A stretch of DNA of 64,000 nt, from positions 124,001-188,000 of the forward strand of contig JAFWNG010000045.1 in assembly GCA_017510405.1 (NCBI GenBank), in the 5' to 3' direction. Shown here in pieces: positions 1 through 64,000 of the stretch (the stretch's first letter is position 1; each line of letters begins with the position of its first letter). Source of the stretch: Solobacterium sp. Lineage in GTDB: Bacteria; Bacillota_I; Bacilli_A; Erysipelotrichales; Erysipelotrichaceae. A program made the translations under genes and the position numbers. The notes beneath the pieces were generated by a model. The model was given only the letters and a program-made list of their open reading frames with translations. It did no database searches and was not told the DNA's origin.

Positions 1-36
1 TACAGATATCCGCCCCATACGGAGCGGATATCTGTA
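1..36 (-). terminator. hairpin 3' of the first ABC operon
   Basis: A perfect 13-bp inverted repeat (1-13 with 24-36, 10-nt loop) lies just past the stop of the minus-strand solute-binding protein. A terminator is likely, but any U-tract would lie outside the window. Confidence 0.65.
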
Positions 37-53
37 AGGTTTGTGTTTATGAA

Positions 54-1781
54 TTATTTGTAGAATTCATCCAGATACTTCTGGTGCAGTTCAAGATACT
101 TGCTGAGGCCATAGCTCTCGAGTTTGCTCTGGAGTTCGTTCCACTTAGCCTCTACATCGCCATCTTTAATACCAGTTGCCTTGAACTCATTGATTGCCGT
201 ACGGATATCAGCATTCAGGTTGGAAGCTTCCTTGGTATCTTCTGTCGACATGAATACATTCGGGAATACATACTTTGTATTCATATCCGGTGTGTAGATA
301 TCCTTGATCCAGTCAAGACGATACTGAGCATCATCCGGGCATGTGACATACTTGCCATAGTAGGAGTCGAGGATTGCCAGCGGACCGCCTACACATTCAG
401 CTTCACGTACTTCAACCGGGGACTTGTCGCCCAGCGGAGCGTGCTGCAGCATGTCTTCGCCGTCAGCGTTCTTACCCATTACGAAGATATCGAATCCATC
501 GTCTTCACCGTAAGTACCCCAGTTGTTCTGCGGGGACTGCATCGGATCATACATCTGGTCGAGCCAGGAGCAGATCAGAGCCGGGTTCTTTGCGTTAACT
601 GTAATAACGCAGCGACCACGGTCGAAGCCGGATGTGAAGGAACCGTTCTGCGGAGTGATGTTCTTTGTATCAGCAGCCAGTGCCGGCAGCGGTACCCAGT
701 GCTTGCCATCGATCAGATCCTGCATGTTGACCTGAGCAATGTTTGCAACGTCCCAGGAGAAGCAGACGCCATAACGTCCGGATTTACCCTTAGCAACGTA
801 TGTGGACCATTCCTGTGTGAATGCTTCGGAGTCAATCAGATCTTCTGCATAGAGCTTGTGCAGCCATTCGATACCCTTCTTGAAGCCCTCTGTGTTAGCA
901 ACGCAGATGACCTTCTTGTCGTCTGTAACAGCAATGTGTCTGCCCTTGTCCATGTCGCCGTAGCCTTCGCCGAAGCCGTTGATCAGAACGGACGGATCCT
1001 GGTCGCCGTCATTTACGATGCAGGACATCGGAATGATGCTTCCGTCGATGTTGAATTCTTTCTGCAGAGCAGCTGCGTTGTCGCGGAATGCGATCAGAAC
1101 CTGTTCGAATTCATCAACAGTTCCCGGAAGTTCTGACGTCAGGAAATCGAGTTTTCCCTGACTCTTCAGGAAGTCAATCCAGTCTTTGTTGATGAACGGC
1201 ATGTTGCCGATCGACTGAATAGCTGTCTTTTCATAACCCAGCTGTTCGATCCACGGAAGAGCCCAGATGTGTCCGTCTGCGTCTTCGCACATTGTTCTGT
1301 ATTCCGGAGCCTGTTCGAATACCTTCTTCAGGTTCGGCATATACTTGTCAATGTATTCTTCAACGTTGATGATAACGCCCTGTTTTGCATACTTCAGAAG
1401 ATCTGTGTCGCCGAAGCCTGCGGAGAATACGAATTCCGGAAGTGTCTTGAGGTTGGACATTTCGAGCTGGATCTTATCGCCCCACTGGTCGCCCTGGATC
1501 GTCTTCCACTCAACGTGGACGTTTGTCTTTTCTTCCAGACGCTTGAAGATCGTACGGTTGTTCGGATTGGATTCTGTTCCTACCGGATAGTTTGTCAGAC
1601 CGCTGATCGTTGCCTTTTCCTTGAGAGGCAGTGCAACTTCTGCCGGATCAACATCTGTTCCGCCGGAAGCACCGCCGCCTCCGCCGCCGTTACCGCCGCC
1701 GCAGCCAGCCAGAATGGTTGCAGACATGCTCAGAGAAAGTGCAAATGCTGCGCCCTTTAAGATTTTTTTGCTGAATTTCAT
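54..1781 (-). CDS. CUT1 ABC transporter solute-binding lipoprotein
   Basis: Extracytoplasmic sugar-binding lipoprotein of about 575 aa. The signal peptide ends in a lipobox (LAGC, acylated Cys about residue 27), followed by a glycine-rich linker. Size and motif layout fit the large LplA/YtcQ-type binding proteins that feed CUT1 permeases. The start at 1781 is chosen over an upstream in-frame ATG at 1832 because an AGGAGA site precedes it and because it begins the signal peptide. The two permeases directly upstream (1816-3678) complete the importer. The ligand is unknown; the neighbouring uronate and pectin genes suggest an oligouronide or related oligosaccharide, which is inference. Confidence 0.9.
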   Translation of the reverse strand: MKFSKKILKGAAFALSLSMSATILAGCGGGNGGGGGGASGGTDVDPAEVALPLKEKATISGLTNYPVGTESNPNNRTIFKRLEEKTNVHVEWKTIQGDQWGDKIQLEMSNLKTLPEFVFSAGFGDTDLLKYAKQGVIINVEEYIDKYMPNLKKVFEQAPEYRTMCEDADGHIWALPWIEQLGYEKTAIQSIGNMPFINKDWIDFLKSQGKLDFLTSELPGTVDEFEQVLIAFRDNAAALQKEFNIDGSIIPMSCIVNDGDQDPSVLINGFGEGYGDMDKGRHIAVTDDKKVICVANTEGFKKGIEWLHKLYAEDLIDSEAFTQEWSTYVAKGKSGRYGVCFSWDVANIAQVNMQDLIDGKHWVPLPALAADTKNITPQNGSFTSGFDRGRCVITVNAKNPALICSWLDQMYDPMQSPQNNWGTYGEDDGFDIFVMGKNADGEDMLQHAPLGDKSPVEVREAECVGGPLAILDSYYGKYVTCPDDAQYRLDWIKDIYTPDMNTKYVFPNVFMSTEDTKEASNLNADIRTAINEFKATGIKDGDVEAKWNELQSKLESYGLSKYLELHQKYLDEFYK

Positions 1782-1815
1782 TTCTTTTACTCTCCTGTAA
1801 TTATTCAGTTTTGAA

Positions 1816-2724
1816 TTAGCCCTTGACCGCACCGGCCATGATACCGTTGTCGAAGTATTTCTGGAAGAACGGATACATGATCATAAGCGGGAGGGATGAG
1901 ATAATGATTGTTGCGTACTTCAGAAGTTCTGCGAGCTGTGCACGCTCAGCTGTACTCTGCATATCGGAGACCATGCCGGGTTCCGGCTGGCTCTGAATCA
2001 GGATCGAACGGAGAACGAGCTGCAGAGGCTGCTTGGATGCGCTGTTCAGATAGATCATGGCATCGAAGTAGCTGTTCCACATACCGACGAACTGCCACAT
2101 GGAGATCGTCGCAATGATTGGTGTACATACCGGCAGAAGGATCTGGAAGAAGTAGACCATTTCGTTCGCACCGTCGATTTCTGCAGCTTCCTGCAGGTCA
2201 CGCGGAATACCCATGTAATATGTTCTTGCGATGATCATATTCCATACGCTGAATGCGCCCGGAATCAGGATCGCCCAGATGGTATCCAGCATTCCGAGGT
2301 TCGAGATCAGCAAGTATGTCGGGATAAGACCGCCGCCGAAGAACATCGTGATAACGAAGATGGTATTGAAGAATCCTTTACCTTTAAAATCCGGACGGGA
2401 CATCGGATATGCCGCAAGCAGTGTGACAACGACCGAGATCACCGTGAAGAGAACCGAGTAGATCAGAGCATTCTTGAAACCTACCCAGATCTGTGTGTTG
2501 CCTAATACTCGTTCATAAGCGGTAAGCGTCCATTTGGAGAAGTCAAATGTCAGACCTTTGTTCTGAAGTGTTACCGGATCAATGAACGATGCCAGGATGA
2601 TGTAAACCATCGGCAGAATGATTGCAACGACGAACAGGCCGAGGAGAATGTATCCAATGATAAGAATCGTCTTATCTTCTATCGGATACTTGGAAAATTC
2701 GCTTTTCTTTTTCTTGTTTTCCAT
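1816..2724 (-). CDS. CUT1 ABC permease (LplC/YtcP type)
   Basis: Inner-membrane permease of about 302 aa with six predicted hydrophobic segments. The ATPase-docking EAA loop is visible around residues 179-198 (EAAEIDGA followed by ILLP). It forms a heterodimer with the product of 2737-3678. Two ATGs are adjacent; the one at 2724 sits 6 nt from the GGAGG core, the one at 2727 only 3 nt, so 2724 is preferred. No ATPase lies in this operon; the MsmX-type protein at 6596-7795 on the other strand is the likely energiser. Confidence 0.92.
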   Translation of the reverse strand: MENKKKKSEFSKYPIEDKTILIIGYILLGLFVVAIILPMVYIILASFIDPVTLQNKGLTFDFSKWTLTAYERVLGNTQIWVGFKNALIYSVLFTVISVVVTLLAAYPMSRPDFKGKGFFNTIFVITMFFGGGLIPTYLLISNLGMLDTIWAILIPGAFSVWNMIIARTYYMGIPRDLQEAAEIDGANEMVYFFQILLPVCTPIIATISMWQFVGMWNSYFDAMIYLNSASKQPLQLVLRSILIQSQPEPGMVSDMQSTAERAQLAELLKYATIIISSLPLMIMYPFFQKYFDNGIMAGAVKG

Positions 2725-2736
2725 CATTCACCTCCG

Positions 2737-3678
2737 TCAGATGCCCTTACCTTCATTCATTCTCTGAACGATCTTGTTCATCGAAATCAGCAGGATGACA
2801 TTGATTACCGTGTTGAAGAGACCGACAGCTGTCGAGAAACCATAGTCTCCGTCCAGAAGACCTTTCTTATACACGTATGTCGAAATGATTTCAGATGAAG
2901 AAAGGTTAAGGTCTGTCTGCAGAGCATATGCTTTTTCAAAGCCGATACTCATGATGTTACCGACAGACATGATGAACTGAATCAGTACCGTATCCTTAAT
3001 TGCCGGCCATTCTACTGCCTTGATCTGCTGGATGATGTTCGCACCGTCAATGACTGCAGCTTCTTTCAGTTCCTTGCTGGCGTTGGAAAGCGCAGCAGTG
3101 TAAATGATAGAAGCCCAGCCTGCACCCTGCCAGATTCCCGATGCGATGTAGATCGTACGGAAAGCCGACGGCATTGTCATGAAGTTCGTCTGTGTTCCGA
3201 ACAGGGAATTGATCATTCCGGTCGGAGAAAGAAGAATTCTGACGATACCGCAGAGGACGATGACCGAAATGAAGTTCGGCATGTACAGAACAAGCTGTAT
3301 CCTCTGCTTTGTTTTGGTGCTGAGAATGCGATTCAGCAGGAATGCGAGCAGAATCGGGATAGGGAATCCCCAGAGAAGTCCGAACACACTCAGTTTAAGA
3401 GTGTTCATCAGATATCTCATGAAGTCCGGCGAAGAAAGGAATCTGGCAAAGTGGTCCATACCGACCCATTCACTTCCGAGAATACCCCTGATCGGGTTGT
3501 ATTCCATAAATGCGATCAGAATACCTCCCATCGGAATGTAGCGGAAAATGATAGTCAGCAGGAACGCCGGAAGGATAAAGAGCACGTACAGCTGCCAGTG
3601 CTGCTTCATGTAAACGAGCAGATTGTGCAGCTTTGAGCTTTCAGAGACGGAAGCCGTGTTCCCTGATGCTTTTCCCAT
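2737..3678 (-). CDS. CUT1 ABC permease (LplB type)
   Basis: Membrane permease of 313 aa, first gene of the operon. Hydrophobic segments start near residue 30 after a short basic N-terminus. The EAA motif lies around residues 206-226 (KEAAVIDGA then WPAI). An AGGAGGAATT ribosome site precedes the ATG. It partners the 1816-2724 permease, 12 nt downstream, and the lipoprotein at 54-1781. A promoter and a candidate operator for this operon lie at 3785-3835. Confidence 0.92.
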   Translation of the reverse strand: MGKASGNTASVSESSKLHNLLVYMKQHWQLYVLFILPAFLLTIIFRYIPMGGILIAFMEYNPIRGILGSEWVGMDHFARFLSSPDFMRYLMNTLKLSVFGLLWGFPIPILLAFLLNRILSTKTKQRIQLVLYMPNFISVIVLCGIVRILLSPTGMINSLFGTQTNFMTMPSAFRTIYIASGIWQGAGWASIIYTAALSNASKELKEAAVIDGANIIQQIKAVEWPAIKDTVLIQFIMSVGNIMSIGFEKAYALQTDLNLSSSEIISTYVYKKGLLDGDYGFSTAVGLFNTVINVILLISMNKIVQRMNEGKGI

Positions 3679-3784
3679 TGAATTCCTCCTCTAAAATACA
3701 CGAACTCCGGTTCATGACGCTGCACGCCGCGGCAGAATTTTCTATGTGCAGACGCACACTCCCCTTCGTTCATAAGTCAATTCC

Positions 3785-3814
3785 ATATTAGCATTCGCTT
3801 TTCACGATAGTCAA
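3785..3814 (-). promoter_or_regulatory. predicted promoter of the first ABC operon
   Basis: On the minus strand TTGACT (3814-3809) and TAATAT (3790-3785) are separated by 18 nt. This gives a leader of about 100 nt before the LplB-type permease gene. Motif match only. Confidence 0.5.
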
Positions 3815-3823
3815 TCGAAAACG

Positions 3824-3835
3824 GTGCATTTGCAC
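3824..3835. promoter_or_regulatory. candidate LacI-family operator GTGCATTTGCAC
   Basis: A dyad GTGCA-TT-TGCAC lies just upstream of the predicted -35 of the ABC operon. The half-site TTTGCAC recurs at 3872-3878. The adjacent LacI regulator is the obvious candidate ligand, by position only. Confidence 0.4.
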
Positions 3836-3961
3836 GGTCAGAATAATTTAATGTTATTATTGTCATTCACGTTTGCACAGGGGACGTCCGGGCATGACAT
3901 TGTCATTTAACTGCGGCAGTGATAAAATACTTTCGTTACATATTATTTGAGGAAATTCGGG

Positions 3962-3967
3962 TATAAT
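3962..3967 (+). promoter_or_regulatory. -10 box TATAAT for the LacI gene
   Basis: A consensus TATAAT covers the ATG at 3966 that could open a longer LacI reading frame. The box makes transcription from about 3974 likely, so translation should begin at 4017. No convincing -35 is seen. Confidence 0.5.
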
Positions 3968-4016
3968 GACTATAAGTGAATTGCCGGACAGCAGAACGGC
4001 GAATGAGGATCCGCAA

Positions 4017-5066
4017 ATGACAAAAAAAGTGACCATCCAGGACATCGCCGATGCCCTCGGCATATCCCGAAATACCGTATCAAAAGCAATCAACAACTCC
4101 GAAGGCATTGCGGACAGTACGAGAGAAAAGATTATCCAGAAAGCTGTGGAAATGGGGTACAAACAGTTTTCTTATGTTGCATCTATCATGAATATCGTGC
4201 AGGAAAAGGAAGAAGTTGAGGTCGAACCGGAATTCGCCGGTGAGATCGCCCTGCTGACCGGCATGTATATTCCGAACAACCATTTCGGATCTCTGATGAT
4301 GGACAAATTCCACCAGGAAATCTCCCAGATGGGATATACCCTTACGATCCACCGTGTTACCGATGAAAATGTCCGTTCCCTGACCTTTCCGAAGACATTT
4401 AATCCGGAGCGGGTCAGCGGCGTGCTGTGCATGGAAGTATTTGACTATGAGTACAGCAAGATGATCTGCGAATGCGGCATCCCGCTGCTGTTCGTGGACG
4501 GGCCGGCAAAGGCAGGCGGAAGAATTCTGCCGTGCGATATGCTTCTGATGGACAGCATCTCGCCGATCACGGATTTCACATTCAAAATGATCGAGCGCGG
4601 GCTCATGAAGATCGGTTTCATCGGGGATTACAAGCACTGCCAGTCTTTCTATGAACGCTACAGTGCGTATATACTGGCCATGACATATGCCGGCCTTAAA
4701 GTCGACAAACGATTCCTCATCCCGATCGCTGACGGTGACATCAGCGGCCTTGCGGATTATATCGAAAACATGGATGAAATGCCGGATATATTCATCTGTG
4801 CCAACGATTTCGTCGCAATCGACGCGATGCAGATCCTGTATCAGAAAGACCGGAAACTCAGGAAACAGGTACGGTTCCTCGGTTTCGATGATACACACGA
4901 ATCCCGCATCTTCTACCCTTCCCTTTCTACAGTACATATCCACTCACAGACTATGGCATACTCTGCCGTGCAGCTTCTTATGTCCCGTATGAAAGAGCCA
5001 TCTCTGGAAAGCAGAGTCGTACATGTGGAGACTGACCTTGTTCTGAGGGACTCTACAGAATTCTGA
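4017..5066 (+). CDS. LacI-family transcriptional regulator
   Basis: DNA-binding sugar regulator of about 349 aa. The N-terminal LacI helix-turn-helix is clear (residues 1-55, IQDIADALGISRNTVSKAIN), followed by a periplasmic-binding-like effector domain. The start at 4017 has a GAGG site 8 nt upstream; an in-frame ATG at 3966 is rejected because it lies inside the -10 box. It is divergent from the CUT1 transporter and is probably its local regulator. The next gene, for a YesL-type protein, follows 12 nt later in the same transcript. Confidence 0.92.
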   Translation: MTKKVTIQDIADALGISRNTVSKAINNSEGIADSTREKIIQKAVEMGYKQFSYVASIMNIVQEKEEVEVEPEFAGEIALLTGMYIPNNHFGSLMMDKFHQEISQMGYTLTIHRVTDENVRSLTFPKTFNPERVSGVLCMEVFDYEYSKMICECGIPLLFVDGPAKAGGRILPCDMLLMDSISPITDFTFKMIERGLMKIGFIGDYKHCQSFYERYSAYILAMTYAGLKVDKRFLIPIADGDISGLADYIENMDEMPDIFICANDFVAIDAMQILYQKDRKLRKQVRFLGFDDTHESRIFYPSLSTVHIHSQTMAYSAVQLLMSRMKEPSLESRVVHVETDLVLRDSTEF

Positions 5067-5078
5067 TACGGAGGCGTT

Positions 5079-5729
5079 ATGAACTTTTTCTCCTATGAGA
5101 GCAGATTCAGCCAGGTACTTCTGAAGATATGCTTCGGCTGCTGGCTGAATGTGCTGTGGGTACTTTGCAGCATCCCGGTATTTACGATCGGGGCTTCCAC
5201 GACCGCGCTGTATGACGTCACTCTGCGCATCGCGGAAGAAAGAGAAGAGAACGTTACTAAGCAGTTTTTCACAGCATTTAAGAATAACTTTGCCCAGGCA
5301 ACGCGCCTGTGGCTGATCCTGCTCGCTGTCGGCGCGCTGCTCGCAGCAGACGGTTATGTCGTATCCCATCTTCGTTCCACCACTCTGGGAATGCCGGCTG
5401 TCTTCTGGACGCTGAATCTGGCGCTGCTCATTGCGGCCGCCGTGGTATATGTGATCGTTCTTCTGAACATTTTCCCGCTCACAGCCCGCTTCGCCAATAC
5501 GGACTGGGCTATGCTGAAGAACAGTTTCTTTGTCGGGATCCGGTATCTGTTCAATACCATCCTTATGTTTGCGATCCACTTTGTCATGTTTTATGCCATT
5601 GTTATGATATTCACACCGCTGGTCATATTCGGAGAAGGACTTACTGCAGTGATCTGCTCGAATTTCCTCACCTATGTGCTCGGCTCGCTGAATTCTGAAG
5701 ATCAGGACAATAGCCGCGGAGAATCCTGA
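5079..5729 (+). CDS. yesL: YesL/DUF624 family membrane protein
   Basis: Integral membrane protein of 216 aa with about five hydrophobic segments. The N-terminal pattern (FFSYESRFSQVLLKI, then NVLWVLCSIPVFTIGAST) is typical of YesL/DUF624. The family is commonly encoded beside CUT1 transporters and LacI or AraC regulators in Bacillota; its molecular role is not established. A GGAGG site precedes the ATG. Its stop overlaps the start of the next gene (TGATG), so the two are probably translationally coupled and may work as a pair. Confidence 0.85.
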   Translation: MNFFSYESRFSQVLLKICFGCWLNVLWVLCSIPVFTIGASTTALYDVTLRIAEEREENVTKQFFTAFKNNFAQATRLWLILLAVGALLAADGYVVSHLRSTTLGMPAVFWTLNLALLIAAAVVYVIVLLNIFPLTARFANTDWAMLKNSFFVGIRYLFNTILMFAIHFVMFYAIVMIFTPLVIFGEGLTAVICSNFLTYVLGSLNSEDQDNSRGES

Positions 5730-6466
5730 TGAGAAGAACAAGGAAAGAACGGGAAGCTGAAAAACGCGCTTTCCGCAACATGAGCAAGGCAGAGAAGATC
5801 GACCATATCTACACTTATTACAAGCTGCCGATATTCACCGTATGCGTGATACTGGCGATCCTTCTTCAGGCAGGGATTCGTGCCCTGACGAAGAAAGATA
5901 CCGTTCTGTATCTCGCATATGCTAACGTCTCTTTCGGAGATACTCTTCACGAAGAGCTCACCGGCGGATACATGAGTTACTCGGGAACCGATGTGAAAAA
6001 GAATGAATTTATAGAGTTCCCGGACCTGTATCTGTCTGATGACGCCTCTGCGGAAAACCATCAGTACGCATACGCATCCAAAATCAAAGTGCTTGGTGCG
6101 ATCAGCGCCAGGCAGATGGACGTCGTCTTCCTGAATAAGGAAGCTTATGATCTGATGTCCACAAGCGGATTTCTGATGGAATTGAAGGGTATTAAAGGAT
6201 TAGACGCGCTCTTGTACCAGCGGATGGAACCCTACATTACCGAGAACACCGTAATTATCGAAGACAACTCCGTCGATTACGATCTCGGCAAGGCAAGCGA
6301 GTACCATGCCGTTACGGAAGAACATACAAATGCATTGAATGTTTCTTCCTTCCCCATGTTCCGCCGCGCTGTCATGGACGATGACGTCTATGTCGCGGTC
6401 ATTGCGAACAGTCCCCGCCTTCCCGCGGTACTCTCCTATCTGGAGTACCTGCTGAGCGCTGACTGA
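5729..6466 (+). CDS. unknown single-pass membrane-anchored protein
   Basis: Not recognised. The 245-aa product has a basic N-terminus (residues 1-32), one hydrophobic segment at about 34-52, then a roughly 190-residue hydrophilic domain, probably outside the cell by the positive-inside rule. The soluble part contains no motif I can name. The start overlaps the yesL stop by one base. Position between yesL and the MsmX ATPase gene suggests an accessory role in sugar uptake; this is inference. Confidence 0.7.
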   Translation: MRRTRKEREAEKRAFRNMSKAEKIDHIYTYYKLPIFTVCVILAILLQAGIRALTKKDTVLYLAYANVSFGDTLHEELTGGYMSYSGTDVKKNEFIEFPDLYLSDDASAENHQYAYASKIKVLGAISARQMDVVFLNKEAYDLMSTSGFLMELKGIKGLDALLYQRMEPYITENTVIIEDNSVDYDLGKASEYHAVTEEHTNALNVSSFPMFRRAVMDDDVYVAVIANSPRLPAVLSYLEYLLSAD

Positions 6467-6595
6467 CGCAGCAGTCTCCCGTATGCGGACTGCCGTTGAA
6501 ACGGTGAAAATCCGTGCCAGTAAGCCAGGCCTTTTCGATACTACACGGCCGCAGGCTTCATAATTCTTTCAAAAAGCAGAAAGGGGCAAAAAACT
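6467..6595 (+). ncRNA. candidate structured leader RNA upstream of the ATPase gene
   Basis: The 129-nt gap has several pairings: GCAGTC/GACTGC (6471-6476 with 6488-6493); two mutually exclusive hairpins sharing ACGG at 6501-6504 (with CCGT at 6493-6496, or with CCGT at 6512-6515); and AAGCC/GGCTT (6522-6526 with 6554-6558). The hairpin loop TGAAAAT closed by CGG/CCG resembles the conserved P4 loop of cobalamin riboswitches, and AAGCCAGG at 6522-6529 resembles the start of a B12 box. Other core elements of that riboswitch are missing, so the class is uncertain. Confidence 0.4.
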
Positions 6596-7795
6596 ATGGC
6601 AACAGTATCACTTAGACACATCCAGAAGATCTACCCGAACACGGAACCGCAGGCAAAGAAGAAAAAAAATAAGAAGGAAGAAAAGCCGGTTGAGGAAAAG
6701 ACCTACAAACTGAAGATCACAGACGAAGGTGTTGTAGCCGTTGATGACTTCAACCTGGATATCGCCGACAAAGAATTCATCGTTCTTGTCGGACCTTCCG
6801 GATGCGGAAAATCCACAACTCTGCGTATGGTCGCCGGTCTTGAAGAGATCACAAGAGGCGAACTCTACATCGATGACAGACTCGTCAACGACGTAGCTCC
6901 GAAGGACAGAGACATCGCGATGGTATTCCAGAACTATGCTCTGTATCCGCACATGACTGTACGTCAGAACCTTGAATTCCCGCTGAAGCTGAGAAAAGTT
7001 CCGAAGGCTGAGATCGATCAGAGAGTCAATGAGGCTGCTGAGATCCTCGGCATCATCCAGTATCTTGAGCGTAAGCCAAAAGCTCTGTCCGGTGGTCAGA
7101 GACAGCGTGTCGCGATCGGTCGTGCGATCGTTCGTGAACCGAAGGTACTGCTGATGGACGAACCGCTCTCCAACCTGGACGCCAAGCTGCGTAACCAGAT
7201 GAGAGCAGAGATCATCAAACTGAGAAAACGTATCAACACGACATTCATCTATGTCACACATGACCAGACCGAAGCTATGACACTGGGCGACAGAATCGTC
7301 ATCATGAAAGACGGTGAAGTTCAGCAGATCGGTACTCCGCAGGAAGTCTTCAATGATCCGGTCAACACATTCGTTGCTGGATTCATCGGCATGCCGCGTA
7401 TGAACATGTTCGGCGGCAGACTGGTAAAAGAAAACGGCGAGTATGTTGCAAAGATCATGGATGCGACGATCAAGATCTCTGCAGACAAGCAGAAGAACCT
7501 GGCAGATCATAACATCGGTGAAAGAGATGTCATCTTCGGCGCAAGACCGGAGCACATCACACTGGATCATGTTGACGGCGCAATGATCAACGGTATCGTA
7601 GAAGTCAGCGAAATGATGGGTTCCTCCGTACATCTGCACCTCAACTCCATGGGAAGAGACTGCATCATCATCGTTCCGACACTGGATCTGAAGGACAACG
7701 CAGCTCTCGAGAACGGCGCAAATGTTGAATTCACATTAGTACCGAACGCAATCCACATCTTCGATCCGGAAACGGGTAAGAACCTCGAATTCTGA
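6596..7795 (+). CDS. ugpC: MsmX/UgpC-type sugar ABC ATPase with a lysine-rich insertion
   Basis: Cytoplasmic ATPase of 399 aa that energises CUT1 importers. Walker [10 protein letters not shown] is at 66-74, Q-loop Q112, signature LSGGQ 164-168, Walker B VLLMDE 184-189, and the switch histidine about 222. A regulatory C-terminal domain follows. Compared with the two paralogues in this window, Walker A is displaced by 29 residues through a charged Lys/Glu-rich insertion at about 17-44. It most likely serves the CUT1 permeases at 1816-3678. An AAAGGGG ribosome site precedes the ATG and a strong terminator follows. Confidence 0.93.
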
Positions 7796-7830
7796 GTCTA
7801 ACTCAGAACAACAGGATACTGAAACCTGAA

Positions 7831-7860
7831 AGACTGCAGGCCTGGCCTGCGGTCTTTTTT
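7831..7860 (+). terminator. terminator of the ATPase gene
   Basis: GC-rich stem GACTGCAGGCC pairing with GGCCTGCGGTC, followed by six T residues. Confidence 0.9.
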
Positions 7861-7870
7861 CGTTGCCCGC

Positions 7871-7899
7871 AAAAAGGACGGCAGCTGTCTCTGCCGTCC
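7871..7899 (-). terminator. terminator of the cdaR-like gene
   Basis: On the minus strand the stem GGACGGCAG / CTGCCGTCC with a 6-nt loop is followed by five T residues, 35 nt past the stop of the CdaR-type gene. Confidence 0.85.
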
Positions 7900-7933
7900 C
7901 TTCTGATATTTTGCAAATGACTGGCCTGCCCTT

Positions 7934-9016
7934 CTATCTGTCAGAAGCTTCTTCCAGCTTCTGCAGGTGCAGCGCGATATATAAAGATACTGCGTCCTGG
8001 AAATTTCTTGGATCCAGTCCTGTCATATCCCGGACACGGTCCAGCTGATACTGCAGCGTATTCTTATGAATAAACAGCGCATCCGCAGCGTTTTTCAGCG
8101 ACATGTCCGCCTTATAGTATTCCGTGAGGATTTCTTTCTGCCGATTTGAAAGACCGGAAACCGTGCGCTGTACGTAAGCTTCCCGCATGCGCGCCGGAAC
8201 GGAAGAAAAGATGAATGCCAGCGGCAGAGCGTCGAATACCGCATAGTCCCCTGTCCCGCTGCGGTGTGCGATTCCGGCTTCTTCATAAGAACTGGATATA
8301 TGACTCAGCGTGCGCGGGCTGCCGGCAGATACCGATGCCAGCTCTGTCAGTTCTTTCCAGTATGCTTCGCTTTCCGCAAAAGTCTCCGCTTTCTGCAGAA
8401 CGATAAACTCTCCCGGATAATCATACGCATAACAGGCATCCCGGGCATCGGACAATTTTACTTCGATCCGGTTTTCCAGTGTATTCAGCTGTGTATTCTT
8501 TATGCCTTTTTTCGGATAGATCCGTACGATGCGGTATCTCCCCTCGGCAGGAAGCTTTTTGCTGTCAAGAAATCCCGTCAGCATATCCCTGTTGACTGTG
8601 CAGCCGCTGATCAGGGAATGCAGGATGTAGGATGCCTCCGCCCGGCGCGCTTCCAGAGACTGTTCCAGATCCCGTTCCTTCAGCATGAGCCGCATGATGC
8701 GTACGGCCAGCTGACCGTAACGGCGTACTTCGTCCGGCTTTCCGGTAATGCCGATCACACCGACCAGCTGATGATGAAAGTAAAACGGAATATTCACACC
8801 GGCGTGTGTTCCTTCGTACATATTGTCTTCTTCCACTTCGATCGCAGTGCCCTTCCGGCCGGCCTGAAAACCGATCTCATGATAGTCTCCGATCCGCCCG
8901 GAATCGGTCGAAGCCAGTATGATTCCCCTGTCAGTTATATAGTTGATATCATATCCGCACGTTTCTTTTACCGTCTCAACGATCTGCTGGGCGATCGTCG
9001 CGTCCATTACCGCCAT
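7934..9016 (-). CDS. cdaR: CdaR-type sugar diacid regulator
   Basis: Transcription factor of 360 aa. The N-terminal putative sugar-diacid recognition domain spans about 1-135, including TDRGIILASTD and HAGVNIPFYF. A PucR-type helix-turn-helix lies at about 305-355 (SLKNAADALFIHKNTLQYQL). Family members sense glycerate, glucarate or related acids. The ATG at 9016 has AGGAGA 8 nt upstream, favouring it over the in-frame ATG at 9007. It is divergent from a GntP permease at 9185, which is probably its target. Confidence 0.9.
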   Translation of the reverse strand: MAVMDATIAQQIVETVKETCGYDINYITDRGIILASTDSGRIGDYHEIGFQAGRKGTAIEVEEDNMYEGTHAGVNIPFYFHHQLVGVIGITGKPDEVRRYGQLAVRIMRLMLKERDLEQSLEARRAEASYILHSLISGCTVNRDMLTGFLDSKKLPAEGRYRIVRIYPKKGIKNTQLNTLENRIEVKLSDARDACYAYDYPGEFIVLQKAETFAESEAYWKELTELASVSAGSPRTLSHISSSYEEAGIAHRSGTGDYAVFDALPLAFIFSSVPARMREAYVQRTVSGLSNRQKEILTEYYKADMSLKNAADALFIHKNTLQYQLDRVRDMTGLDPRNFQDAVSLYIALHLQKLEEASDR

Positions 9017-9131
9017 AATTATGTTCTCCTTACTATTTCTATTCTAATATACGCATCTCTTTTTGGTCTATATAACATATGCCGTTATTAGTATTCAAAG
9101 TAATCTTAAGACAGATAAAAGGAGAACCTGT

Positions 9132-9185
9132 ATGAACTTCAAAAACAGCATTCTGACAGCCGTTCGGCACACGGAGGTGAAATAA
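9132..9185 (+). CDS. 17-codon mini-ORF (possible leader peptide)
   Basis: A short frame encoding MNFKNSILTAVRHTEVK is preceded by AAAAGGAGA at a good distance. Its TAA overlaps the permease ATG by one base (TAATG). It could be a leader peptide or a translational coupler; the peptide has no codon run suggesting classical attenuation. Existence as a translated ORF is inferred from SD and overlap alone. Confidence 0.45.
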   Translation: MNFKNSILTAVRHTEVK

Positions 9186-10447
9186 TGGAAGCCCAGTTCA
9201 CCACCATCGGAGCACTTCTCGGACTTGTTATTGCCATCATTCTCATCATCCGCAAAGTACAGCCTGCCTACTGCCTGATCCTCGGCGCCCTGGTCGGCGG
9301 ACTGATCGGCGGCGGAGGCCTTGTCAACACCGTCAATACGATGGTAAGCGGCGCATCCTCCATGATGTCCAGCATCCTTCGCATTCTTACCAGCGGCATT
9401 CTTGCAGGTACACTGATCAAGACCGGCTCCGCTCAGAAGATCGCGGAAACGATCGTTGATAAACTCGGCGAAACACGTGCGGTCATGGCGATCGCCATTG
9501 CCACAATGATCATCTGCGCAGTCGGCGTATTCATTGACATCTCCGTCATTACCGTTGCTCCGATCGCTCTTGCCATCGGTGAAAAGGCAAATCTTTCCAA
9601 AGGCGGCGTCCTGCTGGCAATGATCGGCGGCGGAAAAGCCGGAAATATCCTCTCTCCGAATCCGAATACGATCGCTGTATCCGAAGCATTCGGTCAGGAC
9701 CTGACATCGGTAATGATGAAAAACCTGATTCCTGCGATCTGTGCACTTATCGTTGCAATTCTGCTGGCATCCCGTCTGGCCAAGTCCTCCGGCACGAAGA
9801 TTACGAAAGATGACCTGGATGAATCCGAGGAACAGCAGCTGCCTTCCTTCCTGGCAGCCGCAGCCGGTCCGCTGTTCGTCATCCTCATGCTTGCCCTTCG
9901 TCCGATCGCAGGCATTACGATCGATCCGCTGATCGCTCTGCCCGCCGGCGGTATCTTATGCGCCCTTCTGACAGGACATGCCAAAGATCTGATCGAATGC
10001 ACCGAATACGGTCTTTCCAAAGTTGTCGGTGTTTCGATCCTTCTGATCGGTACCGGTACGATTGCCGGAATCATTAAGGCATCTGCCCTGCAGACAGACG
10101 TCACCACCCTGCTGGAAGCCATGCATATGCCGGCATTCATCCTCGCTCCGCTGTCCGGTATCCTGATGGCCGGAGCGACTGCCTCCACAACAGCCGGCGC
10201 TACTGTCGCCGCCCAGACCTTCTCCGGAACACTCCTGGAAGCAGGCGTTCCCGGTCTCTCCGCCGCAGCCATGATCCATGCCGGCGCTACTGTAGTGGAT
10301 TCCCTGCCTCATGGTCCCTTCTTCCACGCGACCGGCGGATCTGTCAACATGTCGATCTCCGAACGCATGAAGCTGATCCCGTACGAAGCAATGGTAGGTC
10401 TTACAAGTACAATTGCTGCGATCATCCTCTATCTGATCGCAGGATGA
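9185..10447 (+). CDS. GntP-family permease (gluconate/glycerate type)
   Basis: Integral membrane symporter of 420 aa with about twelve hydrophobic segments. The GntP signature region GVFIDISVITVAPIALAIGE is visible near 117-136, and GGKAGNILSPNPNTIAVSE and ATASTTAGATVA are also family-typical. It imports sugar acids such as gluconate, glycerate or keto-deoxy-gluconate. GGAGGTGAAATA precedes the ATG. Divergent cdaR suggests a glycerate or diacid inducer; the exact substrate cannot be fixed from sequence. Confidence 0.9.
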   Translation: MEAQFTTIGALLGLVIAIILIIRKVQPAYCLILGALVGGLIGGGGLVNTVNTMVSGASSMMSSILRILTSGILAGTLIKTGSAQKIAETIVDKLGETRAVMAIAIATMIICAVGVFIDISVITVAPIALAIGEKANLSKGGVLLAMIGGGKAGNILSPNPNTIAVSEAFGQDLTSVMMKNLIPAICALIVAILLASRLAKSSGTKITKDDLDESEEQQLPSFLAAAAGPLFVILMLALRPIAGITIDPLIALPAGGILCALLTGHAKDLIECTEYGLSKVVGVSILLIGTGTIAGIIKASALQTDVTTLLEAMHMPAFILAPLSGILMAGATASTTAGATVAAQTFSGTLLEAGVPGLSAAAMIHAGATVVDSLPHGPFFHATGGSVNMSISERMKLIPYEAMVGLTSTIAAIILYLIAG

Positions 10448-10460
10448 TTCCCTTCGAATG

Positions 10461-10489
10461 AAAATGACCCGGTCAGGCCGGGTCATTTT
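10461..10489. terminator. bidirectional terminator between gntP-type gene and uxaC
   Basis: A perfect 12-bp stem AAAATGACCCGG / CCGGGTCATTTT has A and T runs on its flanks, so it can stop both convergent transcripts. Confidence 0.9.
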
Positions 10490-10509
10490 CATATCCTTTA
10501 TTCCGATTC

Positions 10510-11943
10510 TTACAGTCCGAAATAGCGGGCTGCGTTGTTGTAGCTGATGCCTTCAACGATCTTCTTCAGAGAAGCTTCGTAGTTCGGATATTCACCGTTC
10601 TCGACCCAGTTGCCGACCATATTGCACATGATGCGGCGGAAGTAGTCGTGACGGGCATAGGACAGGAAGGAACGGGAGTCTGTCAGCATTCCTACGAAGT
10701 TGCCGAGCAGACCGAGATTTGCGAGGGCACGCATCTGATCTTCCATGCCGCTCTTCGTGTCATTGAACCACCATGCGGAACCAAGCTGGATCTTGCCTGG
10801 TACTTCATCACCCTGGAAGCAGCCCAGCAGTGTGCCGAGCAGTTCGTTGTCGACCGGGTTCAGCGAGTAAACGATGGTCTTCGGGCATTCCGCATTCTGA
10901 TCGAGAGCGGACAGCAGGTCGGCAATGCTCTGACCGCAGCTGTTCTGCGCGATCATGTCAAAGCCGGTGTCAGCGCCCAGACGGCGGAACATGCGCTCGT
11001 TGGCGTTTCTGTGGCAGGAGAAGTGCAGCTGCATCGCGATGTCGAGGCGGTGATATGCCTTGCCGAGAGCGACCAGTACAGCTGTCTGATACATCTCTGC
11101 TTCTTCCACAGAGATCTTTTCGCCGTTCATTACCTTTGCATATACCGCATTGACTTCTTCCGGTGTGCCCGGACGATACGGAATATAGTCGAGACCGTGG
11201 TCACTTGCACGGCATCCCATCTCTGCAAAGAATTCCAGACGTTCCAGAAGCGCTGCGATCACATCGTCAGCGGTTGCGAGGGATTCTTTTCCTACGCTCT
11301 TTGCCAGCTGTGCAATGTATTCACAGAAGCCTTCTTTATTGATATTGATGGCTTTGTCCGGACGGAAGGACGGGCATACCTTGACGGTGATCGTATCGTC
11401 TTCCGCGATCTTCTTATGCCATTCCAGAGAATCGACCGGATCGTCTGTCGTTCCGATGAATGCAACGTTGGACTGACGGATGAGGCCGCGTACGGTCATG
11501 TTCGGATCATTCTGCAGCATATCGTTGCACTTGTTCCAGATAGCTTCCGCATTGTCCAGCGTCAGCGGCTCTGTTACGCCGAAGTATTTGTGAAGTTCAA
11601 GGTTGCACCAGTGGTACATCGGGTTGCCGATTGCCATTTCCAGTGCTTCCGTGAATTTCAGGAAACGCTCGAAGTCCGGCTTGTCACCGGTGATATAGTC
11701 TTCGGAAACACCGTTGGAACGCATGACTCTCCACTTGTAATGGTCACCGAAATACGTTCCGTCCGGGTTCTTTCCGCCCAGCCATACTTCTGCCAGATTG
11801 TTGAAACGGCGGTCCTCATAGATCTCCTTCGGAGAAATGTGGCAGTGGTAGTCCACTAACGGCATCTTGTCGGAATAGTCATGGAACAGATGCTGTGCAG
11901 TTTCCGTTTCCAGCAGGAAGTTTTTGTCCATAAATGGTTTCAT
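10510..11943 (-). CDS. uxaC: glucuronate/galacturonate isomerase UxaC
   Basis: Cytoplasmic enzyme of 477 aa that interconverts D-galacturonate with D-tagaturonate and D-glucuronate with D-fructuronate. The amidohydrolase-like N-terminus VDYHCHISPKEIYEDRRF carries the metal-binding H-x-H pair (H33, H35). Length matches the family. GGAGGATAATTATC precedes the ATG. It is the last gene of the uxaB-uxaA-eda-kdgK operon and supplies the first step of both uronate routes. Confidence 0.97.
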   Translation of the reverse strand: MKPFMDKNFLLETETAQHLFHDYSDKMPLVDYHCHISPKEIYEDRRFNNLAEVWLGGKNPDGTYFGDHYKWRVMRSNGVSEDYITGDKPDFERFLKFTEALEMAIGNPMYHWCNLELHKYFGVTEPLTLDNAEAIWNKCNDMLQNDPNMTVRGLIRQSNVAFIGTTDDPVDSLEWHKKIAEDDTITVKVCPSFRPDKAININKEGFCEYIAQLAKSVGKESLATADDVIAALLERLEFFAEMGCRASDHGLDYIPYRPGTPEEVNAVYAKVMNGEKISVEEAEMYQTAVLVALGKAYHRLDIAMQLHFSCHRNANERMFRRLGADTGFDMIAQNSCGQSIADLLSALDQNAECPKTIVYSLNPVDNELLGTLLGCFQGDEVPGKIQLGSAWWFNDTKSGMEDQMRALANLGLLGNFVGMLTDSRSFLSYARHDYFRRIMCNMVGNWVENGEYPNYEASLKKIVEGISYNNAARYFGL

Positions 11944-11956
11944 GATAATTATCCTC

Positions 11957-13042
11957 CTATCTCTTGATATCGTAGTTCATATTCATCAGATTGCGGATCG
12001 TCTCCACATCGTCGATGATATTTCCGTCACCGTGGATCGTATGCTTGATGACGCTCGATGCTACAGCAAAGTTTACCATATCCATCGGCTTGTAGTCATT
12101 CATCATTGCGTAGATCAGTCCGCTTGCGAACGCATCGCCGCCGCCGACACGGTCCAGAATATTGAATGTGAACTTACGGCTTTCAAATGTATGTCCCTGA
12201 TACCACATATATGCCATCAGGCTGTTTTCACTTCCGGAATGCGCATAGCGTACATGGCGGGCAATGCATTTGATATTCGGGTATCTGGCAACAAAAGCCT
12301 GGAAGACTTCATCCTGCTCTTCATAGCTCGGATGCATGGACAGACCGTCCTTGTAATCTCCCTTGCTGTGGTCTTCCTCGTCTCTGTACAGATGATACGG
12401 TTCAATGCCGAAGAGTACATCGACATACGGGAGACACTGTGTGCAGTAGTCGCGGGCTTCGTCCCATGTCCATAACAGCGAGCGGAAGTTGCCGTCGAAG
12501 CTGACGGTCAGTCCCTTCTCTTTTGCTTTCTTCATCAGACGCAGAACGAACTCTGCGCAGCTCGGACTGAGCGCCGGGGTAATACCGGAAAGATGCAGCC
12601 AGTCAAAGCCGTCCAGCAGTGCTTCTTCGTCGATCGTTGAGAAATCAAATTCGGCGATCGCGCTGTGTTTGCGGTCATATGTCACGCGGGACGGACGGAT
12701 CCCGTAGCCGGTCTCCAGATAGTAGACGCCCATGCGGTGTGTCGGGGTCTGTTCATGTGTGGACAGGATGACCGGTGTGCAGTGCACGTCGTTGCTTCGC
12801 AGCATGCGCACGGCACTCTTTCCCAGAGAGTTGTCCGGCACGACGCTGAAGAATGTACTGTCCACTTTAAGGTTTGCCAGTGCCAGAGCAATATTTGCTT
12901 CACTGCCGCCGTAACTGATCTCGAAGTTTGTTGCGACCCGGATCTTGTCGTAATTCGGCGGGGTAAGACGCATCATGACTTCACCGAAAGTAATGAAACG
13001 CTTGCCTGTATATTCGCTCAGCAGAGGATTATGATGTTCCAT
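11957..13042 (-). CDS. kdgK: PfkB-family sugar kinase, probable 2-keto-3-deoxygluconate kinase (copy 1)
   Basis: Cytoplasmic kinase of 361 aa expected to phosphorylate KDG to KDPG. The N-terminus ITFGEVMMRLTPP and the substrate motif YGGSEANIALALANL are KdgK-like. The catalytic loop reads DRVGGGDAFASGL, with the conserved base Asp after GGG. It lies in tandem with a second kinase (13092-14120), with uxaC 13 nt downstream. A 49-nt gap with a perfect hairpin separates the two kinase genes, suggesting different mRNA dosage. Which copy is the main KdgK is not clear. Confidence 0.85.
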   Translation of the reverse strand: MEHHNPLLSEYTGKRFITFGEVMMRLTPPNYDKIRVATNFEISYGGSEANIALALANLKVDSTFFSVVPDNSLGKSAVRMLRSNDVHCTPVILSTHEQTPTHRMGVYYLETGYGIRPSRVTYDRKHSAIAEFDFSTIDEEALLDGFDWLHLSGITPALSPSCAEFVLRLMKKAKEKGLTVSFDGNFRSLLWTWDEARDYCTQCLPYVDVLFGIEPYHLYRDEEDHSKGDYKDGLSMHPSYEEQDEVFQAFVARYPNIKCIARHVRYAHSGSENSLMAYMWYQGHTFESRKFTFNILDRVGGGDAFASGLIYAMMNDYKPMDMVNFAVASSVIKHTIHGDGNIIDDVETIRNLMNMNYDIKR

Positions 13043-13064
13043 AGCTGTTCTCCTGTTTTGCTGG

Positions 13065-13086
13065 AAGGCCGGCCTGAGCCGGCCTT
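13065..13086 (-). other. intra-operon hairpin between the two kinase genes
   Basis: Perfect 9-bp GC-rich stem (13065-13073 with 13078-13086), 4-nt loop, no U-tract on the transcribed strand. It looks like an mRNA processing or stability element rather than a full terminator. Confidence 0.6.
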
Positions 13087-13091
13087 ATCTG

Positions 13092-14120
13092 TTAACGCTG
13101 GATACGTCCGGAACCGTCTCCGCCGGCGAGTTTCTCCACCTCAGAGACAGTCATCATGTTGTAGTCGCCTTCGATCGTATGCTTCAGAGCAGATGCCGCA
13201 ACTGCGAATTCCACAGCTGCCTGCGTATCTTTGCCGCTTAAGAGAGCATAGATCAGGCCGCCGCCGAAGCTGTCACCGTCGCCGACACGGTCAATGATGC
13301 GAAGCTCATACTTCTTGGAGAAGCAGTATTCATCGCCTGCCGCGTCATACAGCATTGCGCTCCAGCCGTTGTCCGATGCACTGTGGGATTCCCGCAGAGT
13401 GATCGCGACTTTTTCAAAATTGAACTTGTCAGCGAGCTGTTTCGCAACCGACTTGTAGCCTTCGTGATTCAGCTTGCCGCCATAGATATTCGTAGCTTCG
13501 GCTTCGATGCCGAAGACATCTTTTGCGTCTTCTTCGTTGGAGATGCAGACATCAACATACTGGCAGAGATCTGTCATGGCAGCTCTTGCCTGCTCACGTG
13601 TCCACAGTTTGCCGCGGTAGTTCAGGTCGCAGGAGATCTTGATGCCTTTTGCCTTGGCAGCCTTGCATGCCTGACGGCAGATCTCTACGACGTTCTCACC
13701 AAGTGCCGGTGTAATGCCGGTAAAGTGGAACCACTCTGCTCCCTCGAAGATCTCATCCCAGTTGAAGTCTTCCGGCTTTGCCAGCTGGATTGCACTGTTG
13801 GCACGGTCATAGATGCAGACACTGCCTCGCTGGGAAGCACCCTTTTCGTTGTAGTAGATACCGACACGGTCGCCGCCGCGGACGATCTTTGTCGTATCAA
13901 CGCCGTAGCGGCGCAGACTGTTGACTGCAGCCTGTCCGATGGCGTGAGCCGGAAGCTTTGTGACGAATGCTGCGTCGATGCCGTAGTTGGCAAGCGAAAC
14001 TGCTACATTTGCCTCACCGCCGCCGAATGTGAACTCCAGTGTATTTGCCTGAATGAAACGCTCATAGTTGAACGGCTGCAGGCGAACCATCAGTTCACCG
14101 AATGTTACGACTTTTGCCAT
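13092..14120 (-). CDS. kdgK: PfkB-family sugar kinase, probable 2-keto-3-deoxygluconate kinase (copy 2)
   Basis: Kinase of 342 aa with the KdgK pattern: FGELMVRLQPFNYERF at the N-terminus, FGGGEANVAVSLANYG, and the catalytic loop DRVGDGDSFGGGLIYALL. The loop has GDGD where copy 1 has GGGD, so the two may differ in substrate or rate. It starts 3 nt from the eda stop, a placement typical of KdgK-Eda pairs, making it the better KdgK candidate of the two. Confidence 0.88.
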   Translation of the reverse strand: MAKVVTFGELMVRLQPFNYERFIQANTLEFTFGGGEANVAVSLANYGIDAAFVTKLPAHAIGQAAVNSLRRYGVDTTKIVRGGDRVGIYYNEKGASQRGSVCIYDRANSAIQLAKPEDFNWDEIFEGAEWFHFTGITPALGENVVEICRQACKAAKAKGIKISCDLNYRGKLWTREQARAAMTDLCQYVDVCISNEEDAKDVFGIEAEATNIYGGKLNHEGYKSVAKQLADKFNFEKVAITLRESHSASDNGWSAMLYDAAGDEYCFSKKYELRIIDRVGDGDSFGGGLIYALLSGKDTQAAVEFAVAASALKHTIEGDYNMMTVSEVEKLAGGDGSGRIQR

Positions 14121-14123
14121 GGA

Positions 14124-14765
14124 TCAGCCTCTGACTCTGTCGACGATCTCTCTGGACTGTCTGCACAGGTCAATGATTCTTTCCCAGTTGCCGTTTTCGA
14201 TATCGTCAGCCTTGACCATGTAGGAACCGCCGCATGCAGCGATGACCGGGCAGCTCAGATATTCTTCCAGATTCTTCAGGGAGATTCCGCCTGTCGGCAT
14301 AACTTTGAACATCGGGAACGGTGCACTCATAGCCTTGATCTTTGCCAGACCGCCGGACTGCTCAGCCGGGAAGAATTTGATTACTTCATAGCCGTACGGA
14401 AGAGCCATCTGGTATTCTGTCGGTGTTGTTACGCCCGGGAAGTACTGAATGCCGAGATCGACGCACTTGTCTGCGAGATCTTTGCTGAAACCCGGGGAAA
14501 CGATGAACTGTGCACCGGCATCAGCTGCTTTCTGTGCCTGTTCGATCGTCAGGACTGTACCTGCACCAACGATCATTTCCGGGCAAGCTTCTTTCATGAG
14601 CTTAATTGCCTTGTCAGCACCGGCTGCGCGGAATGTAACTTCTGCGACCGGCAGACCGCCTTCGCACAGTGCCTTTGCCAGCGGAGCAGCATCACGCTCC
14701 GGGTTGTTCAGTTTGATGACCGGTACGACACCGATCTTTGCAATTGCTTCATTCAGCTGATTCAT
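14124..14765 (-). CDS. eda: KDPG/KHG aldolase
   Basis: Cytoplasmic class I aldolase of 213 aa that cleaves KDPG to pyruvate and glyceraldehyde-3-phosphate. Family motifs are clear: GAGTVLTIEQAQKAADAGAQ, then FIVSPGFS, YFPGVTTPTE and VIKFFPAEQSGG, where the Schiff-base lysine sits, and PTGGIS. The start at 14765 has an AGGAGG site; a long upstream in-frame extension from 14936 has no such support and overlaps the previous gene. It completes uronate breakdown in this operon. Confidence 0.95.
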   Translation of the reverse strand: MNQLNEAIAKIGVVPVIKLNNPERDAAPLAKALCEGGLPVAEVTFRAAGADKAIKLMKEACPEMIVGAGTVLTIEQAQKAADAGAQFIVSPGFSKDLADKCVDLGIQYFPGVTTPTEYQMALPYGYEVIKFFPAEQSGGLAKIKAMSAPFPMFKVMPTGGISLKNLEEYLSCPVIAACGGSYMVKADDIENGNWERIIDLCRQSREIVDRVRG

Positions 14766-14793
14766 AATAAGTTTTCCTCCTGTTTTCAATGTT

Positions 14794-15648
14794 TTATAAC
14801 TGTCTGTAAATGCTCTCGAGCATCTCACGTGCTGCGACGGCATTATCGTTGGATGTATTTTCCAAAGTAGCCTGGATAAACGGCTTGCGTGTCTTGATGA
14901 AGCGCAGGATGTTCGTATAGTCCATCTGTCCTTCACCGGCAGCGACGCTCTTCAGGTCGTCTCCGGCCGGAATGAAGTCTTTCAGATGTACGACGGCGAT
15001 CCTGTCGCCGAGCAGATCCATGGTTTCTTCGAAGATCTGTTCCCGTTCATCGATATTGCCGGGATACAGCAGATTCACCGGATCGAATATGATGCGCAGA
15101 TTTCTGCTGCCGATCGCATCGATGACGGTGCGCGCACGCTCGGCGTTGTACACGATATGTTTCCATACCGGTTCAATGGCAACGCTGACGCCGTATTTTT
15201 CCGCACATTCCACTACCGGAGCGAGCCCGGCGATAAACGTCTCCAGTGCTCCTTTCGAATGGGTATTCGAATCGAATTTGTACTGCGCATTCGGAGCGCC
15301 GGTCTCAGTGCCGACAACGGATGCGCCAAGCAGTGAAGCTACACGGATGTTTCCGTAGTACTTCGACTGGATCTCAAGCAGTTTTTCCGGATCCGGATGT
15401 GCAAGGTTGAGATAGCAGCCGAGTACTGCCACATCCAGTTCGTTCTGTGCGAAGACCCGCTTTGTGTAGTGAGCCAGTCCCTCTGTCAGTGCCGTATCAT
15501 CAAATGTGATACCGGACATGACTTTGGAATAAGCCAGATGCACGCAGGAGAATCCCTCTTCACGTGCTTTCTTTGCCCTCGCTTCCATCGTTTTGTATTC
15601 CGCATCGAGGGAAGCATTGACATCATGCAGGCGAATGCCCAGCTGCAT
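14794..15648 (-). CDS. TIM-barrel sugar phosphate isomerase/epimerase family protein
   Basis: A 284-aa AP-endonuclease-2-like TIM barrel. Metal-binding positions typical of the family are visible in VAIEPVW (Glu), IIFDPVNLLY (Asp), VVHLKDF (His) and ATLENTS (Glu). Members epimerise or isomerise free or phosphorylated sugars. It sits between uxaA and eda, so it probably acts on a uronate or keto-uronate intermediate, but the reaction is not assigned. AAGGAGAGAATT precedes the ATG. Confidence 0.85.
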   Translation of the reverse strand: MQLGIRLHDVNASLDAEYKTMEARAKKAREEGFSCVHLAYSKVMSGITFDDTALTEGLAHYTKRVFAQNELDVAVLGCYLNLAHPDPEKLLEIQSKYYGNIRVASLLGASVVGTETGAPNAQYKFDSNTHSKGALETFIAGLAPVVECAEKYGVSVAIEPVWKHIVYNAERARTVIDAIGSRNLRIIFDPVNLLYPGNIDEREQIFEETMDLLGDRIAVVHLKDFIPAGDDLKSVAAGEGQMDYTNILRFIKTRKPFIQATLENTSNDNAVAAREMLESIYRQL

Positions 15649-15697
15649 AATTCTCTCCTTTCTTATGTCCTGTCACAGGACATGTATTTTTTACTGA

Positions 15698-17170
15698 TCA
15701 GAGTACGACGCCGTCCTTGAAGATCGAGATCTCACGGAAGCCTTTGCGCTCTGAACATGTCTGTGCGCCGGAGGCTGTCCGGATCACAAGATCCAGAAGA
15801 TCTGTAGCGGCTTCTTCGATGGTCTTGTCGCCGTCCGCAACGACGCCGGCATTGAAGTCGATCCAGTTCGCTTTCTTTGTTGCAAGCGGTGTGTTGGTCG
15901 CAATCTTCATCGTCGGTGCCGGAGCGCCGAACGGAGTGCCTCTTCCGGTCGTGAACAGGATCATATGAGCGCCGGCAGCGGTCAGTGCGGTTGCCGATAC
16001 GAGATCGTTTCCCGGACCGTAGAGCAGGTTCAGACCCTTTGTATGTACGGATTCCGCATACCCGATGACATCGGCGATCGGCGCTGTTCCGCCCTTCTGG
16101 ACACAGCCGCAGGATTTGTCTTCCAGCGTTGTGATGCCGCCCTGCTTGTTGCCTGGGGACGGATTGTCATAAACGACTTCGTTATGGGAAATGAAGTAAT
16201 CCTTGAAACCGTTCAGCATGTTCGCTGCCTTGGTGAAGACTTCCTCATTGACGCAGCGGTCCAGCAGGAAGCTTTCTGCACCGAACATTTCCGGTACTTC
16301 TGTCAGGATGGTCGTTCCGCCCATCGCTGTCAGCTTATCGGAGAAGCGTCCTACCGTCGGGTTGGCAGTGATTCCGGACAGTCCGTCCGAACCGCCGCAC
16401 TTCATACCGACGACCAGTTCGCTTGCCGGAATCTCTTCCCGCTTGAATGTGCCTGCGAACGCAGCGCACTGTTCCAGCAGTTCTCTGCCGGCTTCGAATT
16501 CATCTTCGACGTGCTGGCAGGTCAGGAATTTAACGCGGTCCGGATCGTAATCGCCCAGTTCCGCAAGGAACTGTTCATGCGTCAGGTTCTCACAGCCGAG
16601 GCTCAGTACCAGGACTGCGCCGGCATTCGGATGCCGTGTCAGCGCAGCGAGAAGCTTTCTTGTCTGCGCGTGGTCATGTCCGGTCTGCGAGCAGCCGAAC
16701 GGATGTGTGAATGTGTAGAGGCCGTCGATCGTTCCGGTGACCAGATCCTGGTTGTCACGAACAAGCGCCTTGGCGATATCATTGACACAGCCGACCGTCG
16801 GAATGATCCAGATCTCATTGCGGATCGCAGCTCTTCCGTCTTTGCGGCGGTAGCCCATGAATGTACGTGCTTCCAGCGGTTCCTGTCTGACATTTGCCGG
16901 GCAGTATGTGTATTCCACTTCACCGGACAGGTTGGTTGCCATGTTGTGTGTATGGACCCAGTGTCCTTCCGGAATGTCCGCTGTTGCGTGTCCGATCGGA
17001 AGACCGTATTTTACGATCGTTTCGCCGGCTTTGATGTCACGCAGAGCAGCTTTGTGTCCCTGCGGGATATCTTCTTTGATCTCTTTGCCGAGGAACACGG
17101 TTCCGGCAGAGATCGGATGCAGCGCCACGGCAACATTATCTGTTTCGTGGATGCGGATGAAATCAAGCAT
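15698..17170 (-). CDS. uxaA: altronate dehydratase UxaA
   Basis: Cytoplasmic dehydratase of 490 aa converting D-altronate to 2-keto-3-deoxygluconate. An N-terminal SAF domain (about 1-75, HPISAGTVFLG, DIKAGETIVKYG) is followed by the large catalytic domain with HPFGCSQTGHDHAQTRK and GMKCGGSDGLSG. The start at 17170 has a GGGAG site and overlaps the uxaB stop by 8 nt, indicating coupling; an in-frame extension to 17224 is rejected. Confidence 0.96.
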   Translation of the reverse strand: MLDFIRIHETDNVAVALHPISAGTVFLGKEIKEDIPQGHKAALRDIKAGETIVKYGLPIGHATADIPEGHWVHTHNMATNLSGEVEYTYCPANVRQEPLEARTFMGYRRKDGRAAIRNEIWIIPTVGCVNDIAKALVRDNQDLVTGTIDGLYTFTHPFGCSQTGHDHAQTRKLLAALTRHPNAGAVLVLSLGCENLTHEQFLAELGDYDPDRVKFLTCQHVEDEFEAGRELLEQCAAFAGTFKREEIPASELVVGMKCGGSDGLSGITANPTVGRFSDKLTAMGGTTILTEVPEMFGAESFLLDRCVNEEVFTKAANMLNGFKDYFISHNEVVYDNPSPGNKQGGITTLEDKSCGCVQKGGTAPIADVIGYAESVHTKGLNLLYGPGNDLVSATALTAAGAHMILFTTGRGTPFGAPAPTMKIATNTPLATKKANWIDFNAGVVADGDKTIEEAATDLLDLVIRTASGAQTCSERKGFREISIFKDGVVL

Positions 17171-18683
17171 TTGCTTCTCCCTTTCCAAGAGCACAGGCAT
17201 ACGCTGCCAGAGCGCCCTTTTCACGGATCAGTTCCAGAGCTGCTGCAGCTGCTTCTTCGAAGCCTTCCACAGTTGTCAGATCCATACCCCACATACGCTC
17301 GTCTTTCATGACTGCGTGTGTCAGTGTCTTTGCATCATCATTTCTGTGGTCATAGTAGAATTCCAGAACGAAGCGGTCATCGTTGATCGTATATGTATTT
17401 CCTGCAGGTCTCCTGCATACCAGTCCGCTGTCATTGAGTTCCTGGATGTCGCTGGAATAGAACGCCATGTATGCAGCGAAGCTCGTTGTCAGGCACTTCG
17501 GCAGTTCTTTCTTTGCTTCGACATACTCGAGGAAGCTCGGCAGATCTCTTGCCCGCCACTTGGAGGTGGAGTTCAGAGAGATGCTCATCAGTTCATGGTT
17601 TACGAACGGGTTGTTGAAGCGGTCCTGAACAGCACTGGCGAAGTTGTAGAGATCGTCTTTGTCCAGCGGCAGTGTCGGGATGACTTCGTCATACAGCATT
17701 GTGTTCATGAAGTTGAGAACTGTCTCGTTTTCCATGCATTCACGAACGATGTCGAAACCTGCGAGATAAGCACCGAGAACGAAGCCTGTATGAGCGCCGT
17801 TCAGAATGCGTACTTTACGTTTCTTATACGGTGTGACATCCGGTACGACAGGGCAGTTGAGTCCGGCTTTCTTGAACGGCAGTTTTTCCTCCAGCCATTC
17901 CGGTCCTTCAATATTCCAGACACCGAATACTTCACCTACGTCGATCAGGTCATCGGTGTAGCCGTTTTCTTCTTCCAGACGGGCAACTTCCTGCGGGTCG
18001 CGGATACGGCCTGGAACGATGCGGTCTACGAGTGTGGAGCAGAATGTGCAGTCTTCATTGACATAGCGGCGGAAGTCTTCTTCCAGACCCCACTGGTCAA
18101 TATACTGATTGACGCACTTCAGCAGTTCTTTGCCGTTGTTGTCGATCAGTTCGCAGGACAGGATCACGAGTCCGCTCTGCTTTGCCTGCCATCTTGCATA
18201 GAGGCACTGTGTCAGTTTGCCCGGGAAGGAAGAACACGGACGGTCGTTCAGCTGGCATTCCGGTACATAGACGATACCTGCTTCGGTCGTATTGGATACG
18301 ACATACTCAAGGTCCGGTGACTTCGAGACTTCGATCATACGGTCGAAATCTGCATCTTCATAAGGATTCAGGCAGCGGGAAACAACGGAAATGACGCGTT
18401 TGCGGTCAACCTTTTCTCCGTTCTCTCTGCCGCGCAGATACAGAGTGTAGAGTCCTTCCTGTGCATTGATGAGGTCGTGCAGGCGGCCGCTGATCGGTGT
18501 AACGAGAACAACTTTTCCGTTCCATCCTGCTTTTTCGTTCGATACATCGAACCAGTAGTCTGCGAAGGCACGGAGGAAGTTTCCTTCACCGAACTGCAGC
18601 ACCTTTTCCGGTGCATCTTTCAGAATGTATCCGTCATATCCGGATTCTTTCAGCACTGCATAGTTTAATTTATTCATGTTCAT
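17163..18683 (-). CDS. uxaB: tagaturonate reductase (altronate oxidoreductase) UxaB
   Basis: NAD-dependent long-chain polyol dehydrogenase family enzyme of about 506 aa. It reduces D-tagaturonate to D-altronate. The nucleotide-binding N-terminus VLQFGEGNFLRAFADYWFD and the KVRILNGAHTGFVLGAYLAG segment are characteristic. Two in-frame ATGs (18683 and 18677) follow AAGGAG by 4 and 10 nt; 18683 is used. It is the first gene of the uxa operon, about 30 nt downstream of a strong terminator. Confidence 0.95.
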   Translation of the reverse strand: MNMNKLNYAVLKESGYDGYILKDAPEKVLQFGEGNFLRAFADYWFDVSNEKAGWNGKVVLVTPISGRLHDLINAQEGLYTLYLRGRENGEKVDRKRVISVVSRCLNPYEDADFDRMIEVSKSPDLEYVVSNTTEAGIVYVPECQLNDRPCSSFPGKLTQCLYARWQAKQSGLVILSCELIDNNGKELLKCVNQYIDQWGLEEDFRRYVNEDCTFCSTLVDRIVPGRIRDPQEVARLEEENGYTDDLIDVGEVFGVWNIEGPEWLEEKLPFKKAGLNCPVVPDVTPYKKRKVRILNGAHTGFVLGAYLAGFDIVRECMENETVLNFMNTMLYDEVIPTLPLDKDDLYNFASAVQDRFNNPFVNHELMSISLNSTSKWRARDLPSFLEYVEAKKELPKCLTTSFAAYMAFYSSDIQELNDSGLVCRRPAGNTYTINDDRFVLEFYYDHRNDDAKTLTHAVMKDERMWGMDLTTVEGFEEAAAAALELIREKGALAAYACALGKGEANA

Positions 18684-18709
18684 AATTCTCCTTACGCTCA
18701 CGCGTTCCT

Positions 18710-18740
18710 AAAAAAAGTGAAGATACATACGTACCTTCAC
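18710..18740 (-). terminator. terminator between the esterase gene and uxaB
   Basis: On the minus strand a 10-bp stem (18740-18731 with 18726-18717, one G-U pair) is followed by seven T residues (18716-18710). It separates the pectin locus from the uxa operon, or acts as an attenuator since uxaB starts only about 27 nt later. Confidence 0.85.
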
Positions 18741-18748
18741 GAAATTGC

Positions 18749-19528
18749 TCAGGGCACGTACGCAAATATGCGGTTAATCCACATTTTGCAAAGCTGGACC
18801 CATTGCCTGCACGTCTCGTCAGGCGTCTCGACTTCCTGCGTGCACGTGGATATACCATGTACGCCTGTTTCAAACAAATGATACGCAAACGGAACACCGT
18901 TCTTCCGAAGCGCCGCCGCCAGCATCATGCTGTTTTCCGGCGGAACACTCGCGTCTTCCCCGCCGTGCCACAGAAAGCACGGAGGAAAGGAAGAAGTCAC
19001 CCGGGCAGGAATATGAAGCTTTTCTTTCAGAACAGGATCATTTCCTGTGACCCAGCGGACCGATTCCTCATGCGCATATTCTTCTGTGCTGATCACCGGA
19101 TAGCACAGGATCACGGCATCCGGACGAACCTCCGGAACGAATCCCAGTTCCGGATCGTTCCACAGAGCGCCGAGACTTGCCGCAAGATGGCCGCCGGCCG
19201 AGAAGCCCAGTACCGCGACTTTTTCCGGATCTACATGCCATTCCTGGCAGTTTCTCCGGATCGTTCGTACGGTTTCCGCAAGTTCTCTGAGCGGCCGGTA
19301 TCCGGAAGCCTGTTCGCCGCAGGAATAGTTCAGGATAAATGCCTGAAATCCCATTGACAGAAACTCGAAGGCGACCGGATCTTTTTCCCGCGGTGACAGC
19401 CAGCGGTATGCTCCGCCGGGACAGATCACGACAGCAGGACGGATCTTATGTGTTTTCAGTGTCGGATAATCTTCCTGCAGAAAGCCGGTAACTTCCGCAC
19501 TTTCTGCAGGAAAGTGAATGATCTGCAT
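18749..19528 (-). CDS. alpha/beta-hydrolase, probable intracellular acetyl esterase
   Basis: Serine hydrolase of 259 aa. The nucleophile elbow GFSAGGH (Ser about 110), the oxyanion region VVICPGGAY and the acid/His region FLWHGGEDASVP are clear, as in acetylxylan or pectin acetyl esterases of the BD-FAE type. There is no signal peptide. Its ATG overlaps the kduD stop by one base. Location at the end of the pectin locus suggests removal of acetyl groups from imported pectic oligomers. Confidence 0.85.
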   Translation of the reverse strand: MQIIHFPAESAEVTGFLQEDYPTLKTHKIRPAVVICPGGAYRWLSPREKDPVAFEFLSMGFQAFILNYSCGEQASGYRPLRELAETVRTIRRNCQEWHVDPEKVAVLGFSAGGHLAASLGALWNDPELGFVPEVRPDAVILCYPVISTEEYAHEESVRWVTGNDPVLKEKLHIPARVTSSFPPCFLWHGGEDASVPPENSMMLAAALRKNGVPFAYHLFETGVHGISTCTQEVETPDETCRQWVQLCKMWINRIFAYVP

Positions 19529-20325
19529 TACGGCTGCTTGCCGATGTAAGCAAGGATGCCGCCGTCAACGTACAGAATATGTCCGTTCACGAAATTGGAT
19601 GCATCCGATGCAAGGAATACTGCAGGACCCTGCAGATCTTCCGGTGTTCCCCAGCGCGCTGCCGGTGTCTTGGCAATAATGAACTGGTCAAACGGATGTC
19701 TGGAGCCGTCCGGCTGTTTTTCACGCAGCGGAGCAGTCTGCGGCGTAGCAATATAGCCCGGGCCGATACCGTTGCACTGGATGTTGTGTTCGCCGTATTC
19801 CGAGCAGATGTTCTTTGTCAGCATCTTCAGGCCGCCCTTGGCAGCTGCGTATGCCGATACGGTCTCACGGCCGAGTTCAGACATCATCGAGCAGATGTTG
19901 ATGATCTTGCCGTGTCCCTTCTTGATCATTCCCGGAATAACTGCCTTGGAGACGATGAACGGTGCGTTCAGATCGACGTCAATGACCTGGCGGAATTCAT
20001 CCGCGGACATTTCCGTCATCGGAATACGCTTGATGATGCCGGCATTGTTGACGAGGATGTCGATCGTTCCGACTTCCTTTTCAATGTCTGCGATCATTGC
20101 CGCAACTTCGTCTTCCTTTGTAACGTCGCACACATAGCCTCTTGCTTCGATTCCCTTGGCATGATAGCTGTCGAGTGCTTTCTGCTTGGAAGCTTCGCTT
20201 CTGCAGTTGAAACAGATCGTTGCGCCTGCTGCTGCATACGCTTCAGCGATCGCAAAACCGATTCCGTATACCGCACCGGTGATCAGTGCGACCTTTCCGT
20301 CAAGACGGAATGCGTTCATATCCAT
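19528..20325 (-). CDS. kduD: SDR family 2-keto-3-deoxygluconate / gluconate-5-dehydrogenase type (KduD)
   Basis: Cytoplasmic short-chain dehydrogenase of 265 aa. The Rossmann motif TGAVYGIG is near 16-23, NNAG near 91, and the catalytic YAAAK follows. Directly after kduI, it should reduce 2,5-diketo-3-deoxygluconate to KDG. Sequence alone does not separate KduD from gluconate 5-dehydrogenase; the kduI neighbour decides. AGGAGG precedes the ATG, 11 nt after the kduI stop. Confidence 0.9.
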   Translation of the reverse strand: MDMNAFRLDGKVALITGAVYGIGFAIAEAYAAAGATICFNCRSEASKQKALDSYHAKGIEARGYVCDVTKEDEVAAMIADIEKEVGTIDILVNNAGIIKRIPMTEMSADEFRQVIDVDLNAPFIVSKAVIPGMIKKGHGKIINICSMMSELGRETVSAYAAAKGGLKMLTKNICSEYGEHNIQCNGIGPGYIATPQTAPLREKQPDGSRHPFDQFIIAKTPAARWGTPEDLQGPAVFLASDASNFVNGHILYVDGGILAYIGKQP

Positions 20326-20335
20326 GTAATACCTC

Positions 20336-21178
20336 CTAGAGCATCTCGTTCGGCTTCAGTGTATCCATATCATCGAACGCAAGGTTTTCACCGCCCATTG
20401 CCCAGATGAATGTGTAGTTGGATGTACCGCAGCCGCTGTGGATCGACCATGACGGCGAGATGACTGCGTCGAAGTTCTTCATGACGAGGTGCCGTGTTTC
20501 CTGCGGCTGTCCCATCATGTGGATGACTGCTTCATCTCCCGGGATCTCAAAGTATGTGTAGACTTCCATACGGCGCTCATGTGTGTGGCTCGGCATTGTA
20601 TTCCATACACTGCCTTCCGCCAGCTGTGTGAGGCCCATGGAGAGCTGGCATGTCTCCAGAACATCCGGATGAATGAACTGGTTGATGACACGCTTGTTCG
20701 CATTCTTTTCTTCTCCGCACGGACGATGATTTGCCTTGTCAAAGGACAGGAAAGTCGTCTTGCACTCTTTGTGCGCCGGTGTGGAAGCCAGGTAGAATTT
20801 AGCCGGCTGTGCCGGATCATCGCTTTCGAAATAGACTTCCTTAACGCCCTTCGTGATATAGAGGCAGTCCTCATATCCCATCTCATAGCGAACGCCGTCT
20901 GCCGTAATGGCACCCTTGCCGCCGAGATTGAATACGCCTGCTTCTCTTCTTTCGAGGAAGAAATTCGTGCCGAAGTTTGCCCAGATATCGATGCCTTTGT
21001 CGATCGACACTTTCTCATGCACCGGCATAATGCCAAGGATGACCATGCGGTCAACATGAGAATAGGTAGCCTTCACAGTATCCGCAACATACAGATCCGT
21101 GATCAGGAATTCTTTACGGAGTTCCTCAGTGGTGTACCGCTTAACATCATTCGGACTCGCGGAATATCTGATATCCAT
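20336..21178 (-). CDS. kduI: 5-keto-4-deoxyuronate isomerase KduI
   Basis: Cupin-fold isomerase of 280 aa converting 4-deoxy-5-ketouronate (from unsaturated uronates) to 2,5-diketo-3-deoxygluconate. The start MDIRYSASPNDVKRYTTEELR is near-consensus for KduI. Zinc ligands are visible in PSHTHERRMEVYTYF and the later WSIHSGCGTSNY. It links the GH105 product to KduD and KdgK. A GGAGA site precedes the ATG. Confidence 0.97.
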   Translation of the reverse strand: MDIRYSASPNDVKRYTTEELRKEFLITDLYVADTVKATYSHVDRMVILGIMPVHEKVSIDKGIDIWANFGTNFFLERREAGVFNLGGKGAITADGVRYEMGYEDCLYITKGVKEVYFESDDPAQPAKFYLASTPAHKECKTTFLSFDKANHRPCGEEKNANKRVINQFIHPDVLETCQLSMGLTQLAEGSVWNTMPSHTHERRMEVYTYFEIPGDEAVIHMMGQPQETRHLVMKNFDAVISPSWSIHSGCGTSNYTFIWAMGGENLAFDDMDTLKPNEML

Positions 21179-21192
21179 AAATATCTCCTGTT

Positions 21193-22269
21193 TTAAAGAA
21201 CCATTTCTGTTTCTGCGTCAAACAGATAAATGCTTCTGGCCGGAATGGTGAATTCGATTTCCTCGTCGATCTCCGGTGTATCATGCGGGTCGACCTTCAG
21301 GATCGCTTTGGTCTCACCGGCTGTGATATATACGTTGGTATTGTCACCGAGCATTTCTGTCAGCTCGACCATTGCCTTGACCTTGATGCCTTCGTGTTCC
21401 GGACGCAGCTCGATGGCTTCCGGACGGAATCCGAATACGATCTCTTTGCCTTCATACTCTTTCGCCTTATCGCCGAGTTTTGCATTCAGGTCGATATCGT
21501 TGTCGCCGAACTTCAGAATACCCTTGTTCAGAGTTCCTCTGACAAAGTTCATCGGCGGTTCACCGATGAATCCGGCTACGAATACATTGACCGGGTTGAA
21601 GTACAGCTCATACGGTGTACCGATCTGCTGTACATAACCGTCTTTCATGACGACGATACGGTCTGCCAGAGTCATGGCCTCTGTCTGGTCATGAGTTACG
21701 TAGATCGTTGTTGCGCCTGTGTTGCGGTGGATCTGAGCGATCTCAGAACGCATGGTTACACGCTGCTTCGCATCCAGGTTGGACAGCGGTTCGTCCATCA
21801 GGAAGATGCCTACCTTACGGATAATGGCACGTCCGATGGCAACACGCTGACGCTGACCGCCGGACAGTGCACGCGGCAGACGATCCAGATAATCGGTCAG
21901 ACCGAGGATGGCTGCTGTTTTCTTAACTTTTTCTTCGATGACTTCTTCGTCAACACCCTGCAGTGTCAGGCCGAAGGCAATATTATCGAATACGGTCATC
22001 TGCGGATACAGAGCGTAGCTCTGGAATACCATCGCTACCTCACGCTCACGCGGACCAAGTTCATTTGCACGGTTACCATTGATCAGGAAATCACCATTGG
22101 AAATATCCTCAAGACCGGCGATCATGCGCAGTGTCGTTGATTTTCCGCATCCGGACGGACCGACGAATACGATGAACTCGCCCTTGTCGATCTCAAGATT
22201 GAAATCATGAACTGCGTGATATCCGTTCGGATAGATCTTATTGATGTTTTTCAGTGTTATGTATGCCAT
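21193..22269 (-). CDS. ugpC: MsmX/UgpC-type sugar ABC ATPase (second copy)
   Basis: ATPase of 358 aa with Walker [10 protein letters not shown] at 37-45, [10 protein letters not shown], Walker [15 protein letters not shown] and switch segment THDQTEAMT, followed by the usual TOBE-like C-terminal domain. Normal length without the insertion seen at 6596-7795. It lies between the AraC gene and kduI. It could energise the CUT1 system at 31613-33571 or others in the genome. Confidence 0.93.
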   Translation of the reverse strand: MAYITLKNINKIYPNGYHAVHDFNLEIDKGEFIVFVGPSGCGKSTTLRMIAGLEDISNGDFLINGNRANELGPREREVAMVFQSYALYPQMTVFDNIAFGLTLQGVDEEVIEEKVKKTAAILGLTDYLDRLPRALSGGQRQRVAIGRAIIRKVGIFLMDEPLSNLDAKQRVTMRSEIAQIHRNTGATTIYVTHDQTEAMTLADRIVVMKDGYVQQIGTPYELYFNPVNVFVAGFIGEPPMNFVRGTLNKGILKFGDNDIDLNAKLGDKAKEYEGKEIVFGFRPEAIELRPEHEGIKVKAMVELTEMLGDNTNVYITAGETKAILKVDPHDTPEIDEEIEFTIPARSIYLFDAETEMVL

Positions 22270-22317
22270 AGAATATCGCCTCCTAGCGTATGTTTATATG
22301 ACTGTTCATAATGTGTT

Positions 22318-23100
22318 CTAGATAAATACTTTTGTACTGTCCGAGTCGCCGCCGGTCATAACAGTGCTTTCCTTTTTGTAGTTTTTCGGAGAGACACCGT
22401 ACCTGCTCTTGAACAGTTTTGAGAAATACAGCGGATCGCTGAATCCGCACTGGCGGGCGATCTGCGTGATATTGTTGCTTTCGCCGCCGGTCAGAAGATT
22501 CTTCGCGGCATTTTCGAGACGCTTCTCGGTCAGAAACTGTCTCGGTGTCATTCCCATTTCCTGTTTGAACATCCTTTTAAGGTATTCTGTACTGAATGAG
22601 AATGTCTGCAGAGAACTGTTCAGATCGAAATTCGGATCCGGAAAGTTCTTCAGTATGCTGTCGGTGATCTGCCGAACAATCTCACTGTACTTCCCCTCGC
22701 CGTTAACCATGCTTTCCACAAGGGATATGACAAGCTGGCTGTATATGGGCAGGATCGATACGCTTTCAGGCTGGTTGGTAGAATAGTAGTAGAACATTGC
22801 GGAAAATGCGTTACGAAGATGTTCATTCTTGCGGTCTGACAGAATGATCGGCCGATCAAAGTTCAGCGTACAGTCTGACATGATCACATGAATATTCGTA
22901 AATCCAGTCTCACTGCGGTTTGTATGCGGAATCATCGGAGGGATGACTGTGAGGCTGTCTTCCGCATAACTGAGTTTAAGGTCCGGGAAAATGAGTTCTC
23001 CCTTTCCGGACGTGCAGTAGATCAGTTCCCAGTTCTGATGAAGATGTTTTGAAACGGAATAGGTCTGCGAATGTTTTCCAACATAGATAATGTCATTCAT
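22318..23100 (-). CDS. AraC-family transcriptional regulator
   Basis: Regulator of 260 aa: a cupin-like sensing domain (LHQNWELIYCTSGKG and IPPMIPH, about 18-60) and two C-terminal helix-turn-helix motifs (about 160-245) ending with the AraC signature GFSDPLYFSKLFKSRYGVSP. It is embedded in the pectin locus, 11 nt after GH105, with only a weak ribosome site. It probably controls the operon it belongs to and perhaps the divergent pectinesterase gene. Confidence 0.9.
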   Translation of the reverse strand: MNDIIYVGKHSQTYSVSKHLHQNWELIYCTSGKGELIFPDLKLSYAEDSLTVIPPMIPHTNRSETGFTNIHVIMSDCTLNFDRPIILSDRKNEHLRNAFSAMFYYYSTNQPESVSILPIYSQLVISLVESMVNGEGKYSEIVRQITDSILKNFPDPNFDLNSSLQTFSFSTEYLKRMFKQEMGMTPRQFLTEKRLENAAKNLLTGGESNNITQIARQCGFSDPLYFSKLFKSRYGVSPKNYKKESTVMTGGDSDSTKVFI

Positions 23101-23111
23101 CCGTATACTCT

Positions 23112-24248
23112 TTATCCGTTGTTACGGCGTTTCACTTCTGTATAAGCAAGTACAAACGGTGCAACACCTTTCGCGTCATTTTCTACGATCGGTTCGGAAA
23201 TGTAATACTCATAGGATCCGTCACGACGGCGGTTGTTCTCCGGACCAAGTCCTGCCACAAGGCAGATCCCGCCCAGATTCAGTCCGTTCTCTGTAAATGT
23301 CAGATAGCGGTCCATAATGCCGTTGAACGTCTTTTCACCGAGTTCTGCATAGGAAGCGTCCAGGATGCCGAGCCGGCTTCCCTTCAGCATTGCGTATGCC
23401 ATCATTGCACTTCCGCTTGTTTCCAGATAGTTGCCTTCTCTTCCGGGCTGATCCGGTACCTGCCAGTACATGCCGGTCTCCTCATCCGCATAACTGCGGA
23501 TGGAGGACATCAGACCGGTAAACACCGGTACCAGCGCTGCGTGCTGTTCACCGTCCGGAATGATCTCCATCAGGTCTGCCATCGCTACGGCAAACCAGCC
23601 GAGAGAACGCAGCCAGAAGTTTCTGGAACAGCCGGTTTCCGGGTCTGCCCAGAACGCTTTCTTCGAAGCGTCGTAGCCGTGGAAGTACAGGCCTGTCTTC
23701 GCGTCGCGCATGCGTTTCTCAACATTCAGGATCTGAGAGATGGTATCGCTGCAGTCCTTACTGCCGAAGTTCATATCGTACATTGCCATGAACGGCTGTC
23801 CCATATAGATGCCGTCCAGCCATACCTGATTCGGATAGATTGCCTTGTGCCAGAAGTTGCCTTCGTATGTACGCGGCTGTACTTCCAGCATTCTGCGCAG
23901 CGTACCGGCAGCCAGGCGGTATTTTTCCTTCCCTGTACGGCGGTAAAGTTCAAACAGGACTCTTCCTTCGTTGATGTCATCCAGGTTTGCCTTTTCCGGT
24001 TCCAGCGTCAGGATCGAACCGTCTTCCTGTACATAGTAATCTGCGACTTTTTCCGCAAATTCCGCATAGCGTTCATCGCCGGTAATCCTTGTCATTTCCA
24101 TGAGAGCTGTAAGCATACAGCCGTCAATGTAATTCCAGTTTCCTTTTTTGCCTTCCCGCAGCTTTTCGAGATTCCACATCGTTCTTTCCGGTGTGGATTC
24201 CTCAACTAACCGCAGTACATAGGCATCGATTCTGCTGTAATCGGTCAT
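23112..24248 (-). CDS. GH105 unsaturated rhamnogalacturonyl/glucuronyl hydrolase
   Basis: Cytoplasmic hydrolase of 378 aa (YteR/YesR type) releasing the unsaturated uronate from oligomers made by lyases. The (alpha/alpha)6 barrel motif NQVWLDGIYMGQPF carries the catalytic Asp (about 145). No signal peptide. The start overlaps the GH28 stop (ATGA), so the two are co-translated. Its product feeds KduI. Confidence 0.93.
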   Translation of the reverse strand: MTDYSRIDAYVLRLVEESTPERTMWNLEKLREGKKGNWNYIDGCMLTALMEMTRITGDERYAEFAEKVADYYVQEDGSILTLEPEKANLDDINEGRVLFELYRRTGKEKYRLAAGTLRRMLEVQPRTYEGNFWHKAIYPNQVWLDGIYMGQPFMAMYDMNFGSKDCSDTISQILNVEKRMRDAKTGLYFHGYDASKKAFWADPETGCSRNFWLRSLGWFAVAMADLMEIIPDGEQHAALVPVFTGLMSSIRSYADEETGMYWQVPDQPGREGNYLETSGSAMMAYAMLKGSRLGILDASYAELGEKTFNGIMDRYLTFTENGLNLGGICLVAGLGPENNRRRDGSYEYYISEPIVENDAKGVAPFVLAYTEVKRRNNG

Positions 24249-25804
24249 GCGTTAAACTCCTTTAATGTCACTTCCCCGCAGTGCTGGGCAATGACAGGTT
24301 CCCCTTCCGTGCCTTTCAGCGTCACATTCTGTACGGTCACTTCTTTCACATTGTCCAGATAGAGTCCCATACGGCATGTCGGTTCGGCAAATTCGTGCAT
24401 TGCCGGAACAAACGGCTTTGCATCTTCGGCGAACGTAACGCTGATATTCTCAAGTTCGACCTTCTCGATCGGACTTTCCGGCAGACCGTCGATCCAGCAG
24501 GCCGCCGCTTCGACATCCACACATTCCATATTGCGGAATGCGAAGTGTCCCATATGCGGAGTCCTGTCATCGACCGGAAGTGCTTTGCGGCTCCATACGT
24601 ATTCCGAATGTGCATCCGGATCCACGCAGTTGTACCACATATTGATTACGATCGGTGTCTTGACCTTCTCCATGCGGATATTGTCAAACACGACTTCATT
24701 GATAATGCTGTCTTTTCCTCTGCCGCGTCTTGTCTTGATACGCAGGCCTCTGTCTGTTTCGCGGAACACACACTGTGTTACCGAAACATTGCGGATGCCC
24801 GCAGACAGTTCGCTTCCCAGTGTCAGTGCGCCGTGCCCGAACTGCATCAGGCAGTTGCGGATCGTGTGATCCTGGGCCGGAACCTTGTATTTCCGGGCCA
24901 TATCGAACTTGCCTGATTTCACCGCGATGCAGTCATCTCCTACGGAGAAGCTGCAGCCGATGATGTCAACGTTCCGGCAGCTTTCCGGATCAATGGCGTC
25001 GGTATTCGGGGAAATCTTCGGGGCGGTCACAAACACATCGAGGAACCGGATATTCTCAGAGAAATACGGATGCAGGTGCCACGACGGGCTGTTTGCTACG
25101 GTGATTCCGTGCAGCGTGATATTGCGGCACCGGTTCAGGAAGATGGCGCGCGGACGCTTTGCCGGGAAATTGCGGAATTCCTTCCACCAGTCCCCGTTCT
25201 GTCCGTTGCCGTCGATCTTTCCTTTGCCGACGATTGCAACATCCGTAACATATGCGCCCTGGATCAGCGACTGGTAACACGGCTCTTCAATACCTTCGAA
25301 GCCGGCAAACGGAGTCTCTTTTCCCTGCGCATCTGTTACTGTCGCCGGGATGATCGGATAGCGCGTCCGGTCGGTCGAACCGAGGAGCACCGCTCCTTCA
25401 TCCAGTTCGATCGTAATACGGCTGCGCAGTGTAAGCGGCATTGTCAGATAGGTTCCCTTCGGGAAATACAGTCTGCCGCCGTCCGGGATCATATTGATCG
25501 CTGCCTGGATCACTGCGGTATCTTCGTTGACGCCGTCACCCAGTGCACCGAACTCACGGATGTTCACACAGCATGTTTCTGCTGCAGTTCTGAACTGCAC
25601 TTTCTCTGTACTGTCTTTAAAGCAGATCTCTGCTTCATAGTCAGTTTCCGGTCTCAGACCAAATAAGGAAAATACATTTTCATTGCCGGAGTATACCGTT
25701 TCGCCTTCCAGCTTTACGGTATATTCCTGCGGGTTGTAATAAGGAGATGTATTTTCAAACTCAAAGCAGACTGAACTGCTTCCGGCATATAAACAGTGGA
25801 TCAT
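24245..25804 (-). CDS. GH28 polygalacturonase-type enzyme, intracellular
   Basis: A 519-aa inverting glycosidase. A short FN3-like N-terminal region (about 1-75) precedes the right-handed beta-helix. All GH28 motifs are present: NTD 267-269, GDD 289-291, GHG 323-325 and RIKT 355-358. There is no signal peptide, so it should act on imported oligogalacturonides or rhamnogalacturonan fragments, probably as an exo-enzyme. AAGGAGGAACGAA precedes the ATG. Confidence 0.94.
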   Translation of the reverse strand: MIHCLYAGSSSVCFEFENTSPYYNPQEYTVKLEGETVYSGNENVFSLFGLRPETDYEAEICFKDSTEKVQFRTAAETCCVNIREFGALGDGVNEDTAVIQAAINMIPDGGRLYFPKGTYLTMPLTLRSRITIELDEGAVLLGSTDRTRYPIIPATVTDAQGKETPFAGFEGIEEPCYQSLIQGAYVTDVAIVGKGKIDGNGQNGDWWKEFRNFPAKRPRAIFLNRCRNITLHGITVANSPSWHLHPYFSENIRFLDVFVTAPKISPNTDAIDPESCRNVDIIGCSFSVGDDCIAVKSGKFDMARKYKVPAQDHTIRNCLMQFGHGALTLGSELSAGIRNVSVTQCVFRETDRGLRIKTRRGRGKDSIINEVVFDNIRMEKVKTPIVINMWYNCVDPDAHSEYVWSRKALPVDDRTPHMGHFAFRNMECVDVEAAACWIDGLPESPIEKVELENISVTFAEDAKPFVPAMHEFAEPTCRMGLYLDNVKEVTVQNVTLKGTEGEPVIAQHCGEVTLKEFNA

Positions 25805-25815
25805 TTCGTTCCTCC

Positions 25816-26445
25816 TTACTGCGCACCCTGTTTCACTTTGGCAATTACACCAGAGATGAAATGCTTGACCTCAATGAACATGAGATCAACTAAGAGATAG
25901 AACAGTCCGAACAGGAGCGGTTCGACACCGAGCACTACTTTGTCCGGCTGTCCCGAAGCCGCTGCAGCAGCGGCATTGATCATTGAATAGATGGAATAGA
26001 CGAAGAACAGCACCAGGGATGAATAGAAAATATTCAGAAAGAAACTGCTGAATCCCTTCTTTGTCACCATGATCCACCGTTCATTTTCGCCTTCCGTGCG
26101 TTCAAAGAAACGCAGAGCATTGTTGGTGAGCAGGTCTGTGACGATTCCCATCGCTATGGCTGTAACAAACAGCGTATCGAGTACGTCTGCCATATACAGC
26201 CCCAGACCCCAGATGAAGAAGAAACATACTGCACCGGCAAACCAGAACTTGATGAACAGCATCTTCGCCCACTGCGGAATATTGAGTTTGGATTTTGAAT
26301 AGTACTTTCTGAGTTCCTCCTCCGACACGACCGGTGAGTTTTCTTCGTTTGCTTCAACCAGTTCCTGAACGGCATTTTTTTTCAGTTTGTAATAATCTGC
26401 CTCTTTTTCAATTTCCGGTTTTATATGCTTCTTTTTTTTGCTCAT
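25816..26445 (-). CDS. unknown four-segment membrane protein
   Basis: Not recognised. The 209-aa product has a charged N-terminus (about 1-60, Lys-rich then acidic) and four hydrophobic stretches (roughly 66-85, 88-105, 133-155, 175-200). ATG at 26445 has AGGAG 5 nt upstream, preferred over 26463. It lies between GH28 and another small membrane protein gene inside the CUT1 locus, so a transport-associated role is likely but unproven. Confidence 0.7.
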   Translation of the reverse strand: MSKKKKHIKPEIEKEADYYKLKKNAVQELVEANEENSPVVSEEELRKYYSKSKLNIPQWAKMLFIKFWFAGAVCFFFIWGLGLYMADVLDTLFVTAIAMGIVTDLLTNNALRFFERTEGENERWIMVTKKGFSSFFLNIFYSSLVLFFVYSIYSMINAAAAAASGQPDKVVLGVEPLLFGLFYLLVDLMFIEVKHFISGVIAKVKQGAQ

Positions 26446-26460
26446 GAATACTCCTGCGCG

Positions 26461-26502
26461 CATACAGCAGGGACAGTTAGCATGGCTGACTGTCCGCTGT
26501 AT
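26461..26502 (-). other. long intra-operon hairpin
   Basis: An 8-bp stem (CATACAGC/GCTGTATG) continues after a 2-nt bulge into an 11-bp stem (GGACAGTTAGC with GCTGACTGTCC) with a 3-nt loop. No U-tract follows on the transcribed strand. Likely an mRNA stability or processing element. Confidence 0.6.
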
Positions 26503-26517
26503 GTACTGAACTGATAA

Positions 26518-27075
26518 TTATTCCTCGGAAATGTCGATTGCTCCGAGAGTACCGTTGTCTTCGACCTCGATGGATGTCTTGATCTTGCGCAGAGCTTTCG
26601 AATAGACCGGAAGCAGAGCGATCAGGACAACTGTGACTGCCAGAAGGATCAGATGTATTCTCAGATAGTATTCGGCATATGCGATATAGATCGTATTCTG
26701 TGTAACTGTGATCGGGTTTACAGCACGTGTGAGAGCGCTGTAGATCTGCTGCAGATAGTAGTAATCAGCGAATGCAATGATTGCAAACATTGCAAGCAGG
26801 ACGCCGAGCATTAGCTTATTCACAGGTTTGCGGTACTGGAATGCATTGATGAATGCCATGTAAGACAGGATGGAGAACAGCATCGTGCAGAAGCCTGCAA
26901 GGCCCATGCCTGTTCCCTGGATCTTTGCGGTCGTATTGGATACGGACGAAAGATGCATAGCATAATACAGGAATGTGATCACCAGTGCTGTAAGAGGGAT
27001 ATTAAACGGTTTGCGCTTCAGAGCTACGAGGAACTTTCTCCAGAGTTCTTTCAGGCCGCCATTTTGCTTTTTCAT
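26518..27075 (-). CDS. unknown four-segment membrane protein
   Basis: Not recognised. The 185-aa protein has a basic N-terminus, four hydrophobic stretches (about 25-43, 55-76, 87-104, 140-160) and an acidic C-terminal tail. Its ATG overlaps the ATPase stop (ATGA) with GGAGG upstream, so its synthesis is coupled to the ATPase at 27072-28151. That coupling suggests it works with the ABC complex. Confidence 0.7.
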   Translation of the reverse strand: MKKQNGGLKELWRKFLVALKRKPFNIPLTALVITFLYYAMHLSSVSNTTAKIQGTGMGLAGFCTMLFSILSYMAFINAFQYRKPVNKLMLGVLLAMFAIIAFADYYYLQQIYSALTRAVNPITVTQNTIYIAYAEYYLRIHLILLAVTVVLIALLPVYSKALRKIKTSIEVEDNGTLGAIDISEE

Positions 27076-28151
27076 ACATTACCTCCGCGGATCGCATTCG
27101 TTGTTTCCTTGTCAAAGAAGTGCTTTCTGTCAAACGAGAAGGTCGCTGTATCGCCGTTGCTGTAATCGAACCAGCCCTTGAGTTTGGCGGTCAGATGTAC
27201 ATTGGTATTCTGTCCGATATAGCCGTGTACCAGCGTGTTCATACCGAGGTTCTCGTTCATCGTTACCGTTGCGTTGATGTCGTTTCCGAGAATGATGTTT
27301 TCCGGACGGACACCGAGAACGATCTCTTTGCCCTGGTAAGCTGCCAGTGTTTTCTGCTCTTCGTCTGTCAGAGAAACTTCGAAGCCGTTTCCTTTCAGCT
27401 TTGCGCCGTTTACAGTGACATCGAAGAAGTTCATCGGCGGAAGACCGATAAAACTTGCAACGAAGATGTTTGCCGGGGAATCGTACAGCTCGAGCGGTGT
27501 ACCGACCTGCTGTACATGACCCATGGACATACATACGATACGGTCAGCCAGTGTCAGAGCTTCTGTCTGATCGTGTGTGACATAGAGCATTGTAGCCTTC
27601 AGGCGCTTGTGGAGAAGCAGGATCTCACGTCTTGTGGATCCGCGCAGCTTTGCGTCCAGGTTGGACAGCGGCTCGTCGAACAGGAAGACTTTCGGGTTAC
27701 GGACGATGGAACGTCCCATCGCAACACGCTGTCTCTGTCCGCCGGAGAGCTGTGCCGGCTTCTTGTTCAGCTGGCTTGTGAGTCCGAGGATCTCTGCCGC
27801 TGCAAGTACCTTCTTGTGAATGACATTCGGGTTTTCCTTACGGAGTGTAAGGGAGAATGCCATGTTTTCATAGATCGTCATATGACCGTACAGAGCATAG
27901 CTCTGGAAGACCATTGCCATATCTCTGTCTTTTGCCGGAGCATCTGTGATGTCTTTTCCGTCCAGCAGAAGTTTGCCTTTGGAAATATCTTCAAGACCGG
28001 CTACCATACGCAGAGTGGTGGATTTTCCGCATCCGGAAGGACCGACGAGAACGATCAATTCTCCGTCTTTGACCTCCAGATTAAAGTCATAGACTGCCTG
28101 TACATTGTTATCGTAGATTTTATCGATATGCTGTAAGCTTAACTGTGCCAT
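27072..28151 (-). CDS. ugpC: MsmX/UgpC-type sugar ABC ATPase (third copy)
   Basis: ATPase of 359 aa: Walker [10 protein letters not shown] at 37-45, [12 protein letters not shown], Walker [15 protein letters not shown] and the THDQTEALT switch. The C-terminal domain is of normal length. It is sandwiched between small membrane-protein genes within the CUT1 operon, the best candidate to energise the permeases at 31613-33571. AGGAG precedes the ATG. Confidence 0.93.
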   Translation of the reverse strand: MAQLSLQHIDKIYDNNVQAVYDFNLEVKDGELIVLVGPSGCGKSTTLRMVAGLEDISKGKLLLDGKDITDAPAKDRDMAMVFQSYALYGHMTIYENMAFSLTLRKENPNVIHKKVLAAAEILGLTSQLNKKPAQLSGGQRQRVAMGRSIVRNPKVFLFDEPLSNLDAKLRGSTRREILLLHKRLKATMLYVTHDQTEALTLADRIVCMSMGHVQQVGTPLELYDSPANIFVASFIGLPPMNFFDVTVNGAKLKGNGFEVSLTDEEQKTLAAYQGKEIVLGVRPENIILGNDINATVTMNENLGMNTLVHGYIGQNTNVHLTAKLKGWFDYSNGDTATFSFDRKHFFDKETTNAIRGGNV

Positions 28152-28162
28152 AACTTAATCTC

Positions 28163-28651
28163 CTATGCGGTCTCACCGATGGACTTCAGGTGTTCACTCA
28201 GTTCGTTGTATTTCTTCAGGTTGATGTATCCTGCCGCAAGCAGTGCAAGGCCGGAGATGACCAGATAGATGATGACAGTCGTGAACTGACCGTTGCCCAT
28301 GACACCGGTAGCGACATTGTCAACATCGATCGTTGCGCCGTGTGCCTGCATCGGAATGATGAAGATACGGACGAACTGCATCGCACCGAGAGCGAACAGT
28401 GCGTATGAATATTCTTTTTTGTAGTTCTTTACGCCTTCCGAAGCAAGGAATGCAATCAGAAGGAAGATCAGATTGTAAACGATCGAAGCACCGATCTTGA
28501 TGTTGTAGTAGTAAGTGCCGACGTCAGATTTGAAAATGTTTACAAAGAAGAAGACGTCGAACAGAATTCCAAGATAGCAAAGTCTTGAGGACTGTGTGTT
28601 CTTAATGAACCTCATCCGGTCGCGGGCGATCGTACGTTCATCCTGTGTCAT
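28163..28651 (-). CDS. unknown four-segment membrane protein
   Basis: Not recognised. With the start at 28651 the product has 162 aa and four hydrophobic stretches (near 24-40, 51-70, 80-97, 122-142). The ATG overlaps the upstream gene's stop (ATGA) with AAGGAGAG 7 nt upstream; an in-frame start at 28714 is less likely. It sits directly before the third ATPase gene. Confidence 0.68.
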   Translation of the reverse strand: MTQDERTIARDRMRFIKNTQSSRLCYLGILFDVFFFVNIFKSDVGTYYYNIKIGASIVYNLIFLLIAFLASEGVKNYKKEYSYALFALGAMQFVRIFIIPMQAHGATIDVDNVATGVMGNGQFTTVIIYLVISGLALLAAGYINLKKYNELSEHLKSIGETA

Positions 28652-29238
28652 TCCAGAACTCTCCTTCCTTCTTCGATCAGCTGGTTTTCTTCTTTCATCA
28701 GACGGTATTTCCATACCGCATTCACAACGAGAAGCACCGCAACGATCAGCAGAACTGCAAATACGAGATAATGAATGTCAAACCAGAATGTGGACTCTGT
28801 ATAGAGTGTTCCCCACATATCGGAATGCGTTTTCAGTGCCGCAAAGTCTACCTGTTTCCACTGGCCCTTGAAGATCTGGATGTAGATGTGGGCGAAGACG
28901 GAAAGATAAACCGACGCGACAGCGAAGATACCTGTAGCAGCATAATTGCCGATGTAGTATTTACGGCGTGAGTGTGTATTTGTGATGAACAGAAAAGCAG
29001 CCAGTATGATCAGCACAATACTGTAATTGAGGAACACTTTATTGAATGCCTGCATATTGTAGTAAACGATCGAACCCGGCACATCCGTCTGTGTGATATT
29101 ATTCGGATTTCTCATCGTATCGTACAGGCAGTCATAAAGGTCGGTCATGATCCCAAGTGCATACAGGAATACGATCGCACTTGCGATTATTGCAGCAAAG
29201 CATAAGATGCGCTGCACAGTCAACTGTTTCTTGTACAT
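28648..29238 (-). CDS. unknown four-segment membrane protein
   Basis: Not recognised. About 196 aa with four hydrophobic stretches and a charged C-terminus (KYRLMKEENQLIEEGRR). The start is uncertain: ATG at 29262 has GAAGG too close, ATG at 29238 only has AGGG. It follows the binding-protein gene after a 150-180 nt gap rich in short inverted repeats but with no clear terminator. It belongs to the same accessory set as its three neighbours. Confidence 0.65.
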   Translation of the reverse strand: MYKKQLTVQRILCFAAIIASAIVFLYALGIMTDLYDCLYDTMRNPNNITQTDVPGSIVYYNMQAFNKVFLNYSIVLIILAAFLFITNTHSRRKYYIGNYAATGIFAVASVYLSVFAHIYIQIFKGQWKQVDFAALKTHSDMWGTLYTESTFWFDIHYLVFAVLLIVAVLLVVNAVWKYRLMKEENQLIEEGRRVLE

Positions 29239-29417
29239 GGTGACCCTGTATGAGTACAGCATCCTTCAGGGATATGTCTCATACTCTCCTTTCTGTCCCC
29301 TTCTCTTTTTTTTCAGAACAGCGCTGAGGGGATTCATTCACTGTTCTCTTTTCAGTCAAAGATCCTCCCCCCAGGGAGATGAACTCCCCGGGAGAAGTAT
29401 AGATTTGTCAGTTTTGA

Positions 29418-31562
29418 TCAGTGGGACTTGAAGTAGTCAACGTCACGCTGCCAAGCGCCTTCCTTAATGGAGAGGTACTGGCCTGCTTTCCATGTGTCCT
29501 TCAGTGTTGTAACTGCGGATGCGGAATCCTTGATGGACGGATCAGCAGAATAGCCTTCAACGATCAGGTGAATGAGGAGGTTGTCGCCGCCCTTTGCGGT
29601 GGAGAACTTCTCTGTCAGCTCTGTGTAGCCGTTGATCGTGGAGTTTTCAACACTTGTTGTCGGCAGAACTGTCGGAACAGATGTGTACCAGCTGTTGGAA
29701 GCAAGAGCGAGTTCCGGATGCTTGATAACACCAAGAGCGATCGCTCTGGAGATGTGGCCTGCGCCTTCCTGACCGATGTCAGTTGTGCACTGGTATTCAA
29801 ATGCCTGGTTCTTAACGAAAGACAGTGTGGAGCCGAGGTAGTATCTAGCGAAGTTCGTGTAGTTGCCGGAAGCCAGTTCCCACAGAGACTCTTTTGTCGC
29901 ATCAGCGATGACCGGCATCTCTTTGCCGTTGAAGTCGAATGTTTCGTAGCTGCCGTCAGCCTTTGTCTTGATGAATGCATCCGGGCCGTAGCTCAGGAGG
30001 ATCATACCCTTATCTGTGTAAGCGAAGTCGATCAGTGCAAGAGCTGCATTCAGCTTGTTCTCGTCGCTGCCTACGCCAGCTTTAGAGATTCCCCAACCGT
30101 CTGTCTTAACAGAACGCCAGGACTCTGTGAAGTGCATGTAAACGCCGTCAGCGTTGGAACCGTCATACCAGCGAGCAACCGGGATCATGACTGCCATGTA
30201 CTTTTCACCCTGATCCTTCTGGAGTTTTGTTTCGTTCAGGATCGTCTGTGTCTGGTTGTAGTCATAGTGCATGAAGCCGAGGTCGTTTTCGAGATATGTA
30301 CCGGAGTTTTCTGTGGACATATCCATGAATGCCTTGGAGATCAGGCCTTCCTGAGCCATAGCATTCATACGTTCGAGTGCCTTATAGGTTTCTTCGTCCT
30401 GTCTTGCATCGTGGAGCTGTCCGTCTGTACCGACATACAGGTAGTCCTGTCTGGATTCAAGACCGCGAACGCCGAAGAGGTGGCCTGCGAAACGAACGAT
30501 GTCGTAACGGCGGGCGTTGTTGTCATCTTCTCTGGAGAACAGACCCTGAACTGTGTCTGTGCCGTTGAGTGTCTGCGGATTGGCAACGACGCAGCGGAGC
30601 AGAGCTACGAGTTCGTCTGCATCCCAGGCTGCATTCTGACCAACGAACAGGTCGGAACGCTTTGTTCCATAGTATCCGCCGTAAGCTTCATCGATATATT
30701 TACGGAACATGTTGACAGCTGCGACACCGTCGAGGGAACCTGCTGCGTTCATGTTGGCAACGATGTTGCCTGCTGCATCATAGTCCTTTGTAACTTTTTC
30801 AACAGCACTTCCGTCTGCCTTAACGACATCAACTTCTACTTTTCCGGATGTCGGCATGTACGGCTGATAAACAGCTGCTGCCAGAGCCTTGCTTGCGGAT
30901 GCGGAGAATTCACCGTCACCGTCGAGGAGTTTTTCGACCCAGTCAACACGCATCAGCGGCATACGCTCGATATCGTTGACACCGTCGAAATACGGGCTGA
31001 AGTAGAATGCGCCTGTGTCTGTGTTGCCTGTGATGGACAGACGAACGATCGGGTTGGCATCCAGATATGCCTTGAAGTGAGGCATCTTGTCCAGATAGTC
31101 AGCGATATTGATCAGGCTTCCTGCTTCACCATTCTCTGTCAGGAGAGATGCTGTACCGGAGACCATGTCAACTTCACTCAGACGCTCTTTCCAGTATTCG
31201 AATTCTTTTGCAGCGCTGTTGCCCTGGTATTTGTCTTCGAACTTGACATTCAGTTCTTTTTCAACCTGCTGCCAGGTCGGCTTCAGATCGCCTGTGTTGT
31301 ATGTGTTGCCGTCTGCCAGTGTGATACCGTTGCCGGCTGTCTCTGCATCGAAGAAGAGACCTGTCTTTGCGGAGTTGTAACCTGTAGCCATGCGCAGTAC
31401 TGTGCCGGCTTCGTATACGAGTTCAGATGCTGTCTGGTCACCGGACGGTGTGCTTCCTTCGTTTCCGCCCTGGTTGCCCGGATCAACGTTAATGCTCGGG
31501 CCGCAGCCTGCAAGAAGCATAAGGCTGAGGAGAGCTGCTGTTGCTTTTTTAATGTTTTTCAT
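29418..31562 (-). CDS. CUT1 ABC transporter solute-binding lipoprotein, unusually long
   Basis: Extracytoplasmic lipoprotein of about 714 aa, longer than the 450-590 aa usual for this family. The signal peptide ends in LAGC (Cys about 20), followed by an acidic, Gly/Ser-rich linker. ATG at 31562 follows AAGGA by 7 nt; 31577 is rejected. It lies directly after the two permease genes. The size and the pectin context suggest a large oligosaccharide ligand, perhaps a rhamnogalacturonan or oligogalacturonide fragment; this is inference. Confidence 0.88.
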   Translation of the reverse strand: MKNIKKATAALLSLMLLAGCGPSINVDPGNQGGNEGSTPSGDQTASELVYEAGTVLRMATGYNSAKTGLFFDAETAGNGITLADGNTYNTGDLKPTWQQVEKELNVKFEDKYQGNSAAKEFEYWKERLSEVDMVSGTASLLTENGEAGSLINIADYLDKMPHFKAYLDANPIVRLSITGNTDTGAFYFSPYFDGVNDIERMPLMRVDWVEKLLDGDGEFSASASKALAAAVYQPYMPTSGKVEVDVVKADGSAVEKVTKDYDAAGNIVANMNAAGSLDGVAAVNMFRKYIDEAYGGYYGTKRSDLFVGQNAAWDADELVALLRCVVANPQTLNGTDTVQGLFSREDDNNARRYDIVRFAGHLFGVRGLESRQDYLYVGTDGQLHDARQDEETYKALERMNAMAQEGLISKAFMDMSTENSGTYLENDLGFMHYDYNQTQTILNETKLQKDQGEKYMAVMIPVARWYDGSNADGVYMHFTESWRSVKTDGWGISKAGVGSDENKLNAALALIDFAYTDKGMILLSYGPDAFIKTKADGSYETFDFNGKEMPVIADATKESLWELASGNYTNFARYYLGSTLSFVKNQAFEYQCTTDIGQEGAGHISRAIALGVIKHPELALASNSWYTSVPTVLPTTSVENSTINGYTELTEKFSTAKGGDNLLIHLIVEGYSADPSIKDSASAVTTLKDTWKAGQYLSIKEGAWQRDVDYFKSH

Positions 31563-31612
31563 ATTTTTTCCTTCCAATTTTTTCTTAATTGTATTGTGCG
31601 CCAGCGTGAGGA

Positions 31613-32503
31613 TTATTCCTTGACACCACCGACGTTAACGCCCTTGGCGAAGTATTTCTGGATGAACGGATAGATGATAAGGATCGGAACGATCGAGCAG
31701 ATGATCAGCGCGTAGATGACGGAGTCACTTGCATAGGATTCGTTCCATCCGGCCATTGCTTCCGGATCCGTGAACTGTTCCAGACGCAGACGGATAAATA
31801 CCTGCAGTGGATGTTCGTTCTGGTTGGAGATCATCTGTCTTGCCCAGAAGTAACCGTTCCATCTGGAAATACCGAAGAACAGTGCTACGGTAGCGATCGT
31901 CGATTTGCTCATCGGCAGGTAGACCTGCTTCAGGACCTGCAGTTCAGTTGCACCGTCTACGATCGCTGCTTCCTCGATCTCGGACGGTACGCCTTCAAAC
32001 GCATTACGCAGGAGGATGATGTTCATGGCAGCCATACCCATTGCGATAACGACCAGCCACTTGTCATCCATAATTCCCATCGAATTGAATACATCCTTTG
32101 TAGCCAGGTAGTTCAGATACTGCGGAACGATACCGGCAGAGAACCACATGGTGAATACCAGGAAGAAGTTGAAGAATGTTCTGAACAGAAGTCTCTTCTT
32201 GGACAGCGCATATGCACCGAGAATGGCAACCAGCATGGACCACAGTGTACCGAACAGTGTCAGGAACAGTGTGTTGGAATAGGAGTTCCAGAACATGTTG
32301 TCATTGAACATTCTCTTGAATGCGTCAAACTGGATGTCCTTCGGGAACAGAACGACGGAACCGTATTCGACGGCTGTACGACCGCTTATGGAAGCGCTGA
32401 TCGCATAGACGAACGGATACAGGCAGCACAGAGCAAACACAGTCAGCATCGTGTAGCTCAGGATCTTAAAGATCAGTTCTGAGATTTCAAGTTTTCTTTT
32501 CAT
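31613..32503 (-). CDS. CUT1 ABC permease (LplC type)
   Basis: Membrane permease of 296 aa with six hydrophobic segments and the EAA loop near 178-198 (EEAAIVDGATELQVL then LPMS). The C-terminus PFIQKYFAKGVNVGGVKE is typical of the family. It partners the product of 32516-33571 and follows it by 12 nt. Confidence 0.92.
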   Translation of the reverse strand: MKRKLEISELIFKILSYTMLTVFALCCLYPFVYAISASISGRTAVEYGSVVLFPKDIQFDAFKRMFNDNMFWNSYSNTLFLTLFGTLWSMLVAILGAYALSKKRLLFRTFFNFFLVFTMWFSAGIVPQYLNYLATKDVFNSMGIMDDKWLVVIAMGMAAMNIILLRNAFEGVPSEIEEAAIVDGATELQVLKQVYLPMSKSTIATVALFFGISRWNGYFWARQMISNQNEHPLQVFIRLRLEQFTDPEAMAGWNESYASDSVIYALIICSIVPILIIYPFIQKYFAKGVNVGGVKE

Positions 32504-32515
32504 GAAATTCCCCCG

Positions 32516-33571
32516 TTAGTAGAGCGACGTGTTGGAAGCGGTCTTGGCAATCTTGTTTGCACCGATGACAAGCAGCATTCCGATTACGTTGTTCATCATT
32601 TCTGCGGCAGCCGCAATGCCTGTGCCGGCACCGGATCCCATACCGTTGCGGTGAGCGAAGGTCGAGACGACATCAGCTGTCATATATGTCTTTGTGTTGT
32701 ACAGCAGCAATACTTTTTCGTAACCGACATTCAGAAGATGACCGATACGTGTGATAAGCATGATAACGATCGTGGACAGAATGCTCGGCAGTACGACGTA
32801 GCGCATCTGAGCCATCTTGTCAGCGCCGTCGATCTGTGCTGCTTCGTAGCTGGTCGGTGAGATCGCAATGATCGCCGCGAAGAATACGATGGAATCGTAG
32901 CCTGCGCCCTCCCAGATACCGCTGATCTGATAGATGGAGCGGAAGTATGCAGGATTATTGAGAAGACCCGCATTCGCCACTTCCTGGCTGATCAGACCAA
33001 TGTTTGCAAGGAACCGGCTGACGATACCCATACTGGTTGTCAGAGAACCCTGCTTGACCAGCATCGTAACGAGCGATGCCATGACGACTGTCGACATGAA
33101 CTTCGGAAGATACGTCAGGACCTGGAATACGCTTCGAGCGATGTTCGAACGAACTTCGTTGAAGAATAATGCCAGGACGATCGGAATCGGGAATCCGAAG
33201 CACAGTCCGTAGAAGCTGAGCAGGAACGTGTTGCGCAGCGCTCTCCAGAAGTCAGTGGAGAGGCCGTCTCCTGCAAACAGCAGTCGTTTGAAGTACGAGA
33301 ATCCCGAGAACAGCTGCTGTGATACCGGCAGTACGTTGTCGGATACCTTGAAGCAGCCCAGTAACTCGTACATCGGGAAATAACGCCAAAACAGGAATAC
33401 AAGAATCATCGGGATCAGCATCAGATACAGACGCCAGTCCTTGGCTACGGTAAGCAGTACGTGACGCCAGTAGTGCTTCTCTACATCGTCGCGCACCGCC
33501 TGTTCCGGGTCGACCCTGTACCCCCCTGTTTCTTTGTCATAGATGAGAAAATCTGCCGCCTTAGCCTTCAT
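32516..33571 (-). CDS. CUT1 ABC permease (LplB type) with an extended N-terminus
   Basis: Permease of 351 aa. An N-terminal cytoplasmic extension of about 40 residues precedes the first membrane segment. The EAA loop is visible (SYEAAQIDGADKMAQM then VVLPS). AGGAGG precedes the ATG, which overlaps the stop of 33571-34152 by one base (TAATG), implying coupled translation with the ECF-S-like protein. Confidence 0.92.
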   Translation of the reverse strand: MKAKAADFLIYDKETGGYRVDPEQAVRDDVEKHYWRHVLLTVAKDWRLYLMLIPMILVFLFWRYFPMYELLGCFKVSDNVLPVSQQLFSGFSYFKRLLFAGDGLSTDFWRALRNTFLLSFYGLCFGFPIPIVLALFFNEVRSNIARSVFQVLTYLPKFMSTVVMASLVTMLVKQGSLTTSMGIVSRFLANIGLISQEVANAGLLNNPAYFRSIYQISGIWEGAGYDSIVFFAAIIAISPTSYEAAQIDGADKMAQMRYVVLPSILSTIVIMLITRIGHLLNVGYEKVLLLYNTKTYMTADVVSTFAHRNGMGSGAGTGIAAAAEMMNNVIGMLLVIGANKIAKTASNTSLY

Positions 33572-34152
33572 TATGAACCTCCTTTTTCTGCTTTCTCCTT
33601 AGCGGAAAGGCGAAGCAAGTAGTGCTTTTGATCTTCATAGATGCCATCAAGTCTTCTGGCGATCCAGATCACTGTGAATGTGAACAGCATGGAAATGCTG
33701 TCCGTTGTATAGAAACCGATAACACTCGCAGGTGAAGCACCCTGCAGAAGTGCGATCAGCGCCCTCCCCGACTGCATGAGCAGCAGAACCAGCAGCGGGA
33801 AGATAAGGCCAAACGAACCGGTGCGCGCTTTTTCTTTTCCTATTTTCAGCAGAAGCGGCACTGCCAGTACGGAAAGCAGATTTCCGCAGCAGTACACAAT
33901 GTAGGAATTCAGCGCTGCACCTGATGCCATACAGAAAGCTGTACCGGCAAGAAACGCATGAAAGCAGCCCCAGTATCCCCAGCGCATGTATACGATCGCT
34001 GTCACGGTCGCGGCGAGCGATACGGTATACGGCTGTCCCGGAAACCAGGAATTTGCTGCCTTTACGGTGATGAACTCACAGACGACAAGAATGAACGCCA
34101 GTAATGCAAGATCAATCGTTCTGTATTCTTCTAATGTTCTCTGTCGCTGCAT
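33571..34152 (-). CDS. ECF S-component-like membrane protein
   Basis: First gene of the pectin locus. The 193-aa protein has about six hydrophobic segments and a GYWGCFHAFLAGTAFC stretch reminiscent of ECF transporter substrate-binding subunits (S components). The C-terminus is charged. No ECF ATPase or T component is in the window. It overlaps the LplB-type permease gene by one base. Assignment as ECF-S is tentative from topology and general pattern; it could be another small membrane family. Confidence 0.55.
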   Translation of the reverse strand: MQRQRTLEEYRTIDLALLAFILVVCEFITVKAANSWFPGQPYTVSLAATVTAIVYMRWGYWGCFHAFLAGTAFCMASGAALNSYIVYCCGNLLSVLAVPLLLKIGKEKARTGSFGLIFPLLVLLLMQSGRALIALLQGASPASVIGFYTTDSISMLFTFTVIWIARRLDGIYEDQKHYLLRLSAKEKAEKGGS

Positions 34153-34392
34153 TTTCCACCCTGTATCTTCGTATATATATCTTCTGAATTCTTTCTGAAC
34201 GGCATCCCCATACCGTCAGTGAATAGACAAATGTCACAAATAACTAAGTTAATTATCGGTAGCGACGCCTTTAAAGTACATGGATAAAACAATGCAAAAT
34301 ATGGTCAAAACCGACTTTTTCCAATTCTTCTCACTCATGGATAAAATTGTCCGATATACTGAATTATGTAAATTACAGAATCAGGTGAAAGT
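34153..34392. promoter_or_regulatory. divergent control region, pectin locus / pectinesterase
   Basis: This 240-nt AT-rich gap separates the head of the long minus-strand locus from the plus-strand pectinesterase. The 11-nt direct repeat CATGGATAAAA occurs at 34279-34289 and 34336-34346, 57 nt apart, a possible regulator site. No confident -35/-10 pair could be assigned in either direction. Confidence 0.55.
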
Positions 34393-35256
34393 ATGAAAAT
34401 AAATGCGCAGGACAATCTGCAGAAAGTATTTGACAACGCAAGACCCGGAGATGTTCTGGAACTCTCCGAGGGTACGTACAGAATAAAAAGCAAGATCCGT
34501 GTTCCCGGTCTGACGATCCGCGGAGCCGGAATGGACCGCACGGTGATCGTATGGGACGACTACGCAAACAAGATTGCGGGAGACGGAAAGGAATACAATA
34601 CCTTCCGTACCTGGACGCTTGCCGTCGTCAGTGACCACGTGACGATCGAGGATCTTTCCATCGTGAATGACTCTCTTCATCCGGAGACCAAAGGGCAGGA
34701 AGTAGCACTCACCGTATACGGCGATGACTTCCATATGAACCGGTGCCGGCTCACTTCCACCCAGGACACGCTGTTCGCCGGACCCCTGCCCGACGACCTG
34801 ATCGAGCGGTATAAAGGCTTCCTTATGGATGATCTGAGGGCACGTAAGTGCTGTCATCAGGTCTATACGGACTGTCTGATCGAAGGAACGGTCGATTTTA
34901 TATTCGGATGCGGCGAAGCACTGTTCGACCACTGTGAGATCCGCTCGGTCTTTGATGCACGTGATGTCGGATACGCTGCCGCTCCTGCCCACGCGCCTGA
35001 GCAGACGGAAGGCTTCCGTTTCCGCAGCTGCCGTTTCACCGCTGAGCCTTCTGTATCAAAAGCCAGCATCTATCTGGCGCGGCCGTGGCGTGATTACGGA
35101 CTGTGTGTATTTGAAGACTGCACATACGGCGATCACATCCATCCCCTCGGCTTTGATAAGTGGAATAATACGAACCGTGACCATACTGCCCGCTTCTATG
35201 AAGAGCCGCCGGTCGAAGGCCGCGTCCCGTGGGCACGCCGTTCCGACGGACAATAA
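34393..35256 (+). CDS. CE8 pectinesterase, intracellular
   Basis: Pectin methylesterase of 287 aa, beta-helix fold. Motifs: GQEVAL near 101, QDT at 124-126, DFIFG at 168-172, and LARPW in the C-terminal part, carrying the active-site Gln, both Asp and the Arg. There is no signal peptide, so it should demethylate imported oligogalacturonides in the cytoplasm. AGGTGAAAGT precedes the ATG. It is divergent from the pectin transport locus. Confidence 0.94.
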   Translation: MKINAQDNLQKVFDNARPGDVLELSEGTYRIKSKIRVPGLTIRGAGMDRTVIVWDDYANKIAGDGKEYNTFRTWTLAVVSDHVTIEDLSIVNDSLHPETKGQEVALTVYGDDFHMNRCRLTSTQDTLFAGPLPDDLIERYKGFLMDDLRARKCCHQVYTDCLIEGTVDFIFGCGEALFDHCEIRSVFDARDVGYAAAPAHAPEQTEGFRFRSCRFTAEPSVSKASIYLARPWRDYGLCVFEDCTYGDHIHPLGFDKWNNTNRDHTARFYEEPPVEGRVPWARRSDGQ

Positions 35257-35292
35257 TCGATAGTTGTATCTATTATTCCTTCTCAGAAAGGC

Positions 35293-35317
35293 AAATTTTC
35301 CCAAATATGGAAAATTT
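35293..35317. repeat. perfect inverted repeat AAATTTTCC-N7-GGAAAATTT
   Basis: A 9-bp AT-rich dyad 36 nt past the pectinesterase stop; not followed by a T-run. The right half recurs in part at 35352-35362 (ATGGAAAATTT). Confidence 0.6.
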
Positions 35318-35322
35318 ATAAA

Positions 35323-35336
35323 TGAAAACGTTTTCA
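35323..35336. promoter_or_regulatory. cre-like palindrome TGAAAACGTTTTCA
   Basis: Perfect match to the CcpA cre consensus TGWAANCGNTNWCA and fully palindromic. It lies between two convergent genes, not at a recognised promoter, so function is uncertain. Confidence 0.5.
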
Positions 35337-35346
35337 GAAAAAATGT

Positions 35347-35381
35347 AAAAACATGGAAAATTTCAACATCCATGTTTTTTT
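35347..35381 (+). terminator. terminator of the pectinesterase gene
   Basis: Stem AAAACATGG / CCATGTTTT with a 14-nt loop, followed by T residues, 90 nt past the stop. Confidence 0.75.
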
Positions 35382-35507
35382 ATTCACAAGAATATGTATG
35401 GAATTCTTCATGGCAGAAATAATAAAAAGGAGACAGCCGCGATGCCGGTTCTCCTCCATCATTATCCATATGCCGGAAACTCCCGGCACCTGTATATCCT
35501 TCCCCTG

Positions 35508-36332
35508 CTATAACAGCGGCATGCGCAGCAGCACTTCTTTCAGCAGCCGGCTGAATCTTTCACCGCTTCTTTCCGCCGCCGCAAGCACCGCTTCATGGGA
35601 ATGCGCTTTCTTCGCGATGCCGGTCGCCATGTTGGTGATGCACGAAATACCCAGCACGTGCATGCCCAGATAATTCGCAGCCGTCGCCTCGGGAACGGTG
35701 GACATGCCGACTGCGTCGGCTCCGAACGCCCGGTAAGCGCGGATCTCCGCAGCCGTCTCATAGCACGGTCCGCTGAACAGCGCATAGACGCCCTGCTGCA
35801 GAGGAATATCCAGTTCTTTCGCCGTATCCAGTGTGAGTCTGCGCAGTGCCCGGTCATATACTTCGGTCATGTCGGGAAAACGCAGGCCGAAGCGCTCATC
35901 ATTCGGACCGATCAGGGAATTGACGCCCATCAGATTGATATGATCCTCGATAAGCATCAGATCTCCCGGAGAAAACTCCGTATTGATCCCGCCGCACGCA
36001 TTGGTGATCACGATCGTCTCAACACCCAGTGCATGCAGAACGTACACCGGGAAACAGACCTCCTGCATGGACAGTCCCTCGTAGTAATGAAAGCGTCCCT
36101 GCATGACGGCGATCTCTCTTCCTTCCAGTTTTCCGAATACGAATCTTGCGGCGTGTCCCGCCACCGCCGAAGCCGGGAAGCCGGGAATGTCCGCATACGG
36201 AATATAGTCCGGTTCCTGCAGCTGTTCGCCGAGACTGCCGAGTCCGCTTCCCAGGATCACAGCGATCTGCGGACGGTACGCGGTCTTTTCGCGGATATAC
36301 GCAGCTGCGCGCATTGTTTTGTCATACAGCAT
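35508..36332 (-). CDS. punA: purine nucleoside phosphorylase (PNP-I family)
   Basis: Cytoplasmic phosphorylase of 274 aa that cleaves guanosine or inosine to base and ribose-1-phosphate. Motifs: AVILGSGLGSLGEQL, GRFHYYEG, VITNACGGINTEFSPGDLMLI, SGPCYETAAEIRAYRAFGAD and GMSTVPEA, all typical of trimeric PNP. ATG at 36332 has AAGGAGA 8 nt upstream; the in-frame extension to 36425 is rejected. It is monocistronic and unrelated to the sugar loci. Confidence 0.95.
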   Translation of the reverse strand: MLYDKTMRAAAYIREKTAYRPQIAVILGSGLGSLGEQLQEPDYIPYADIPGFPASAVAGHAARFVFGKLEGREIAVMQGRFHYYEGLSMQEVCFPVYVLHALGVETIVITNACGGINTEFSPGDLMLIEDHINLMGVNSLIGPNDERFGLRFPDMTEVYDRALRRLTLDTAKELDIPLQQGVYALFSGPCYETAAEIRAYRAFGADAVGMSTVPEATAANYLGMHVLGISCITNMATGIAKKAHSHEAVLAAAERSGERFSRLLKEVLLRMPLL

Positions 36333-36439
36333 TTCTGCGGTCTCCTTTCTGTTATGTACGGCAGATACTTCGTACATAATTGCCTTTTCATCATCTTCTT
36401 CTGTTACTGTGCCATTTTTCCGCATGAACGGTCAAGCAG

Positions 36440-36468
36440 GATATCTATTCATATTGCGAATAGATATC
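36440..36468. promoter_or_regulatory. inverted repeat GATATCTATTC-N7-GAATAGATATC
   Basis: A perfect 11-bp dyad in the 204-nt gap between the phosphorylase and MFS genes, 16 nt upstream of the predicted MFS -35. Likely an operator. Confidence 0.55.
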
Positions 36469-36483
36469 TATTTTATATTGATA

Positions 36484-36513
36484 TTTCAAATATTTATGCA
36501 TCCCGTTTATAGT
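36484..36513 (+). promoter_or_regulatory. predicted promoter of the MFS gene
   Basis: TTTCAA (36484-36489) and TATAGT (36508-36513) with an 18-nt spacer, 23 nt before the ATG. Motif match only. Confidence 0.4.
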
Positions 36514-36536
36514 ATGCCTGTAAGGATGGTACGGAT

Positions 36537-37673
36537 ATGAAAAAGAACCTTGTGCTGAAACTCGCGATCCTCTCCTGCTGCTTCGTAACAGCTTCCCTCA
36601 ACGCGATCGCCGGAAATATTCCCGCTATGGCTGCCGATCTGAGCGGCACCCCGCTCGTTCTGATCGAACTGGTCACAACGATCCCTTCCCTGTTCTCCAT
36701 GCTGGCAGTGCTCTTCTCTTCGAAGATCGCATCTGCCATCGGCTATAAGCGGATCGTTCTGCTGGGTTCCCTGATCGCCGGGGTCTTCGGCACTCTGCCG
36801 GTCATTCTGAACAACATCTGGCTGATTCTTGCGGCCAGAGGGATCTTCGGATTCGGCTGCGGTCTGATCACGTCCGCCATGCTCATCCTGATCATTTTCT
36901 TCTTTGAAGGCGACGAACGCTCTTCCATGATCGGTCTGCAGGGCAGTGCCGGCGGCCTCGCTTCCCTTGTTACAGCGTTTATTGCCGGCAGACTGCTGGC
37001 AGTAAGCTGGCATGCCTCGTTCCTGGTCTATCTCTTCGGCTTCCTGGTATTTGCGGCTGTACTGATCTTCATTCCCCATGTCGGATCGATCCGCACGACC
37101 GCTTCCACGACCGCGGATGCGCATTCCGCACAGGAATGGATCCGTCTGATCGGCCTGGGACTGCTGACCTTTGTCTCCGTCGCTCTGGCGACTGTGTTTG
37201 TGGTCAAGTGCTCCACTCTGGCGGCGGAGAAATCCATCAGCGGTTCTTCCATCGGCTCGACGCTCGTCATGTGCATCTCTGCCGGTTCTCTGATCGCCGG
37301 ATATATTTACGGAAAGATGAAGAATATCCTGAAACAGTTCAGTCTGCCGGCATTCTATCTGATCTGCGCAGCCGGCTTCGCTCTGGCATATATTTCTTCT
37401 TCGCAGTTTGCGATGATGATTGCCGCCTTCCTGCTCGGCTTCGGTTATCTTGCTTTCGTTCCGTTCCTGCAGGAAAGAGTATCCACGCGCTTTGCGTCCT
37501 TTGCGGCGACCGGTACGACTGTCATTCTGGTCTTCCAGGGTCTGGGTGCTTTCATCGCGCCTTATGCCGGCACACTGCTCAGTATCTTCGCAGATACACT
37601 GAACGGCCAGTTCCTGCTGTGCGGCATCCTTTATATCGTGCTGGCTGCGGCCGGCTTCCTGCTGAAAGACTGA
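36537..37673 (+). CDS. MFS transporter
   Basis: Major facilitator superfamily permease of 378 aa with about twelve hydrophobic segments. The first cytoplasmic loop has SKIASAIGYKRIVLLGSL, close to the MFS motif A pattern. The substrate is unknown; sugar or drug export both fit. AAGGATGG precedes the ATG. It is tail to tail with a LysR gene and has a large dyad upstream. Confidence 0.85.
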   Translation: MKKNLVLKLAILSCCFVTASLNAIAGNIPAMAADLSGTPLVLIELVTTIPSLFSMLAVLFSSKIASAIGYKRIVLLGSLIAGVFGTLPVILNNIWLILAARGIFGFGCGLITSAMLILIIFFFEGDERSSMIGLQGSAGGLASLVTAFIAGRLLAVSWHASFLVYLFGFLVFAAVLIFIPHVGSIRTTASTTADAHSAQEWIRLIGLGLLTFVSVALATVFVVKCSTLAAEKSISGSSIGSTLVMCISAGSLIAGYIYGKMKNILKQFSLPAFYLICAAGFALAYISSSQFAMMIAAFLLGFGYLAFVPFLQERVSTRFASFAATGTTVILVFQGLGAFIAPYAGTLLSIFADTLNGQFLLCGILYIVLAAAGFLLKD

Positions 37674-37674
37674 A

Positions 37675-37699
37675 AAAGACGGTGATCTACACCATCTTT
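37675..37699. terminator. possible bidirectional terminator between MFS and lysR-type genes
   Basis: AAAGACGGTG pairs with CACCATCTTT with one mismatch; A and T runs on both sides. It overlaps the last codons of the LysR gene. Confidence 0.5.
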
Positions 37700-38550
37700 C
37701 GGATCTCTTCCAGGAATAATGCGATGTGCCGCGGCAGGATCTGATATTTCTTCCAGATCAGATACATGCTCCGGCGGTCTTCCGGCTCAAACGGAACAAA
37801 TACAAGGTCTGTCCCTTCGGTATGAATAATGTATTCCAGACCGGCAACATATCCCAGTCCGTCCTCCGCCATCAGCGATGCGTTATACAGAAGATTATAG
37901 GTTCCGACGATTCGGAACAGATGCATACTGACACCGGGTATGAGTTCATCCCCGCTCTCCCGGTTGATGATCAGCGGCCGGTCCAGCAGGTCTTCCTCCG
38001 GAATGATCTGCTTTTTTGATGCCAGCGGATCCTCTTTCCGCATATAGATGCCCATCCGGTCCTGGTGCGGCAGAGTGATGCATTCATAGCGGGCATGGTC
38101 CACACTGCCGAAGACAAGCGCCAGATCGATCAGTCCGTTGTCCAGCTGCCAGGACAGGTCCCGCCGGTCGCCGCTGGAAATATGCAGATAGACGTCCGGA
38201 TATTCTTCCTGCAGTTTCCGGAATGCCTGCGTAATGGTATGAACACCGTACGTCTCCCCGGCTCCGATGTAGATATCGCCGCTGACATCGTCATTCCCTG
38301 CCCGGACTTCCGCTTCTGTTTTTTCCGCCAGCATGAGCAGTTCCCGGGCACGCTTCTCGAGCAGCTGTCCCTCGGCAGTCAGAGTAAGCGTCCTGGTGCC
38401 CCGTACAAACAGTTTTTTACCGAGTTCTTCTTCCAGTTCCGCGATCTGCCGGGATAATGTCGGCTGGGAAATATGAATGACTGCCGCTGCCCGGGAAAAA
38501 CTCGCTTCCCGTGCAACCGCCAGGAAATATTGCAGTACACGCAGATCCAT
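37687..38550 (-). CDS. LysR-family transcriptional regulator
   Basis: Regulator of 287 aa. The winged helix-turn-helix is at about 1-60 (LQYFLAVAREASFSRAAAV, then ISQPTLSRQIAELEEELG) and a substrate-binding domain follows. ATG at 38550 lies 6 nt after AAGGAG; the in-frame ATG at 38556 abuts the SD and is rejected. Tail to tail with the MFS gene, which it may regulate, though it is not divergent from it. Confidence 0.92.
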   Translation of the reverse strand: MDLRVLQYFLAVAREASFSRAAAVIHISQPTLSRQIAELEEELGKKLFVRGTRTLTLTAEGQLLEKRARELLMLAEKTEAEVRAGNDDVSGDIYIGAGETYGVHTITQAFRKLQEEYPDVYLHISSGDRRDLSWQLDNGLIDLALVFGSVDHARYECITLPHQDRMGIYMRKEDPLASKKQIIPEEDLLDRPLIINRESGDELIPGVSMHLFRIVGTYNLLYNASLMAEDGLGYVAGLEYIIHTEGTDLVFVPFEPEDRRSMYLIWKKYQILPRHIALFLEEIRKMV

Positions 38551-38576
38551 AGGCATCTCCTTTTTTTCATCATAAC

Positions 38577-38607
38577 AGAAAAGCCCGGAGAACCTCTCTC
38601 CGGACTT
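38577..38607 (-). terminator. terminator of the GH2 operon
   Basis: Minus-strand stem AAGTCCGGAG / CTCCGGGCTT (one G-U pair) with a 7-nt loop, followed by a short T-rich tail, 11 nt past the GH2 stop. Confidence 0.8.
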
Positions 38608-38617
38608 CCATCACCGT

Positions 38618-40810
38618 TTATTTTCTGATTTTCTGCAGGATGTTATTGATCGAGCGGCGGATATTCATACTGATATTCTCACCGGCGAGATCCAGGAAGT
38701 GTTCCAGATCCATCTCACAGGTATCCAGTCTGCTCAGATCGGAACGGAACTCTTTCAGGATCGGATCCTCTCCCGGGCTTTCGGTATTCACTGCCCGCAG
38801 GACAACTTTACGCGCATCCGAATTCTTCACAAGATCCATGATCTTATCCCGCAGGGAATAGCAGTCTTCTTTCAGCCCGGAAGAATCGAACCAGTTCAGA
38901 ATGCTCGGCCCGTCATAGATATATGCGGGGTTAGGTTCCACCGTATGACGGATCTCAATACGATCCTGACCATGTGCCGTACGCGCCTCGATCGTATGCT
39001 TTTCCGTGATCGGTACACAGAAGCGGAAAATGCGGCTTCCCTTCTGTGTTTCAAGCAATGTGCCGTCTTTATACAGAGAGACTTCCGGTTCATTGGAATA
39101 CACTGTGATCTGTACGGTATCTTCCGCATGATCCGTAAAGCGTCTGCCGCAGACATGAACAAACGGGTCATCGGACCAGTATGCCTTGTACAGGAAGTAA
39201 ACATCTTTTAAGATCTTGCGGTCCATCGTCACGATACCCTTCTGATTCACACCCGGTGTACCGCCTTCGTTTCGCGCGTCCGCAGCGAAGTCGAACATAT
39301 TCCATGCATAGGTGCACCACAGCCAGGGTCTCTGTTCGATCATGTTCAGAATATACTCATGGTAGACCATCTGGTATTCCTCAGTATAGTCACCGCGGGA
39401 CGGTCTGGCAGAGTGGAATGCCGGGTTTGTGTCACATCCGTACTCGGTGAATCCAAGCGGCAGGTCCGGATGAAGGCGGTGTGTCTCGTCCAGGAATTCA
39501 TCGTTTTTCTCCAGTCCTTCCGCATACCAGCCGAAATACAGATTATATGCGCCGACATCCGAGATATCAATGAAATCACTTGCTTTGTCCAGCAGCATCA
39601 CATGCGCCATTGTTGTCGGCCGCGAAGGATCCATGCGGTGTACGAAGTCATTCAGATCGATATGGTTTTCGTACATTCCTTCTTTCATGCCCTGCATCGT
39701 GATCTCATTGGACAGTCCCCAGACAACGATAGACGGATGGTTGTAATTCTGTGTGATCAGTTCCCGCATCTGTGAGAAGGTATTCTCACGGCCGCCGGCC
39801 ATGTGTTCTGAGATGTAGGGAATCTCTGCCCAGGCAATGATTCCGTATTCATCACAAAGCTCATAGAACTTCTGCGCATGCTGATAATGGGCAAGACGAA
39901 TGCTGGTCGCACCCATCTCATAGATCAAACGGAAATCTTCTTCATGCATTGCCGCAGTCAGGGCATTGCCATATCCTTTTCTGTCCTGATGACGGGAGAC
40001 ACCGCGCAGCGGATAACTGCGGCCGTTCAGGAAGAAGCCTTCATTGGCATCAATGCGGAATGTACGGCATCCGAACTTCTGTTCGATCCGGTCCATTTCT
40101 TCCCCCTCTTTGTACAGGGCAGCTTCCGCCATGTACAGATATGGGTCCCTGCGTCCGTCCCAGAGATGCGCGTCTTTCAGCAGGAATGTGAACTGCGCAT
40201 GACCGTCTGTTGATTCCGCGGTCTGTGTTTCTCCGTTTACCGTGACACGAACGGTGCCGCCGTTCTGCCATGTTTCCACGGTCACTTCATAGTCGCTTCC
40301 TTTGCATACCGGTGTGATCTTCATGCCTGGCGTACCGTCTTTGACCAGTTCAAAGTGTGTTTCCGGAACAAGAATCAGATTTACTCCGCGGTACAGGCCG
40401 CCATAGAATGTGAAGTCCGCATTCTGGGGATATACCGTCTCACTCGGACTGTTGTCTGCCCGTACACTGAGCAGTGTTCCGCCTTTGCGTACCGCGTCTG
40501 TCAGATCCACACGGAATGTGGAATAACCGCCGTCATGGTGCGCCAGCAGTACATCATCCACAAAGACGTCACCGCTGCTGTTGCAGGCCGGAAGATCCGC
40601 ATACATGCGCATGCCGTCTTTCAGTTCTGTATCGATTCTGCGTGTATATACCGCACTGCCGCGCCAATAGTCATTTCCGCCGTCCTGCCCATCCAGAGCA
40701 TTCCATGTATGCGGCAATTCAACGCTTTCCCAGTCTTCCGGGTAAACAGATGGAATTTCTGCTTCTTTGCAAAATTTCCAGCCGTCATTGATTGTTAGAA
40801 TCGTTCTCAT
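38618..40810 (-). CDS. GH2 glycoside hydrolase (beta-galactosidase or beta-glucuronidase)
   Basis: Cytoplasmic retaining glycosidase of 730 aa. Sugar-binding domain (about 1-145), immunoglobulin-like domain, then the TIM barrel with the acid/base in WGLSNEIT and the nucleophile in GFTEYGCDTNPAFHS. The TEYG-x-DT form and the NQKG segment resemble beta-glucuronidases, but overall layout also fits Bacillota beta-galactosidases, so the sugar specificity is open. GGAGG precedes the ATG, which overlaps the amidohydrolase stop (ATGA). No signal peptide. Confidence 0.9.
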   Translation of the reverse strand: MRTILTINDGWKFCKEAEIPSVYPEDWESVELPHTWNALDGQDGGNDYWRGSAVYTRRIDTELKDGMRMYADLPACNSSGDVFVDDVLLAHHDGGYSTFRVDLTDAVRKGGTLLSVRADNSPSETVYPQNADFTFYGGLYRGVNLILVPETHFELVKDGTPGMKITPVCKGSDYEVTVETWQNGGTVRVTVNGETQTAESTDGHAQFTFLLKDAHLWDGRRDPYLYMAEAALYKEGEEMDRIEQKFGCRTFRIDANEGFFLNGRSYPLRGVSRHQDRKGYGNALTAAMHEEDFRLIYEMGATSIRLAHYQHAQKFYELCDEYGIIAWAEIPYISEHMAGGRENTFSQMRELITQNYNHPSIVVWGLSNEITMQGMKEGMYENHIDLNDFVHRMDPSRPTTMAHVMLLDKASDFIDISDVGAYNLYFGWYAEGLEKNDEFLDETHRLHPDLPLGFTEYGCDTNPAFHSARPSRGDYTEEYQMVYHEYILNMIEQRPWLWCTYAWNMFDFAADARNEGGTPGVNQKGIVTMDRKILKDVYFLYKAYWSDDPFVHVCGRRFTDHAEDTVQITVYSNEPEVSLYKDGTLLETQKGSRIFRFCVPITEKHTIEARTAHGQDRIEIRHTVEPNPAYIYDGPSILNWFDSSGLKEDCYSLRDKIMDLVKNSDARKVVLRAVNTESPGEDPILKEFRSDLSRLDTCEMDLEHFLDLAGENISMNIRRSINNILQKIRK

Positions 40811-41703
40811 TTTTCCTCCATATGTATGCCAAAGTATTTGATGGCATTTTCAAAGCAGATACTGTTGTATGCTTTTCGGCTGAGCCGTCCGGAAGAGACT
40901 GCCTGATCCAGATACTCTCCCAGCGGGAATGTTTCGTATTGATTCGTTGTGTCAGTTGCGTAGCATAACCTGTCCCGGTAACGTTCCAGAAACCAGATCC
41001 CATACTCCGGATCGCGCAGGATCGCCATCGAACCGCTGAACGCGGACAGATCACCGCAGAGATTCGGACAGGTCTCAAACAGTTCTTCCACCCTGCCCGG
41101 GCGGATGACCGGTCCTCTGCCCATAACGCTGCGTGCTTCATTGCCCTCTTTCGGACAGTCGGCAGAGATCTCAAGCCAGAAGACCTGACTGTGCCCGAAT
41201 ATCGTCAGTTCCGGGTGCTTTTTCAACGTCTCTTCCAGAAGCGGCAGGCCCCCTCTGTCGCAGATACCATAGGCATAACCGGGTTCAGGACTCATGTGGA
41301 ACGTGACCGGCATATGCAGTTTTTCCGCCGCTGTAAAGATGCTTTCAAGGATCGGGCTGTCGATCCATTCATTGATCATGACTTCTCCGACACCGACCGC
41401 ACCCTGTTTTTTGTACATCTCCATGCGATCATAGACCGTATCCGGATCAGTCTTGTCAAAATTACACATCCAGGAGAAAAATTCCGGATCCCGGGCGGTG
41501 ACAGTTCTTCCGGTATCGTTCCCTTCGATCCATCCCCGGGATGTTTCACCGCCGGACATCAATATCGCGTGTGTGATGCCCTGCTGCTGCAGATGGCGTT
41601 TCAGCTCCTGCGGATCGGCGCAGTAATCGGCTTTGGGATTCCATGCATTCTTTTCCCGCTGTGTGCGTTTCAGGCAAGTATGTGTATGAATATCGATTTT
41701 CAT
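40807..41703 (-). CDS. amidohydrolase-family metal-dependent hydrolase
   Basis: TIM-barrel hydrolase of 298 aa. The start MKIDIHTHTCL contains the H-x-H metal pair; further candidates are TFHMSPEP, IFGHSQVFW and YATDTTNQY. The family includes lactonases, decarboxylases and hydrolases of sugar derivatives; the reaction is not assigned. ATG at 41703 is chosen over an in-frame TTG at 41712. It is co-translated with GH2 and lies 2 nt after the carboxylesterase stop. Confidence 0.82.
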   Translation of the reverse strand: MKIDIHTHTCLKRTQREKNAWNPKADYCADPQELKRHLQQQGITHAILMSGGETSRGWIEGNDTGRTVTARDPEFFSWMCNFDKTDPDTVYDRMEMYKKQGAVGVGEVMINEWIDSPILESIFTAAEKLHMPVTFHMSPEPGYAYGICDRGGLPLLEETLKKHPELTIFGHSQVFWLEISADCPKEGNEARSVMGRGPVIRPGRVEELFETCPNLCGDLSAFSGSMAILRDPEYGIWFLERYRDRLCYATDTTNQYETFPLGEYLDQAVSSGRLSRKAYNSICFENAIKYFGIHMEEK

Positions 41704-41705
41704 TG

Positions 41706-43040
41706 TTACCAACCTATGACCGCCGCCGCGTCTTTCAGTTCATCCGGATCCTGTCCGTCGATTCGTGTCAGCGTATCCGCAAATACCAGGATCTTTTCAT
41801 CCTGTGCCTTTGGCCACGTGATACGGTTTTCACCGTTTGGATCCCCTGTTTTTGCAAATGCCAGCAGATATCCGGTCATTTCGTTCATCAGATCATTGTC
41901 GCGCTTCTGCCACGGACGCCAGCCTTCCCGCAATGTACCGAACCAGTACCAGAGATCACTGCTGTGGAAACTTCCGGCATCATCACCGGGCAGATGCCGG
42001 CTGAACAGATACGCATAGGACGGTGTTTTGCGGCTGAACGCATAGCCGCATGCATCTTTGTGCATCTGCGGCGGATCCATATCCATGGCGTTGGATCCGA
42101 TCAGATACGGAATATCCATAACGTTTCCGCTCCGGATCCTTTCTTCCACACTCTGCGGCAGCACTTCATTCCCGCTGACCGGATTGCATAATCCAAAGTA
42201 CTTCCGGAAGTCTTTTCCAAGCAGGCTTCCAAATCCGGCATACAGTTCCTGCGGAGATAATCTTTCCATCTCTTCCAGTGTTTCTGCGCCGCATGCCTTT
42301 TTCAGATCATTCCAGAGAGGCATCATTTCCTCTTCCGCAACGCACTTGTTCATCCAGCTGCCTTCTCCCCCTCCGGAGGAGAGGACTGCTTTCTGAAAGA
42401 GTCCTTCCGCCAGCGGACTGCAGCACAGTACCTGAACAGCTCGTGCGCCGGCAGACTGTCCCATCAGCGTAATGTTTTCCGGATCACCGCCAAATGCGGA
42501 AATATACGTATGGATCCACTTCAGAGCAGTAAGCATATCATAGATCCCGTAGTTCCCGCTGTGTCCGTCCCGCTCTTTCAGTTTTGGATCACAGAAGAAT
42601 CCCAGCGGTCCCAGCCGGTAATTCAGAGTGACCGCGATGACATTCTCACGCGGCCATACAGGGTCCCGGAAACATTCCTCATCCGAAGAACCGCCCATGA
42701 ACGCACCGCCGTGGATATAAACGATGACAGGGCAATGCGAGGCATTCTCCGGCGCAAAGATATTGAGTACCTGACAGTCTTCGCTGTAGGTGAATTCACA
42801 GCGGTCACGGAATTCATGATAATAAAATTTCCGATTGCTTTTATTCTCCGGCATGAACGTCCTGCTCTGTATGGATGCCGGTCCATACTGGTCTGCCCGC
42901 AGTTCTTCCCCATAGTTGTCGATCATTTCCGGAAGGTGCCATCTTTGTGCTTTTGCGTAGGGAATGCCCAGCCAGCGGACCGTGCCGGGATCTTTGCCGG
43001 GGATACTGTACAGACAGCTGTTATTGATTCGTGCAATCAC
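41706..43040 (-). CDS. type B carboxylesterase
   Basis: Alpha/beta hydrolase of 444 aa starting with GTG (AGGAGA 5 nt upstream). Oxyanion region VIVYIHGGAFMGG and nucleophile elbow LMGQSAGARA are clear; the early SEDCQVLNIFAP matches the carboxylesterase-B signature. Cytoplasmic. Within a glycosidase operon it may remove ester groups from the imported glycoside. Confidence 0.9.
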   Translation of the reverse strand: MIARINNSCLYSIPGKDPGTVRWLGIPYAKAQRWHLPEMIDNYGEELRADQYGPASIQSRTFMPENKSNRKFYYHEFRDRCEFTYSEDCQVLNIFAPENASHCPVIVYIHGGAFMGGSSDEECFRDPVWPRENVIAVTLNYRLGPLGFFCDPKLKERDGHSGNYGIYDMLTALKWIHTYISAFGGDPENITLMGQSAGARAVQVLCCSPLAEGLFQKAVLSSGGGEGSWMNKCVAEEEMMPLWNDLKKACGAETLEEMERLSPQELYAGFGSLLGKDFRKYFGLCNPVSGNEVLPQSVEERIRSGNVMDIPYLIGSNAMDMDPPQMHKDACGYAFSRKTPSYAYLFSRHLPGDDAGSFHSSDLWYWFGTLREGWRPWQKRDNDLMNEMTGYLLAFAKTGDPNGENRITWPKAQDEKILVFADTLTRIDGQDPDELKDAAAVIGW

Positions 43041-43070
43041 ATGTTCTCCTTATATTCGGCATACAGACAA

Positions 43071-43097
43071 AGCCGATGCTGCAATACAGCACCGGCT
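43071..43097 (-). terminator. weak terminator-like hairpin after the HAD gene
   Basis: An 11-bp stem with one G-U pair, then TTGTCTGTAT on the transcribed strand. It lies between the HAD stop and the esterase start, so partial termination or processing is possible. Confidence 0.45.
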
Positions 43098-43137
43098 ATT
43101 GTGTACACCGTATTGACTCAGAGTAATAAGTATTGAT

Positions 43138-44022
43138 TTATTCTTCCCACGGCGCTTTTTCTGCCAGTGAATCAAAGAAGCGCTTTACCTGGGCATCCAT
43201 GTATTCCCCGGCATATGTACCGTTACGGAAACGTTCTGCCGATTCGGAATATAACTGTTTCCAGGACTGTGTTTCCTGTCCGGGAATGATCGGATAGTAC
43301 ATAACGCCGTTCTTTTCCGCGGACTCATAGTCACCCGGAGCGTCGCCAATCATCAGTACATGATCTCTGCTGTATTTGCCTTCCATGGACTTGCGGATGC
43401 ACTCTGCTTTGGAACCGAGTTCCTGACCGGCTGTCACAGTAACATAACAAACCAGATCATTTGCGATCCATTCTCTTTCCAGGGCATCATGCGTCGCTGC
43501 GGATACGATGACGATGTCTGCGAATTCACTGATCTTTTCCAGTGTTTCGCGGACATACGGCAGCGGTGGAAGATCATGGACGATACGGCGTACATTCTGA
43601 TCGACCTCATGGCTCCATGCGATCGCCTGATGGATCGCGGGATCCTGCGTACCGGTCTTTTCCGCATACGCTTCCAGAGCGCCGCAGCCCAGCACCGGTG
43701 TTTCTTCCGTCCATTTCTTCAGTTCGGTAAGATCCGGCAGAACATAGCCGCGTTCTTTCACTTCCGGACGCTTTGCATTTTCTTCCAGACACTTGACGAT
43801 GCCCGGGAACCGGTTGATTCCTCTTGTACGGGCATACAGGTTGTAGAAATCCCAGACTTCCCGGAAGTATTTGGATACAGACTGCAGTTTCCATACATTG
43901 ACCGCAGCCGGGCAGAAGCACTCTTTATGCTTCAGTTCCATATTGTCAAATACGGTTCCGTCGGAATCGATACAGACCAGCAGATCATGTTTTGGTTCAA
44001 AATCTTTCAATAGATCTGTCAT
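43138..44022 (-). CDS. HAD-family hydrolase
   Basis: Phosphatase-like enzyme of 294 aa. Motif I is CIDSDGTVFD (D19, D21); a cap domain follows; IVIVSAATHDAL gives motif II and MIGDAPGDYESAE motif IV. The substrate is probably a sugar phosphate by context. AGGAGG precedes the ATG; 12 nt after the GH3 stop. Confidence 0.88.
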   Translation of the reverse strand: MTDLLKDFEPKHDLLVCIDSDGTVFDNMELKHKECFCPAAVNVWKLQSVSKYFREVWDFYNLYARTRGINRFPGIVKCLEENAKRPEVKERGYVLPDLTELKKWTEETPVLGCGALEAYAEKTGTQDPAIHQAIAWSHEVDQNVRRIVHDLPPLPYVRETLEKISEFADIVIVSAATHDALEREWIANDLVCYVTVTAGQELGSKAECIRKSMEGKYSRDHVLMIGDAPGDYESAEKNGVMYYPIIPGQETQSWKQLYSESAERFRNGTYAGEYMDAQVKRFFDSLAEKAPWEE

Positions 44023-44034
44023 GGCTTCCTCCTG

Positions 44035-45756
44035 TTATCTTCTTGTGTCCCAGCGTCCGCACCAGACAAGCTCATTTGCCTTGCCTTTGAATTCAGACTG
44101 TCCGGTGATCTTTTCTACAGCCGCGCGAATATATTCGCGTGTCGGCGCATAAGCATTGACGAATGTTTTCAGCATCGGCAGGTCGTACAGATGGTTTGTA
44201 TAGTTCAGCGACACGCCGACTGTCGGTACTTCGTGCACATACCACGGCAGTTCACTGGAGTGCGCTGCAGACCATACAAGACGCACGTTGTTTTCTTTCG
44301 CATAACCGGCCATATGAACGAATACGAATACAATATCATATTTCTTTTTGAATTCTTCCACAGACGGCGTAGCCATGATCCGGAAGGCATTTGCCGGAGA
44401 CATCTTTTCCGCTTCCATCTCATAGTAATCGGTATGCGCTTCCACTTCAAAGCCTGCCCGCTCCAGTTCTTCGATCACGATCTGTTTCGCCTTGTCGGTT
44501 CCGTTGAGGTAACTGACCGGTGCTGTTTCTACATAGTAGAGAGCTGCGCGTCTGCGTACCTTTGGATCGACCGGCAGGATGTGCTGGGTATCTTTGACCA
44601 GTGTAACGGACATGTCTGCGGCCTTTTCAGCAGCCTTATGGGCTTCTTCACTGCCGACAGCAGAGAGACCTTCTTTGTCCGGCCATACATATTCATTCAG
44701 ACGGAGTTTGGCTTTGAGTCCGAGAATTCTGTGCAGTGCATCATCCAGACGCTGTTCGGTAATGATTCCCTTCTTATAGCCGTCCATCATATAGTTGAAA
44801 TCCTCTTCCGGATCGTTGAAGAACAGGAACATATCACAGCCGGCTGCGATCGCACCAGGCACCTGTACAGAACGCGGCGCCGAGGAAGCAAGTCCTGCCA
44901 TATGGGACGCGTCTGTTAATACCAGACCGTTGAATCCCAGATGATCACGCAGCAGATCCTGTAAGAGTTCCGGTGACAGTGTTGCCGGCATGATGTCTTC
45001 GTCCTTCATGCCCGGACGCAGTTTCTTTGACCACGCCGGCTGGCAGATATGACCGACCATAACAGATTCGACACCTGCTTCAAAGACAGCGCGGTATACC
45101 TTTCCGAATGTCTTTTCCCACTCTTCTACCGAGAGGTCGTTGCATCCCATGACCAGATGCTGGTCACGCTCTTCCGTACCGTCGCCGGGGAAGTGCTTTG
45201 CGCAGCATGCAATACCGTGTTTGTGCACAGCTTCCATATATGCGATCGAATCCGCGATGACCTCATCCGGATCATTTGTGAACGCGCGGTTATTTACGAT
45301 CGTATTGCGCCAGTTGAGGACCACGTCCGTGATCGGCGCAAATGTCCAGTTGACACCGACTGCCTTTGCTTCCTTCGCAGCCGCATCACCCATCAGCGCA
45401 GCAACTTCCGGTCCGCCCGCACCCATTGCCGGACCCGGAGCGACTAATGTGCCGCCCTTCAGTGACTTGTTTGCACCGGCTTCCAGGTTTGCAGCGATCA
45501 GTGTCGGGATCCTGCTCTTTGTGAAATAATACTTGTTCTGTTCATACTGTTCTTCCAGCGTGCCGCCCTGCCAGCGGATTCCGCCGACGTGGTACTTTTC
45601 CACAAACGGACGATACGCTTCTTCATCATGACGGTAGTTCAGACAGATGAACAGCTGCCCGATCTTTTCTTCCAGCGTCATGGACGCGATCGTGTCTTCG
45701 ACCCACTGGATCTGTTTTTCATCCAGATTAAACGGTTTTTTCGTTAAATCGACCAT
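44035..45756 (-). CDS. GH3 glycosidase, NagZ-like
   Basis: Cytoplasmic GH3 enzyme of 573 aa. KHFPGDG (187-193) followed by DQH (His 200) resembles the loop that supplies the Asp-His pair in beta-N-acetylhexosaminidases of the NagZ type. The nucleophile is probably the Asp in LVLTDASHM. A GH3 C-terminal domain follows. ATG at 45756 has GGAGG; the in-frame ATG at 45768 is rejected. Specificity (hexosaminide or glucoside) is tentative. Confidence 0.9.
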   Translation of the reverse strand: MVDLTKKPFNLDEKQIQWVEDTIASMTLEEKIGQLFICLNYRHDEEAYRPFVEKYHVGGIRWQGGTLEEQYEQNKYYFTKSRIPTLIAANLEAGANKSLKGGTLVAPGPAMGAGGPEVAALMGDAAAKEAKAVGVNWTFAPITDVVLNWRNTIVNNRAFTNDPDEVIADSIAYMEAVHKHGIACCAKHFPGDGTEERDQHLVMGCNDLSVEEWEKTFGKVYRAVFEAGVESVMVGHICQPAWSKKLRPGMKDEDIMPATLSPELLQDLLRDHLGFNGLVLTDASHMAGLASSAPRSVQVPGAIAAGCDMFLFFNDPEEDFNYMMDGYKKGIITEQRLDDALHRILGLKAKLRLNEYVWPDKEGLSAVGSEEAHKAAEKAADMSVTLVKDTQHILPVDPKVRRRAALYYVETAPVSYLNGTDKAKQIVIEELERAGFEVEAHTDYYEMEAEKMSPANAFRIMATPSVEEFKKKYDIVFVFVHMAGYAKENNVRLVWSAAHSSELPWYVHEVPTVGVSLNYTNHLYDLPMLKTFVNAYAPTREYIRAAVEKITGQSEFKGKANELVWCGRWDTRR

Positions 45757-45776
45757 ATATTCCTCCAATTATGTGT

Positions 45777-45815
45777 AAATAAAAGCCACCACGCATATCG
45801 ATGACGTGATGACTT
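45777..45815 (-). terminator. terminator between the RbsC-type permease and GH3
   Basis: An 11-bp stem with two G-U pairs (45815-45805 with 45793-45783), then a T-rich tail on the minus strand. Confidence 0.7.
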
Positions 45816-45822
45816 ATCCTGA

Positions 45823-46836
45823 TTATGCGTTCGCCTGTGCTCGTTTTTCCTGTGCAAGTGCAATGCGTGCTCTCTGGTCTTTATGCAGCTGACCGACATA
45901 GCGGTTTGCCTGGTAAACCAGGAAGCAGATGAAGATGACCATGTTTACAACACTGTTGTTGGCTTCGGACAGTTCCATCATGGACAGACCGTATTTGAAA
46001 ATGCTCAGCGTCAGGGAGGCGACGATGATACCGACCGAACTGTCGGACTTTTCACCAATATAGCTGCCCAGGATCATTGCGAACATGTTCGCTGTAACGA
46101 CACCGTTGCTGGTATTGCCAAGGGAAGAAGCCATCTGTGTTGTGAAGGATACATCCAGAACGCCGGCAATGCAGATCAGCGCACCGGCCAGCGTATAGCA
46201 TTCGACCGCGTGACGGAAGATGTTGATGCCGCTGTTTTTGGCGATATACTGAGAACCCTGTACTGCCTTTGTCTCGTAACCAAGACGTGTATAGTTCATC
46301 AGGATATAGACCAGAACTGCCATCAAAACGACTACAGCGATCTGGAACCAGGCTTCACTCAGAATGCCCATCCCTTCAACACCGAACAGATTCAGACCTT
46401 TACCGCCTGAGACAACATACGGAACAACTTCCCAGATCAGCGCCATACCGACACCAAGAACCATCGGCGGTACACGGAATGTGATGAATGCAAGTCCTGT
46501 CACGAATCCAAAAACGAAACCGAATAGGACAGAGAATGCCAGGAAGCCAACGCCGGATAATCCCAGATGAATTGCCAGCAGACCGCCAAGGATCGTACCG
46601 GCAAGTCTCTGTGCACCAAGGGACAGATCAAATCTTCCCTCTTTTAAGTTGAATGACATTGCATATGCCGTAACAGCAGTGACACCGGTGTTCCGTACGA
46701 TCGTCTTGATGTCCAGCATCGAAGATACCATGGTGATATTCTTCAGTACTTTGCAAAGGAGCGTCATGACGATGAATGTGCATACCGGAAATGCAAGAGT
46801 AAACAGAATATCGTTTAATTTACTTTGTTTTTTCAT
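45823..46836 (-). CDS. sugar ABC permease, RbsC/BPD_transp_2 family (second subunit)
   Basis: Membrane permease of 337 aa with about nine hydrophobic segments. The EGRFDLSLGA stretch corresponds to the E-G-x-D-L-S-x-G pattern of RbsC-type permeases. Lys/Arg-rich C-terminus. It pairs with the 48259-49236 permease as a heterodimer around the RbsA-type ATPase. Confidence 0.9.
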   Translation of the reverse strand: MKKQSKLNDILFTLAFPVCTFIVMTLLCKVLKNITMVSSMLDIKTIVRNTGVTAVTAYAMSFNLKEGRFDLSLGAQRLAGTILGGLLAIHLGLSGVGFLAFSVLFGFVFGFVTGLAFITFRVPPMVLGVGMALIWEVVPYVVSGGKGLNLFGVEGMGILSEAWFQIAVVVLMAVLVYILMNYTRLGYETKAVQGSQYIAKNSGINIFRHAVECYTLAGALICIAGVLDVSFTTQMASSLGNTSNGVVTANMFAMILGSYIGEKSDSSVGIIVASLTLSIFKYGLSMMELSEANNSVVNMVIFICFLVYQANRYVGQLHKDQRARIALAQEKRAQANA

Positions 46837-46860
46837 GTTTCATTCCTCGATTCCTGTGTT

Positions 46861-46886
46861 CTGCGGGCGGAAGATCCCGCCCGCAG
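46861..46886 (-). other. hairpin 3' of the binding-protein gene
   Basis: A perfect 10-bp GC-rich stem with a 6-nt loop and no U-tract. The placement between binding-protein and permease genes fits an mRNA-stabilising element that raises binding-protein dosage. Confidence 0.65.
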
Positions 46887-46920
46887 ATCATTCATTGCGT
46901 AATATCAGAAGCGGTAAGGA

Positions 46921-48189
46921 TTACAGACCTTTCTTTGCCAGAAGTGCATCCAGATCGGATACTTCAATCAGTTTGTTTTCAATATCCTTCCATGTAACAT
47001 TCGGGTTCTCTGTAACTGTGAGAGCCTTGAGTTCTTCTGCCGAAATGATATAGAGATCATCCGATGTGTTCAGTTTTTCCATCTTTGCATATGTTTCAGC
47101 ACTGTCACATGCCCAGGAACGGACACCGAGGAATACCGCTTTGCCATTGTCTTTCATTGCGTCTGCAGCACCGTTGAGTGCGTTGTACATCATGACGGAC
47201 TTCAGACCGAGTGCGAGGCCGATATCGTTCAGAACAACTGCGTTGAGGACTGTGTCACCGGTGGAGTCTTTTGTTTCGAAACCGGTCTTTGTCTGCTTTT
47301 CGATCTGGCCTGTGCCAACAACTTTGATGTCTCTGCCAGTGCTCTTTTCAACGTCACCGAGCATGTTTGTGAATGCGGAGAAGGAGAAGACTGCTGCGAG
47401 GATGTCATAGCTGCCGTTCTGGAAGACCGGCAGAGCTGCTGTAGCAGCGTCGCCCGGGTTTCTGCCAGGTGCGAGATAGATATGGACATCCGGGTTTCCG
47501 GTAGCGACTTCGCCCGGATCCTGTGTATTGACCATTTCTTCGATCGTCTTTTCATACTTCAGGTTGTAAGCTTCCTGGAATGCTTCGAGGATACCTGCTG
47601 CAGAATAGTAATGGGAAGCAGCACCCTGTCCCTTGTTTCCGCCGACTGCTACACCGGAGAATACATAGGCACTGTGCGGCTGACCGTCGCTTAACAGATT
47701 TTTGAATGCTGTTTTATAAGCGGTACCGACAGCTTCCGGAGAAGCACCCAGGTGACCGAGGTTGTGCGAAAGTGTGCTGACTTCTTCAACATAAGCGGAG
47801 TTCTCTGTGATGAACCAGAGGCCGAGGTCTTCTGCCTTGTGAGCGCCCTGAGAGATCGCATCGTTCTGTGTGACCATGTTGATAACACCGACGCAGCCGG
47901 CTGCGTATGCCTGATCCATGAAGTTGATCAGACCGTTGGCATCTGCAAGTTTTTCCGAATAAATGAATTCCATGTTCAGAGTCGGTCCAACGACCTCGTC
48001 CATATACTTGTGTGCGATCTCCCAGCTTTCGCCTTCGTGGATGTTCGCAACTGCGATCTTGTACTTTTCCGTTGGTTTGCCGCTGTCGCCGCTGCCGCCC
48101 TGCGCGCTTCCGTTATTGCCGGAACCGGAGCAGGCAGTCAGACCAAATGCTAAGGATGCAGAGAGCATGATTTTTGCCAGTTTTTTCAT
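46921..48189 (-). CDS. RbsB-like solute-binding lipoprotein
   Basis: Type I periplasmic-binding-fold lipoprotein of 422 aa. The signal peptide ends in LTAC (Cys about 20) followed by a Ser/Gly/Asn-rich linker. The mature part begins KIAVANIHEGESWEIA. AAGGAGAAAAAA precedes the ATG. It serves the two flanking permeases; ligand unknown, but the adjacent glycosidases suggest a small glycoside. Confidence 0.88.
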   Translation of the reverse strand: MKKLAKIMLSASLAFGLTACSGSGNNGSAQGGSGDSGKPTEKYKIAVANIHEGESWEIAHKYMDEVVGPTLNMEFIYSEKLADANGLINFMDQAYAAGCVGVINMVTQNDAISQGAHKAEDLGLWFITENSAYVEEVSTLSHNLGHLGASPEAVGTAYKTAFKNLLSDGQPHSAYVFSGVAVGGNKGQGAASHYYSAAGILEAFQEAYNLKYEKTIEEMVNTQDPGEVATGNPDVHIYLAPGRNPGDAATAALPVFQNGSYDILAAVFSFSAFTNMLGDVEKSTGRDIKVVGTGQIEKQTKTGFETKDSTGDTVLNAVVLNDIGLALGLKSVMMYNALNGAADAMKDNGKAVFLGVRSWACDSAETYAKMEKLNTSDDLYIISAEELKALTVTENPNVTWKDIENKLIEVSDLDALLAKKGL

Positions 48190-48258
48190 TTTTTTCTCCT
48201 TTTTTCTGGTTATTTTCTGTTTTTACTATTGCGAGCGCTGTGCGCTTTACAGCCGTTA

Positions 48259-49236
48259 TCAGCCTTCCGGTGCCGGAAGTCCCTTAGGCCTTGTCTGACC
48301 CACTGTTACAAGGATCAGGAATACGATGCCGCGGATCGCCTGAATGATCGTTGCGTCCACGCCGATCATCAGAAGTCCCTGGTTCAGGATAATAACTGTG
48401 AGGGCACCGATGACACCGGAGTATACGTAGGAGCGGCTTCCGCCGAAGATCGACATACCGCCCAGGACCAGCGCAAGCATGCAGTCCATGTTCAATGACG
48501 GGAGTGTGCTGGTTCCGATGGAACCGCCGCGGACGATGGCAAGAAGCGCACCGATTCCGCAGCCGACGCCGGCGATAATGAATGCTTCCAGCAGATATTT
48601 GCTCTTGGAAATACCTGTCTGTTCGGCACATGTATTGTTTGTACCGATGAAGCGCAGGGAACGTCCGATCTTTGTGTGATGGAACAGGATATAACAGACA
48701 ACGAAGTAGATGCCGAATGCGATATACATGAATCCGTTCCGGTTCAGTGTCTGGATCAGTTCATACGGGAAGGAAACGGTGGATCCTCCCAAGATCGACC
48801 ACTGAATGGAAGACATCAGTACCATCATGACGATCGTAACGTACATAACACGTACACCCAGTACTGTGGACAGCAGTGCCGATCCTGCCATCAGGGCAAC
48901 ACCGAGTGCCACAGCGACCAGTACCATCAGAAGGAAGCTGTTTGTTGCGTTGTAGACAAGTCCTGCAATCGTGGCTGTCAGGACGGTTGTCGCTCCCATT
49001 GCCAGGTTGACATTGCCGGAAGCGAAGATGAATGCAGCACCGGTCGATACCGTTGCAACGACCAGAGCCTGTTCAATAATGATCTTCAGACTGGTCGGCG
49101 TTGTGATCCTGCCGCCGGTCAGTATCGCAAACAGTACCAGCAGGCCAGCCATCAGAATGACCGGCATCAGCTGTGAGAACAGTCTGCTTTCCAGTACTTT
49201 GCGCAGGGAGTTCTGCTTCTTTGTGTTTTCACTCAT
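48259..49236 (-). CDS. sugar ABC permease, RbsC/BPD_transp_2 family (first subunit)
   Basis: Membrane permease of 325 aa with about nine hydrophobic segments. SGNVNLAMGATTVL matches the family's G-x-x-D/N-L-S-x-G region, and FIGTNNTCAEQTGI corresponds to the cytoplasmic coupling loop. GGGAGG precedes the ATG. Second gene of the RbsABC-type operon. Confidence 0.9.
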   Translation of the reverse strand: MSENTKKQNSLRKVLESRLFSQLMPVILMAGLLVLFAILTGGRITTPTSLKIIIEQALVVATVSTGAAFIFASGNVNLAMGATTVLTATIAGLVYNATNSFLLMVLVAVALGVALMAGSALLSTVLGVRVMYVTIVMMVLMSSIQWSILGGSTVSFPYELIQTLNRNGFMYIAFGIYFVVCYILFHHTKIGRSLRFIGTNNTCAEQTGISKSKYLLEAFIIAGVGCGIGALLAIVRGGSIGTSTLPSLNMDCMLALVLGGMSIFGGSRSYVYSGVIGALTVIILNQGLLMIGVDATIIQAIRGIVFLILVTVGQTRPKGLPAPEG

Positions 49237-49251
49237 TGTTGTTGTCCTCCC

Positions 49252-50751
49252 TTAAATCATGTAATCGATCAGAGAGTTCTCTGTCGGGTTTTCCTTGCGC
49301 ATGACTTCCCGTGTAACTTCGCCGTCTTTCATGATCAGGATCCTATCGCACATACCGATCAGTTCCTGCAGTTCTTCCGAGATCAGCAGGATCGCTTTTC
49401 CGGACTTCTTCATTTCGGTAAACAGTTTGTACATGGAAGCCTTGACGCCTACATCGATACCGCGCGTCGGGCAGTCAAGGATCAGGATCTGTGCATCGGA
49501 AGCGACCCACTTGCCGAATACGACCTTCTGTTTGTTTCCGCCGGAAAGTGTATTGACGTTATAGTGTTTGCCTGCGCATTTGATCTGAAGTTCTTCGATC
49601 TGCTTATCGACATATGCGTTTTCCTTCTTTCCGGAGATCAGGTTCGCGAATGCGATATTTGCCTTGTATCCGGTAGAAGCGATGTTTTCAAAGATCGTTG
49701 CGGAAAGACCAAGCGACTCTGTATCACGGTTCTTCGAAACATATGCCATGCGATTATCAATGGCAGTACGCGGACTTGTGATCTTTGCGCCGTTCGCTGT
49801 CACTTCTCCGTCCAGTACCTTTTCGATCCCGAAGACTGCTCTTCCGACTGTATGCATACCGCATTCGGACAGACCGCCGATTCCGAGGATCTCACCTTTA
49901 TGAAGCTCAAAGTTCAGGTTCAGCAGATCATGCAGTGTTGTCACGTTCTCTGCTTTCAGAACGACTTCGTCGCTGTAGCCTTCGTAATCCGAACGATAGT
50001 AGTCGCCTTTCAGTTCACGTCCGACCATCATCTTTCGGATGATATTCGGCTCATAGTCTTTCTGGTCGAGTGTTCCGATGATGACGCCGTCACGCAGGAC
50101 TGTCAGCTTATCGCATTCTGTCATCATTTCGTCCAGGTCATGGGAGATGAACAGAACTGTCTTGTTCTCTTCCCGCTGTTTCCGCATGACTTTGTACAGG
50201 AACATACGTCCTTCCAGAGAAAGTGCTGTGGATGTTTCGTCCACGATGAGAAGCTGCGGCTTCCAGTACATGCACTTGGCGATCTCTACGATCTTGCGCA
50301 TCTGCATGTCCAGTTTTCCGGTACGGTCAGAAGCACGGAACTCTTTGATTTCCAGTTCATCCAGAAGCTTCTGAGCTGCCGCAGTGAGTCCGGCGCGGTC
50401 AATGAAGATACCTTTTTTAAACATATCTTCATGGCCGAGGAAGATGTTCTCTGCTACGGTGATGTTCGGGATCGTACCGGCTTCCTGTACGATCATTCCG
50501 ATGCCGTGTTCCTGTGCTTCCAGCATGGACGCCGGCGCCCATGGCTTTCCTTCATAGACCATGTCGCCTTTTGTCGCTGTCTGCATACCTGCAATGATCG
50601 ATGAAACGGTTGATTTACCGCTTCCGTTTTCACCGATCAATCCGTAGACATGTCCGCGTTCCAATGTGAAGGACACGTCATTCAGGGCCACGGTTACACC
50701 GAAGTTTTTAAACATGTTCCGCACTTCAAGCATTACTTCTTGATTTGCCAT
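49252..50751 (-). CDS. sugar ABC ATPase with two nucleotide-binding domains (RbsA/MglA type)
   Basis: Tandem ATPase of 499 aa. The first domain has GENGSGKST and VDETSTALSLEGR; the second lacks a perfect Walker A but has LSGGNKQKVVFGKW and LDCPTRGIDVG, as usual for RbsA/MglA. AAAGGGG precedes the ATG. It is first in the operon and divergent from the AraC gene, sharing a control region with ATTGCAA repeats. Confidence 0.95.
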   Translation of the reverse strand: MANQEVMLEVRNMFKNFGVTVALNDVSFTLERGHVYGLIGENGSGKSTVSSIIAGMQTATKGDMVYEGKPWAPASMLEAQEHGIGMIVQEAGTIPNITVAENIFLGHEDMFKKGIFIDRAGLTAAAQKLLDELEIKEFRASDRTGKLDMQMRKIVEIAKCMYWKPQLLIVDETSTALSLEGRMFLYKVMRKQREENKTVLFISHDLDEMMTECDKLTVLRDGVIIGTLDQKDYEPNIIRKMMVGRELKGDYYRSDYEGYSDEVVLKAENVTTLHDLLNLNFELHKGEILGIGGLSECGMHTVGRAVFGIEKVLDGEVTANGAKITSPRTAIDNRMAYVSKNRDTESLGLSATIFENIASTGYKANIAFANLISGKKENAYVDKQIEELQIKCAGKHYNVNTLSGGNKQKVVFGKWVASDAQILILDCPTRGIDVGVKASMYKLFTEMKKSGKAILLISEELQELIGMCDRILIMKDGEVTREVMRKENPTENSLIDYMI

Positions 50752-50806
50752 CTATGTTTTCCCCTTTCAGCAACCGCTATGTATGCGTTTTCTTCTTTAC
50801 ATCTCC

Positions 50807-50812
50807 ATCATA
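50807..50812 (-). promoter_or_regulatory. predicted -10 (TATGAT) of the RbsABC-type operon
   Basis: On the minus strand TATGAT lies so that the nearer ATTGCAA repeat (50835-50841) covers the expected -35 position. This is the geometry of an AraC-type activated promoter. Confidence 0.45.
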
Positions 50813-50834
50813 GTGGTTTGTAAATTAAGAGTAC

Positions 50835-50863
50835 ATTGCAATTAATTTGTTTAATAATTGCAA
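50835..50863. promoter_or_regulatory. direct repeat ATTGCAA-N15-ATTGCAA (RbsABC-type operon)
   Basis: Two identical heptamers, 50835-50841 and 50857-50863, start 22 nt apart, two helical turns. The same element occurs at 55418-55446. Predicted binding site of the adjacent AraC regulator. Confidence 0.6.
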
Positions 50864-50945
50864 ATTATTCCAAGTGATTGAAACTTCTTTATTCGACTAA
50901 ATAAACATAATTTGATTTTTGTCTGTTTTCTGACAAAATAAAAAT

Positions 50946-51740
50946 ATGGAATTTGATGTCAGAGATGAACGCTTTACTTTTAAACATGAAATAACGAGCC
51001 AGCCGGAACTGACCTCGAACCGTTTTCCGGATCATTATCATTCCGTGTATGAACTCCTGTACTGTATACGGGGAGACGCTGATTTTATGATCCAGCATAC
51101 GCGGTATACACTGCGTCCTCACAGTCTTCTGGTCGTCAAACCGGGACAGCATCATCAGATCGTCCTGAAGAGCAGTGAGACCTATGACCGCATCGTGATC
51201 CGCTTTGATGAAAACAACATGCACGGAAAACTGCGCCGGCAGCTCAGAAATCTGGATTCTGTCTATCTGATCAAAGATACAAAACTGTCGGAAGAACTGC
51301 TGCGGATGGATGAGATGTATCAGAATATTCACAGAGATCTGATCTATAACGCATTTATCGGGGAACTCTATGTTATTCTTGCCCGTCTGCTCTCTTCCCG
51401 TGAGCTGATCCAGGAAGCGGATGAGGTCAATGAAGATTTCCGCATGATCATCGATTTCATTGACGGTCATCTGACCGAGATCACAACGATCGAAGACCTC
51501 TGCAGATCCCTGCATATGTCCCGTTCCACGATCCAGAAGATCTTTTCCGATCAGCTTCATACCCCGATCATGTCCTATATCCGTGTCCAGAAGATCATGC
51601 TGGCACATACGATGCTGCACGACGGGATCAACGCAAACGATACGGCTGTACGGTGCGGATTCCGTGATTACTCTTCTTTCTACCGGGCATATATGAAGAT
51701 CTACAAACACGCTCCGGTCAACGATTACCGGAAAATTTAA
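50946..51740 (+). CDS. AraC-family regulator of the RbsABC-type and uxuA operons (predicted)
   Basis: Regulator of 264 aa: cupin sensing domain (FPDHYHSVYELLYCIRGDAD, then LLVVKPGQHHQ) and two C-terminal helix-turn-helix motifs (TIEDLCRSLHMSRSTIQKIF; CGFRDYSSFYRAYMKIYK). It is divergent from the RbsA-type gene. No SD-like sequence precedes the ATG, which is unusual here. The shared repeat in two promoters suggests control of both operons. Confidence 0.88.
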   Translation: MEFDVRDERFTFKHEITSQPELTSNRFPDHYHSVYELLYCIRGDADFMIQHTRYTLRPHSLLVVKPGQHHQIVLKSSETYDRIVIRFDENNMHGKLRRQLRNLDSVYLIKDTKLSEELLRMDEMYQNIHRDLIYNAFIGELYVILARLLSSRELIQEADEVNEDFRMIIDFIDGHLTEITTIEDLCRSLHMSRSTIQKIFSDQLHTPIMSYIRVQKIMLAHTMLHDGINANDTAVRCGFRDYSSFYRAYMKIYKHAPVNDYRKI

Positions 51741-51764
51741 AAAAGATGCGCAATGCATCTTTTT
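51740..51764. terminator. bidirectional terminator, AraC gene / sulfatase gene
   Basis: A perfect 10-bp stem AAAAAGATGC / GCATCTTTTT with a 5-nt loop, between convergent stops. Confidence 0.9.
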
Positions 51765-51766
51765 GC

Positions 51767-53368
51767 TTAGCTGAACCGCTGTCTGCATTCCTGCATCAAA
51801 GCGAAGAGATTTGCCCCTTCCGCGATCTTCTGCCGGTATTCTTTTTCGTATTCCGCAGGTACCAGCGGTTTTAGTTTTGCCCACATCATTTCCTTCGAGA
51901 AACGATTATCATAGCGGAAAGGCACAATGTCACAGGTCTGCATCAGCCAGAGCAATTGCTTCTGTTTCAGTTCTCTGACAATGGCGCTGTCTGCCATATC
52001 GGCATAGAGGTTGTGACATTCACACGGATCATTCACAAGATCATACAGTTCGTCTTTTCCGTTTACCCGGCTGACCAGTTTCCATGTATCTGTCCGCAGC
52101 ATGAAGCCTTTCGCGTGCGCATCGGGATCTGTCTGGGCATTGTGACGCGGCCAGTAAGGATGGAACGGGTTCGTACCGTTCGGTCCGCCGGCGTGGAATT
52201 CATCACAATGGATCTCTTCCGGATTTCTTCCGCCTTCGCATGTCACAAAGTCACGTACCGGCACACTGCGGTCTGCCAGCACATTCTTCAGCGAAATGCC
52301 ATAGTGCGTATGGGCAGGCTGTACGCCGGCCATATCCATAGCTGTCGCATAGAAGTCTACCAGTTCGATCAGGCTGTCTGATATGCCCGGATCCAGTGCA
52401 TATCCTTTGGGAGGCTTGATCAGCAGCGGTACATTGCAAAGGCAGTCTTCGAAGCTGTTCTGTGCCTTTTCCGGCAGTCCGTAATCCCCGGTAAAATCCC
52501 CGTGATCAGAGAAGAAGAAGATTGCAGAATTGTCATACTCCCCTGCTTCTTTGAGGGCATCACACATTTTTTCAAACTGTTGATCAACTTTCATTACCAT
52601 GCCAAGGTAGCACGCGCGTAATTCCTGCCAGTCTTCTTCTGTATACGTGTCCAGTCCGATCCGGCTGCGGATCGCCTGTTCAATGTCTGCTTTATCTGTG
52701 CAGTCCTTTGGATGGATACGTGCTTTGAGCTTTGCGCGGTCAACGGCAGAATAGTATGGTTCTTCGATCTGGTAAGGCGGATGGGGAGCGAACAAGCCCA
52801 AAAACAGACAAAGCGGCCTGTCTTTCGGCTTGTTTTTGATGCGGCTGATCGCCGCGTCAAGATCTTCATCGTCGCCGCTGTATGTTCTTCCGTCAGCGTC
52901 TGGTTCCAGCCGTCCGCCAAAGAAGGAATAGTAGTTTTTATCACCGGGATCTCCGCGTTCTGTTTCCGGACGGACAGCGGAAGTATGCGCACCGCCGTGA
53001 TAGATCTCGGACGCATGCCGTTCAACCAGGCCGTCGTATTCACCTGCGACAAGGTCATTTCTTGCGTTCATCCAGACGTAGTAGCCGGCATTTTTCAACT
53101 CTTCAAAAATACTGGTCTCATGCGGCTGCAGCAGATGTGCCATGGTACGATGACCGTTCACATGCGGATACAGCCCGGTCGTAAAGCTGCAGCGGCTGGG
53201 AACACATACCGGATTCTGGCAGAATGCGCGCCGAAAAGAAACAGCTTCACGTGAAGCGAAGCTGTCTAGAAACGGCGTAACAGACGCCGGGTTTCCCAGA
53301 TGCGCAAGGGAGTCTCTGCGCATCTGGTCCGGATTGAAGATGATGATATTCGGTCTGTTATCTGCCAT
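51767..53368 (-). CDS. sulfatase, Cys-type (S1 family)
   Basis: Arylsulfatase-fold enzyme of 533 aa removing sulfate esters. The formylglycine motif CVPSR is at 55-59, followed by CSFTTG. Metal ligands are expected at D14 (NPDQ) and in FSDHGDFTGDYGL. Cys-type enzymes need a maturase (FGE or anSME); none is in this window. No signal peptide, so it acts on an imported compound. It starts 5 nt after the SDR stop, last in the uxuA operon. Confidence 0.93.
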   Translation of the reverse strand: MADNRPNIIIFNPDQMRRDSLAHLGNPASVTPFLDSFASREAVSFRRAFCQNPVCVPSRCSFTTGLYPHVNGHRTMAHLLQPHETSIFEELKNAGYYVWMNARNDLVAGEYDGLVERHASEIYHGGAHTSAVRPETERGDPGDKNYYSFFGGRLEPDADGRTYSGDDEDLDAAISRIKNKPKDRPLCLFLGLFAPHPPYQIEEPYYSAVDRAKLKARIHPKDCTDKADIEQAIRSRIGLDTYTEEDWQELRACYLGMVMKVDQQFEKMCDALKEAGEYDNSAIFFFSDHGDFTGDYGLPEKAQNSFEDCLCNVPLLIKPPKGYALDPGISDSLIELVDFYATAMDMAGVQPAHTHYGISLKNVLADRSVPVRDFVTCEGGRNPEEIHCDEFHAGGPNGTNPFHPYWPRHNAQTDPDAHAKGFMLRTDTWKLVSRVNGKDELYDLVNDPCECHNLYADMADSAIVRELKQKQLLWLMQTCDIVPFRYDNRFSKEMMWAKLKPLVPAEYEKEYRQKIAEGANLFALMQECRQRFS

Positions 53369-53373
53369 ATGGA

Positions 53374-54219
53374 TCAGACACCGGAATATGCTGCGAAACC
53401 GCCGTCAATGGGGAGGACGACGCCGGTGATCGCAGAAGCTGCCTTTTCATCGCACAGGAAGAAGACACCGCCAAGCAGTTCTTCGCTGGCAACGAAACGG
53501 TTCATCGGTGTGCCGTTCAGGATCTTGTGGGAACGCGGAGTCGGTGTGCCGTCTTCATTGAAGAGCAGCGCACGGTTCTGGTTGGATACCAGGAAGCCCG
53601 GTGCGATCGCGTTGCAGCGAATGCCTGTGCCGGCAAAGTGTGTTGCCAGCCACTGGGTGAAGTTGGAGATCGCTGCTTTTGCGCCGGAATATGCCGGGAT
53701 CTTTGTTAACGGGGTATATGCGTTCATAGAAGAGATGTTGAGGATACAGCCGCTCTTGCGGTCTACCATGTCTTTTGCAAAGACCTGCGTCGGGATCAGA
53801 GTTCCCTGGAAGTTGAGCTTGAAGACGAAATCAACACCGGCAGAATCGAGGTCGAAGAATGTCTTCTGGCCTTCTTTTGCCTCATGCTGGTATTCGTTGT
53901 CCGTTGTCGCTCTCGGATTGTTTCCGCCGGCGCCGTTAACGAGGATATCGCACGGTCCCAGATCACGGATGACCTGCCGGTGAACTTCTTCCAGTGCTTC
54001 TGTTTCCAGAACGTTTGCCTTATAGCCTTTTAAGCAGAGACCTTCGGCTGCGCATTCTTCTTCGATTTTCTTCACTGCTGCTTCATTCAGGTCCAGGGCT
54101 GCAACTTTTGCGCCTGCCTGTGCAAATGCTTTTGCCATTGTGCTGCACAGTACGCCGCCGGCACCGGTCACAACGACAACTTTATCTTTAAAACTTACAT
54201 TGTAAGGAAGATCGATCAT
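53374..54219 (-). CDS. SDR family D-mannonate oxidoreductase / fructuronate reductase
   Basis: Short-chain dehydrogenase of 281 aa. Rossmann motif TGAGGVLCSTMAKAF near 18-32, VNGAGGNNP, catalytic YSGAK, C-terminal IDGGFAAYSGV. Directly after uxuA, it is expected to reduce D-fructuronate to D-mannonate, replacing a UxuB of the polyol dehydrogenase type. GGAGG precedes the ATG. Confidence 0.88.
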   Translation of the reverse strand: MIDLPYNVSFKDKVVVVTGAGGVLCSTMAKAFAQAGAKVAALDLNEAAVKKIEEECAAEGLCLKGYKANVLETEALEEVHRQVIRDLGPCDILVNGAGGNNPRATTDNEYQHEAKEGQKTFFDLDSAGVDFVFKLNFQGTLIPTQVFAKDMVDRKSGCILNISSMNAYTPLTKIPAYSGAKAAISNFTQWLATHFAGTGIRCNAIAPGFLVSNQNRALLFNEDGTPTPRSHKILNGTPMNRFVASEELLGGVFFLCDEKAASAITGVVLPIDGGFAAYSGV

Positions 54220-54233
54220 TGTTTTGCCTCCGT

Positions 54234-55331
54234 TTATTTCTTTCCTTCTTCGTCCATCTTATCCATCAGGTCCCATGCGCCGAGCATGTACATGATGCCG
54301 AGTGCTCTGTCATATAAGCCATATCCAGGACGTACCGTTCCCGGTTTTTCATCCCAGAGATGACGTCCGTGGTCCGGACGGATATAGCCTTCATATCCGC
54401 AGTCGTGATACGCTCTGAGGATATCCAGGATACCTGTCTCACCATCGCAGTCTCTGTGGCTTGCTTCAGAGAAGTCACCGTTTTCGAAATGCTTGATATT
54501 GCGGATGTGCGCAAATGCGATACGGTCGCAGTGCTTGCGTACGATCGCCGCAACGTTGTTGTTCGGGTTTGCGTTCAGGCTGCCGGAGCACAATGTCAGG
54601 CAGTTGTACGGATCATCGACCATATTCAGGAAATGATCAATGCTTTCTTCGTCGACCAGAAGACGCGGCAGACCGAAGATATCCCACGGCGGATCATCCA
54701 TGTGGATTGCCATCTTGATGTCGCATTCTTTGCACGTCGGCATGATCGCCTCAAGGAAATACTTCAGGTTCTCCCAGAGTTTTTCCTTCGTGACCCCTTT
54801 GTACTTTTCGAACAGTTCATCCAGTTTTGCCATCCGTTCCGGTTCCCAGCCCGGGAAGGTCATATGATATTTTTCGGTAAAGGACATGACATAGTCTGCC
54901 ATTTCCTTCGGATCGTCCTGGATCATGGCTTTCTCATAGAACAGTGCGGTAGAACCGTCTCCCACCGGGTGGAACAGATTGGATCTTGTCCAGTCAAATA
55001 CCGGCATGAAATTGTAGCAGATGACCTTTACACCGAACGGTGCGAGATTCTTGATCGTCTGAATGTAGTTGGCAATGTACTGGTCGCGTGTGGGAAGACC
55101 GATCTTGATGTCATCATGAACATTGACGCTTTCCACGACATCCATGTTGAAGCCTGCGCCCTTGATCTGCTTTTCCACAACAGCGATCTCTTCCGGCTGC
55201 CAGATCTCTCCCGGCATTTTGTCGTGCAGTGCCCATACGATCGTGCTGACTCCGGGGATCTGCCGGATATCATTCAGTGTGATGCGGTCGTTGCCTTCGC
55301 CATACCAGCGAAAACCCATTTGCATTGGCAT
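54234..55331 (-). CDS. uxuA: mannonate dehydratase UxuA
   Basis: Cytoplasmic dehydratase of 365 aa converting D-mannonate to KDG. Family stretches include FRWYGEGNDRITLNDIRQIP, MAIHMDDPPWDIFGLPR, LCSGSLNANPNN, FAHIRNIK and RPDHGRHLW, containing the metal-binding His and Cys. ATG at 55331 follows AGGAGG by 6-7 nt; the in-frame extension to 55385 is rejected. It heads the uxuA-SDR-sulfatase operon. Confidence 0.96.
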   Translation of the reverse strand: MPMQMGFRWYGEGNDRITLNDIRQIPGVSTIVWALHDKMPGEIWQPEEIAVVEKQIKGAGFNMDVVESVNVHDDIKIGLPTRDQYIANYIQTIKNLAPFGVKVICYNFMPVFDWTRSNLFHPVGDGSTALFYEKAMIQDDPKEMADYVMSFTEKYHMTFPGWEPERMAKLDELFEKYKGVTKEKLWENLKYFLEAIMPTCKECDIKMAIHMDDPPWDIFGLPRLLVDEESIDHFLNMVDDPYNCLTLCSGSLNANPNNNVAAIVRKHCDRIAFAHIRNIKHFENGDFSEASHRDCDGETGILDILRAYHDCGYEGYIRPDHGRHLWDEKPGTVRPGYGLYDRALGIMYMLGAWDLMDKMDEEGKK

Positions 55332-55390
55332 GATTTTCCTCCTTTTCTGTATGCTTTCAATCCCTGAAAGCTTCTTTATGTACAACTTTT

Positions 55391-55396
55391 ATTTTA
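55391..55396 (-). promoter_or_regulatory. predicted -10 (TAAAAT) of the uxuA operon
   Basis: On the minus strand TAAAAT lies 22 nt from the nearer ATTGCAA repeat, almost the same geometry as at the RbsABC-type promoter (23 nt). Confidence 0.4.
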
Positions 55397-55417
55397 CAAA
55401 GCATCGGGAAATATCAA

Positions 55418-55446
55418 ATTGCAAATTGTATGCGTTTACATTGCAA
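55418..55446. promoter_or_regulatory. direct repeat ATTGCAA-N15-ATTGCAA (uxuA operon)
   Basis: Heptamers at 55418-55424 and 55440-55446 start 22 nt apart, as at 50835-50863. Predicted site of the AraC regulator encoded at 50946. Confidence 0.6.
55427..55440. promoter_or_regulatory. cre-like site TGTATGCGTTTACA upstream of uxuA
   Basis: One mismatch to the CcpA cre consensus, placed between the two ATTGCAA repeats. Catabolite control or another LacI-family repressor is possible. Confidence 0.4.
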
Positions 55447-55598
55447 AATTATCAATTTTATGGAAGCGTTCACTTTCTGTATCGCGCACCGTATTCTGTT
55501 ATTGAAAGTACCTTCGGGACAAAGCGATGTACTGTTCGGTTTTCTCATATGCTGATATGCTTTTCACAGCACACAAGTACATAAGGAGGACCTGTCCT

Positions 55599-56417
55599 AT
55601 GATCCGGAAACTGACAACGATATCCCCATGGTACCTGGAGATCCGTGAGATCTGCCGCACTTTGGAATATGCTTCGGAAAAAGAAACGATCAAACGTCTG
55701 GAAAGCCTGCTGGAGAAGCCGGATGTACAGATATTCGGTGTGTTCCGAAAGGAGCGGATGACCGGTATATTTGCGTTTCTGATGCTTGCGGATGAGCAAT
55801 ATATGGAAATGTTGATTGGGCTTGCCTGTCTGCAGAATGCGTTTGAAGAGATCGCGCAGTATCTGGAAGAAAACTATGCCGGCTGGCAGGCCGACCTGGT
55901 ATTTAATCCGGCTGATACCGCGCTGCGGAATACTTTGATGCGGCGTGAGGCAGAGTTTTTTACCGAGCAAGTGAAAATGCGTCTTGTCAAAAAAGGCTGC
56001 TGTACAGATACGGACGGCATCCTGCCCTTCTGTGAACCGTATGCCAAACAGTATTACGCGATCCATGAAAAAGATCTCTACTGGACCGGGGAAAAGGCAG
56101 CCGCAGCGCTGGAACGCTTCAATATCTTTCTCGCTGTGGATCACGATGTTGTCTGCGGCTATATCGATGTTACAAACTGTTACGAGGAAAATGAGCCGTT
56201 CTCCCTGCTGGTCGTACCGGAATACCGTCAGCGCGGCTGGGGCAGAAAACTGCTCGCAAAAGCCATCGAAAGCAATGGTTCCTCAGGCATGGCACTGCAG
56301 GTCGACGTCGATAATATCCCGGCAATACGTCTGTATGAATCCGCCGGTTTTGTGAAAGTACCCGGCGGAATCAGCCAGGCTGCCACATGGCATATCCCGC
56401 TTTCGCGGAAGAAATGA
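55599..56417 (+). CDS. GNAT-family acetyltransferase
   Basis: Protein of 272 aa. The C-terminal half has the GNAT acetyl-CoA signature LLVVPEYRQRGWGRKLLAKAI and IPAIRLYESAGFVKV; the N-terminal half may be a degenerate GNAT domain. Acceptor unknown. ATG at 55599 follows AGGAGGACCTGTCCT; an in-frame start at 55527 is less likely. Divergent from uxuA. Confidence 0.85.
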   Translation: MIRKLTTISPWYLEIREICRTLEYASEKETIKRLESLLEKPDVQIFGVFRKERMTGIFAFLMLADEQYMEMLIGLACLQNAFEEIAQYLEENYAGWQADLVFNPADTALRNTLMRREAEFFTEQVKMRLVKKGCCTDTDGILPFCEPYAKQYYAIHEKDLYWTGEKAAAALERFNIFLAVDHDVVCGYIDVTNCYEENEPFSLLVVPEYRQRGWGRKLLAKAIESNGSSGMALQVDVDNIPAIRLYESAGFVKVPGGISQAATWHIPLSRKK

Positions 56418-56482
56418 GCGGTGGAAGAAGCGCAGAAGGAAGTCTATAATGGATTCTGCGCGAAAAATAAAAGGAGTTTACT

Positions 56483-57739
56483 ATGATTACTGAACAGATC
56501 GATCCGGAACTGCTTGCCCTGGCAAAGCAGGCAGATGAGGAACTGGATCCGATATACCGCAGGATCGATGCCGTATGCATGAGAAATTCCGACCGGATCC
56601 TGTCTGCGTTTATTGAAAACAATGTGTCGTATACCGACTTTGCGGACATTAACGGCTACGGTAATTACGATGCCGGCAGAGATAAGCTGGAACGCATCTT
56701 TGCGGACGTTCTCGGCAGTGAAGACGCCCTGGTGCGGCCGCAGATCATGAGCGGCACAAACGCTCTCTACATCGCGTTTACCGGCCTTCTGAAGCACGGA
56801 GATACGATGATCTCCCTGACCGGTACGCCCTACGATTCCCTGCAAGAAATGATCGGGATCAGCGGCAGTTCTTCGCAGTCGCTGAAAGCCTATGGCGTCC
56901 GCTATGAACAGATCGACCTCGTTGACAATGAATTTGACGAGGAAGCGATCGTTTCACGGCTTTCCCGCAATGACGTACGTCTGGCGGAGATCCAGCGTTC
57001 CCGCGGCTACTCTTCCCGCCTGTCCCTTTCCGTCGACAAGATCGGACAGATCATAGCAAAGATCCGGGAAGTGAACAAAGATGTCATCATCATGGTCGAT
57101 AACTGCTATGGCGAACTGGTGGAAGAAAAGGAACCGGGACATGTCGGCGCCGACATCACCGTCGGTTCCTTAATGAAGAATCTCGGCGGCGGGATCGCTC
57201 CGACCGGGGGCTATATCGCCGGCCGCAAAGACCTGATCGGCGAGATCGCGGAACGTTTCTCCGCCCCCGGACTCGGCAAGGAACAGGGTGCGAACTTCAA
57301 TCTCAACAACGCCTTCTTCAAAGGCCTGTTCCTGGCACCCGGCGCGGTGCGCAGCTCGCTGAAGACAGCCGTCTTCTCTGCGTGGATGCTGGAGAAACTC
57401 GGTTATACCGGCGTATCCCCGCGTTACGATGAGTTCCGCACGGATATCATTCAGACCGTAGAACTCAGCACAAAGGAGAACCTTGTCCGCTTCACGCAGG
57501 GACTGCAGGAATCTTCGCCGATCGACTCGTTTGTCAAAGTACTTCCCGCACCGATGCCGGGCTATCCGTTTGATGAAGTCATGGCATGCGGCGCCTTCAC
57601 CCAGGGCAGCACGATCGAACTGAGCGCGGACGCCCCGGTCATTCCCCCATACACCCTGTATATGCAGGGCGGCATGACGCCGGAATACGGTAAACTCAGC
57701 GTTCTCCTTGCGCTTTCCAAAATAAAAGGAAGCTGCTAG
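56483..57739 (+). CDS. PLP-dependent enzyme, YnbB / methionine gamma-lyase-like family
   Basis: Cytoplasmic enzyme of 418 aa of the Cys/Met-metabolism PLP fold, annotated in Bacillota as 'aluminium resistance protein' (YnbB). IMSGTNALYIAFTGLL binds cofactor phosphate, MVDNCYGELVE holds the PLP-contacting Asp, and GSLMKNLGGGIAPTGGYI the PLP lysine. Reaction not established. An AAGGAG site precedes the ATG. Its stop overlaps that of the convergent SDR gene. Confidence 0.88.
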   Translation: MITEQIDPELLALAKQADEELDPIYRRIDAVCMRNSDRILSAFIENNVSYTDFADINGYGNYDAGRDKLERIFADVLGSEDALVRPQIMSGTNALYIAFTGLLKHGDTMISLTGTPYDSLQEMIGISGSSSQSLKAYGVRYEQIDLVDNEFDEEAIVSRLSRNDVRLAEIQRSRGYSSRLSLSVDKIGQIIAKIREVNKDVIIMVDNCYGELVEEKEPGHVGADITVGSLMKNLGGGIAPTGGYIAGRKDLIGEIAERFSAPGLGKEQGANFNLNNAFFKGLFLAPGAVRSSLKTAVFSAWMLEKLGYTGVSPRYDEFRTDIIQTVELSTKENLVRFTQGLQESSPIDSFVKVLPAPMPGYPFDEVMACGAFTQGSTIELSADAPVIPPYTLYMQGGMTPEYGKLSVLLALSKIKGSC

Positions 57740-58482
57740 CAGCTCCCCATCTGGCCCCCGTCGATCCGGATGATCGTATTGTTGATATAGTCCGCTTCGT
57801 CCGATACCAGAAAACGTACCAGCGAAGCGACTTCTTCCGGTTTTCCATACCGCTGCACGAGGATCTTTTCCGTCTCCTGTTTCAGGAATTCCGGATCGTA
57901 TCCTTCCAGTTCCTTCGGCGTTCCGATAAAACCCGGTGCGACCGCATTGACATGTACGAACGGCGCAAACTGCACTGCCAGATCATGCGTCAGTGCGTTG
58001 AGCGCAGCTTTGGATGCGTCATAGTCGAAGCACATCGGATAGTAGGTATTCATCCCGTTGGTGGAAGATATATTGATAATGCGGCCGTATCCCTGTTCCT
58101 TCATATGCGGCCAGACGCGCACGGCACAGTTGTATGCGCCGACGACATTCACATCCAGAACACGGCGGAACTGCTCAGCTGTCTTGCGGGAAAACAGATC
58201 CGGCAGATCGATCCCGGCATTGTTGATGAGAATATCCACGCCGCCAAGCTCTGCTTCGATCGCTGTGATCATTGCGTCCACGTCTTCTTCGTCCGCAACA
58301 TTCCCGCGGACCGCCATACACCGCACACCGAATTCCCCGGTGATCTTCTGCTGAAGATCCCGGGCTTTTTCTTCTGCCTGCACATAGCCGATCACAACAT
58401 CGTATCCGGCTTCTGCCATTGCATATACGACGGCACTGCCGATCCCGCCGGTGCCGCCGGTCACCAGTACTGTTCTGCTCAT
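57736..58482 (-). CDS. SDR family oxidoreductase (FabG-like)
   Basis: Short-chain dehydrogenase of 248 aa: TGGTGGIG near 8-15, NNAG, catalytic YDASK and C-terminal IDGGQMGSC. Substrate unknown. The ATG directly follows the T-run of the efp terminator and has no SD, so translation or expression may be weak or unusual. Convergent with the YnbB-like gene; their TAG stops share a CTAG. Confidence 0.85.
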   Translation of the reverse strand: MSRTVLVTGGTGGIGSAVVYAMAEAGYDVVIGYVQAEEKARDLQQKITGEFGVRCMAVRGNVADEEDVDAMITAIEAELGGVDILINNAGIDLPDLFSRKTAEQFRRVLDVNVVGAYNCAVRVWPHMKEQGYGRIINISSTNGMNTYYPMCFDYDASKAALNALTHDLAVQFAPFVHVNAVAPGFIGTPKELEGYDPEFLKQETEKILVQRYGKPEEVASLVRFLVSDEADYINNTIIRIDGGQMGSC

Positions 58483-58510
58483 GGAAAAAAAGAGCCCTGA
58501 TCAGGCTCTT
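58483..58510 (-). terminator. terminator of efp
   Basis: Stem AAGAGCC / GGCTCTT followed by seven to eight T residues on the minus strand. It includes the efp stop codon and abuts the SDR start. Confidence 0.85.
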
Positions 58511-59058
58511 CCTGCGTACTTTCCGTCGGATGTGCTGACTGAGATCGTTTCGCCTTCTTCAATGAACTGCGGAACACGAAGCGTCAGACCGGTCTCCGTA
58601 ACGGCATCCTTTGTCTGTGTGGACGGAGCACCCTTGATCGCCGGGCTCGTCTGAGCAACAGTCAGATCAACCGTTGCCGGTAAGGATACGTTCAGAACAC
58701 TGCCGTCAAACAGCATCAGGCTGACTTCCAGTCCATCTGTAATAAAGTACTTGTTGAAGCCGATCTGCTCTTCTGTCAGTTCATATGTTTCAAATGTTTC
58801 CATATCCATGAAACTGTAGATACCATCTGCTGCATATGAGAACGTAACGAGCTGCTTTGTGATCGGTGCTGCTTCAAACTTTGTGGATGCATTGAAGTTC
58901 CGTTCCTGTGTGGATCCTGTCTTCAGATTGCGCATCTTTGTTCTCAGGATCGCAGCACCTTTGCCGGGCTTCACATGCATGAATTCAATAACCTGCCACG
59001 GATCACCGTCAACGATGACGGTCAGACCTGTTTTAAAATCTCCTGCTTCAATTGCCAT
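58501..59058 (-). CDS. efp: translation elongation factor P
   Basis: Three-domain EF-P of 185 aa that relieves ribosome stalling at polyproline. The domain I loop reads HVKPGKGAA with the modifiable Lys about 33, and the C-terminal domain ends with ISVSTSDGKYAGRA. AAGGTGG precedes the ATG. Length is standard. Confidence 0.98.
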   Translation of the reverse strand: MAIEAGDFKTGLTVIVDGDPWQVIEFMHVKPGKGAAILRTKMRNLKTGSTQERNFNASTKFEAAPITKQLVTFSYAADGIYSFMDMETFETYELTEEQIGFNKYFITDGLEVSLMLFDGSVLNVSLPATVDLTVAQTSPAIKGAPSTQTKDAVTETGLTLRVPQFIEEGETISVSTSDGKYAGRA

Positions 59059-59151
59059 AGTATTACCACCTTGTCTGATTTACATCGATTATTCTACCAA
59101 CTAATTCCCTTCATAGCAAACGCAAAGTACGCTTCTGTACCGGCAGAGTCA

Positions 59152-59179
59152 AAAAAACCGGTATTTTCACATACCGGTC
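59152..59179 (-). terminator. terminator of the PnuC-like gene
   Basis: Minus-strand stem ACCGGTAT / ATACCGGT with a 6-nt loop and seven T residues, 7 nt past the stop. Confidence 0.9.
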
Positions 59180-59185
59180 AGGCTC

Positions 59186-60412
59186 TCAGAACAGCGATGT
59201 ATCGTCTTCGGCGTGGGAATGGATGTATTTGCTCCACTTGATATAGCCGTATGTCGTATTCGTGAAGTAGCCAAGTTTCAGGATCAGCAGCACGTACTGG
59301 CCGGCCATGATATTCATGACGGCTTCCAGCGCCGCGCAGATATACCAGGCGATCCACTGTTCACGCAGACGGAAGAAGATGAACAGTCCGTTTGCAATGC
59401 CGACAGCAGACGCGCATGCGTCGATGTAGATCATCCACTGTTCCAGCATCTCATTTCCGCCCAGGAAGTCCGTCTGGATATCCAGGCCGCTGATCAGGTA
59501 TCCGACGACAACTGTCCAGACAGCGATGCCGGCGAGAACAAGAAGTTCCTGCCATCCTTTCAGACGGCGTACCGCAGTGAGCTGGTCTTCTTCTTCGTCT
59601 TTGTGCTTTGTCCAGTTGATATAACTGATGATATCGATCGGCAGCCAGAAGAACAGCGTGACTGTCATCGTGGCAAACCGGTACATAAGAACAAGACTCA
59701 TGACGATCTCCGTGATCTCGACCAGTACCGATACAAGGAAATTGTAGCGGGACTGCTTGGAGATGAGCAGTTCACACAGGATATTCAGGAATGTATCCAG
59801 CAGATACAGCAGCATGATCCAGATGCCGTTGACGCCGTTTGCGCTTTCTTCCGGGAATAATACCGAGAAGATCGTTGCCAGCACCATGATCGTCATGAAC
59901 CAGCATTTTTCGTACGTGGTGAAGAAGCCGCCGTAGAGCGTCATGATCAGCAGTGATAATGTCAGGATGATCAAAGCATTGGCAAGATTGAATACCGGCA
60001 TCAGATCTTCCGCCATCACCTGCCGGTACGCCGCTTTTGCTTCGGCAGCCGTCGGATCGGTATGATCGAAGAACAGCCGCACTCCTCCAGCAGTACTGTA
60101 TTCATACGCCGTGATCGTTTCGTCTTCCAGTTCTTCGTATTCTTCGTACGGGTAGGATACGATCATCTTCTGCCCGTCCGCCTGCCAGATCACGTCGCAT
60201 ACCGTGCTGTCTTCGTCATAATCCTCTGCATCAAAGTCTCGTTCCATTTCCAGGGTCTGTGCAAAGGTCAGCTCCCCGGGATCTTTATTCAGCGACACAA
60301 GTCCGGTGAACGCCGCGATCACCGATCCCAGCAAAAGCAGAACGAGCAGAATATACTCTGCTTTCCGTACTTTCCCATTCGGTTCCGGACTCAGTTTCAG
60401 TTTTTCCTTCAT
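59186..60412 (-). CDS. pnuC: PnuC-like nicotinamide riboside transporter with an extra N-terminal domain
   Basis: Membrane protein of 408 aa. The C-terminal 240 residues look like PnuC (YRFATMTVTLFFWLPIDIIS; LREQWIAWYICAALEAVMN; LGYFTNTTYGYIKWSKY). It has about 150-160 extra N-terminal residues: one membrane segment (about 20-40), an acidic extracytoplasmic domain (about 41-137) and a second segment (138-160). Typical PnuC has about 220-250 aa. Substrate is inferred from the family. AAGGGGAATAGAAC precedes the ATG. Confidence 0.78.
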   Translation of the reverse strand: MKEKLKLSPEPNGKVRKAEYILLVLLLLGSVIAAFTGLVSLNKDPGELTFAQTLEMERDFDAEDYDEDSTVCDVIWQADGQKMIVSYPYEEYEELEDETITAYEYSTAGGVRLFFDHTDPTAAEAKAAYRQVMAEDLMPVFNLANALIILTLSLLIMTLYGGFFTTYEKCWFMTIMVLATIFSVLFPEESANGVNGIWIMLLYLLDTFLNILCELLISKQSRYNFLVSVLVEITEIVMSLVLMYRFATMTVTLFFWLPIDIISYINWTKHKDEEEDQLTAVRRLKGWQELLVLAGIAVWTVVVGYLISGLDIQTDFLGGNEMLEQWMIYIDACASAVGIANGLFIFFRLREQWIAWYICAALEAVMNIMAGQYVLLILKLGYFTNTTYGYIKWSKYIHSHAEDDTSLF

Positions 60413-60438
60413 GTTCTATTCCCCTTCGCAACTTGTAT

Positions 60439-60444
60439 ATTATA
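60439..60444 (-). promoter_or_regulatory. -10 box TATAAT of the PnuC-like gene
   Basis: Minus-strand TATAAT with a weak -35 (TTATGA) 17 nt upstream, giving a leader of about 20 nt. Confidence 0.45.
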
Positions 60445-60477
60445 TACGAACAGAACTGTTTTCATAAACGAAAATAA

Positions 60478-60522
60478 CTGCCGGACAGGATTTCCGCAAA
60501 GACTGCGGATTCCTTCCGGCAG
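60478..60522. other. long hairpin between divergent genes
   Basis: CTGCCGGA (60478-60485) pairs with TCCGGCAG (60515-60522); inside, AGGA/TCCT and TCCGCA/TGCGGA continue the stem. T-rich tails occur on both strands (TTTTT at 60526-60530; TTATTTT on the minus strand). It lies upstream of both genes, so it is not a simple 3' terminator. Confidence 0.55.
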
Positions 60523-60589
60523 AAGATTTTTACCGGAAAACGCACATTCATTCCTCTGTATTACAGAATTCATGCCATAATAATAGAGC

Positions 60590-61327
60590 ATGAAGTATTT
60601 CTGGACACACAAAGATAACATACCGGACGGAGTAGGGTACGGTCAGTTTACGCCGAAGCATTTTCTTTGGCTTGCGGCTGTCGTGCTGTACGTTGTACTC
60701 TTCACGGTCTTCTATGCACGGGCGGCGATGCCGGAGAAGATCATCCTGCTGCGGACGACCGGTGCTGTACTGATCCTGATCGATGTGATCAAAATGATCC
60801 TCATTGCTTTTCAGGATGTGAAATTGTCCGAATACCTACCTCTGGAGATGTGCAGTTTCGCAGCCTATTTCATCGTGTGCGATTCGATCTGGATCGGCAA
60901 TACCGTCTTCCCGGTCATGCTGCTGACAATGTTTCTGCCGGCAGCGATCATGGCGGTCTTCTTTCCGACGACTTCCCCGCTTCCCGCGGTAAACTTCTAC
61001 ACGATCCACCAGTTCCTGTACCACGGACTGATCATTGCCTACGTGATCGCACGCTTTGCCTGCAATGAGATCCCGATGACATATCCGGGTGTCTGGCAGT
61101 CCATCTTCCGGATCATACTTCTGGCTTCTGTCATCTATGTCGTCGATACCGTGTTTGATAAGAACTTCATGTTTCTGCGCGATACCTACGGCAACCCGCT
61201 TCTGGAGGCCATCAAAAAGATCACCGGCGGCGGCATCGCCTATACCGGCGGTCTGGTCTGCTTCTGTATCATTGTGATCCATGTGTTCTATGCGCTGTTT
61301 AAATGCATCGCTCTGCTGCTTCACTGA
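60590..61327 (+). CDS. YwaF/TIGR02206-family membrane protein
   Basis: Integral membrane protein of 245 aa with about six to seven hydrophobic segments. Conserved-looking HFLWLAA, LPLEMCSFAAYF and FYTIHQFLYHGL with spaced His resemble the YwaF family. Function unknown. No clear SD; an AT-rich -10-like CATAATAAT ends 6 nt before the ATG, so a near-leaderless mRNA is possible. Confidence 0.75.
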   Translation: MKYFWTHKDNIPDGVGYGQFTPKHFLWLAAVVLYVVLFTVFYARAAMPEKIILLRTTGAVLILIDVIKMILIAFQDVKLSEYLPLEMCSFAAYFIVCDSIWIGNTVFPVMLLTMFLPAAIMAVFFPTTSPLPAVNFYTIHQFLYHGLIIAYVIARFACNEIPMTYPGVWQSIFRIILLASVIYVVDTVFDKNFMFLRDTYGNPLLEAIKKITGGGIAYTGGLVCFCIIVIHVFYALFKCIALLLH

Positions 61328-61340
61328 GCGCTGTTGTCCG

Positions 61341-61366
61341 GATGATGATATGTCATCATCTTTTTT
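61341..61366 (+). terminator. terminator of the YwaF-like gene
   Basis: Stem GATGATGA / TCATCATC with a 4-nt loop and six T residues. Confidence 0.85.
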
Positions 61367-61401
61367 ATTGCAGATATCTTTCTGCGGCAGAAAAGCATTG
61401 G

Positions 61402-61445
61402 AAAACCCGGGCAGGATCCCCGATCATGTGATACCTGCCCGGGTT
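61402..61445 (-). terminator. terminator of the fucO-like gene
   Basis: Very GC-rich stem AACCCGGGCAGG / CCTGCCCGGGTT followed by TTCC on the minus strand, about 32 nt past the stop. Confidence 0.75.
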
Positions 61446-61476
61446 CGTTTATTCGGTTACTTTGTCTGTACGCGAA

Positions 61477-62622
61477 TTACATCAGTTTGCAGAACATCTC
61501 ACGGAACTGTTCCAGTGTTGCCGGTCTCGGGTTGCCCGGAGCACATGCGTCTGCCGCAGCAGATTCACACAGGAAGTCGAGATCTTCTTCTCTGAGTTTT
61601 TCCAGTTTGGTCGGGATGCCGACATCAACGGACAGCTGACGGACAGCGTCGATCGCAGCCTTGCGGTATTCAGCCTGGCTCATACCGGTCGTATCCACAT
61701 CGAATGCTTCAGCGATCTTCTTGAACTTTTCGCCCGTGTAGTCCTGGTTGAATTCCATGACGATCGGCAGCATCATTGCGCATGCGACGCCGTGCGGTGT
61801 GTCATAAACAGCACCCAGTGTGTGTGCCATGGAGTGAGCAATGCCAAGACCGACATTGGAGTAAGCCATAGCGGTCACATACTGTGCTAGAGCCATGCCT
61901 TCACGTCCGTCCGGGTCATTCGCAACAGCCTTGCGCAGGTTCTTTGCAATCAGCTGGATCGCTTCGAGGTTCAGGCAGTCTGCCAGTTCCCACGCCGCGC
62001 CGGTCGTATAGCCTTCAATGGCATGTGTGAGCGCATCCATACCGGTGGAAGCGGTCAGTCCCTTCGGCATCGAAGACATCATATCCGGGTCAACTACAGC
62101 AATGTCCGGAATATCGTTGGGGTCGACGCAGACGAATTTACGTCTCTTTTCCACATCGGTGATAACATAGTTGATCGTGGATTCCGCACCGGTTCCTCCT
62201 GTGGTCGGAACGGCGATCGTGAAGACGGTACGGTTCTTTGTCGGCGAGAGGCCTTCCAGAGAACGTACATCATAGAAATCCGGGTTGTTTACGATGATGC
62301 CGATGCCTTTGCCGGTATCCATCGAGGAGCCGCCGCCGATCGTGATCATGAAATCTGCACCGGACGCCTTAAAAGCGTCTACACCGTGCTGTACATTCTC
62401 AATCGTCGGATTCGGTTTGATATCGGAATACAGTGTGTATTCGATACCGTTTTCCGTCAGAAGATCTGTTACCTTGGAAGTAACGCCGAACTTGATCAGA
62501 TCCGGATCGGATGCGACAAACGCTTTTTTGAATCCCTTCGCCTTAACGATTCCCGGGATCTCTTTGATTGCGCCGTGACCATGGTACGAAATGCCGTTTA
62601 AAACAAAACGATTTACAGCCAT
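61477..62622 (-). CDS. fucO: iron-containing alcohol dehydrogenase, lactaldehyde reductase type
   Basis: Cytoplasmic group III dehydrogenase of 381 aa. NAD-binding GGGSSMDTGKGIG and PTTGGTGAE, and the metal-ligand stretch GMDALTHAIEGY with later HSMAHTLGAVYDTPHGVACA, are typical of FucO. It would reduce lactaldehyde from deoxysugar breakdown to 1,2-propanediol, or act on other short aldehydes. ATG at 62622 follows AGGAGG; the extension to 62670 is rejected. Confidence 0.9.
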   Translation of the reverse strand: MAVNRFVLNGISYHGHGAIKEIPGIVKAKGFKKAFVASDPDLIKFGVTSKVTDLLTENGIEYTLYSDIKPNPTIENVQHGVDAFKASGADFMITIGGGSSMDTGKGIGIIVNNPDFYDVRSLEGLSPTKNRTVFTIAVPTTGGTGAESTINYVITDVEKRRKFVCVDPNDIPDIAVVDPDMMSSMPKGLTASTGMDALTHAIEGYTTGAAWELADCLNLEAIQLIAKNLRKAVANDPDGREGMALAQYVTAMAYSNVGLGIAHSMAHTLGAVYDTPHGVACAMMLPIVMEFNQDYTGEKFKKIAEAFDVDTTGMSQAEYRKAAIDAVRQLSVDVGIPTKLEKLREEDLDFLCESAAADACAPGNPRPATLEQFREMFCKLM

Positions 62623-62717
62623 ATATATTATCCTCCTGTTATTTTTCTGCAGGCTGGCATCTGCCTGCATGTTACCTGTATTTTATCATGAACCACCGGA
62701 TGTAAATTATAATTATG

Positions 62718-62742
62718 CAAAAACAACGGGAAGAATTCCCGT
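62718..62742 (-). terminator. terminator of ktrA
   Basis: Perfect 7-bp stem ACGGGAA / TTCCCGT with a 3-nt loop, then a T-rich tail on the minus strand. Confidence 0.75.
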
Positions 62743-62784
62743 CGTTTCCCGTACCGGTCCGGCAGATACCCTGTCAGGATCGTT

Positions 62785-63453
62785 TCAGTCCAGATTCAGC
62801 GCCGCGATCCTGTTTGCATCCGCCGCGATCACAAGGACATCGTCGTCTTTGATCATTGTGTCCGGAGTAACGTTGATATCTACTCTCTTCGCTCCGACCG
62901 TGCGGATGCCGATGACGTTGACACCGTATAATTCCCGCAGATTCAGTTCCGACATCTTCCGGTTGATCCAGAGCTCCGGCGCCTTGATTTCCATTACGGC
63001 AAAATCGTCGTTCATCTGGTAAATATCCTGGATCTTCGGATTCATCAGGGAAATTGCGACTCTCTGCCCCATTTCATTCTCCGGTTCGATGACCTGCGTT
63101 GCTCCGATCCGCTCCATAACATAGCCGTAACGCGTGCTGTTGGCCTTGCATATGATATTTTTTATGTCGAGTTCCTGAAGATTCAGGATCGTTTCCACCG
63201 CGTCCTCCAGATGCGAACCCATGGCAACGATCACGGTATCCGCATCCTGTACACCGGCTTTCCGCAGCATTTCGATATCCCTGGAATCCAGGCATATCGC
63301 ATTGGGAACGGTCTCTGCCAGTTCCTGGATCAGCAGCATGTTTCTGTCAATTGCGATCACGTCGCCGCCGGCATTCGCCATAGTTTTTGCAATGGAAGAT
63401 CCAAAGTTCCCCATGCCGATGACCACGAATAGTTTTCTGCCGTTTTGTGTCAT
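62785..63453 (-). CDS. ktrA: Ktr potassium uptake regulatory subunit KtrA
   Basis: Cytoplasmic RCK protein of 222 aa gating the KtrB channel. The N-terminal Rossmann RCK domain has VVIGMGNFGSSIAKTM and VIAIDRN, and an RCK_C domain occupies about 140-222. GGAGG precedes the ATG. Directly downstream of ktrB (15 nt). Confidence 0.95.
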   Translation of the reverse strand: MTQNGRKLFVVIGMGNFGSSIAKTMANAGGDVIAIDRNMLLIQELAETVPNAICLDSRDIEMLRKAGVQDADTVIVAMGSHLEDAVETILNLQELDIKNIICKANSTRYGYVMERIGATQVIEPENEMGQRVAISLMNPKIQDIYQMNDDFAVMEIKAPELWINRKMSELNLRELYGVNVIGIRTVGAKRVDINVTPDTMIKDDDVLVIAADANRIAALNLD

Positions 63454-63468
63454 AATGATTCCTCCAAA

Positions 63469-64000
63469 TTAACCGATGAGTATATCAACATCCGGATACC
63501 GGATCCGGTTTGTCAGTTTCTTTTCCTTGTGGAACGCCGTATAGACGCTCAGCGGACCAAGCCGGCCGACGAACATCATCGACATGATCACGAGCTGTCC
63601 GATCACGGAAAGATCACCGGTGATCCCGGTGGATATTCCCACTGTGCCGATTGCCGAGAACGCTTCGAATACCAGCGCCAGGAAATCGATTCCCGGTTCG
63701 GAGATGCACAGGATGATCACTGCACCGAACAGAAAGAACACATAGAGAAACAGGATCACAAACGCCTGTTTCAGAAGATCATAGGAGATGCTGCGGTGTT
63801 TGATCACCGCTTCTTCCTGCCGGTTTCTGAGCGTGTTGACAGCACTGACATACAGAACTGCGGCCGTGGTGGTCTTCATACCGCCGGCAGTGCCGCCGGG
63901 CGAGCCGCCGATCAGCATATACATGCACATGATGATCAGTACGGGACGCGTGCAGGCGCCGATATTCACGGTCGAGAAGCCCGCTGTTCTCAGTGTTACC
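63469..64000 (-). CDS. ktrB: KtrB/TrkH-family potassium channel subunit, partial
   Basis: C-terminal part of a membrane potassium transporter, open at the window edge; the frame continues to 64000 and encodes VTLRTAGFSTVNIGA, a TrkH/KtrB filter region. GGSPGGTAGGMKTTTAAVL is the next filter-type segment. It pairs with KtrA. The full N-terminus lies outside the window. Confidence 0.93.
   Translation of the reverse strand, partial: VTLRTAGFSTVNIGACTRPVLIIMCMYMLIGGSPGGTAGGMKTTTAAVLYVSAVNTLRNRQEEAVIKHRSISYDLLKQAFVILFLYVFFLFGAVIILCISEPGIDFLALVFEAFSAIGTVGISTGITGDLSVIGQLVIMSMMFVGRLGPLSVYTAFHKEKKLTNRIRYPDVDILIG

Follow-up and report, generated by a model that had tools for sequence, protein, structure and literature searches.

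A conserved three-way-junction leader RNA as a candidate translational regulator of MsmX-type sugar-importer ATPase genes in one bacterial genus

Several sugar importers draw their power from a single ABC ATPase such as MsmX, whose level is for this reason a hub of carbon uptake. How is the amount of such an ATPase set? We address this question at an msmX-type locus in a 64,000-nt stretch of DNA (the window), which is part of a contig of a 3.27-Mb genome. At this locus 129 nt separate the ATPase gene from the preceding gene, which encodes a 245-aa protein, and an earlier reading of the DNA made without database searches (the sequence-only reading) had placed in this gap a structured leader RNA, perhaps a variant cobalamin riboswitch or a new class of RNA in control of a shared sugar ATPase. 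Comparison with relatives supports the leader itself, and indicates that it is a conserved, structured RNA in one genus, in which a three-way junction adjoins the start codon of the ATPase gene, its junction letters conserved and its helices exchangeable. The features of the locus are as follows.

6596–7795, plus strand: the putatively regulated gene, encoding an MsmX/UgpC-type ABC ATPase of 399 aa (PF00005, OB_MalK and TOBE_2; NF008653, UgpC, above cut-off)
6471–6493, plus strand: further 5′ hairpin, GCAGUC...GACUGC (in the MFE; compensated in the closest relative, L082, as GCGGUC/GACCGC)
6501–6515, plus strand: P0, a 5′ add-on hairpin, ACGG-UGAAAAU-CCGU (strict pattern in 26 of 44 homologues; lacking from the shortest members)
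6516–6587, plus strand: three-way junction core P1-P2-P3 (covariation; de novo RNAalifold; 75.8-bit match to model R1, the window being one of the 23 sequences from which R1 was built)
6516–6518, plus strand: P1 5′ strand GCC, with its partner GGC at 6585–6587 (both sides invariant in 44 of 44 homologues; paired in the window's MFE)
6519–6522, plus strand: J12, AGUA, consensus AGWA (AG and final A in 44 of 44 homologues, partly by construction)
6523–6557, plus strand: P2 arm, AGCC 6523–6526 with GGCU 6554–6557 and inner pairs (double changes in 8 of 9 pairs)
6558–6564, plus strand: J23, UCAUAAU, consensus UCA(U/G/A)AAU (44 of 44 homologues, partly by construction)
6565–6584, plus strand: P3 hairpin, UCUUUC...GAAAGG (other sequence in lineages L124, L152, L158, L162 and L157/L159)
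6579–6586, plus strand: putative Shine-Dalgarno (SD) sequence GAAAGGGG, within P3/P1 (from sequence)

The homologues share the formula GCC–AGWA–P2–UCANAAU–P3–GGC, in which P3 joins the 3′ strand of P1 directly, with no letters between; in the window the end of GGC lies 8 nt from the AUG. Core length ranges from 44 to 137 nt and P2 varies strongly in size, from a hairpin of 4–5 bp to an arm exceeding 80 nt; the third letter of J12 is U in 31 of the 44 homologues, A in 11 and C in 2. Many of the 44 leaders were chosen by a junction-letter pattern, or by a model built from leaders so chosen, and because these demanded the junction letters, the counts of 44 of 44 for them arise partly by construction. 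BLAST, which was not told these letters, found 14 complete copies (L082–L092 and L094–L096), all 14 of which nonetheless carry them; L093, which is cut by a contig end, was left out of the count. Eight long leaders (L145, L133, L134, L137, L142, L129, L140 and L127) have an extra conserved domain inside P2, GCAGCUGGGUGAAACCG ... GGGUUCAUCGACGCGG, and another 5′ hairpin around GAGCCAUGAAAGCGCUG.

The case for the fold is covariation, not stability. In a 45-sequence alignment, which was fitted to the structure, 96.8% of 773 cells were paired (85.7% when shuffled), double changes occurred in 11 of 18 pairs (4.7 when shuffled) and the covariation score was 0.306 (0.119 when shuffled), with none of the three measures reached in any of 500 shuffles. 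Related sequences may exceed such shuffles even without a structure, a caveat answered in part by slid controls of the same alignment, the score of which was at most 0.100. An alignment of 23 sequences made with MAFFT (A1), which was not fitted to the structure, gave 97.1% paired, 7 pairs with double changes and a score of 0.192 against 0.093 when shuffled (reached in 0 of 500 shuffles; further pair types in 2 of 500), a signal that lies entirely in P2 because P1 and P3 are invariant in A1. Unprompted, RNAalifold recovers this junction both from A1 and from the eight long leaders. Compensatory changes rebuild P2 across the homologues, and P3 too in several lineages: the 5′ strand of P2 reads AAGUCGG, AAGCAG, AAGUAG or GACCA in relatives, each with a matching 3′ strand. 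Since GCC and GGC are invariant in the 44 homologues, covariation does not prove the pairing of P1, and what speaks for this putative helix is its conservation; the single odd P1 cell of the 45-sequence alignment is a misaligned L149. The MFE includes P1 for 12 of 44 leaders, compared with 139 of 880 interior-shuffled controls. Pairing probability exceeds 0.5 for P2 in 37 of 44 leaders and for P3 in 34 of 44, so some leaders, e.g. L109 and L116, are predicted to fold otherwise. The folding energy of the window's leader is unremarkable (z −0.68; 48 of 200 shuffles are equally stable).

These comparisons change how the 5′ part of the leader is to be understood. Two resemblances noticed by eye, the loop TGAAAAT and the string AAGCCAGG, had been likened to the P4 hairpin and the B12 box of a cobalamin riboswitch (RF00174 and relatives). 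The string is indeed present at 6522–6529, but it supplies the 5′ strand of the covarying helix P2 (AAGCC/GGCUU) and is not unpaired, and the TGAAAAT hairpin is P0, which is dispensable (a looser count finds hairpins of its type in 32 of 44 homologues but includes unlike ones). The fold differs from that of the cobalamin riboswitch, and comparison with the Rfam covariance models returned no cobalamin family at gathering score in the window or up to E = 10 over 6400–6660. We therefore rejected the cobalamin reading, to which we give virtually no credence, on the Rfam scans, the covariation of P2 and the dispensability of the hairpin. ACGG at 6501–6504 had also been proposed as a strand shared by two mutually exclusive hairpins. 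Both pairings are possible in the window, with CCGT at 6512–6515 (enclosing the loop TGAAAAT, 6505–6511) or with CCGT at 6493–6496; as a general mechanism this switch was discarded, as the alternative CCGU/ACGG hairpin is found in 4 of 44 homologues and is missing from the commonest form, GGCUGUAACGG. When the 5′ part was folded alone, the GCC of P1 paired with upstream letters in 22 of 44 homologues, such that in half of them competition for this strand is possible according to the folding model. We did not adopt as a switch a competition in which a GGC of the 5′ part pairs with the GCC of P1, because the window has no upstream GGC.

Where does the element occur? We searched 60 genomes by BLAST with 6470–6595 as query: that of the window, 35 others from its genus and 24 from the order. 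Identity was 85% over 122 nt in G004 and 76–82% at 11 further places (E 3.9e-20 to 6.1e-10), with the conserved part beginning at about 6497; at E ≤ 10 a match was returned in 59 of the 60 genomes, most such matches being short and no better than chance. Among 70 upstream regions of MsmX relatives in the genus, 38 carry the element (36 by core pattern, together with L157 and L159, in which the start codon is mis-set and the element lies further down), five carry malK-I RNA and 27 carry neither. R1 matches 35 of 98 sources at E below 0.01, counting the training sequences and three duplicates, and none of 40 further MsmX loci at E ≤ 5. Across 70 genomes of the genus R1 finds 44 places in 38 genomes at E ≤ 1, of which 41 directly precede an msmX start; of the others, G014 is cut by a contig end, G002:C15 is a chance match on inspection by eye and G063:C18 (E 0.84) is outside the inspected set. 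There is one place in the window's own genome, and one each in 32 of the 38 genomes with a match. Reading of upstream regions adds G092, G093 and G035, so that at least 41 of the 70 genomes carry the element.

Beyond the genus the searches returned little. In 315 genomes of the order, weak R1 matches outside the genus occur in four genomes (G105, G134, G162 and G291; E 0.016–0.42), all of which we judged by eye to be chance. The 40 regions read upstream of MsmX relatives in other genera lack the element, and several of these regions look malK-I-like by eye. A gapped-pattern scan of 395 genomes of the class found G035 only, a weak negative because the gap limits of the pattern exclude the window itself, and a scan of 324 genomes of the phylum found only the window's genome at E ≤ 0.01, a search that is weak for short copies because its first step scores few candidates and passed over G035. 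As this first step misses the shortest members, short copies elsewhere are possible; with that reservation, the order, class and phylum scans showed apparently no true copy outside the genus. One of four unrelated loci (L097–L100), L100, matches a loose letter pattern before an unrelated gene, but R1 finds no whole core there.

Three genes lie ahead of msmX at 3966–6466 of the window and perhaps form one operon with it. They encode a LacI regulator, a membrane protein resembling DUF624/MusI (at a score under the NCBIfam cut-off) and the 245-aa protein, for which domain and NCBIfam searches returned no family match. At nearly all loci of the window type the gene preceding the leader ends like that for the 245-aa protein, so the neighborhood is conserved. 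In L120, L152 and L206 the core instead follows a permease gene, and in L146 a lacI-like gene (C-termini, by eye), and in these four the 5′ hairpin is gone. The eight long leaders have an invariant TATAAT shortly upstream, which makes it probable that the RNA there is a 5′ UTR transcribed from a promoter of its own. We found no promoter-like site ahead of the window's leader, the sole such site lying inside the core (about the chance number), and no terminator-like sites in 6200–6620. At 54–3678, on the minus strand, are genes for a sugar-type binding protein and two permease-like proteins (from translations, by eye) with no adjoining ATPase gene, as is expected if MsmX is shared. In a protein tree the element-bearing ATPases cluster, the element label needing 2 changes compared with a shuffled mean of 28; malK-I is carried by the group that branches next outside them. 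A crude reading-frame search showed that 25 of the 27 paralogues lacking both RNAs start no more than 18 nt after the preceding gene; the element thus goes with copies that leave space for a leader.

Searches of Rfam 15 support the proposal of a new RNA class ahead of a shared sugar ATPase, as do the covariation, the junction letters and the position before msmX. No family matches the element, either in the window at gathering score or in 6400–6660 up to E = 10, where the sole match was CyVA-1 on the minus strand (E 1.9, below threshold). Nor does any match it in relatives at gathering score, or in 14 relatives up to E = 5, where there were three sub-threshold matches (RsaD, rnk_pseudo and RsmY, that to RsaD, in L145, lying outside the core). 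A search of open-licence PMC papers found no description of the element. Two catalogued RNAs resemble it in role. msiK RNA (RF01747) likewise leads a multi-sugar ABC ATPase gene and has a predicted ribosome-binding site in the 3′ side of its basal stem, but it is a single bulged hairpin with an 11-nt bulge, AACGGAUCGUC, and no P2 arm (consensus read from two true matches, L259 and L260). In the present element an SD within the 3′ strand of the basal stem is found, by sequence and predicted pairing, in the window type only, the SD of the short types lying just 3′ of P1. The source on msiK describes it in Actinobacteria and suggests feedback by the ATPase (PMC2864571). The msiK model matches L259 and L260 but neither the window nor its relatives.

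malK-I RNA (RF03069), like the element, precedes MalK/MsmX-type ATPase genes, in its case of Firmicutes, and reaches the AUG; it is reportedly described in a 2017 paper. It is about 181 nt long, with a closing stem, three inner hairpins and CUCCAC/GUGGAG strings, and its covariance model does not match the element while matching malK-I loci in the same kind of scan. Within the genus malK-I is found in 10 of 70 genomes, in 9 of 10 places directly ahead of a listed ATPase gene. The malK-II and malK-III RNAs are presumably leaders of the same kind of gene; if present in Rfam 15, they were not reported in the scans of the window and 14 relatives. The element appears, on this sequence comparison, to be a new, narrow family of a known kind, that of ATPase leaders.

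What might such a leader do? On balance, we consider it likely that the element is an undescribed cis-acting RNA family that sets the translation of the shared sugar-importer ATPase, and the leader RNA probably sets the amount of ATPase made. Because the SD of the window type lies inside P3/P1, translational control is the likeliest mode, and it is favored over control of termination by the lack of a following terminator and by the presence of the core between operon genes as well. The window's GAAAGGGG is its only SD candidate and has a predicted unpaired probability of 0.17; in 29 of 30 leaders with this sequence the value is 0.05–0.44, and in L088 it is 0.77, although the pairing is not via P3 in every leader. 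A junction folded and held by a partner would, in the window type, let P3 and P1 bury the SD and thereby lower initiation, and release of the junction would allow the gene to be translated. Simple burial does not cover all members, as the SD of the short types, AAGGAG, begins 0–3 nt after P1, outside P1 and P3, and is predicted to be open (0.94 in L152 and 0.85 in L162). In these, P3/P1 would lie 0–3 nt from the SD and initiation may fall when the junction is held.

By analogy with the proposal for msiK, the partner may be the ATPase itself or its idle form, acting in feedback, a suggestion that we make tentatively and as a weak one; a small sugar-linked metabolite would be nearly as likely. 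The fuller version of the former, in which the idle MalK/MsmX-family ATPase, not engaged by importers, binds the three-way-junction leader of its own mRNA and shuts off translation as a new feedback RNA class, we regard as speculative and rather unlikely. Were it true, the same feedback on a single hub ATPase would have evolved repeatedly through unrelated RNAs, msiK and malK-I among them. A riboswitch of a new class for a sugar, sugar phosphate or energy/carbon signal, whose bound ligand blocks msmX translation, is doubtful to a similar degree. A compact junction whose unpaired letters are conserved, placed where translation begins, has the look of a translational riboswitch, the gene serves sugar import and, as in riboswitches generally, a conserved covarying fold lies ahead of a gene. 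Riboswitches for metabolites, however, often act on several genes of one pathway, whereas this element precedes one type of gene and mostly occurs once per genome.

It is improbable that the leader is instead a site for another RNA-binding protein or a small RNA, or serves in processing or stability: the operon position and the variable 5′ part would fit, but a three-way junction across the translation start seems, in our judgement, more than is needed. Smaller still is the chance that the element is a diverged member of malK-I or msiK, despite the same gene and role, the malK-I copies before sister ATPases of the genus and an msiK layout that is alike in having an 11-nt bulge on the 5′ side and an unbroken 3′ strand with the SD, compared with 4 + 7 junction letters here. 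Neither family matched up to E = 10 in 6400–6660 or up to E = 5 in 14 relatives, the junction letters differ, and the malK-I loci among the sources searched with R1 were not matched by it.

Returning to the reading of the element as a translational leader of its own family, such ATPase genes are preceded by three leader RNAs, msiK, malK-I and the present element, among which no relation was detected. Two of them, malK-I and the present element, precede different paralogues within one genus, side by side in 7 of the 10 genomes with malK-I. Three such leaders, two of them in one genus, argue for a common signal. The smallest natural cores are 44–46 nt, a size that makes probing, binding screens and structure work easy.

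Further observations concern the ATPase and related loci. The window's ATPase has a Lys-rich insert after the YPN motif, at residues about 16–36, which is longest in window-type carriers and shorter in other carriers. As a marker of the element it was set aside as not specific, since it occurs in paralogues without the element: 11 of 16 malK-I carriers examined have it, as do element-free paralogues of the genus, and it is absent from most examined MsmX proteins of other families. It is conceivable that the insert is an RNA-binding patch. In L206 (G026:C39:59500-65200) msmX is interrupted after about 66 codons with the leader intact, and the rest of its sequence follows after about 3.4 kb. In a sister genus, g33 (L212, L213, L215, L216, L217 and L219), a different conserved leader, GAUAC...GGGGGAGUAUC or similar, occupies the last ~40 nt before the ATG of the ATPase gene (by eye); in this second candidate element the SD appears to fall within a hairpin loop.
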